A stretch of 32,528 bases of DNA from Bacilli bacterium (GTDB lineage: Bacteria; Bacillota_I; Bacilli_A; RFN20; CAG-826): the NCBI GenBank assembly GCA_017635465.1, contig JAGBLL010000056.1:1-32528 (forward strand), written 5' to 3'. Below are positions 1 through 32,528 of the stretch, piece by piece. Position 1 is the first letter of the stretch; the number at the start of each line of letters is the position of its first letter. A model generated the notes under the pieces. The model was not told the DNA's origin. It saw only the letters and a list, made by a program, of their open reading frames with translations, and did no database searches. The position numbers and the translations under genes are program-made.

Positions 1-6
1 TATTTT

Positions 7-401
7 TGGTGGAGCCGAGGGGAATCGGACCCCTGTCCCAAGAAGGCTCTTCAATAACGTCTACAGTTTAGACGATATTAAGATTTAACACGCTTTCGTA
101 TATCGACTCACTAGGACGTGCGAGACTTACTAGATTTCGGTAATGGTAACAAGTCCACTCCTCTTACCTATCCTTTTGGTATGACACCCTACTCAAGCGT
201 GAAAGGATAAAACCTTGAGGGATGCTCTGCCCGGCGCCGTGCGTCGGAACCCTATGTCGGGAGCTAAATTAAGCTAAGCAGAGAGATTGAGCTCTAGGAG
301 CTCTCATATAACTGTTGTCAGTTATTTTTGTTTTGATGATAGCGTCATCACTCGACTGCAGTTAGAGCCTAACCATTCCTGGTCGAAACCAATACGACCC
401 C
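7..401 (-). ncRNA. ssrA: tmRNA (transfer-messenger RNA)
   Basis: Rescues stalled ribosomes by acting first as an alanine tRNA and then as a short mRNA. Both halves of the tRNA-like domain are visible. The 5' end reads GGGGTCG followed by TATTGGTTTCGAC. The 3' end has a T-arm GGGGTCCGATTCCCC, then CGGCTCC, A and CCA. GGGGTCG pairs with CGGCTCC along all seven positions, allowing G-U pairs. The length of about 395 nt fits the family. The resume site follows AATAACT, as in the Bacillus RNA (AUAACU then the resume codon). The RNA is encoded whole, not as a two-piece permuted form. Its terminator would lie outside the window. Confidence 0.95.
269..319 (-). other. tmRNA proteolysis-tag reading frame
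   Basis: Counting from the tmRNA 5' end, the frame opens at nucleotide 83 with GAC and closes with TAA at nucleotides 131-133. It encodes DNSYMRAPRAQSLCLA, to which the tRNA-borne Ala is added first. The placement rests on alignment of the preceding AATAACT with the Bacillus subtilis resume context. The other two frames are closed or lack a plausible C-terminus. The C-terminus Leu-Cys-Leu-Ala departs from the common Ala-Leu-Ala-Ala but keeps the small hydrophobic end read by ClpXP-type proteases. Confidence 0.75.
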
Positions 402-491
402 ATGTGCAAATAATTGTATATAAGTAAATAAAATAAAGCAACACAAAAAGTGGCGCTTGCGCACCACCTGAATGTGTTTGGTTTTAGTCTA

Positions 492-1868
492 TTATGCTTC
501 AACAGCAGGCTTGACGTTAATCTTAACGGAAGCTTCTGTAGTAACATTTAAGACTGTGTTTTTCCAAGAAGCTTTGATTTCGTATTCACCTTCAGCTTGG
601 AAGACATTGTTCTTATCAACCATGCCAGCTGGGATTTCCCATTTGACTTCGCTATCTTTGAAGACTGAGGAATAAGAGTAGTTCTTAAGAATACGGAGAG
701 CTTTCCAGGAATCTCTATCAAATGTATCACCAACGTGGAAGTTATCTAAGCCAGTCACACTATAGTCGATTGCAAGAGCAACTTCTGGATAGTATAAGTA
801 GCCACCTAAGCCGATGGAACGTGTGCCCCAAGAGAAGCCTAAGTATGTGTAAGCGTTGTATTGATAGAAGCCTGATGCTTCAAGAGCAAGGATGGAGTCA
901 TAGTGATCGACGTTAGAGACCATCTTTAAGCAGTCTTTAATATCTTCACCTTGTTCATTCTTACCTTCTAAGATTGAGGAGTTGAACCAGTAGCCTTTAA
1001 CTTGTGTACCACCGATTCTACCACCGAAGACGCCTTCTTCGTATAAGACTAAGTAGGCATATGTTTCGGAATAGTCACCTTGGTAACCTTCAGCATAAGC
1101 ACCTTCGAAGAAATAGACGATGTTATGGCCTGCCCATGGAGTATATTTACCATGGTCTGGAGTTGGAACACTCTTCACTAAGGAATCGTTGTAGTCATAA
1201 GTTTCTTGTTCTTTAACAAGGACTGTGCTTGGATCGAATGAATAATCATAATCGTCACAAGCTTTCTTAATTTCCGCTGTGACAGGATTGAATGCTTCAT
1301 CACCACTAGCCATATTCATTTTCTTTTGCATATCTGCAGAAACAAGTGAACTTGTTAAGACAGCAGCTAAGACAAGAGCAGCACCAACACCGACTTTAAC
1401 GATTTTGGCAGTACCTTTAACTGGGAAATCAGCGTTTGAATCTTCTTCTTTCTTGTAGAAGCCGATGAATGCGGCAGCGATAGAAATAGCAGCGATGATG
1501 ATTAACATCACTAAGTAGAAGACTTGTGTGCCTAAATTACCACCTTGATAGTGAACGTTGTTGATTTCGTCCGCGATAAGGTTAGGAATTAATAAGATTT
1601 CTTTATAAAGGGCTAAGCCGAACATCACTAATGCACCAATATGGATGAATCTATATTGAGGTAACACTAAGACGACAGCTTCAATAACAGCACCTGCGAC
1701 TAAGAAGATACCGATTGTTTCTGGAACTAAGGACGCGGCGTTATTAGCCATGGCGCCTTTATATGTTGCAAAGAAGACAATTGTGAGAACGAGTGCTAAA
1801 ACGATGTTAGCAGCAGCGAGGTAATAACCAATTGCTTTATTCTTAAAGAATTCTTTAATATTTTCCAT
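492..1868 (-). CDS. Polytopic membrane protein with large C-terminal extracytoplasmic domain
   Basis: A protein of 458 residues that I cannot assign to a named family. The N-terminal third has about five hydrophobic spans (roughly residues 13-36, 51-70, 74-98, 113-137 and 155-178). They are followed by about 280 polar residues rich in Tyr, Gly and Asp, predicted to lie outside the cell. The last 60 residues (motif YEIKASWKNTVLNVTTEASV) look like a bacterial Ig-like beta fold. It starts 17 bases after the stop of the GH3 glycosidase gene and behind its own GGAGG-type ribosome site, so the two genes almost certainly form an operon. A role beside the glycosidase at the cell surface, such as glycan binding or anchoring, is inference from that pairing only. 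Confidence 0.85.
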   Translation of the reverse strand: MENIKEFFKNKAIGYYLAAANIVLALVLTIVFFATYKGAMANNAASLVPETIGIFLVAGAVIEAVVLVLPQYRFIHIGALVMFGLALYKEILLIPNLIADEINNVHYQGGNLGTQVFYLVMLIIIAAISIAAAFIGFYKKEEDSNADFPVKGTAKIVKVGVGAALVLAAVLTSSLVSADMQKKMNMASGDEAFNPVTAEIKKACDDYDYSFDPSTVLVKEQETYDYNDSLVKSVPTPDHGKYTPWAGHNIVYFFEGAYAEGYQGDYSETYAYLVLYEEGVFGGRIGGTQVKGYWFNSSILEGKNEQGEDIKDCLKMVSNVDHYDSILALEASGFYQYNAYTYLGFSWGTRSIGLGGYLYYPEVALAIDYSVTGLDNFHVGDTFDRDSWKALRILKNYSYSSVFKDSEVKWEIPAGMVDKNNVFQAEGEYEIKASWKNTVLNVTTEASVKINVKPAVEA

Positions 1869-1885
1869 TGTCAGTTACCTCCTTT

Positions 1886-4800
1886 CTATTCTGCATCAGC
1901 TGGTTTGGCAGCTTTTCTCTTGGAAATGATTTCTGTGAAGACATACATACCGAAGAGACCAACTGTGACAACACCAGCGCTGATTGTTAATGCATCAACG
2001 GTAATCTTCCACCATGGAGCGGCACCAACGTTTTCAGGTGTGACACCACCTAACCAAGATCTGCTCATAGCATATAAGACATACTTATTAGCGCGTTGCA
2101 TATCTTTTAAGATTTGGCCATCGTTATTACTTGTAACCCATTGTTTTAATTGGCTACCACGGTTACCGTCTAAACAGAATAAGTCAGTACCACAGTGAAT
2201 CATGGCAGGACCATTACTGTATTGGTCGTTGTTAGAACCTGTTAAGGCGTCATCGATGATGAGACCTTGGTATTTCCATTCGCCTCTCATAACGTTGAGC
2301 ATTAATGGTTCGTGACAGGCTGCGTATCTAGCACCGATTCTGTTATAGGATGTCATGATACCTAAACCGTGACCTTTTGTTAAAGCGCCTTCAAATGGAC
2401 GTAAGTAGATTTCTCTGATTGCTTGTTCGTTACACCATGTTTCAACACGTTGACGACCTGTTTCTTGGTTGTTTAAGAAGCAGTGCTTAATGTTCATGAT
2501 TAAGCCTTTCTTTCTTGCAGCACCAATGATGTTGCCAGCGGTTTGATAGTTAAGGATACCGTCTTCGGACATGTATTCAGAAGCACGGGAACCATAAGGT
2601 GTTCTATTGATGTTTGTACCAGAGGCGTTGACTGATGGAACACCACAGAATAATGCGTCTTCACCGAAGAATGCACCAAACTTGGCTTGCATTGCATGGT
2701 CGAATGTACCTGTGTATGTTGGACCAGTTGGGAAACCTGTGGCCCATCTCTTATCACCATATTTATATCTGTCTAAGAGGCCTTCTGGACCTTCTTTAAC
2801 ACCACCACCTGGTGATTGAATGCTCTTGACGGCTAAGATACCACGGTTATCACTAATGGAGATAGCTAAGTCATCTAAGCTCATTTGTTTAATGAATGCA
2901 TCCCAAACTTCAGCACCTTCTTGACCAGCAAATCTACCTTCTGTGACTTTGCCTTCTAATGGGACTTTACTCATTTCGGTAAAGAGAATCTTGGAGTCAT
3001 TACCGTCTTTGTCTTTATAGACAACACTGTATTCTGTACCTTCACCATCAGTGTATTTTGGAGCATCAGCAGCCTTCTTATAGTATTGAGACATGTTGGT
3101 GTCACTACTGGTTGTGACTTTAGTTGTTGTCTTGGTTGGCCATGTACCTTCCCAGTCTTGTCTGTCTAAGTAGGTAATGCCATTCTTATTGTTCTTTGCG
3201 GCCATCCAGTTGTAGTCAGCATCGTCGAATTGGTTAGTAACTTGAACATTAGCATCATAGTGAGAGGCTCTGTAAGTTGCTGAATCTTCAGCGAAGTTGA
3301 GTTTCTTAACAGCAGCGGATTTGCCTGTGTAGGCTTGACCTAAGTGGTCCACTAACGGGGTACCTGGAGCTTTAACAGAAATGATGTTGTTTAAAGCTTC
3401 GTGAGCACCATTACCAACTGCGAAGTAATAATCGCCACCTTCTAAAATGTAGGATTTATTAACTTTGTAGTCATATGTCGCTAAGAAATAACGATCAAAT
3501 GTTACTGTAGCGGTACGTTTGCTCTTAGCAGGAACATCAATCTTTTCATAGTTCATTAAAGCGATTGCTGGTCTGCCTAAGCCGTTATCTTTATCGAATT
3601 GGGTATATGGTTGTTGGACATAAAGTTGGACAGAAGCTTTACCGTTCATGTCACCTTTATTTTCAACTTCAACCTTTGCTTCGATTGTATCGTCAGCAGC
3701 GTTGTATTTTAAGTCTGTCATCTTATAATCGAAATCGACATAAGATAAGCCATAACCGAATGGGTAGCCCATTTCATCGGCGTAATTCCAGTGGTTCTTA
3801 TCAGCGCTATTATATGTACCTTTAGCACCATCAGCGTTGCCTTGACCTAAGACAGCGTCTTCATATCTGGTTTCATAATATTTATAACCGACATAAACGC
3901 CTTCTTTATAGACAACACAACCACTATCGCCAAAGTTTTGGTAAGCGGCTGAGGAAGAAGCGCTTGAAGCGAATGTGTCAACTAAGTGACCGGATGGGTT
4001 AACAACTTCCATAATTGTTGAACCATCTGGGTTCTTTTGTGGCACTAATTTTTCTAATGCTTCGTCATAAGCTAAGAGTGGTTTTTCACCAGTCAAGACG
4101 TGTGGGATACCACCAGCGCCATAATAACCAGGAACACCAACATAGACTAAAGCGTCAACACCATATTCTTCACTATCGACCCAGTCCATTGACATTGGTA
4201 ATGGGGAGTTAATGAGAACGATGATTTTCTTAAATGTGCCATTGTCTTTGTATTCTTTAGCTAATTTTAAGACGTTCTTTTCATCATTGTTGAGATCGAG
4301 TTTACCAGCTGGTGGGTCGGTATTTTCTGTACCGATACGGACAAATGTGATAATGGCCGCATCACCATACTCAGCGAATGATTGTTTTAAGTTGTCCTTG
4401 TTAATTTCATTGTAACTTTCAACTGTCGTGTTTGGTGAAGTCATGTTACTTAATGAAAGTTTGGAATAGGCATCGAAGACGGTTCTGTTGATTTCAAAGC
4501 CGTTGCTTTCGAATGCTTTGTCAAGATTAACAACTAAGTTTGTGTTTGGAGCAGCACCACCTGCACCTGAACGCATGAATAAGTTCTTGCTACCACGACC
4601 TAATAAGGTTACTTTTCTTTCAGATTTTTGTAGAGGGAGTGTTGGTTTGCCGTCCTTCACTTCGTTCTTTAATAAAGCGGAACCTTGTTCGACTGCTTCT
4701 TCACAGAAATTGTAAGCATCAGCGATCATGTGTTTCCAGCCTTTATCAGAAAGAGAACCATCGGCGTCTTTGTAAGCAGAACCTTCGACTTCAGCACTGT

Positions 4801-4948
4801 CGATAGTGCTAATCTTTTGGGAGGATAGACCTAAAACGTCGTTGATAAGACCAGCGTTGATTTCAGCAAGTTGACGACCTGATAAAAGCAATGTGGTCAC
4901 AAGAATACCAACGGTAGATAGACCTAACCATAGTTTTGGTTTTGCCAT
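1886..4948 (-). CDS. Membrane-anchored family 3 glycoside hydrolase, permuted domain order
   Basis: Probable beta-glucosidase/beta-xylosidase-type enzyme of 1020 residues acting outside the membrane. The domains run in reverse of the usual GH3 order. The alpha/beta C-domain comes first (about 70-400, ending in FGYGLSY at 397-403), then an FnIII-like domain (about 404-525). The TIM-barrel catalytic part comes last (about 680-970), with KHCFLNNQE at 821-829 and GLIIDDALTG at 895-904. Asp900 aligns with the catalytic nucleophile; the usual Ser/Thr-Asp-Trp context is here Asp-Asp-Ala. Reversed order is known from Ruminococcus albus and Butyrivibrio GH3 enzymes. Single hydrophobic spans near both termini (about 7-23 and 981-1005) suggest anchoring at each end. 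The start ATG has AAAGGA at good spacing. An AraC regulator gene lies directly upstream on the same strand. Substrate is not determinable from sequence alone. Confidence 0.93.
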   Translation of the reverse strand: MAKPKLWLGLSTVGILVTTLLLSGRQLAEINAGLINDVLGLSSQKISTIDSAEVEGSAYKDADGSLSDKGWKHMIADAYNFCEEAVEQGSALLKNEVKDGKPTLPLQKSERKVTLLGRGSKNLFMRSGAGGAAPNTNLVVNLDKAFESNGFEINRTVFDAYSKLSLSNMTSPNTTVESYNEINKDNLKQSFAEYGDAAIITFVRIGTENTDPPAGKLDLNNDEKNVLKLAKEYKDNGTFKKIIVLINSPLPMSMDWVDSEEYGVDALVYVGVPGYYGAGGIPHVLTGEKPLLAYDEALEKLVPQKNPDGSTIMEVVNPSGHLVDTFASSASSSAAYQNFGDSGCVVYKEGVYVGYKYYETRYEDAVLGQGNADGAKGTYNSADKNHWNYADEMGYPFGYGLSYVDFDYKMTDLKYNAADDTIEAKVEVENKGDMNGKASVQLYVQQPYTQFDKDNGLGRPAIALMNYEKIDVPAKSKRTATVTFDRYFLATYDYKVNKSYILEGGDYYFAVGNGAHEALNNIISVKAPGTPLVDHLGQAYTGKSAAVKKLNFAEDSATYRASHYDANVQVTNQFDDADYNWMAAKNNKNGITYLDRQDWEGTWPTKTTTKVTTSSDTNMSQYYKKAADAPKYTDGEGTEYSVVYKDKDGNDSKILFTEMSKVPLEGKVTEGRFAGQEGAEVWDAFIKQMSLDDLAISISDNRGILAVKSIQSPGGGVKEGPEGLLDRYKYGDKRWATGFPTGPTYTGTFDHAMQAKFGAFFGEDALFCGVPSVNASGTNINRTPYGSRASEYMSEDGILNYQTAGNIIGAARKKGLIMNIKHCFLNNQETGRQRVETWCNEQAIREIYLRPFEGALTKGHGLGIMTSYNRIGARYAACHEPLMLNVMRGEWKYQGLIIDDALTGSNNDQYSNGPAMIHCGTDLFCLDGNRGSQLKQWVTSNNDGQILKDMQRANKYVLYAMSRSWLGGVTPENVGAAPWWKITVDALTISAGVVTVGLFGMYVFTEIISKRKAAKPADAE

Positions 4949-4968
4949 AAGCTTTTCCTTTCTTGCGC

Positions 4969-4997
4969 ATTATGTTCGCGCGTATAAAAATAGCCAA
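4969..4997 (-). promoter_or_regulatory. Candidate sigma-A promoter for the GH3 operon
   Basis: On the minus strand a TTGGCT (4992-4997) and a CATAAT (4969-4974) are separated by 17 bases, about 20 bases ahead of the GH3 start codon. Both hexamers are imperfect, so this is a moderate-confidence reading. Confidence 0.4.
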
Positions 4998-5048
4998 AAA
5001 TATTCTAATTGAATTATTTTCTGCTTTTTTCCTCTTTTATTTTGCTTC

Positions 5049-5062
5049 ATATGCGCGCATAT
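5049..5062. promoter_or_regulatory. Perfect 14-base palindrome upstream of GH3
   Basis: ATATGCGCGCATAT is fully self-complementary and GC-cored in otherwise AT-rich DNA, about 50 bases upstream of the proposed GH3 -35. Further GCGCG motifs occur nearby (around 4965, 4978 and 5101). It may be an operator for the AraC protein or another regulator. Binding is inferred. Confidence 0.4.
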
Positions 5063-5074
5063 CCGTATGACTAT

Positions 5075-5091
5075 TATGCTACGATAGCATA
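5075..5091. promoter_or_regulatory. Inverted repeat TATGCTA-CGA-TAGCATA
   Basis: Perfect 7-base arms with a 3-base centre, 13 bases from the neighbouring palindrome, in the gap between the AraC gene terminator and the GH3 promoter. The position suits an activator or repressor site for the glycosidase operon. No protein is tied to it by the sequence. Confidence 0.4.
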
Positions 5092-5127
5092 TATAATTGT
5101 GCGCGGAAAAATAGATATATAAACAAA

Positions 5128-5155
5128 AAGCACCGAAGTAATCGGTGCATTTTTA
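5128..5155. terminator. Bidirectional-looking terminator after the AraC gene
   Basis: GCACCGA (5130-5136) pairs with TCGGTGC (5142-5148) around a 5-base loop, with an A-run on the left and a T-run on the right. In the minus orientation it follows the AraC stop codon at 5168 and should end that transcript, which makes the GH3 operon a separate unit. Confidence 0.8.
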
Positions 5156-5167
5156 TCAAGACAAAGA

Positions 5168-6136
5168 TTAATTATGAGCCTTTCTATATTCTTCCAATAC
5201 CCTGATTGAATCTTGGATAGAATAGATGTTTTCAAACTCTTCATTGCTTTGGCTGATTTCTTTTTGCTCCATGCCAAGTCTTTTACGATATTCTTTTGGA
5301 GTATAACCGAAATGTTTGATAAACATGCGGTTCATATATTTTGGATCAGAGAAGCCTGATTCATAGGAGATTTCTAATAATGTCTTTTCTTTATTAGGCA
5401 TTAAACGGATGCATTGTTCCATTCTCTTGATATTGACATAGTTTTGGAAAGTAACACCAAATAAAGAAGTGAATAAATGTGAGAAGTGTGTTGGTGATAA
5501 GTTTTCTTGCTCCGCTAAATCTTGTAAACGGATTTGTGTTTCAAAATTAGCGTCGATATAGGAAATGATACGCTCAACACGAAGGTTCTTTTGCTTTAAG
5601 CTTGTCTTTTGTGCTTCAGAAATGATTTCATGTGGCACTTTCTTATAACATGTAGCTAATACTTTAGCGACGTTAGAAAGAATATTTAATTGATATAAAG
5701 GTTCTTCAATGAAATACGCTTTCGCTGAATCCACTAATAATCTAACAACGTTTGTCACTTCTTCTTCACTGAGATAGTCTCTTAAATTACATGAATTAAA
5801 GATTGTTGTTCTAATTTGAGGAAAATATTCTCTCAAACAGTGATTAGAAATCTGGACGAATAAAAATAATGGCACATCGTTAACATCTTCACTATCCAAT
5901 GTGAAAAGTGGATCACGCATGTAGGAATGGACTTCGCCAGAATTAATTAAATAAGCATCTCCAGCTTTAATGGTATAAGACTTATTTTTAATCTTAGCGA
6001 TACCACTACCTTTTAAGACAATGAAAATTTCAAATTCATTGTGAATGTGTTCTTTTCTAAATTGAATACGGTTGACTAAAAATTTGATGTGCTTTAATTT
6101 CTCATAGCGGATAAGTTCTACGTCTAATTGCTTCAT
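5168..6136 (-). CDS. AraC-family transcriptional regulator
   Basis: A 322-residue two-domain regulator. Residues about 25-75 form a cupin sensor (HIHNEFEIFIVLKGSG, then KAGDAYLINSGEVHSY) of the type that binds sugars. Residues about 190-289 carry the twin helix-turn-helix DNA-binding domain (LQDLAEQENLSPTHFSHLF and ISYESGFSDPKYMNRMFIKHFGYTPKEYR). A C-terminal tail of about 30 residues follows. It lies upstream of, and in line with, the GH3 operon but behind its own promoter and terminator, so it is a good candidate for the operon's local activator. The inducer is unknown. The ATG has a GGAG site about 13 bases upstream, a little long. Confidence 0.93.
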   Translation of the reverse strand: MKQLDVELIRYEKLKHIKFLVNRIQFRKEHIHNEFEIFIVLKGSGIAKIKNKSYTIKAGDAYLINSGEVHSYMRDPLFTLDSEDVNDVPLFLFVQISNHCLREYFPQIRTTIFNSCNLRDYLSEEEVTNVVRLLVDSAKAYFIEEPLYQLNILSNVAKVLATCYKKVPHEIISEAQKTSLKQKNLRVERIISYIDANFETQIRLQDLAEQENLSPTHFSHLFTSLFGVTFQNYVNIKRMEQCIRLMPNKEKTLLEISYESGFSDPKYMNRMFIKHFGYTPKEYRKRLGMEQKEISQSNEEFENIYSIQDSIRVLEEYRKAHN

Positions 6137-6182
6137 AATGAAATAATTACTCCTATATTCAATTCCCTCTTAAAGCACTTTT

Positions 6183-6211
6183 ATTTTAGCATTCCGCAAA
6201 ATTGACTACAA
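6183..6211 (-). promoter_or_regulatory. Candidate promoter of the AraC gene
   Basis: On the minus strand TTGTAG (6206-6211) and TAAAAT (6183-6188) are 17 bases apart. The -10 is extended (TGC before it). It lies about 45 bases before the start codon. Confidence 0.5.
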
Positions 6212-6354
6212 TACTAATATGCGAAAAATATTCAACTATTATGCTATATAGGAAAGATACACTTTGTGTATAAAAAATGACTATTTTATGATTTCTAAGT
6301 TAGAAATAAAAAATTATTTAAAAAATATAACGAAAAGAACGCAATTTTGGCATT

Positions 6355-6390
6355 AAAAAAAGCGATATCATCTAACAATATCGCTTTTTG
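6355..6390. terminator. Terminator after the first phosphatase lipoprotein
   Basis: AGCGATAT (6361-6368) pairs with ATATCGCT (6378-6385), flanked by runs of A and T so that it can work in both directions. In the minus direction it follows the stop codon at 6409. Confidence 0.85.
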
Positions 6391-6408
6391 ATGCTTAATT
6401 AATTAAGA

Positions 6409-7551
6409 TTATTGAGCAACGTAACCTGGAACGAATTTTTCTCTTATGACATCGAGTGTATCTTTATCAATACCGAAATCTTCGTTTAAGTGTTTATATG
6501 TCTTATCAGCCCATGTAGCGCCTTCTAAAGCTTCTGTTTTTTGATTCCATTTGGCGATTTCAGAACCACTACCATTTGGAAGAACAGCTCTTTCACCGGC
6601 GAATCTTGTCATGACATAGTCTCTAGCGCAATCTTCTTTACTGACACCTAATAAGCCTAATAAGAACCAGGAGACGATACCTGTTCTATCAGCACCGTGT
6701 GTGCAGTGTAAGGCGATTGGTTCGTTATCAGCATTGGCGATGGCTTCGAAAATCTTCTTATAAGTGTTAGCGATTTTTCTATCACTACCGGAAGCATTTT
6801 GACCTTCCCATCTAATGTTTTCTGTGCCAGAAGCAACACGTGCATCTAAGATACTAATTGGCCAATCTTCAGAAGAAGCTGGGGATGTTTTTGGTGGGTT
6901 ATCTCTCATATCGATATCTAATTTGATACCTAAATCTTTAAGAGCGGCTTTGCCATCCGCTGTAATGCTATTGAATTGAGCACAACGATAGTATAAACCT
7001 TGTTTAACTCTACCATTTTCCACTAAGGATGATTTCCAACCACCACAGTCACGGAAGTTAATAACACCGTCAACGTGGATATAACGTGGGGCTAAATCTT
7101 TAACGGAGAATTTCTTAATCTTAGCGTTTGCTAAGGCTTCTTCACTAACAGCTGCTCTATAGTAATAGTCAGTACCGATTTCTGTGTTATAAAGATTGTA
7201 GGACTTCTCACTAGCTTCCACTATTTTAGCGTCTTTGAATTCAACATTCTTGGCGATTTGCACATAGTATTTGCTAGCGTCTTCGACTTCAGCAAATTCT
7301 AATTTAATAGCTTCTGGTTGAGATTGATCATTGTGGTATGAGCTATCTTCAGCGTTGACCTTTGGAACGTATGTTTTAATACTTTCCCAATCTGGGTCTG
7401 CTAAATATTGCTTCATTAATTCTGTGTGGGCATCCTTTTCACCAAGATCTTCAACCTCTGGACCCTTAGGAGTAGATTGGGCTTGTTGATTATTACAGCC
7501 AGTCACAAGAAGAGAACTAAGCAATACGAATAATAATGCTTGTTTTTTCAT
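6409..7551 (-). CDS. Secreted tyrosine-phosphatase-fold lipoprotein (copy 1)
   Basis: A 380-residue lipoprotein: a signal peptide with lipobox LVTGC (Cys19), a polar linker, a beta-rich domain around 85-150 that looks FnIII-like, then a cysteine-dependent phosphatase domain from about 155. The phosphatase part shows INFRDCGGW, DIDMRD and the loop HCTHGADRTG (Cys283, Arg289). It belongs to the Y_phosphatase3 (dual-specificity/tyrosine) class that also covers lipid phosphatases. Location outside the membrane makes a role in removing phosphate from exported or host-derived molecules possible, but the substrate is unknown. Its neighbour at 7709-9016 is a clear paralogue with the same domain order. 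Each copy has its own terminator, so they are separate transcripts. Confidence 0.92.
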   Translation of the reverse strand: MKKQALLFVLLSSLLVTGCNNQQAQSTPKGPEVEDLGEKDAHTELMKQYLADPDWESIKTYVPKVNAEDSSYHNDQSQPEAIKLEFAEVEDASKYYVQIAKNVEFKDAKIVEASEKSYNLYNTEIGTDYYYRAAVSEEALANAKIKKFSVKDLAPRYIHVDGVINFRDCGGWKSSLVENGRVKQGLYYRCAQFNSITADGKAALKDLGIKLDIDMRDNPPKTSPASSEDWPISILDARVASGTENIRWEGQNASGSDRKIANTYKKIFEAIANADNEPIALHCTHGADRTGIVSWFLLGLLGVSKEDCARDYVMTRFAGERAVLPNGSGSEIAKWNQKTEALEGATWADKTYKHLNEDFGIDKDTLDVIREKFVPGYVAQ

Positions 7552-7659
7552 TATAAAATTACCTCTCTATGCTTTATATTCTCACATTATTATAAGTAAT
7601 TAAATAGGATTATATTATTCTTTGTAATATGTTTATTTTGTTAATTGGGTAAAAATATA

Positions 7660-7692
7660 ACAAAACCAGGCACATAAGCGCCTGGTATGTTT
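7660..7692 (-). terminator. Terminator after the second phosphatase lipoprotein
   Basis: ACCAGGC (7665-7671) pairs with GCCTGGT (7680-7686) around an 8-base loop. On the minus strand it is followed by TTTTG, and it lies just past the stop codon at 7709. Confidence 0.8.
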
Positions 7693-7708
7693 TTAAGTTA
7701 ATTATTAA

Positions 7709-9016
7709 TTAAGCACCCGCTGGTCTTGTATAACCTGGAACGAATTTTTCTCTAATTGTTTCAAGTGTGTCCGCTGGAATGCCGATATCATTTTTAAGAT
7801 GGTTATAGGTCTTTTCTGCAAATGTTGCACCATCGCAGTTCATTGTTTTGCTCACCCAGTTATCAAATTCTGTTTCTGGAAGAACCGCTCTTTCACCAGC
7901 GTATCTTGTTAAGACATAATCTCTACCAATATCATTAACATCAACACCTAATAAACCTAATAAGAAGAATGACATAATGCCAGTTCTATCCGCGCCATGT
8001 GTGCAGTGTAAGGCGATTGGTTTTTGATCAGCAACTTTAATCGCTTCAAAGATTAACTTATATTGTTCAGCGATATTGCATGATGTACCCATCCAAGTAC
8101 CATTACTACCTTCCCAACGATCAGATTCGGAACCAGATGGAACGGAAGCTTTTAATATTTCAACTGGCCAATCAGTTGTATTAATTGGGGAAGTTGTTGG
8201 AACGTTACGACTATCTCTCATATCAATATCAACTTTAATACCTAATTCTTTGATTGTTTGTAAACCAGCGGCAGTAATATTCTTTCTACTACCGTTATTG
8301 AATTGAGCACATCTATAATATAAACCTTGTTTAACTACACCATTATTGACTAATGATGATTTCCAACCACCAGTATCACGGAAGTTAATAACACCATCAA
8401 CGTGAATAAAGCGTGGCGCTAAATTGGCAACTTGATATTCTTTCGTTTGGGCATTAGCTAAGGCAGCTTCGCTTGTTGCTGCTCTATAGTAATATTTAGT
8501 GCCAATTTCAGCGTTATAGAAGTCATATGATTTCTTTGTGATTGTTCTAACTTCTGCATTGGTGAATCTATTGTCTTTAGAAACTTGGACATAATATGTT
8601 TCAGCGTCGCCTAAATCTTCAAATTTAAAAGATAAGGCTTTCGGATGAGATTTATCACCTTTATTACCGCCATCGGCGCCAGTTGTTGGAATATATGCTT
8701 TGATATTTCTCCAATCTGGATCTTGGAGATATGAATACTGTAAGTCAGTATGAATATCATTTTCAGGAGCAGTTAACGATAAAGCAGTACCGCTTGGTTT
8801 AGCATATGATGTTGTCCAAGGTGTTTTGCTTGAAGCAGGTGTTTGTTGTGAACTTTGTTGTGGTTGAGATGCTGGTTGTGATGGTCCGCAATTTGTTTGA
8901 CTTTGTGCAGGTTGATTGTTTGATTCTGGTGCCTTCGACTCAGAAGTAGCAGGATTACCACACGCAGTCAAAAGAAAAGAGCTGAGCAATAAAACAAATA
9001 ATGCTTGTTTCTTCAT
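7709..9016 (-). CDS. Secreted tyrosine-phosphatase-fold lipoprotein (copy 2)
   Basis: A 435-residue paralogue of the protein encoded next to it, with lipobox LLTAC (Cys19). A Gln/Ser/Pro-rich linker of about 50 residues, longer than in copy 1, lifts the folded part off the membrane. A beta-rich domain (about 120-195) and the phosphatase domain follow, with INFRDTGGW, DIDMRD and HCTHGADRTG (Cys338, Arg344). All signature residues of the active-site loop are kept in both copies, so neither looks dead. Near-identical phrases in the two proteins (VDGVINFRD, KQGLYYRCAQFN, YAGERAVLP versus FAGERAVLP) point to tandem duplication followed by divergence of the N-terminal regions. Confidence 0.92.
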   Translation of the reverse strand: MKKQALFVLLLSSFLLTACGNPATSESKAPESNNQPAQSQTNCGPSQPASQPQQSSQQTPASSKTPWTTSYAKPSGTALSLTAPENDIHTDLQYSYLQDPDWRNIKAYIPTTGADGGNKGDKSHPKALSFKFEDLGDAETYYVQVSKDNRFTNAEVRTITKKSYDFYNAEIGTKYYYRAATSEAALANAQTKEYQVANLAPRFIHVDGVINFRDTGGWKSSLVNNGVVKQGLYYRCAQFNNGSRKNITAAGLQTIKELGIKVDIDMRDSRNVPTTSPINTTDWPVEILKASVPSGSESDRWEGSNGTWMGTSCNIAEQYKLIFEAIKVADQKPIALHCTHGADRTGIMSFFLLGLLGVDVNDIGRDYVLTRYAGERAVLPETEFDNWVSKTMNCDGATFAEKTYNHLKNDIGIPADTLETIREKFVPGYTRPAGA

Positions 9017-9109
9017 ATAAAATTACCTCTCGATGAAATCATTCTCTCATTAATTATTATTATTAAATATGATTATTATCTTATTTTTATATGCTCATTA
9101 TGTGAAAGC

Positions 9110-9139
9110 AAAAAGAAAGGATCCTTGCGGACCCTTTCG
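9110..9139 (-). terminator. Terminator after the CXXC-repeat lipoprotein
   Basis: GAAAGGATCC (9115-9124) pairs with GGACCCTTTC (9129-9138) around TTGC, with one mismatch-type pair. A T-run follows on the minus strand. It lies just after the stop codon at 9163. Confidence 0.85.
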
Positions 9140-9162
9140 ATTGTTTACTTTATACCTATTAA

Positions 9163-11190
9163 TTAGGCGTTTGCTGTACCGACGTGAACTAAGCGGACAG
9201 CACCGATAAAGCAGGAATAGCCTTTATCTGTCCAGTGAATTTCGAAACGTGCAACACCGTTAGCAGCTTCTAATTCAACGAGTGGAGAAGACCATTGACA
9301 ATTTTCAGCTTTTTCACCTGTACCTAAACCGAAGGAAGCATATGTACCTGATGTTGGGTTAACATAGTCACCTTCACCAAATCTGAATTGGTAACGACCT
9401 GTTGTGGCATCGGCCATAATGTTTTGTGGTAATGTTGTTGCAGCAGCACAAGCATAGATTTCAACTGCATATTTGCCAGCTGGAAGACCTGTGACATCCC
9501 AAATAGCATCCTTTTTAAGTTTGGAAGCAGTGACTGCTGGATTTGTATCAGCAAAGTCTAATTCGTAGCATTTTTCGTGGCAACCTGTGCATTCATGTGG
9601 TGTGAGTTTGCCAACTTTTTCTTGAGCAGCGCCCCATGTGTGACCAGCTAATGGAAGAGCTTGTTCACCTGTTTGACCACAGATTTCACATTTGACATAG
9701 TGTTTACCAGCAACTGTTTCTGTTGATGGAACATCAGTCTTGGAATCGTCATCGATCCATTTGTGGTTGGCTTCGTCGATAACTTCGTTGCAACCTTCGT
9801 GACCGCAGACGTGCCAGTGATGTTGATCGTCTTTTTGCCATGCAGCATCAGCAGCAGCGGCGTGTTCGTGATCGGAATCTTTAACGATAAGAACGATATG
9901 TGTTAAAGCGAGGTTATAGCTAGCTTTTCTTGTGTACTTGAATTCGTTAACACCATTCTTTAATTGAAGTTCGCCTGTGAGGACATCAGTTAATGGTGAT
10001 AAGTTCTTTTCAGTGTCTGGATCACCTGGCATAGCTTGTTCAAATGTTAATGCTTTTTGATCTGGATCAACGGTCATAACGTTTTCGTTGATTTGGATTT
10101 CAAAGTCATCAGCACCGTTTGAACCACCGGAGAATAATTTTTTACCCTTATTGGCTTCCCAACTGTCCATGACACCACGTTGATAGAGTTCACCATAAGC
10201 GATGGAATCATATTTGAATTTGAAGCCGAAGCTTTGACCATTGGATTTTAATTTGAAGTAGCCAGCTGGATCATTCTTATTTTCAGAGCCTTCGGCTAAC
10301 ATAGAATCTGCTAATTGGACTTCGATTTTCTTTGTGCCATTGAGGTTGTTGGTGTATAAGTTATAACCAACTGTTCCGGCTGTTGCATCAGCAGCGACTG
10401 CTTTTGGAGCGGACCATTCTTGGAATTCAGTGACGATAAAGACAAAGTCTTTGATTAACATATTGAGTGTTTGAACTCTCTTATAAACGAATTCATTAAC
10501 ACCTTCGTTAATGACGACACTACCATATGGAGCATAGCCTTCTTTTGATAAGGAGCTATCTTCTTCGGAAGCATCTTCACCAAACCATTGTGCATAGGAA
10601 CCAGATTGGGAACCAGAGACATCAATGACGTCACCATTGAGTTTAATTTCAACGTTTGGACTATTTCTGTAATAGAAACCAGCGGAGTGGTTAGAGGATG
10701 AGCCCCAACCATCCATACAACCATAAAGGTAAAGTTTACCCATGTACTTCTTGTCAGCTTTGAACTTGAAGGAGAAGCTTTGGCCATTACTTGTTAATTT
10801 TGTGTAACCGTCTGGTGTACCGTCTTTTCTTGTGGATGTACCATCATAAGTAACGACTGATTGATTGACTTTAAGTCTAACCGCGCCATCGTTATCTTTA
10901 CATGTGGCTTTCTTGTAAGCGACTGTACCAGCTGTCGCATCAGCGGCGACATCTGCGTCTGTGTTCCATTTGTGACCTTCTGGATCTGGGACTTCAGCAG
11001 CTGGTGTTGGAGCAACAGAAGATGTTGGAGCCTTGGATGATGTTGTTGGTGCTGGTGCGGATGAAACAGGTTGAGCACTACTACCTGGTTTTGATTCTGG
11101 AGCAGCGCTTGAAGCACCACCAGTTTTACAACCAGTGAGACCCATTGCAAGCATGACACCTAACACTGTTAAGATTTTTGCTTTTTTCAT
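9163..11190 (-). CDS. Large surface lipoprotein with duplicated beta domains and CXXC repeats
   Basis: A 675-residue lipoprotein (lipobox MGLTGC, Cys21) with a Ser/Pro/Ala linker. Two related domains follow (roughly 70-255 and 258-430). Each begins ADATAGTV and contains SNGQSFSFKFK or SNGQSFGFKFK, a YG(C/V)MD(G/S)W motif and an EIK/EIQ(L/I)N motif, so they are an internal duplication of a probable carbohydrate- or ligand-binding fold. Then come Cys/His repeats (HHWHVCGHEGC, HYVKCEICGQ, HECTGCHEKC) typical of Firmicutes surface proteins. A third beta domain of about 130 residues ends the protein. No enzyme motif is visible. The start is set at the ATG preceded by AAGGAT. A TTG fifteen bases earlier opens a longer frame, but it would place that ribosome site inside the gene. 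Confidence 0.88.
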   Translation of the reverse strand: MKKAKILTVLGVMLAMGLTGCKTGGASSAAPESKPGSSAQPVSSAPAPTTSSKAPTSSVAPTPAAEVPDPEGHKWNTDADVAADATAGTVAYKKATCKDNDGAVRLKVNQSVVTYDGTSTRKDGTPDGYTKLTSNGQSFSFKFKADKKYMGKLYLYGCMDGWGSSSNHSAGFYYRNSPNVEIKLNGDVIDVSGSQSGSYAQWFGEDASEEDSSLSKEGYAPYGSVVINEGVNEFVYKRVQTLNMLIKDFVFIVTEFQEWSAPKAVAADATAGTVGYNLYTNNLNGTKKIEVQLADSMLAEGSENKNDPAGYFKLKSNGQSFGFKFKYDSIAYGELYQRGVMDSWEANKGKKLFSGGSNGADDFEIQINENVMTVDPDQKALTFEQAMPGDPDTEKNLSPLTDVLTGELQLKNGVNEFKYTRKASYNLALTHIVLIVKDSDHEHAAAADAAWQKDDQHHWHVCGHEGCNEVIDEANHKWIDDDSKTDVPSTETVAGKHYVKCEICGQTGEQALPLAGHTWGAAQEKVGKLTPHECTGCHEKCYELDFADTNPAVTASKLKKDAIWDVTGLPAGKYAVEIYACAAATTLPQNIMADATTGRYQFRFGEGDYVNPTSGTYASFGLGTGEKAENCQWSSPLVELEAANGVARFEIHWTDKGYSCFIGAVRLVHVGTANA

Positions 11191-11200
11191 AAAATCCTTG

Positions 11201-11218
11201 TGCAACGATTAAGTTGCA
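11201..11218. promoter_or_regulatory. Inverted repeat in the 5' leader of the CXXC lipoprotein
   Basis: TGCAAC (11201-11206) and GTTGCA (11213-11218) are perfect inverted arms just upstream of the AAGGAT ribosome site. Further up, TTTAAGAGT (11228-11236) and ACTCTTAAA (11260-11268) form a second perfect 9-base pair of arms around 23 bases. These may fold the 5' leader of the mRNA or serve as operators. Confidence 0.35.
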
Positions 11219-11555
11219 ATTCCTTTCTTTAAGAGTTTTGCCATTATCTGCCTAGCTAGACTCTTAAAAACTAGCTTTGCAAAAGAAATAAAAACATCGT
11301 TTCAAATGTGTAAAATGTTTTTTCTTCACTTTCTATGGTAGGGTATGCGTATACGTGTATGTATGACTTTTTTGCCAACGTAAGTTGGACTTTTTTGCGT
11401 TAGTCGAATATTTATCCTATTATGCTAATTATTAATTTATTATGAATTAATCAAATAAAATCTTATTACTCTATATCAAATAAATATATATTATTTTGCG
11501 ATGTCATTTTTTAAGCACATTATTGGTTACAAGCATTAACCTAATTCTTATGCAT

Positions 11556-11586
11556 AGAAAAAACCACCAGCTTAAACTGATGGTTT
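11556..11586 (-). terminator. Terminator after xylA
   Basis: AAACCACCAG (11561-11570) pairs with CTGATGGTTT (11577-11586) around a 6-base loop. A T-run follows on the minus strand, directly after the xylA stop codon. Confidence 0.85.
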
Positions 11587-11613
11587 AGTCTAGATATTTA
11601 TAGGTAGCTTATA

Positions 11614-12936
11614 TTATTTGCCGAATAAGACATCGTTGACGATGGCTTCGAGCATTTCTTGACGGCCACTGCCTGGAAGTTCAGGAGCACCCATCTTGCA
11701 AGCGTAATCGCTTAATTCTTTTAAGCTGGTCTTGTTTTCTAAGATCTTCTTACCGATTTCTGTTTCATGGAAGGAAGAATATTTCTTTTCAATGAATTGA
11801 TCGATACGGCCATCTTCGATGATTTGAGCCGCTTTGATTAAACCTAAAGCGAATGTATCCATACCTAAGATATAGGCTAAGAACATATCTTCTAATGTGT
11901 AGGATGGACGACGTGTTTTGGAGTCAAAGTTGAAACCACCTGTTAAACCACCATTCTTTAAGACTTCATACATACATTGTGTTGCACTGTAGACATCGAA
12001 TGGGAATTCGTCTGTATCCCAACCTAAGAGCATATCGCCTTGGTTAGCATCGATAGAACCTAACATACCATTGATGGCGGAGATTCTTAAATCGTGTTGG
12101 AATGTGTGACCCGCTAAGGTAGCGTGGTTAGCTTCGATGTTCATCTTGAAATCTTTGTCTAAGCCATGGGCTCTTAAGAAGCCGATAGCGGTAGCAGCGT
12201 CGAAGTCATATTGGTGTTTCATTGGTTCTTTTGGTTTTGGTTCAATATAGAAGTCGCCTTTGAAACCGATGGAACGGCCATATTCAACAGCCATCTTCAT
12301 TAAACGAGCAATGTTTTCTTGTTCGAATTTAACGTCTGTGTTGAGTAAGGTTTCATAACCTTCTCTACCACCCCAGAAGACATAGCCTCTACCACCTAAT
12401 TTAACAGTGATATCTAAGGCTTTCTTAACTTGGGCAGCGGCGAAAGCAAAGACATCCGCACTATTTGTTGAACCCGCACCATTGCAGAAGCGTGGGTTAG
12501 AGAACATATTGGCGGTGCCCCATAAACATTTGATATCTGTACCTTTCATCTTTTCTAAGATGTAGTCAGAAATTTCATCTAATTCTTTGTTTGTGTCTTT
12601 GATATCAGCACATTCTGGAACTAAGTCAACATCATGGAAGCAGAAATATCTGATACCGAGTTTCTTCATGAATTCGAAACCAGCGTCAACTTTTGCTTTA
12701 GCGTGTTCCATTGTTCCAACTTTGGCACCGAAGCTCTTATCGGCTATGCCAGCACCGAACATATCAACACCAGTAGCGCCAAGATTGTGCCACCAAGCCA
12801 TAGCGAATGGAAGGTGTTCTTTCATTGGCTTACCTAAAATCATTTGATCCGGATTGTAGTAATGGAAAGCAAAAGGATTCTTGCTGTCTTTGCCTTCGAA
12901 CTTAATTTCCGGAATATTTGGAAAAAATTCTTTCAT
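11614..12936 (-). CDS. xylA: Xylose isomerase, class II
   Basis: Converts D-xylose to D-xylulose in the cytoplasm, the entry step to the pentose phosphate pathway. The protein has 440 residues, the usual class II length. The catalytic pair His101/Asp104 lies in FCFHDVDL. The metal ligands are Glu232 and Lys234 (IEPKPKEP), Glu268 and His271 (NIEANH), Asp296, Asp307, Asp309 and Asp338, all where the family keeps them. The start is the ATG preceded by GAAGAGG; an in-frame start ten codons earlier has no such site and extends beyond family length. It stands alone: no xylulokinase or xylose transporter lies within the window. A nearby surface GH3 enzyme could supply the pentose, which is inference. 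Confidence 0.97.
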
Positions 12937-12954
12937 ATGTATACCTCTTCGATA

Positions 12955-12997
12955 TGATATTGACATATCAATGCAAGAAAAAAATTGACTTTCTTGC
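12955..12997. promoter_or_regulatory. Two inverted repeats upstream of xylA
   Basis: TGATAT-TGAC-ATATCA (12955-12970) lies about 20 bases before the xylA ATG. GCAAGAAA-N9-TTTCTTGC (12973-12997) is directly upstream. Both have perfect arms and are placed where a repressor would control xylA. They do not match the Bacillus XylR operator as I know it, so the cognate regulator is unknown. Confidence 0.5.
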
Positions 12998-13146
12998 TAC
13001 TATTGAGTGTATTTCAATATGAGTTATAAATATATAAATAATAATATTATTATTTGCGATTTTGAAGTGCATGATTATTTGTCTATTATTTTTTTACAAA
13101 TAATAATAAAAGGCAGGCATTCTTTTTGTTAAAAGTAATAAATGTG

Positions 13147-13175
13147 TTTACAGTTTAAAACATTATTTGTAAAAT
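13147..13175 (+). promoter_or_regulatory. Promoter of the 13199 membrane protein gene
   Basis: TTTACA (13147-13152), a 17-base spacer, and TAAAAT (13170-13175) give a good sigma-A layout about 23 bases before the ATG. A GAGG site lies between them and the start. Confidence 0.55.
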
Positions 13176-13198
13176 AATTTGACTGCGAGGTTAGCAAA

Positions 13199-14251
13199 AT
13201 GAAAGAAAGAACAAAAGAAACAATAAGAGACGGGTTTGGCTCGTTAATCAATAACGCTGCGGCAATTAGAGGCGCAAAGAATGGACCATTATGGTTAACA
13301 ATACTCTTCTTTGTCTTCTCTTTACTTTTACCTGTTCTTCCTATTTTCATTTCACAGATTAATATAAAAGGTTCATCATTTATCAACACTTATTCCTATG
13401 GCTTAGAAAAATATATTCCAGCATTAGCCACTGAATTAAAGAATAACAAAGTTGAATTTTCAATTAATGAAGAGCACTACTTAACCATTAAAGAAGATAA
13501 CAAAACTGTGGAATACACTTCTTATGGTAGTGATAGAGCGTTCGCTACATATGAAAACAGCATTACTCATCAATATGACTTCATGGTTTATATTGCCGAC
13601 GCTCCAAAGAACGCTGATAAGAAAGCCGTTAACACCGCTATCAGTGCTAAAAAATATACATTAAATTCCACTACTGAATCTGAAGAAAAGACAGGTACAT
13701 ATACACCAAGCTATATGATTTTATATCGTGATGGTATTTATGTTGTAATCTATAGTGCTAATAGTACAAAGCCACTCGTCAGTTCTTATTTAGGTGACTT
13801 CAAAACAACTAAAGCCACTGATGCTGGTTTAGCTTATTTATTAACTGTTAAAGATAAGGACGGCAAAGAAGTTGCCGCTAATTTAGCGGATTCCACTTAC
13901 ACTAACGGTGTTCTTGCTAACTTCAAAACTATTTTAAATAAATCTTATGAAACTCTTAAGATTGGTAACACCTGGGGTACTTCTGGCATCTATCTTGGTA
14001 TCTTCACGGGTTTATCAATTGTCATGGGCTTCTTAATGTGGATCTTAACTCGTGGTAAGAACAATCCAAACAATTACTACACACCATGGCTCACAATGAA
14101 AATAGCAGCGAGACTTGGATTATCCCCTGCTATCATTACTTTAATTGTTGGCTTCTTTATGACTCAACAAGCCCCGCTTATCTTCATCTTAACATTAGGT
14201 TTAAGAGTGATGTGGGTCTCAATGAAGGAATTAAGACCTGTTCAGCAATAA
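13199..14251 (+). CDS. Membrane protein, DUF1189-like
   Basis: A 350-residue protein with a cytoplasmic basic N-terminus, one hydrophobic span at about 31-52, then about 210 residues probably outside the membrane. Three C-terminal spans lie at about 263-285, 305-322 and 324-343. The layout of a single early span, an external domain and a C-terminal membrane bundle resembles DUF1189 proteins of Bacilli. I see no diagnostic motif, so the family name is tentative and the function unknown. The GAGG ribosome site before the ATG supports the start. It is convergent with the rlmH block, and its stop codon touches the stop codon of the gene at 14252. Confidence 0.8.
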   Translation: MKERTKETIRDGFGSLINNAAAIRGAKNGPLWLTILFFVFSLLLPVLPIFISQINIKGSSFINTYSYGLEKYIPALATELKNNKVEFSINEEHYLTIKEDNKTVEYTSYGSDRAFATYENSITHQYDFMVYIADAPKNADKKAVNTAISAKKYTLNSTTESEEKTGTYTPSYMILYRDGIYVVIYSANSTKPLVSSYLGDFKTTKATDAGLAYLLTVKDKDGKEVAANLADSTYTNGVLANFKTILNKSYETLKIGNTWGTSGIYLGIFTGLSIVMGFLMWILTRGKNNPNNYYTPWLTMKIAARLGLSPAIITLIVGFFMTQQAPLIFILTLGLRVMWVSMKELRPVQQ

Positions 14252-14593
14252 TTAATCTCCGTAGTCACTACCGCGTGATTTGTCCTCAGCATATATTTGA
14301 AGAGCGTCAGTCACGTCAGTCACTTCTAGATAAATATAATTGTCGACATCGGTTAATGGATTTTCAAAATTACCGGTGAAGACAATTTTTTTATTCTTCT
14401 TTACGAGCTCTAGCATCTTTTCAATGATGAGATGATATTTATCAGCGTAATGATCTTTAAAGCCCATTAACTGTGTATAGAATACTGGTTCAATATAAAA
14501 AGATTCACCACTTTCAAGATAATAAAGAGCGCAGAATGGATTGTTATTATCTATTTCTTTTCTTAGATGTTTGAATTCTTCATATTCTTTCAT
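14252..14593 (-). CDS. Small hypothetical protein, translationally coupled to rlmH
   Basis: A 113-residue acidic protein rich in Tyr, Asp and Glu, with no signal peptide, no membrane span and no motif I recognise. Its ATG overlaps the rlmH stop as ATGA, so it is almost certainly translated by coupling and belongs to the gdpP-rlmH operon. Its stop codon directly abuts the stop codon of the convergent membrane protein gene, leaving no room for a terminator between them. Confidence 0.75.
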   Translation of the reverse strand: MKEYEEFKHLRKEIDNNNPFCALYYLESGESFYIEPVFYTQLMGFKDHYADKYHLIIEKMLELVKKNKKIVFTGNFENPLTDVDNYIYLEVTDVTDALQIYAEDKSRGSDYGD

Positions 14594-15069
14594 TTGTGAT
14601 AAACCTCGTTTCTATTAATCTTAAAAGCGCGATAAATTTGCTCTAATAATATTAATCTAGTCATTTGATGAAGGAAAGTCATATTAGATAAAGCTAATCT
14701 ATCATTACATCTATTCTTTAATTCATCGCTTAAACCATATGAGCCACCGATAACAAAAGAGATATTGGAACCCCCTAAAACAAATTTATCTTCTATATAT
14801 TTAGCAAATTCTTCACTAGTTAGTTGTTTTTTAACTAAATCTAGACCGATAAGATATTCATTATTCTTTAAATGTTTTAATACTTTTTGGCCTTCTTTAT
14901 TTTTTACTAATTCAATGTCTTTTTGACTTGGATTGTTATTAACTGGTTCATCATCTAATTCCACTATTTCGACTTGCGTGTATGGTTTTAGTCTTTCTAG
15001 ATATTCGTTAATACCTTGTTTTAGATAGCTTTCTTTTAAATGACCAATGGCATAAATCTTAATCTTCAT
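14590..15069 (-). CDS. rlmH: 23S rRNA (pseudouridine1915-N3)-methyltransferase RlmH
   Basis: Methylates pseudouridine 1915 in helix 69 of 23S rRNA on assembled 70S ribosomes, using S-adenosylmethionine. The protein has 159 residues, the family length. The SPOUT-type cofactor site FVIGGSYGLSDE lies at about 105-116. It is followed by LALSNMTFLHQMTRLILLEQIYRAF and the C-terminal Tyr-His-Lys that completes the active site. The usual Pro-Tyr-His-Lys ending is here Val-Tyr-His-Lys. It overlaps walJ by 11 bases, a common Firmicutes gene pair. Confidence 0.96.
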   Translation of the reverse strand: MKIKIYAIGHLKESYLKQGINEYLERLKPYTQVEIVELDDEPVNNNPSQKDIELVKNKEGQKVLKHLKNNEYLIGLDLVKKQLTSEEFAKYIEDKFVLGGSNISFVIGGSYGLSDELKNRCNDRLALSNMTFLHQMTRLILLEQIYRAFKINRNEVYHK

Positions 15070-15817
15070 GAGGAATGTTGCCTCCTGATAAAGATACCCA
15101 CTGGTTCGCGCACCTGATTAAATATTTATCCTTATTAATATGGAAATGGGCAAATATCTTTTCATATGCCTCTAATGCAGTTTCTGGAGTATTGGCTTCT
15201 TCTGATAAATGGGCTAATGTAATTTCTTTAGTTTTATCACCGATAATTGATATTGCGGCAATCGCACTATCTTCGTTACAAAGATGACCATATTCAGATA
15301 ATATTCTATTTTTTAATTCAAAAGTACGCTTTGTCGCTAAAAGCATTTTGATATCATGATTTGATTCGATAATGAGATATGTTGGATTTTTAACTAAAGG
15401 TAAATTATCTTCAATGAACATTCCTGTATCAGTCATATACATTAATGTCTCATCAGCATCTTTAATCAAATATCCACATGGATTAGTCGCATCATGGCTT
15501 GTCTTAAAAGCGGTTATAGTAAAATCACCAATAATAAATGGTTCATATAAATTAATAACATTAGATAAAGAAGAAGGTAATGTTCCTTCTAAAGCATACA
15601 TAATCTTTGGTGAGATAAACTTAATACCAGAAATATGATCGGTATGGTTATGGGTAAATAAAGCACCATTAATGTCTTTAAGTGATAAATTAATTTCCCC
15701 TAAACCTTCTTCTAAGCGCTTTAAAGTAATGCCCATATCAATTAATAGGACAGTTTTATTTGAAACAACAATTGTGGCGTTACCTTTAGAGCCAGAAGCA
15801 ATAATATGGTAATACAT
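15059..15817 (-). CDS. walJ: Metallo-beta-lactamase-fold hydrolase, WalJ/YycJ type
   Basis: A 252-residue protein with the metal-binding signature HNHTDH (His56, His58, Asp60, His61) and later conserved His residues (SNHDIK, AHLSEEAN). In Firmicutes WalJ/YycJ sits next to rlmH and near the WalRK system and is linked to coordinating cell division with replication; the biochemical substrate is not firmly known. Its ATG shares a base with the dnaB stop (TAATG), indicating coupled translation. No walRK genes appear in this window, so only the tail of the usual cluster is present, joined here to dnaB. Confidence 0.88.
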   Translation of the reverse strand: MYYHIIASGSKGNATIVVSNKTVLLIDMGITLKRLEEGLGEINLSLKDINGALFTHNHTDHISGIKFISPKIMYALEGTLPSSLSNVINLYEPFIIGDFTITAFKTSHDATNPCGYLIKDADETLMYMTDTGMFIEDNLPLVKNPTYLIIESNHDIKMLLATKRTFELKNRILSEYGHLCNEDSAIAAISIIGDKTKEITLAHLSEEANTPETALEAYEKIFAHFHINKDKYLIRCANQWVSLSGGNIPHED

Positions 15818-17319
15818 TAGTTCGCTGCGTTTTCACTAATCTCGCGCATTTGCTTGAGCCATTCATCACTTGGTTCGTCAAATCGACCAAAGCTCTTATA
15901 GAAGAATAAGTAAGCATTGCCAGTTTGACCATTTCTATTTTTAGCGACGTTAACTTCAACATAAGAAACGTCACCGCCCATTGGTTCACCAGTTAATTTT
16001 TCTCTTTGATCTTTGACCATTTCAAAGCGTTCAGAACCAGAGAGATTATTTAATTTCTTATTACCAGCGTTGTTATTCGGCGCTTTGCTATTTTTATAAT
16101 AGTCTTCACGATAAAGAAGCATGACGACGTCAGCGTCTTGTTCGATAGAACCAGAATCTCTTAAGTCAGAAAGAATTGGACGTTTATTTTCACCACGTTT
16201 TTCAACATCACGAGATAACTGTGAAACGACGATGATTGGCACTTGTAATTCTCTGGCTAACGCTTTTAACGCTAAAGAAGTTTTGCGAACTTCTTCTTGA
16301 CGGGAATCCGCACCTTTAGAAGTTGAACCAGTAGTGACTAAACCTAAATAGTCAATAATAATCATGCCTAAGTCAGGCTGTTCCGCTTGAAGCTTTCTAC
16401 TTTTAGCGATGATGTCCATTAATTTACCATTAGGGGAATCATCAATATAGATTGGTAAGTTACCAATTTTATAAATAGCGTTACTCACTTTAGCGCGGTC
16501 CACACCAACGAGGTTGCCAGTTGTAATCTTTGTTAACGAAACAGAAGATTCAACACCGATAAGACGCTTAATAAGTGCTTCCGCAGGCATTTCTAGTGAG
16601 AAAATAGCAACAGGTTTATTTGTACGATTAGCCGCTCTATAAGCGAAGTTAAGCGCTAAAGCGGTTTTACCAACAGAAGGACGAGCGGCAACGATAATCA
16701 TGTCACCAGGATGGAAACCTTGAGTGATACTATTTAATTTATCAAAACCAGTGGTAAGACCACTAACACCATCAGTTTTCACTTCTTGTGGTGTTTCAAT
16801 TGTCATCTTCACTTCTTCAGCGACTTCTTTAGCTTTTTTAAATTCCGTGACTCTTCTTTTTTCGGTTGCTTCTTTTAATGAAGATTCACTATTAGAAATA
16901 AAATCATTGATATCAGTAATTTCTTCATTCAAATATGAAGCATCAATATCGCGACATGTTTGAATAAGTCTTCTTAAGACTGCTTGGTCATTAACGATAT
17001 TAACGTAGTAATCAATTGTGGAAAGCGCAACCATTGCATCAGTGCATTGTTGTAAGTATTCCACACCACCGATGTTTTCAAGCACTTTCATGTTCATTAA
17101 TTCTTCAGTAACAGTTAAAACATCAACTGGTGTTTCTTTATCAAATAAGTTTCTAATCGCACGATAAAGTAGTTGGTGTTTTCCCAAGAAGAAGTCTTCT
17201 TCATTTAATCTTGAAAACACTGTATATAAGCATTCTTTAGATAGTAACGCAGAACCTAAAACAGCTTGCTCCGCTTGTTCGTTATAAGGGAGCTCGCCTG
17301 CCTTTTTAGCAGTAGCCAT
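15817..17319 (-). CDS. dnaB: Replicative DNA helicase
   Basis: Hexameric helicase that unwinds DNA at the replication fork (called dnaC in Bacillus). Of 500 residues, an N-terminal collar domain spans about 10-110. A RecA-like motor follows, with Walker A ARPSVGKT (212-219), Walker B MIIIDYLG (319-326) and the YREDYY motif (403-408). Between YREDYY and the C-terminal VSYVEVNVAKNRNG segment lies an Asn/Lys-rich stretch of about 35 residues (roughly 410-446) that makes the protein longer than the usual 440-460. No intein motifs are seen. It follows rplI by one base, with a GGGGAGG site inside the end of rplI. Confidence 0.97.
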   Translation of the reverse strand: MATAKKAGELPYNEQAEQAVLGSALLSKECLYTVFSRLNEEDFFLGKHQLLYRAIRNLFDKETPVDVLTVTEELMNMKVLENIGGVEYLQQCTDAMVALSTIDYYVNIVNDQAVLRRLIQTCRDIDASYLNEEITDINDFISNSESSLKEATEKRRVTEFKKAKEVAEEVKMTIETPQEVKTDGVSGLTTGFDKLNSITQGFHPGDMIIVAARPSVGKTALALNFAYRAANRTNKPVAIFSLEMPAEALIKRLIGVESSVSLTKITTGNLVGVDRAKVSNAIYKIGNLPIYIDDSPNGKLMDIIAKSRKLQAEQPDLGMIIIDYLGLVTTGSTSKGADSRQEEVRKTSLALKALARELQVPIIVVSQLSRDVEKRGENKRPILSDLRDSGSIEQDADVVMLLYREDYYKNSKAPNNNAGNKKLNNLSGSERFEMVKDQREKLTGEPMGGDVSYVEVNVAKNRNGQTGNAYLFFYKSFGRFDEPSDEWLKQMREISENAAN

Positions 17320-17320
17320 A

Positions 17321-17770
17321 TCATTTTTCCTCCCCTATATGAACCTTAACTTTGCCGATAACGCCTTTGTGGAGTTCCACTCTAAGATCCCAATAACCGA
17401 GAACATCTAATGGTCCTTTATCCACGAATTTTCTTTTATCGACACTAATCTTGTATTGCTTTTCTAATTCTTCAGTCACTTGTTTTAATGAAATAGCGCC
17501 GAAGAGTTTGCCTTCTTTGCCTGTTTTCATTTTAAATTCGAGAGTAATACCTTCAAGTCTTTTGGCGAGTTCTTCTGCTTCCGCTTTGGCTTTAGCTTCG
17601 TTTTCACGCGCTTCTTCTTGTTGGTTTTCTAAAACTTCAACACTCTTCTTAGTGACTTGCACCGCTAAACGACGAGGGAAAAGGAAATTAACTGCGTAGC
17701 CATCGCTGACTTCGACAGTTTGGTCTTTCTTGCCAACATTTTTAACATTTTGTAATAAGATGACTTTCAT
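17321..17770 (-). CDS. rplI: 50S ribosomal protein L9
   Basis: Binds 23S rRNA near the L1 stalk. The protein has 149 residues with the expected MKVILLQNVKNVGKK start, a conserved GYAVNFLFPRRLAV segment, a central charged helix rich in Glu/Ala/Lys and a C-terminal domain (GKLFGAISLKQV). The start is the ATG behind GAGGAGG; an upstream in-frame codon adding seven residues is rejected because family members begin at MKVILL. It follows the gdpP stop by four bases. The order gdpP-rplI-dnaB is standard in Bacilli. Confidence 0.97.
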   Translation of the reverse strand: MKVILLQNVKNVGKKDQTVEVSDGYAVNFLFPRRLAVQVTKKSVEVLENQQEEARENEAKAKAEAEELAKRLEGITLEFKMKTGKEGKLFGAISLKQVTEELEKQYKISVDKRKFVDKGPLDVLGYWDLRVELHKGVIGKVKVHIGEEK

Positions 17771-17774
17771 AACG

Positions 17775-19811
17775 TTATTCCTCCTCACCATTCTTCATCA
17801 AGCCTTTATTTGAGGCTTCAGTTAATGATGTTTCTAAAACGGATATTAATGCATTTTTAACTTCTTTTACATCGCTTGTAGCGAATGTTGCAGCGGCACT
17901 GGTGAAGTGACCACCACCACCGAGTTTTTCAGTGAGTAATGAGACATTGACTGTACCATCACTTCTCGCTGATATTCTAATTTCACGGTTACTAACTTTA
18001 CCAATAACAAACGCTGCGTGAACACCTTTGAATGATAAGCAGAGGTTTGCGGCTTTGGCGATTGTCGCATGGTCATATAGACGCTCTTGGTTAGCAATAG
18101 CAATGACTACACCATAGAATGGGGTCTCTAAGTTAGTAACAATATCAGTTACTTCTTTATGTTCTTCATAATCGTCTTTAAGGAAATCATCCGCTAAAGA
18201 GTTATCCGCGCCATATTCTTTAAGAATTGTGGCCGCTTCAAATGTTCTAATACCGGTATTTCTAGATTTGAAATAAGAAGAATCTAAGAAGATACCAGAT
18301 AACATGATTGTAGCGTATGTACTTGGTAAATCGATTTTTGGGTTAATAGATGAAAATCTAATAAATTCAGAAATAAGTTCACAAGTAGATGACGCTGCTG
18401 GGTCAATATGGTTAAAGACTGGAGAATCGATATATTCCTCGGCACGTCTATGATGGTCGATAACGACAATCTTCGCGGCTTTATCGATAAGTCTAGGTGC
18501 CATAACCATGTTAGGAATATGAACATCAACGACGATTAACAATGTATTACCATTGATTTGATCTTCGGCTTCTTTAGAGTTGATAATGAGTTTTTCTAAT
18601 TCTTCTTTACCAAATGAAGAAGTCATCGCTGATCTTGTTTTGAATTCAGTGTTCTTTAAATCCACAACGATACGAGCGTGTTTCTTTAAACGATTACAGA
18701 TGGCTTTCATACCTAAACAGGCACCGAAAGCATCCATATCCATCATCGCGTGACCCATGATAAGGACACGGTCAGAAGCATTGATTAAAGAGATAAGAGA
18801 GTCCGCTAAAACACGAGTCTTAACTCTATTACGTTTTTCTTGAGCTTCAGATTTACCACCATAGAATTTCATTTCTTGACCATAAGCAGAAACAACAACT
18901 TGGTCACCACCACGTGACATAGCGATATCTAAGGCATCATTAGCCAAATCATTTAACTTATTAACATCTGGGAAGTCATGGGCTAAACCAATGGATAAGG
19001 TAAGTGGAATTTCACCACGAGTGGATTCACCACGCACCTTATCAATAATGGAGAATTTATCTTCAAGCATTTTGCTGAATGAGGCATAGTTACATAGCAT
19101 TGAATAGCTATCATCTTTGAGTCTTCTTAAGAGGATGCCATAATCTTTAGCGTAGCCAAAGATATCAGTTTTAACTTTAGTCACAACGTCGTTAAAGTCA
19201 TCGTCGCCACGTACAACATCATCATAGTTATCAATCGCTAAAATACCGACAACAGGTGCTTGATCTTTAGAATAGTTATAGACAGACTCATAATCAGTAA
19301 TATCTTTAAAGATCCATAAACCTGCTTCAGAAAGCAATTTAACAGAATATGTTCTTGAGTTAACAACAATCTTCGCTGTTTGATCACCATTTGCGGTGTC
19401 TCTTAAAGCCGCTAAATCGGGTTGCCAAGCAATAATATCCATATCCATGATTTCGATATGACGTGATTTAAATAAGTCATTTGTCCAAAGGACAACGTTT
19501 TCTTCATCAGTAATCGCTAAACCGATTTGAGCGAAGTTATAAGCTTCTTGAACGTCACTACCAATAATTTCCGCCGCTTTTAAATCTGTCTTTTGTCTTA
19601 ACGACGATAAGATAAGGATAATAATCCAAACAAATAAACAGTTAACGGCAATGACAATAATCATGGCGATAGCGATATATTCTGGTTTTGTAATGCTTTG
19701 AAAATCAAAGAAATTATTGAAATACAAAACGGAAAATACTGCCGCCAAAGCTACTTGGAGAGCGATGATGATAAAAGTGATAGTCTTGATAATTTTAATC
19801 GTTTTTCCCAT
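17775..19811 (-). CDS. gdpP: Cyclic-di-AMP phosphodiesterase GdpP
   Basis: Hydrolyses c-di-AMP to pApA and so affects turgor, cell wall and beta-lactam tolerance. The protein has 678 residues from the chosen start: two membrane spans (about 5-30 and 45-72), a PAS-like sensor (about 88-175) and a degenerate GGDEF domain (about 185-310). The DHH/DHHA1 catalytic part follows (from about 335), with GHAMMDMDAFG, VVDVHIPN, IDHH and GGGGHFTSAAA. All metal ligands seem present. The ATG at 19811 is preferred. A TTG 57 bases upstream would add a Phe/Tyr/Asn-rich stretch unlike the family, and a TATAAT lies between the two. No ribosome site precedes the ATG. Confidence 0.93.
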   Translation of the reverse strand: MGKTIKIIKTITFIIIALQVALAAVFSVLYFNNFFDFQSITKPEYIAIAMIIVIAVNCLFVWIIILILSSLRQKTDLKAAEIIGSDVQEAYNFAQIGLAITDEENVVLWTNDLFKSRHIEIMDMDIIAWQPDLAALRDTANGDQTAKIVVNSRTYSVKLLSEAGLWIFKDITDYESVYNYSKDQAPVVGILAIDNYDDVVRGDDDFNDVVTKVKTDIFGYAKDYGILLRRLKDDSYSMLCNYASFSKMLEDKFSIIDKVRGESTRGEIPLTLSIGLAHDFPDVNKLNDLANDALDIAMSRGGDQVVVSAYGQEMKFYGGKSEAQEKRNRVKTRVLADSLISLINASDRVLIMGHAMMDMDAFGACLGMKAICNRLKKHARIVVDLKNTEFKTRSAMTSSFGKEELEKLIINSKEAEDQINGNTLLIVVDVHIPNMVMAPRLIDKAAKIVVIDHHRRAEEYIDSPVFNHIDPAASSTCELISEFIRFSSINPKIDLPSTYATIMLSGIFLDSSYFKSRNTGIRTFEAATILKEYGADNSLADDFLKDDYEEHKEVTDIVTNLETPFYGVVIAIANQERLYDHATIAKAANLCLSFKGVHAAFVIGKVSNREIRISARSDGTVNVSLLTEKLGGGGHFTSAAATFATSDVKEVKNALISVLETSLTEASNKGLMKNGEEE

Positions 19812-19820
19812 AGTGAAATT

Positions 19821-19826
19821 ATTATA
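19821..19826 (-). promoter_or_regulatory. -10 element directly before gdpP
   Basis: On the minus strand TATAAT ends nine bases before the gdpP ATG. Initiation from it would start at or within a few bases of the A of ATG, giving a leaderless or nearly leaderless message. This agrees with the absence of any Shine-Dalgarno sequence there. No strong -35 is visible. Confidence 0.4.
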
Positions 19827-19974
19827 AATAATGTTATTAAAATAATAAATACAAAAAGTGAAACACAATTGTATTTATTAACCTATTATTCACTATGTTT
19901 TCGCTAAAAGAAGCAGGATGTGTTGTTATTATAGAACACTTTCTAGGAAAAAAATATTTTTTATAAAAATTTTT

Positions 19975-20883
19975 CTAGAAACGTAAATCCTCAGCGATAT
20001 CCCAAACTCTTTCAGCGACATATTGAGCGGCCACTTTAGTGAAATGGACACCATCGTTATTTGGTCTTAAATACTTAGATTCGTAATTTTCTGTTTCTTC
20101 AAATTCGTTACGTAAATCTAAAACTTCAAAGCCATATTCAGCGGCGAGTTCTCTTTGTACAGGATTAATTTGTTCTTTGATTTCCTTATTAGGAATACCA
20201 AATTGGTTACCATCTTTTGTTGGTGGGGAAACCATCATAATAATTTTAGCATTTGGGAATTGTTCGATTAATGAATCTAATAAGATATGGTATTCACTAA
20301 CGAATGATGCTTCCGCTTTCGCCCAGTTAGTCGCGTCATTAGTGCCTAACATAAAAGCAAAAATATCAGGAGCGAATTTCACACAGTTTTTATAAACGTT
20401 TTGTTTAATATAACGTTGATTTGGGTTGTCCCATGAACCACCATAACCGGTGATAGAGATACCGTTAACACCATAATTACCGACTTCATAACGTTCATCA
20501 ACAAGCTTACCTAAATATGTTGGATATGATTCGTTTGGCCAGTTGTGTCCAGCGGTTAAAGAATCACCAACACAGGCGATATGGTACTTAGTTTTCACCG
20601 TAATTGGGTATTCTAAAACATAATCTTGATACTTAATTGTGATACTTGTTTGATCTTCAGTTAAAGCGGTATTGTTTTCTAATTCATATTCCACTTCTTT
20701 TTCTTCTTCACAATCAGTGCATTTTAAAGTGACTTTCAAGCCAGATGTATTGAAGTCTTGACCCGCAATACAAGTATGCCAACCACCTTCGGCTACTAAA
20801 ATATAATTGTGCTTATGGCCGTTATTACAGCCTGTTGTTAATACCGCCATCGCGGAAAGAATTAATAATGCGATCTTTTTCAT
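19975..20883 (-). CDS. SGNH/GDSL-family hydrolase lipoprotein
   Basis: A 302-residue exported esterase-type enzyme: signal peptide with lipobox LTTGC (Cys19), a small beta domain (about 25-97) that resembles bacterial Ig-like modules, then the SGNH fold. Block I is GDSL (Ser108), the block II Gly lies in NYGVNG, block III is GTND (Asn182), and block V is DGVH (Asp277, His280), so all four catalytic elements are intact. Surface SGNH enzymes commonly remove acetyl or other acyl groups from polysaccharides; that role is inference. It begins two bases after the stop of the aldose-epimerase-like gene, whose last codons contain its AGGTGAG ribosome site, so the two are co-translated. Confidence 0.92.
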   Translation of the reverse strand: MKKIALLILSAMAVLTTGCNNGHKHNYILVAEGGWHTCIAGQDFNTSGLKVTLKCTDCEEEKEVEYELENNTALTEDQTSITIKYQDYVLEYPITVKTKYHIACVGDSLTAGHNWPNESYPTYLGKLVDERYEVGNYGVNGISITGYGGSWDNPNQRYIKQNVYKNCVKFAPDIFAFMLGTNDATNWAKAEASFVSEYHILLDSLIEQFPNAKIIMMVSPPTKDGNQFGIPNKEIKEQINPVQRELAAEYGFEVLDLRNEFEETENYESKYLRPNNDGVHFTKVAAQYVAERVWDIAEDLRF

Positions 20884-20885
20884 AT

Positions 20886-21938
20886 TTATTTCTCACCTAA
20901 TTCAAAATGATAGATTGTTTTAGATTTAAACGTTTCACCGGCTTTAAGAATAGTTGTTCCATATTCTAAAAAGTTTGGATGATTAATAGCGTCTGGAAAT
21001 TGTTGTGTTTCTAAACAAATCTTGCCATTGTTTTCTTTATATAATTGAAGGCCTGCTCTATCGGTATAAGCATCGACTTTAGCGACAGAACCAGTCATTG
21101 TCGCAACTTTACGGCATTCATTAGACGGATTAGCTTTTAAAACATAATTGTCATCATAGTTCTTTGAACTATCAAATGCTTTTTCACTGCTGTAATCAAA
21201 TTGTGTTCCTGCGACTGGAGAAATATCACCAGTTGGGAGTTTATTTGATAATGGAGTGTAATTATCTGCATCAATCCAAAGTTTGATACCACTATAACTT
21301 GTACTACCATTTAATGACATATATAAGTGGTTAGTTGGATTGCATAATGTGTCTTTATCAGAAGTTGCACTATATTCAATAGATAAATCACCTTTATCGT
21401 TTAATGAATATGTAACTGTCATATCCATATTGCCTGGATAACCATCAGCTTTATCAGCGGAATGGAAACTAAATTTAATAGATGAGGCATCTTGACTAAC
21501 TTTTGTCCAGTTTGAATTAGCGAAAGTACCAGACCATTGTCTACCTCCACCGTGTAATGAATGGTTACCATCATTTTTAGTAACGTTACATTCAGTGCCA
21601 CCTAATGTGAATTTGCCATTCGCAATACGGTTAGCACATCTACCAACAGTAAAGCCATTCTCTGCAATTTTCTTACTACCAAAATTGATGCTGTCAATCT
21701 TAGCGCCAGTCTTATTGAACTTAACAACTAAACCTTGAGAATTGGATAATTGATTTTCAACAACCGCAGGAGCGGAAGAAGGAGTTTGAGAACTTGTAGG
21801 AGTCACACTACTAACTGGAGCTACGCTACTAACTTGTGATTCTGCGCTACTTGGTTCTGCACTTTCTTGTGGCTTTGAACAAGCACTACTTAAAAGTGCA
21901 AAAGAAACCAAAACCAATTTCGCTAATACATTTTTCAT
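20886..21938 (-). CDS. Exported aldose 1-epimerase-like lipoprotein
   Basis: A 350-residue mutarotase-family protein carrying a lipoprotein signal (lipobox LLSSAC, Cys20) and a Ser/Pro/Thr/Val linker to about residue 60. The epimerase fold shows NRIANGKF (103-110), NDGNHSLHGG (122-131), NPTNHLYMSLNG with the acid His204, and LETQQFPDA with the base Glu310. All match GalM, which interconverts alpha and beta anomers of aldoses. GalM is normally cytoplasmic, so surface location is notable and suggests anomer conversion of sugars released outside before uptake. It is the first gene of a two-gene unit with the SGNH hydrolase. The start has GCGAGG upstream. Confidence 0.92.
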   Translation of the reverse strand: MKNVLAKLVLVSFALLSSACSKPQESAEPSSAESQVSSVAPVSSVTPTSSQTPSSAPAVVENQLSNSQGLVVKFNKTGAKIDSINFGSKKIAENGFTVGRCANRIANGKFTLGGTECNVTKNDGNHSLHGGGRQWSGTFANSNWTKVSQDASSIKFSFHSADKADGYPGNMDMTVTYSLNDKGDLSIEYSATSDKDTLCNPTNHLYMSLNGSTSYSGIKLWIDADNYTPLSNKLPTGDISPVAGTQFDYSSEKAFDSSKNYDDNYVLKANPSNECRKVATMTGSVAKVDAYTDRAGLQLYKENNGKICLETQQFPDAINHPNFLEYGTTILKAGETFKSKTIYHFELGEK

Positions 21939-22006
21939 AAATAAAAACCTCGCTTATAGTTTGTCACTAATCACGAGGATTTTCAATTATTAATATTGAA
22001 ACTAAA

Positions 22007-22483
22007 TTACATTTTCTTGATGCCAGTTTTGCTTAAGAATTCCACGAGTTCATCGCTCTTTGTAAAGGCAAATGTTGTATTGTTTTGATAAGTCATAAAC
22101 ACAAAATTAGCCCTGACGGTATAGCGTTTGAATGATTTATAGTCCACTTTGCTTTCCGCGATTTTTTCGTTGTTTTTATATGATTCCATGACGAGATGAT
22201 CTTCATTGAATTGAGTCACTGTGGTGATTGGATTGGCTTTGGCTAATTTGATTGTTTTAGTGACGCGATAATCGAAAAAGAAACCAAAAACAATAAAAAC
22301 AACACCCACAACACAAAGAATGATGTTAACTGGTTCTAACCACTTTTGAGTCATGATTGAAAACATAAAATAGAAGCCAACACAGAAGCCACCTAAAAGT
22401 GCAAGAATCCATGTAAGAATTCTAGTGGGTTTTAATAATTCTTTATTGGCGTTTTCATCAATAATTGTTGTAACTTTTTCCAT
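22007..22483 (-). CDS. YcxB-like membrane protein
   Basis: A 158-residue protein with two adjacent hydrophobic spans (about 23-45 and 51-70), then a cytoplasmic beta-rich domain of about 75 residues with the pattern FNEDHLVMES, KVDYKSFKRY, FVFMTYQ and FAFTKSDELVEFL. This resembles the YcxB-like C-terminal domain (a PH-like fold) found in many Firmicutes. Function is not known. It has its own AAGGAATT-type ribosome site and no close operon partner. Confidence 0.75.
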   Translation of the reverse strand: MEKVTTIIDENANKELLKPTRILTWILALLGGFCVGFYFMFSIMTQKWLEPVNIILCVVGVVFIVFGFFFDYRVTKTIKLAKANPITTVTQFNEDHLVMESYKNNEKIAESKVDYKSFKRYTVRANFVFMTYQNNTTFAFTKSDELVEFLSKTGIKKM

Positions 22484-22556
22484 AAAATAAATTCCTTTTA
22501 ATTAAAATTACCAGATGAATTTTAGCACACTTCTATCTGGCAATCTAATATTTGGA

Positions 22557-23072
22557 TTATTCGTCGAATAATTTTTCGATTTGCTTGTAATATTTTTGTT
22601 CTCTTTTCTTCTTATAAGCTTTTGAACAGCTTATTTCCTTAATATAAATAGCTTTGTCAGCGTTAGAAATAATACGAGCTTCTTTTGTTTTTGGAAAATC
22701 AGAGATATTCACTGGCCACATATGAGACTGGATAACTTTTTTAACTGGTTCATGAACGTCAAAATCTCTTTCAGCGTTTTCCGCAGCGGCATAAGGATGG
22801 CTACTCATATGGTGTCTCATCTTGGATTTGTCAGTTCTCCAATCATATAGATAATAGTCATGAAGAATAGCACCCACTAGGATGACTTGCAAATTGCCTT
22901 TTTTATGACGTAACGCTCTTTTGATTGCAAGTTTAGCAACTTTAAAAGAATGAATATAGCAATTGGAACCACGATGCATGGAAATGCTTTTCATTTTCAA
23001 AATTCTTTCATCGTGAAGGAATGATTGATAAATATCTTCAAGTTCTTTCTTTTCTTGTTCGCTGATAATCAT
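22557..23072 (-). CDS. HD-domain phosphohydrolase
   Basis: A protein of about 171 residues with the HD metal site: His41 in IHSFKVAK, His71-Asp72 in AILHDYYLYDW, further His residues (HHMSSHP, QSHMWP) and a late Asp in NADKA. This family cleaves phosphate esters of nucleotides or similar compounds; the substrate here is unclear. The start is placed at the ATG encoding MIISEQEK. A GTG 54 bases upstream would add a hydrophobic stretch (VVLFLIICDII) not expected in a soluble HD protein, and neither start has a strong ribosome site, so the N-terminus is uncertain. It is divergent from the STAS operon. Confidence 0.85.
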   Translation of the reverse strand: MIISEQEKKELEDIYQSFLHDERILKMKSISMHRGSNCYIHSFKVAKLAIKRALRHKKGNLQVILVGAILHDYYLYDWRTDKSKMRHHMSSHPYAAAENAERDFDVHEPVKKVIQSHMWPVNISDFPKTKEARIISNADKAIYIKEISCSKAYKKKREQKYYKQIEKLFDE

Positions 23073-23189
23073 AAGCCGTTCTGATGAGTGTATGATATCA
23101 CAAATAATTAAAAACAAAACTACCACTTATACAGCCCATTTGCTTTAATTAGAGTGGAACAAGAAATATTTTTTCACAAAATAAAAAAA

Positions 23190-23222
23190 TGTGGCACTTT
23201 TGTGCGCACACTCGGTTATAAT
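23190..23222 (+). promoter_or_regulatory. Direct-repeat promoter of the STAS-NRPS-esterase operon
   Basis: TGTGGCA (23190-23196) and TGTGCGCA (23201-23208) begin exactly 11 bases apart, one helical turn. A TATAAT (23217-23222) starts 27 bases after the first repeat. There is no good -35, so the repeats sit where an activator would replace it. The same layout occurs at 29670-29703 and 30174-30207. In the leader, TAACGTTT is repeated at 23236-23243 and 23246-23253. Confidence 0.6.
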
Positions 23223-23274
23223 AAGAACAATTAAATAACGTTTAGTAACGTTTTGACAAAAAGGGAGTTTTATT

Positions 23275-23577
23275 ATGAACGCTACAAAAAAGCAGACGGG
23301 TTCAGAACTTTTAATTGAACTCGAGGGAAGTATTGATAGCACTACTTCTAACGAATTAAACACAATTTTAAGCCAATCAATTAAAGGCATTAATTCATTA
23401 ATTCTTGATTTTAAAAAGATCGATTACGTTTCAAGTGCGGGCTTACGTGTCTTATTAGCGACATTTAAAGAGCTTGTTAACAGGGGTGGCACAATGGTCA
23501 TTCGTGGCGTTAATCAAAACGTCATGGACATTTTCACAATGACTGGCTTTGATAACATCCTCACTATTGAAAAGTAG
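23275..23577 (+). CDS. STAS-domain protein (anti-sigma-factor antagonist type)
   Basis: A 100-residue single-domain protein like SpoIIAA/RsbV, which in its unphosphorylated form sequesters an anti-sigma factor. The central VSSAGLRVLL (52-61) holds the usual phosphorylation serine, probably Ser54, with LDFKKIDY before it and the typical C-terminal DIFTMTGFDNILTIEK. No partner kinase/anti-sigma factor, phosphatase or sigma factor lies in the window. It is the first gene of the operon; its stop codon lies within the ribosome site (GTAGGAGGT) of the NRPS-like gene ten bases downstream. A GGGAG site supports the start. Whether it regulates transcription or controls the synthetase directly cannot be told. 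Confidence 0.92.
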   Translation: MNATKKQTGSELLIELEGSIDSTTSNELNTILSQSIKGINSLILDFKKIDYVSSAGLRVLLATFKELVNRGGTMVIRGVNQNVMDIFTMTGFDNILTIEK

Positions 23578-23587
23578 GAGGTCACTC

Positions 23588-26572
23588 ATGTACATCATTG
23601 AACAACTCGCAGCTTTTACTGCGGAAACGCCAAATAATGCCATTTTATTTGATGAAGCACACAATAAAGGCATTACTTATGCGCAGTTAGACGACTTATC
23701 AGGTCGTATTTACGCGTACTTAAAACAAAATAATATTGGTAAAGAAGACTTTGTCTTAATTAATCTTCCACGTGGTGTCATGCCAATTATTACCATGATT
23801 GGTGTTTGGAAAGCTGGCGCTGCCTGGGCACTAGTAGAAGACACATATGCCCCAGAACGTATTGCTTATATCCGCCAAGACTGTGGCTGTAAGATTGAAA
23901 TCAACGCCTCCAAATGGGAAGAAATCATGAAGATTGACCCTATTCAAGGCTATGTAAAAGTTGATTTGCACGATGCTGCTTATGCCATCTACACTTCTGG
24001 CACTACTGGTAATCCAAAAGGTGTTTTACACGAATATGGTAATTTAGAAAGAGCAATTGAATCTATTAAAGTTAACGGTGAAACTCCTTTCAATGGTAAA
24101 GACCGTTTAGCTTTATTAGCCCCGCTTAATTTCGTGGCGTCTGTTATCGTTATTTTGAAAGCATTAAGCGTTCATAACGGTAAGACATTCGTTGTTGGTT
24201 ACGCCACTATTAAGAACCCAATGGCGTTAAAGATGTTCTTCTTTGAAAAGAGAATTTCTATTACATTCTTAACACCTTCATATGTCAGAATGTTAGGTAA
24301 CACCACTGGTCCATTCCTTAGAATGCTCTTTGTTGGTAGTGAACCTGCTAATAACGTCTACAATAAAAACCTTGAATTAATTAATATTTACGCCTGTAGT
24401 GAAAGTGGTTTCGCTGTTGGTGTTTTCTTAATCGATAAGTCTTATGAAGTTTGCCCAATTGGTAAGCCAGAGGTTCCTACCCAAATCAAATTATTTGATG
24501 AAGATGGTAACGAAGCTAAAGAAGGCGAAATTGGTGAATTATGCTTTGAAAACCCATATGTTAGAGGCTATATCAATCTTCCAGAAGAAAGTAAGAAAGC
24601 CTTCACTAATGGTTTCTACCACTCCGGCGACTTAGCGAGAAAAGATGAAAAAGGTAACTATGTCTTATTAGGCCGTTCAGGCGACATGATTAAGATTAAT
24701 GGTAACCGTATTGAACCAGCGGAAATTGAAGCCGCAGTTAAGGCTGCTTTAAAAGTTAAATGGGCCGCTGCGAGAGGCTTTGAAGAAAATGGTAAGAGCT
24801 ATTTATGCGCTTATTATTTAGAAGATATCTCATTCGATCCAAATGAAATTAGACAAGAATTAATGAAGAGACTTCCATACTACATGATTCCTGCCTTCTT
24901 TATGAAAATTGATTCTGTCCCATTAAAGGCGAATGGTAAATTTGATAGAAAAGCATTACCAAAGCCAGATGCTAGTGATTTCAAAACAGAATACGCTGCT
25001 CCTACTAATGAGATTGAAGAAAAGATTTGTCACGCAATGGAAGTCGTCTTAAAAGCGGATAAAATTGGTATCCACGATGACTTCTATGAATTAGGTGGTG
25101 ACTCACTTGGTTCTATTCAAGTGATTGTTAACGCTGAACTTCCAGGATTGACCGCAAGTGAAATCTTCCGTGGTCGTACTCCTGAAAAGATTGCGAAATT
25201 ATATGAAGAAAAACAAGCTAGTGATGATGGGGAATCTCCAGAAATGAAGAACGCCGCTAGCATGAAAGTTGATCATCCATTAACCGTTGAACAACTATAC
25301 ATGGTTGACTATCAACTCTATACTCCTAAATCCACAATGTATAACTTATTCTCTATGTTAAAAGTGGATAAGGAAATGTTTGATATGGAAAAACTCGCGG
25401 CAACGATGAAGACTGTTATTAAGAATCATCCAGCCTTATTAACAACTTTCCATTTCAATGAAGATGGTGACATCGTTCAACGCTACACTCCAGATATCAT
25501 TGAAGATATTAAAGTTGAGAAACTTAGCGAATTTGAATTTGAATTATTAAAAGATAATTTAGTCATGCCATTTAAGATTATCGAAGGCAGATTATACCGC
25601 TGCCGTGTTTTTGAAACAGAAAAAGCTGGTTATGTCTTCTTTGATGTCCACCACACTGTCTTTGATGGTACATCATTAAAAGTCTTCATGGGTAATATTG
25701 GTAAAGCCTATATGGGTATGATGCCAGATCCAGACTTCTATTATTTGATGTTAGCAAAAAGAGAAGAAGCAGAAAAAACCGCCTTCTATGAAGAATCTAA
25801 GAAATATTTCGAAGATTTATATGATGGTGTTGAATGGTCCAGTTATCCAACCATCAACCATCAATCTCGTGAAAACGAATTAGGTGAATTATTCGTACCA
25901 TTAGGCATTGAACAAGCCCAAATGGCGGCGATGGAAAGACAATATCGTGTTAGCCGTAATGAATTCTTTATTGCAGTTGCAGTATTAGCGATTGCGATTT
26001 ATAACAAAAAGAATGATATTAAGATTTCTTGGATCTATAACGGCCGTGAAGATATGCAAATGATGTCCACTGTTGGTTTATTATTCCGTGATTTACCAGT
26101 TGGTGTCCGTTTACATGATAAAGACACAATTCGTGATATCTTTGCCGATATCCATAACCAAGTCCAAGGTGGTATCGAACATAGCTGTTATGCTTATGTT
26201 GATAAAAACAACCACGTTGGTACTGAATCTGCCTATTTGCTTTATCAACAAGATATCCGTGATATGAACGGGGCTGATGGTATGAATATTGAAACAATTG
26301 ATATTCGTCAAAATCAAGCGGCTTCTCAAACAATCTTAGATATGGAAATCTTAGATGGTAAAGAAGGCTTGGTCTTAATGATTGACTACGCTGCTAGTAG
26401 ATACAATCAAGAAAGCATGGAAAAATTCCGTGACTTATTCGTCATGACCGCGCAAGCATTAGTGACACATAATTCACAAAAAGACGTTACTGTCGCTGAT
26501 CTTAAGAAGAAATTATCCGATAAGAGTAACTTCTTCAGCAAGATTATTAGCATTTTCAAAAGGAAAAAATAG
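23588..26572 (+). CDS. NRPS-like protein: adenylation - carrier - condensation
   Basis: A 994-residue three-domain synthetase. The adenylation domain (1-460) has YTSGTTGNPKGV (135-146), the ACSESG motif (269-274), HSGDLA (345-350), GRSGDMIKINGNRIEPAEIE (362-381) and the catalytic Lys451 in ANGKFDRKAL. The carrier domain (about 468-545) holds the pantetheine serine Ser506 in LGGDSL. The condensation domain (about 560-960) has HHTVFDG (688-694), an intact HHxxxDG site. A basic tail (SIFKRKK) ends it. At the FDxS-type motif the sequence is FVASV, so Val183 replaces the Asp that binds the alpha-amino group in amino-acid-activating enzymes. The order suggests one unit is loaded and then joined to a free acceptor. 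The start is the ATG behind TAGGAGG; an earlier in-frame codon lies inside the STAS gene. Confidence 0.93.
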   Translation: MYIIEQLAAFTAETPNNAILFDEAHNKGITYAQLDDLSGRIYAYLKQNNIGKEDFVLINLPRGVMPIITMIGVWKAGAAWALVEDTYAPERIAYIRQDCGCKIEINASKWEEIMKIDPIQGYVKVDLHDAAYAIYTSGTTGNPKGVLHEYGNLERAIESIKVNGETPFNGKDRLALLAPLNFVASVIVILKALSVHNGKTFVVGYATIKNPMALKMFFFEKRISITFLTPSYVRMLGNTTGPFLRMLFVGSEPANNVYNKNLELINIYACSESGFAVGVFLIDKSYEVCPIGKPEVPTQIKLFDEDGNEAKEGEIGELCFENPYVRGYINLPEESKKAFTNGFYHSGDLARKDEKGNYVLLGRSGDMIKINGNRIEPAEIEAAVKAALKVKWAAARGFEENGKSYLCAYYLEDISFDPNEIRQELMKRLPYYMIPAFFMKIDSVPLKANGKFDRKALPKPDASDFKTEYAAPTNEIEEKICHAMEVVLKADKIGIHDDFYELGGDSLGSIQVIVNAELPGLTASEIFRGRTPEKIAKLYEEKQASDDGESPEMKNAASMKVDHPLTVEQLYMVDYQLYTPKSTMYNLFSMLKVDKEMFDMEKLAATMKTVIKNHPALLTTFHFNEDGDIVQRYTPDIIEDIKVEKLSEFEFELLKDNLVMPFKIIEGRLYRCRVFETEKAGYVFFDVHHTVFDGTSLKVFMGNIGKAYMGMMPDPDFYYLMLAKREEAEKTAFYEESKKYFEDLYDGVEWSSYPTINHQSRENELGELFVPLGIEQAQMAAMERQYRVSRNEFFIAVAVLAIAIYNKKNDIKISWIYNGREDMQMMSTVGLLFRDLPVGVRLHDKDTIRDIFADIHNQVQGGIEHSCYAYVDKNNHVGTESAYLLYQQDIRDMNGADGMNIETIDIRQNQAASQTILDMEILDGKEGLVLMIDYAASRYNQESMEKFRDLFVMTAQALVTHNSQKDVTVADLKKKLSDKSNFFSKIISIFKRKK

Positions 26573-28245
26573 TGAGTAAAAATAATAAAACAGCATTAGA
26601 AAAGGAAAGGATTAATGCCTTATTTGGTGAAAATAGAAAATTAAATTACAACCCAGACGAAGAGCATTCTGTTGGATGCAATAACGGTGTCTTTGTTCCT
26701 AAAGTAATGGACATGGTACGTATTTTTAAAGGCATTCCTTTCGCTTTGCCTCCAATTGGGGAAAGAAGATGGAAGAAGCCTGTTCCTGTTCCAGATGGTG
26801 ATAACATTTACGAGGCTTATTATAACGGTAAGTCTCCTATTCAAACCGTCATTGATTCTGAACGTTCGTCATATTACCCACAAAGTGAAGATTGTCTTTA
26901 TTTAAATGTTTGGGTAAATGATGCTTGTAAAGACACGAATAAGCCCATCATGGTCTTTATCCATGGCGGTGCTTATGGTTGGGGCGGTACAGTTGATCCT
27001 CTTTATGATGGTCTCAACTTTATTAAACTTCATCCAGAAGTCATCTTGATTACCATTGCTTATCGTGTTGGTTTATTTGGCTTTGTTGATTTAAGTTATC
27101 TAAAAGGTGGAGAACAATTTGAAGACGCTCCTAATTTAGGTATCTATGACCAAATAGAGGCATTACGTTGGATTCAAAAAAACGGTGAAGCTTTTGGTGG
27201 CGATATTAATAATGTCACAATATTTGGTGAATCCGCAGGAGGTGGATCTGTATCCATCTTGCCTTTAATCGACGAGGCTAGAGGATTATTTCATCGTGTC
27301 ATCGCTGAAAGCGGCTCTTTAGCGTTAACTTACGCCAAAGATGAATGCAAAGCTTTTACCGATAAACTTATTAAAGCCAGTGGCAAAGATTCAATGAACG
27401 AATTAATGAAATTAACCACTGAAGAATTAGCCAAAATAAACGAAGGTTTAAACGAGGCTAATAATTTCCCTATGAGAGATGGTAAATTAATTCCTATTGA
27501 CCCATATGAGCCATATTTAAAGGGGAAAACAAAAGATATCGATATGATCTTAGGAACCAACGCTAATGAATTATATTATTGGATTGGTGAATTAGGTGGC
27601 TTATTTAACTATAGCGCGGGTATGCCTGTCAAATATAAAGAGGACATATCTAAAGTTAAAAAAGAAGATAAAAAATTCATTAAAGACTTTATGCGCATAG
27701 CGAAAGGTAATAAGATTGCGCGTATTACTGAATTCTATAATGAAATCATGTTCCGTTTGCCGGCTATTTTACAAGCGGAAGGTCATTCGGAAAATAACGG
27801 CAATGTTTATATGTATTATTGGAAAGAAGAATCTAAGATTCCATTATATAAAGCCTGCCACGCAGTTGAATTAGCCTATGTCTTCTATAATATCGATGAA
27901 ACTATCTATACTGGTGAAAAAGCTGATGAAGAATTAGCGAGGACGGTATCTAATATGTGGGTGGAATTTGCCAAAACCGGTAATCCGTCTCTACCAGATA
28001 TCAAATGGGATAAATATGATATCAAAAACAGAAAAACTATCACCTTCAAAAAAGATGATATCAAGATTGAAGAGGATATCTTAAAAGCACAAAGAGAAAT
28101 ATTATTCCCAATCGTTAAATATATGATTAATCCTGGCTACGCTGATATCGAAGAAAATATGTCTTTATTAGAAAAGACTAATGCAGCGATAAATGCTGTA
28201 TTCAGTAGTATCTCCACTCTTGTAGCGGAAAGAATCATTAAATAA
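26572..28245 (+). CDS. Type-B carboxylesterase
   Basis: A 557-residue alpha/beta-hydrolase of the carboxylesterase/para-nitrobenzyl-esterase family. It has FKGIPFALPPIGERRWKKP, SEDCLYLNVW, the oxyanion segment VFIHGGAYGWGG, nucleophile GESAGG (Ser220), acid LGTNANE (Glu333) and base KACHAVELAYVF (His430), a complete triad. There is no signal peptide, so it is probably cytoplasmic. The start is GTG, whose G is the last base of the NRPS stop codon, so the two are translationally coupled and made in step. In this setting it could release, trim or transesterify the synthetase product; that is inference. The final 30 residues look like an amphipathic helix. Confidence 0.93.
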   Translation: MSKNNKTALEKERINALFGENRKLNYNPDEEHSVGCNNGVFVPKVMDMVRIFKGIPFALPPIGERRWKKPVPVPDGDNIYEAYYNGKSPIQTVIDSERSSYYPQSEDCLYLNVWVNDACKDTNKPIMVFIHGGAYGWGGTVDPLYDGLNFIKLHPEVILITIAYRVGLFGFVDLSYLKGGEQFEDAPNLGIYDQIEALRWIQKNGEAFGGDINNVTIFGESAGGGSVSILPLIDEARGLFHRVIAESGSLALTYAKDECKAFTDKLIKASGKDSMNELMKLTTEELAKINEGLNEANNFPMRDGKLIPIDPYEPYLKGKTKDIDMILGTNANELYYWIGELGGLFNYSAGMPVKYKEDISKVKKEDKKFIKDFMRIAKGNKIARITEFYNEIMFRLPAILQAEGHSENNGNVYMYYWKEESKIPLYKACHAVELAYVFYNIDETIYTGEKADEELARTVSNMWVEFAKTGNPSLPDIKWDKYDIKNRKTITFKKDDIKIEEDILKAQREILFPIVKYMINPGYADIEENMSLLEKTNAAINAVFSSISTLVAERIIK

Positions 28246-28248
28246 CAA

Positions 28249-28279
28249 AATAGCCACCTCAATTAATCAGGTGGCTTTT
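28249..28279. terminator. Bidirectional terminator between convergent units
   Basis: AGCCACCT pairs with AGGTGGCT around a 9-base AT-rich loop, with T-rich sequence to the right and A-rich sequence to the left. It lies between the esterase stop (28245) and the stop of the minus-strand lipoprotein (28288) and can serve both. Confidence 0.85.
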
Positions 28280-28287
28280 AATTTAAA

Positions 28288-28848
28288 TTAGATTGTAATT
28301 GTTCTATTAATTTCAAATCTAATGGCTTCATCCATTTTTTCACTTAATCCAGTTGTCCATTTAGGATTATCTGTACCATCAGAAATAGCGATATAAACTT
28401 TACCACCAACATATGGATTAATATAGTTTCTACCAAATTTCTCTAGATAGCTTTCCAAAGCACTAGCTCTTAAGCCTTTAGCGACGTGAAGATTTGTTTC
28501 ACCAATAGAATCGCCAGATGGTTTCTTTTGGCAAACCATGATGAAGTTGAGTTTTTCTTTCGTGGCTTCACCACTTGAAGTTAATTCGCCTTCGACAATA
28601 TTTAATAATGTACCACTAGTAAGATCTTTATCTTGATACTTAAATGTAAGACCCAAATCATCATTCATAATGTCAAATCTGATTTGATTTTCTTTTAGGA
28701 ATGTTAAATATGATGGTAGTTCTTGTTTTTCTGATGATTCAGTAATATTCGCACTACTGGCATCTATTGATTTTTCTTTTGGTGTACAACCACTGATTAA
28801 TAAGCTACCCGCTAATAATGCGGTAGCGATAATGTGACCTTTCTTCAT
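28288..28848 (-). CDS. Lipoprotein of unknown function
   Basis: A 186-residue lipoprotein with lipobox LLISGC (Cys21), then a Ser-rich linker and a folded domain of about 140 residues (RFDIMNDDLGLTFKYQDKDL, NFIMVCQKK, YIAISDGT) that I cannot place. The start is the ATG behind AGGGGAGC; a longer frame with eleven more residues would bury that site in the coding region. It lies 38 bases downstream of the Pr6Pr-like gene and may be co-transcribed with it. Confidence 0.8.
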   Translation of the reverse strand: MKKGHIIATALLAGSLLISGCTPKEKSIDASSANITESSEKQELPSYLTFLKENQIRFDIMNDDLGLTFKYQDKDLTSGTLLNIVEGELTSSGEATKEKLNFIMVCQKKPSGDSIGETNLHVAKGLRASALESYLEKFGRNYINPYVGGKVYIAISDGTDNPKWTTGLSEKMDEAIRFEINRTITI

Positions 28849-28886
28849 TTTATTGCTCCCCTTTTTTATTATTATAAACATTATTA

Positions 28887-29555
28887 TTAATATTTATGTG
28901 TTCTTTTTTGTCTTAGATTCATGAATAAGCAGAAAAGGAAACATAAAGCACAGATGGCAATTAATAAAACTATAATCCATAAGATAATGCCAAATCCTTT
29001 TTCAAAAAAGAAACCATTTTTTTCATAATCTAAAAAGAAATATGGGAATTTAAGATTAGGACCATATTGGAAGTTAAGTGGCACACCGATGTAAACGAAC
29101 ATCACATAATATAAAGGCATAGCCGCGCCAGTTAATGATCTTGGATAAGTAATATTGATACCCGTGTCGAATAAAAAGAAATCAATGATAGCAAGAATCG
29201 GCACTATCGCATGTAATGAGAAATTGTTGAACGATAATAGATAATCCACACCCATTAAAGGGGCTAACATTGTGAAAAATACTAAGAACGTGATAGTAAT
29301 TGCGATTGTGGCCACGAATTTAAAATAATGAAGTATCTGGTTCATGAATGATTGATTCTTAACCAATTTATATATTTCGTTAACAATGGTAATTACCGCC
29401 ATAATGATAATGAATATATTGCTTTGCACAGTAAAGAATAAAAACACTGATAAGCCACCCATAAAACTATTTGACAAAGTGGTAAAAACAATGCCTAATA
29501 TGCCAACGATGACAAGAGTGGATAAAATAGCAATTCTAGCGATTCTCTTTTTCAT
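28887..29555 (-). CDS. Pr6Pr-family-like integral membrane protein
   Basis: A 222-residue protein made almost wholly of six or so membrane spans. The phrases FFTVQSNIFIIIM, HAIVPILAIIDFFLFD, TYPRSLTGAAMPLYYVMFVYIG and PYFFLDYEKNG match the layout I associate with Pr6Pr/androgen-induced-gene-like membrane proteins of Firmicutes. The biochemical role is unknown. It begins only four bases after the stop of the 27-codon ORF at 29560-29643 and has just a weak AAGG site, so it probably depends on translation of that ORF and on its direct-repeat promoter. Confidence 0.8.
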   Translation of the reverse strand: MKKRIARIAILSTLVIVGILGIVFTTLSNSFMGGLSVFLFFTVQSNIFIIIMAVITIVNEIYKLVKNQSFMNQILHYFKFVATIAITITFLVFFTMLAPLMGVDYLLSFNNFSLHAIVPILAIIDFFLFDTGINITYPRSLTGAAMPLYYVMFVYIGVPLNFQYGPNLKFPYFFLDYEKNGFFFEKGFGIILWIIVLLIAICALCFLFCLFMNLRQKRTHKY

Positions 29556-29559
29556 AACC

Positions 29560-29643
29560 TTATTGTCTGATAGTAATATAAAAACGTATATTTATACGCT
29601 TTAGAAAAAGAAGTGAAATGAAGCCATCATTTTCTTCTTTCAT
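29560..29643 (-). CDS. 27-codon leader ORF sharing the Nif11-like start region
   Basis: Opens MKEENDGF and ends four bases before the Pr6Pr-like ATG. Its ribosome site AGCAAGGGAG, spacing and first codons (ATG AAA GAA GAA) match those of the Nif11-leader gene at 29887-30147, but after the fourth codon the sequence is unrelated and no double-glycine or Cys motif follows. It may be a remnant of a duplicated peptide gene whose body was lost, now acting as a translational entry for the membrane protein, or a real short peptide. Confidence 0.4.
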   Translation of the reverse strand: MKEENDGFISLLFLKRINIRFYITIRQ

Positions 29644-29703
29644 TATTAAAATTCTCCCTTGCTATTTTCACATTAACATAGACACTGCCACAGAAGTGCC
29701 ACA
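29632..29703 (-). repeat. Copy B of a 72-base promoter/leader duplication
   Basis: Aligns without gaps to 30136-30207, with 56 of 72 positions identical by hand. The span covers the direct repeats, the ribosome site AGCAAGGGAG and the first four codons. Confidence 0.8.
29670..29703 (-). promoter_or_regulatory. Direct-repeat promoter of the leader ORF/Pr6Pr unit
   Basis: On the minus strand TGTGGCA (29697-29703) and TGTGGCA (29686-29692) are perfect direct repeats with an 11-base period. The -10-like TAATGT (29670-29675) is weak but occupies the same position as in the Nif11-leader gene. Confidence 0.55.
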
Positions 29704-29843
29704 TATAAAGATTGATTATTCTCTTATTAGATTATTATTCTTGATGATAACTTTCTTTTCCCATTTACTAGATTTAAAACGGATAAACATAATAGTGCCT
29801 TCTTTTTTACTGATTTATCATTTAAACGTCAAAAAACAAAAAA

Positions 29844-29875
29844 GTTGATAGCGGACTACCAACTTTTCTGTATTA
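29844..29875 (-). terminator. Terminator after the Nif11-leader peptide gene
   Basis: AAGTTG and CAACTT arms (about 29851-29873) with an imperfect inner stem, followed on the minus strand by TTTTTTG. It lies just past the stop codon at 29887. Confidence 0.7.
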
Positions 29876-29886
29876 CTTTTTTAAAA

Positions 29887-30147
29887 TTAATTTCTATCAA
29901 ATTTTCTATTACAAGCTAAACACTTATATCGTTTCTTAGATACAAATGCAACCCAAGTACAACCACAGTAAGGGCATTCTTGAACTGTAACTGTTGCATT
30001 ACATCCACCAGAAATAGCGGCAAGCTGCTCATCGGTTAATTCAATACCTTCTTGCTTTGCTAACGCCAAAAGTTCTTGTGTATTCCTACATGCTTGCGCT
30101 TTAGCTATTTGTTCTTTAGTTAAGCCTTTCAATAATTCTTCTTTCAT
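29887..30147 (-). CDS. Nif11-leader peptide fused to a zinc-ribbon-like Cys-rich tail
   Basis: An 86-residue peptide in two parts. Residues 1-48 form a Nif11-like leader of the type used by gut Firmicutes RiPP and bacteriocin precursors (LTKEQIAKAQACRN, ELLALAKQEGIELTDEQL, AAISGG), ending in a double glycine at 47-48 where C39-type peptidase transporters cut. Residues 49-86 hold six cysteines: Cys49, then CPYCGC (58-63) and CLAC (76-79), laid out like a small zinc ribbon ending RKFDRN. No modifying enzyme or peptidase/ABC transporter is encoded in the window. It could be a secreted Cys-rich peptide or a metal-binding regulator. The ATG is preferred over a TTG two codons upstream because the twin region at 29643 keeps only the ATG. 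Confidence 0.85.
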   Translation of the reverse strand: MKEELLKGLTKEQIAKAQACRNTQELLALAKQEGIELTDEQLAAISGGCNATVTVQECPYCGCTWVAFVSKKRYKCLACNRKFDRN

Positions 30148-30207
30148 ATTCAAAATTCTCCCTTGCTAATTTGATAATATCATTATGAATGTCACAAATG
30201 TGCCACA
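30136..30207 (-). repeat. Copy A of the 72-base promoter/leader duplication
   Basis: Partner of 29632-29703. Identity is highest over the ribosome site and start codon (16 consecutive identical bases, AGCAAGGGAGAATTTT) and over the repeat heptamers. Confidence 0.8.
30174..30207 (-). promoter_or_regulatory. Direct-repeat promoter of the Nif11-leader peptide
   Basis: On the minus strand TGTGGCA (30201-30207) and TGTGACA (30190-30196) are 11 bases apart. TATTAT (30174-30179) follows, starting 28 bases from the first repeat. No sigma-A -35 is evident. Same architecture as at 23190-23222 and 29670-29703. Confidence 0.6.
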
Positions 30208-30240
30208 AGCAAAAAAGTCGCCCTTCGTGGACGACTTAAT
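30208..30240 (-). terminator. Terminator after the tocopherol-cyclase-like gene
   Basis: AAGTCGCCC and GGACGACTT arms around a short loop, followed on the minus strand by TTTTTTG. It lies between the stop at 30261 and the Nif11 direct repeats. A near twin lies at 31646-31673. Confidence 0.8.
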
Positions 30241-30260
30241 TCAGCCTAAATATATTTTGC

Positions 30261-31406
30261 TTATCGTTTTTTATAAGAGATGGTCGGTAGTCCATATTCC
30301 CCATATTCGCAACCAACATTATAGACATTAATATCATCGATAAGTTTGCCTTTATGATATAGTTGAATACGCCCCACACCATTACCACCATTAAATAAAC
30401 GGTTATGTAATTTCTTTCCGTTTGGGGCTTCATAATTAACAAGAAGCATATCCTCTTTTAAACAAGTTATATCAGTAATCATTTTATTATTCCAAGTCTT
30501 CTGTTCGACATGCCACACTATGTGTGTATCTGTTTCATAACAATCAAATTTTGTTCTAGTATTTGTCCAGAATTTAGAGAAATTAAATTCATAGCATTTG
30601 CCTTCATAGTAGAAAGCACTTAGTAATTTGCCTTTTAAGGCAATAAATCCAACTTTAGGACGGCCACCACCGATATCAAAGACACTGTTTTCTAGTTTTT
30701 TATTAGTGATATTACTTACCATATTGTTGCTAGACAACCAAACCCAAGGAGATGTAAAATCTTTGCCCCAGTTCTTATCGGAATAGCCATAGCTATCTTC
30801 TTTTCTAACAATGTATTCTTCACCGTCCGCGATTATTGTACCTGAGAATCTAGATTTCATTCCTTCAGCGTGCCAAAACATTTCAAAAAGTTGAAGATGT
30901 CTAAACAACCACCCCGCTCCATAACCAACATTAAAAGCGATATCTTTTTCTATTTTTAAATCCCATGAAATGGAACCATAATCGCACATATATTCAGGAT
31001 GTTTCTCCGATTCTTCTTTAGAAATGGAGACCTTTCCTCTACTTTGATACTCATCTAAATAACAATCATCCGCGCTTATTGAAAATGGTGCTTTATAATT
31101 AACTTTTATCTTTTTCCAGCCAAAGAAACGATGGAGTTGCTTAGCGCCTTTTCCCCAGTAGCCGATTTTGACCATAAGGTATGATGGTCTGATACCGGCT
31201 TCTTGATTTTCTTTTAATTGACCAAATACTGGTTCTTTTCCACCTCTTTTTGGATTGATTAAAAAGAATTCTAAAAAGAATGGGCGTGGTTCACCTGTTT
31301 TTGCGTTATACGCTGTAAAAGAATGCCACCACCAATCATAGCCTTTCTTCCCTTGCCCAGCATATAATTGACATCTATTTCTTTGTTGTGATTTTTTGTT
31401 AAACAT
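30261..31406 (-). CDS. Tocopherol-cyclase-like (lipocalin-type) protein
   Basis: A 381-residue protein without signal peptide or membrane span. It is rich in Trp, Tyr and Gly. The phrases YDWWWHSF (23-30), HRFFGW (92-97), YGYSDKNWGKDF (206-217) and WVWLSSN (221-227) resemble the YxEKNWGxxFPxxWxWxQxN region of tocopherol cyclase-type proteins, a beta-barrel fold whose bacterial members mostly lack assigned substrates. Tocopherol synthesis is not expected here, so it more likely acts on another hydrophobic or glycosylated compound. A GGGAG site precedes the ATG. It has its own promoter and terminator. The neighbourhood (NRPS-like operon, Nif11 peptide) makes a role in secondary metabolism possible. 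Confidence 0.75.
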   Translation of the reverse strand: MFNKKSQQRNRCQLYAGQGKKGYDWWWHSFTAYNAKTGEPRPFFLEFFLINPKRGGKEPVFGQLKENQEAGIRPSYLMVKIGYWGKGAKQLHRFFGWKKIKVNYKAPFSISADDCYLDEYQSRGKVSISKEESEKHPEYMCDYGSISWDLKIEKDIAFNVGYGAGWLFRHLQLFEMFWHAEGMKSRFSGTIIADGEEYIVRKEDSYGYSDKNWGKDFTSPWVWLSSNNMVSNITNKKLENSVFDIGGGRPKVGFIALKGKLLSAFYYEGKCYEFNFSKFWTNTRTKFDCYETDTHIVWHVEQKTWNNKMITDITCLKEDMLLVNYEAPNGKKLHNRLFNGGNGVGRIQLYHKGKLIDDINVYNVGCEYGEYGLPTISYKKR

Positions 31407-31423
31407 AGATTTACTCCCAATTC

Positions 31424-31463
31424 ATTATAGCAAAAACCATTCGTTATAGATGACATAATGTCA
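31424..31463 (-). promoter_or_regulatory. Promoter and palindromic operator of the tocopherol-cyclase-like gene
   Basis: On the minus strand an extended -10 TGCTATAAT (TATAAT at 31424-31429) lies about 18 bases before the ATG. The perfect palindrome TGACATAATGTCA (31451-31463, one-base centre) lies where a -35 would be or just upstream, and no good -35 is present. An activator bound at the palindrome is plausible. Confidence 0.5.
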
Positions 31464-31645
31464 AACACATTGAATATTTGGATTATTTATTTCCTTACCA
31501 GTTGATACATTGCTTTATGAAACTTATAACCCATACTTATTAAGTTTGATCAATGTTGGTGCATCGATTGCATTCTTTACGCTTGCTACATTTATATGGA
31601 CATTATGCGCGAGATGATACGAATCAACAGGATCTTAACTGATAT

Positions 31646-31673
31646 TAAAAAAGTCGCCCGTTATGGACGACTT
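31646..31673 (-). terminator. Terminator without a recognisable gene
   Basis: AAGTCGCCC and GGACGACTT arms, followed on the minus strand by TTTTTTAAT, nearly the same as the hairpin at 30208-30240. The only minus-strand frame ending next to it is a 22-codon scrap. Confidence 0.7.
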
Positions 31674-32175
31674 GTTTTCAATAAGTATAATATTGTCCTG
31701 GTGCGAGCTCGTTTATCGCAGTTGGTACAGTTTTAGCCATTCTCATTATGTCTGGTTGGAGGCATTTGCGAGCGGCCTTTTTGCATTAATTTATGCGAGA
31801 CGTGGCTGCTTTGCGGAAGGCGAGTTGTGGCAGACGTTTTGCGGTGAGTTAGGCATTTGCTTGAGTTAGTCGATTCGGTGCGATGTGGAGCTTGTTTGGC
31901 TTGCTTATGGGCGTGTGGCTACATGGTCTGAAAGTAGCTGCGTGTGCGGTTGGTTCGGCGGGCGGTCAGTAAGGTATGAGAAGAGAGTTTTGGTGGTAGC
32001 TATATATTATATATATAAATAGGTGTGAGATAGAGTAGATGGAAGTATGAGATAGTAGGTAGTTATTAGTATGTGTTGTAGTAGGTAAGTATGAGTAGTT
32101 TGTCTATGTATAGGTAGATAAGAAGTAAGTATTATTTGTCTAATATTTTTTTATATGGGGTGGGGAGAGAAAGTA

Positions 32176-32204
32176 TGAAAAAAGATCTAGGGTTAGTAGA
32201 TCTT
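32176..32204 (-). terminator. Perfect 8-base hairpin with T-run
   Basis: AAGATCTA (32182-32189) and TAGATCTT (32197-32204) with loop GGGTTAG. On the minus strand it is followed by a T-run, so it may stop transcription coming out of the IS66-type element. Confidence 0.6.
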
Positions 32205-32294
32205 AATTTGTGTTTTGTTGTTGTGATTAATTGTTGTGTAATGTATCTAAAGTTAATTATTGAGAATAATTGAAATTAGATTATTACAGGTGAT

Positions 32295-32528
32295 GTAACC
32301 GCCCAGCCCCAATGTTTAAAAAATAGACAAAAATCTTTGCAAAAATCTCAAGCTCAACCACCAAAGCTCAAAATAGCAAGCCATACAGTATGCCTAAAAG
32401 ATAGCCATATCTAGCGGTGATACGAATTTTCGAACAACTTGATCGAATATTCGAACTAAATAAAATATTGCTTAATAGATAGTTCCTTAGGGAGTTTCTC
32501 TGACCATGGTAAGAGATCTTCAATAGGA
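32295..32528 (-). mobile_element. Right end of an IS66-family insertion sequence (partial)
   Basis: The element edge starts GTAACCGCCCAGCCCC at 32295; IS66-family inverted repeats begin GTAA followed by a GC-rich run. About 160 bases inside lies the 3' end of a transposase frame. Base composition switches sharply here from C-poor to C-containing. The rest of the element is outside the window. CAGGTGAT (32287-32294) would be one copy of the expected 8-base target duplication. Confidence 0.7.
32456..32527 (-). CDS. IS66-family transposase, C-terminal end only
   Basis: The last 23 codons of a frame that runs off the window edge. It reads PIEDLLPWSEKLPKEL and then a short tail to a TAG. The LLPW motif near the C-terminus is typical of IS66 TnpC-type transposases, and the distance to the element end fits. 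Only the tail is visible, so whether the gene is intact cannot be judged. Confidence 0.65.
   Translation of the reverse strand, partial: PIEDLLPWSEKLPKELSIKQYFI

Follow-up and report, generated by a model that had tools for sequence, protein, structure and literature searches.

We believe that the repeated boxes described here are very probably the activator sites of a dispersed regulon, driven by a two-component system whose response regulator carries a SARP-like DNA-binding domain behind its receiver (REC-SARP). This reading is built by computation from the motif, the phase of its -10, its targets, the co-occurrence and adjacency of the regulator and the fold predicted for it. The starting point was a 32,528-nucleotide stretch of DNA from a rumen bacterium of the Bacilli (the window), in which three promoters with 11-base direct repeats had been predicted to join an NRPS-like operon, a Nif11-type peptide and a membrane protein in one regulon. 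The boxes lie where they were predicted, at 23190-23204 (+), 30193-30207 (-) and 29689-29703 (-), and each fits the pattern TGTG[AG]CAC[AT]T[CT]TGTG. The NRPS-like operon and the leader peptide stand as targets (boxes at 23190 and 30207), and the shared regulon is borne out at a far larger scale than the window showed, with 18 sites in the host genome and 232 across the family. The features of the window are as follows.

23190..23207, + strand: box 1, TGTGGCACTTTTGTGCGC; its second repeat ends in the rarer CGC, a variant seen again in other loci
23217..23222, + strand: -10 TATAAT of the STAS-NRPS-esterase operon, from sequence and fixed phase
23275..23577, + strand: STAS-domain protein of the anti-sigma factor antagonist type (PF01740, 7.8e-19; TIGR00377 above cut-off)
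23588..26572, + strand: NRPS-like protein with adenylation, carrier and condensation-like parts (TIGR01733, 8.7e-61; TIGR01733 and the NRPS models score below their cut-offs)
26572..28245, + strand: carboxylesterase-family protein of the same operon (PF00135, 2.7e-90)
28887..29555, - strand: membrane protein, 148 nt past box 3, doubtful as a dedicated target
29560..29643, - strand: decayed leader-gene remnant of 27 codons, MKEEN..., from comparison with the related locus L113
29670..29675, - strand: -10 TAATGT with TG upstream, from sequence and fixed phase
29686..29703, - strand: box 3, TGTGGCACTTCTGTGGCA, from sequence and motif matches
29887..30147, - strand: Nif11-like double-glycine leader peptide with a Cys-rich, zinc-ribbon-like core (leader profile, E 4.6e-28)
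30174..30179, - strand: -10 TATTAT of the leader-peptide gene, from sequence and fixed phase
30190..30207, - strand: box 2, TGTGGCACATTTGTGACA, from sequence and motif matches

At its start the window also holds a tmRNA gene (7-401, -) with the tag DNSYMRAPRAQSLCLA. Near its other end, at 31650-32400, GC skew is strongly positive (0.3 to 0.8) with little coding, while the strand around it is otherwise negative in GC skew; this may be a chimeric contig end.

The motif is well above background. In the host genome (1.83 Mb, 137 contigs, about 95% complete) the pattern occurs 18 times and its reverse not once. Within the window, TGTGGCACWTYTGTG with up to two mismatches matches the three boxes only, where shuffled sequence gives 0.27 matches, and the looser TGTGNCANNNNTGTG with one mismatch matches five times against 1.8 expected. 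Exact TGTGNCANNNNTGTG has 19 matches in the host genome (reversed control, 0), 18 of which are fitted by TGTGRCACWTYTGTG. Across the family the motif is present in 33 of 146 genomes, with no matches for the control and a highest load of 24 sites in one genome; in a sample centred on Lachnospiraceae few genomes (12 of 200) have the exact motif. The complete box is 18 bp long, TGTG[GA]CAC[TA]T[TC]TGTG[AG]CA, the spacer bases being conserved as well. We did not find the motif or the regulator described in the open-access papers searched, a set that excludes most subscription journals. A separate near-match, on contig C134 of the assembly G000 (C134:1-3000, L037), falls inside a eukaryotic-looking contaminant with a long dynein-heavy-chain-like frame, recognised by eye, which suggests that this assembly is contaminated by eukaryotic DNA, perhaps from a rumen ciliate.

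The anatomy of the promoters is equally regular. A logo of 49 sites, chosen without any -10 in the query, reads TGTG[GA]CAC[TA]T[TC]TGTG[AG]CA, then seven variable bases, then TGnTAnnnT; base 41 is a purine in 42 of the 49, so that the box would start at -40. TAnnnT begins at box base 29 (offset 28) in 39 of 55 sites, or in 51 if a shift of one base is allowed, against 7.0 in shuffles. The -10 therefore sits where it had been predicted, 27-28 bases after the first repeat, with offset 27 at some sites; it is often extended (TGnTAnnnT) and lies a fixed 10 bp from the heptamer end, or 6 bp from the end of the second 11-mer. No consensus -35 is seen at the logo sites, in keeping with the predicted activator-type promoters without a sigma-A -35, and since the -10 is sigma-A-like, the main sigma factor would read such promoters. 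TGRCAC-N5-TGRCA matches the -24/-12 spacing of sigma-54, but we set this sigma factor aside: the GC at -12 is not conserved, and the sigma-A-like -10 stands at fixed phase.

The regulator had been expected outside the window, and the search among relatives found a co-conserved candidate there, although not the LytTR protein that had been named as a possibility. When three DNA-binding families were compared across the 146 family genomes, the REC-SARP response regulator was found in 28 of the 33 genomes with the motif and in 4 of the 113 others (Fisher p=8.8e-21), an association that is not independent of the gene cluster, as regulator gene and box are physically linked. It persists within genera (permutation p=5e-5). 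In loci fetched by the motif the response regulator adjoins the box, and in eleven distinct loci from Bacilli and Clostridia, fetched by motif or regulator search, the regulator gene ends 2-65 bp before the box; in Lachnospiraceae AC2029 the distance is 225 bp. The Clostridia part of our reading is based on this adjacency, not on co-occurrence: in the Lachnospiraceae the regulator is present in 20 of 20 genomes that had been picked for having the motif. Directly after the regulator gene at one locus (L183/L109:1499-1530) there is an overlapping triple repeat, TGTGGCATTTCTGTGGCACTTCTGTGGCA, possibly an autoregulatory or stronger site.

Exceptions occur in both directions. Four genomes with a REC-SARP regulator carry no exact motif, and five motif genomes have no strong regulator match: G007, where what is left of a regulator stands next to the only site; G105, G015 and G043, which are 77-86% complete; and the window's own genome. 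In this last assembly we found no canonical copy. The contig with its exporter (C63) starts partway through the exporter gene; the contig break has thus removed the genes that in relatives lie upstream of the exporter, and we infer that the canonical regulator was lost with them; in the genus mate G112 the regulator sits on a contig other than the exporter's. What the own assembly does contain, on contig C25, is a diverged SARP-type paralogue with its own kinase (E 7.5e-18). As the only SARP-type regulator found in that assembly, this paralogue might drive the sites of this strain in place of the canonical protein, but we consider this unlikely, given that similar diverged copies occur in the motif-free genomes G048, G115 and G139 and that G112 has the canonical regulator together with the same motif.

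The canonical REC-SARP protein remains our candidate, and the genes around it raise a second alternative. In one stretch (G110) the order is kinase, regulator, a phosphopantetheinyl transferase-like gene, NRPS, a MATE-like transporter, STAS, a SpoIIE-type protein and the box, after which come STAS, STAS-kinase, SpoIIE/RsbW and radical SAM genes and then the NHLP exporter; in G100 it is regulator, box, leader, radical SAM, box, a small secretion protein and two ABC exporters. At L034:4830-7183 we noted by eye a sigma-like ORF and, after it, a membrane-anchored protein; the two lie downstream of a boxed leader gene, and an NRPS and a phosphopantetheinyl transferase-like gene stand further downstream. 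STAS, SpoIIE and RsbW-like genes recur within and beside the regulon and a sigma-like ORF adjoins one target locus, and one could imagine the box being read by another regulator of the same cluster or by an alternative sigma factor under STAS/SpoIIE control. This is improbable: the -10 is sigma-A-like with a frequent extended TG, a repeat box of 18 bp does not resemble a sigma -35, and among the genes typed REC-SARP is the DNA-binding protein seen next to the box.

The predicted structure of the REC-SARP regulator bears on what kind of protein it is. Its C-terminal half has no Pfam match, BTAD and Trans_reg_C included. The model of this half (pLDDT 87, pTM 0.83) has five PDB matches with E<0.001, all of them the SARPs AfsR and EmbR, and sequence profiles agree weakly with the fold (EmbR E 0.011, AfsR 0.043); the AfsR alignment spans 147 columns of the 131-residue C-terminal model, the C-terminal tail being short. 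The full-length model resembles OmpR/PhoB response regulators, a receiver followed by a winged helix, and the predicted fold is that of an OmpR-type DNA-binding domain. The receiver is similar to the BtsR and LytR receivers, and the neighbouring kinase is LytS-type (PF06580 and PF02518); because of these two matches the pair looks like a LytS-LytR system whose output domain has been exchanged.

A classical OmpR/PhoB-family regulator would share much of this. The Pho box has an 11-bp repeat with the -10 about 27 bases in, the same geometry as here; PhoB likewise combines a receiver with a winged helix, a fold shared by the SARP-like domain; and one such regulator is present in the window's own genome (C126, L033). 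Nonetheless, binding of the boxes by such a protein is very improbable, as Trans_reg_C neither matches the regulator described here nor is associated with the motif at Pfam level in the 146 genomes (p=0.32), and the motif-rich G004, G006, G100, G134 and G140 have no Trans_reg_C match. There is next to no chance that a LytTR-type response regulator binds the repeats, as first suggested: the LytS-type kinase, the BtsR- and LytR-like receiver and the LytTR control of double-glycine peptide regulons in streptococci speak for it, but LytTR proteins are absent from 26 of the 33 motif genomes and show no association with the motif (7/33 with it, 25/113 without, p=1), their repeats lie about 21 bp apart against 11 here, and motif-rich genomes lacking any LytTR refute it as the general regulator.

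The closest known parallel to REC-SARP and its box is provided by the SARPs (AfsR, DnrI, ActII-ORF4), regulators of antibiotic synthesis in Streptomyces, and the afs box; the SARPs also give the best fold match. Published boxes of this kind consist of direct repeats with a spacing of 11 or 22 bp that overlap the -35; 8 bp separate the 3' repeat from the -10, and the 22-bp afs box has its start at position -40 (PMC10936776, PMC10972967); an 11-bp period suits the winged helices of OmpR/SARP-type proteins (PMC10936776). The boxes described here share the 11-bp heptamer direct repeats over the -35 region (about -40 to -19), the poor promoter, the -10 at a fixed distance and targets in specialised metabolism (PMC10936776, PMC10972967). 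Their 3' repeat stands at a fixed short distance from the -10, the exact 8-bp count depending on the repeat end chosen. At the same time, the present system differs from the SARPs in having a receiver fused in front, a short C-terminal part, no BTAD Pfam match, hosts in the Bacillota, a different repeat sequence and a dispersed regulon.

Most box targets are Nif11-like double-glycine leader peptides with a Cys-rich core whose spacing, CPxCG...C..C, resembles a zinc ribbon; in the window peptide the sequence runs MKEELLKGLTKEQ...SGG and then CPYCG...CLAC. "Nif11-like" is a description here and implies no membership, because the window peptide matches Pfam Nif11 (PF07862) with E 0.025, below the cut-off; TIGR03798 gives no match to it. 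With a profile of the leader, four motif-bearing genomes yield 13-20 genes each and six motif-free relatives, drawn from the same three genera, yield none; in the four genomes an exact box stands 57-74 nt before the start codon of 42 of 61 leader genes (mode 60). A double-glycine leader ending occurs together with a C39-type exporter in the genome, and the NHLP exporter (TIGR03796-like, E<1e-230) was present in six of six motif-bearing and none of six motif-free genomes checked. We expect the peptides to be exported, with cleavage at the double glycine, and they may act as antimicrobials or signals. Sites in the host genome precede leader-peptide genes, lipoproteins, P-type ATPases, an acyltransferase, an ABC transporter and the STAS-NRPS-esterase operon, names outside the window being assigned by eye. 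Among the loci fetched from other genomes, none contained the start of an operon orthologous to the NRPS-like one. At two Clostridia loci (L108, L142) we read by eye a double-glycine leader with a LysM-like core behind the same box.

The leaders resemble those of the NHLP/Nif11 systems (TIGR03796, TIGR03798; Haft 2010, PMC2887384) in ending in a double glycine, and the exporter, NHLM_micro_ABC1 with a C39 peptidase, is likewise of that kind, but the core here is zinc-ribbon-like. A term search of Haft 2010 (PMC2887384) found no mention of a regulator. The lah cluster of Lachnospiraceae C6A11 (LahA/LahT) also combines a single C39 transporter with numerous Nif11-type leaders (PMC6363468); lah is a lanthipeptide operon, whereas the peptides described here are scattered over the genome and joined by a common promoter box.

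The membrane protein is the one predicted target to have fared less well. The box at 29703 is real, but the dedicated link is weak because the box heads a decayed leader gene. The RUG12224 locus L113, 91-96% identical to that of the window, has the same box, 5' UTR and start leading into a frameshifted leader gene, and a second box and leader lie between this counterpart of box 3 and the membrane-protein gene. Either a deletion in the window joined box 3 to the membrane-protein gene or L113 gained sequence; read-through from box 3 into that gene is possible. A Pfam search of the membrane protein gave no match.

From these observations a general pathway can be proposed, in which binding, phosphorylation and activation by the regulator are what we infer. 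The LytS-type histidine kinase and the REC-SARP response regulator would form a two-component system, and the boxes would be the predicted activator sites of its dispersed regulon. Most likely the regulator sits on the 11-bp direct repeat (about -40 to -19) as a dimer, its two subunits side by side, and from there would recruit sigma-A RNA polymerase to promoters that lack a -35 but possess an extended -10. The output would be many double-glycine leader peptides and part of the radical-SAM and NHLP/C39 export cassette, along with STAS/SpoIIE partner-switch proteins and, in this strain, the NRPS-like operon.

The 18-bp signature can be searched for and picks out otherwise hidden genes for secreted peptides with no need of a biosynthetic cluster, and the analysis names a candidate regulator for the peptide family found here in rumen bacteria. 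More tentatively, and with somewhat less than even confidence, we suggest a SARP-type two-component peptide-signalling regulon in rumen Bacilli and some Clostridia, in which one kinase-regulator pair would govern up to about 20 promoters for secreted double-glycine peptides of the zinc-ribbon-like type, along with export and NRPS genes, with the exported peptides possibly serving as inducer. Already our main reading would place a SARP-like activator mechanism outside the Actinobacteria, fused to a two-component receiver.
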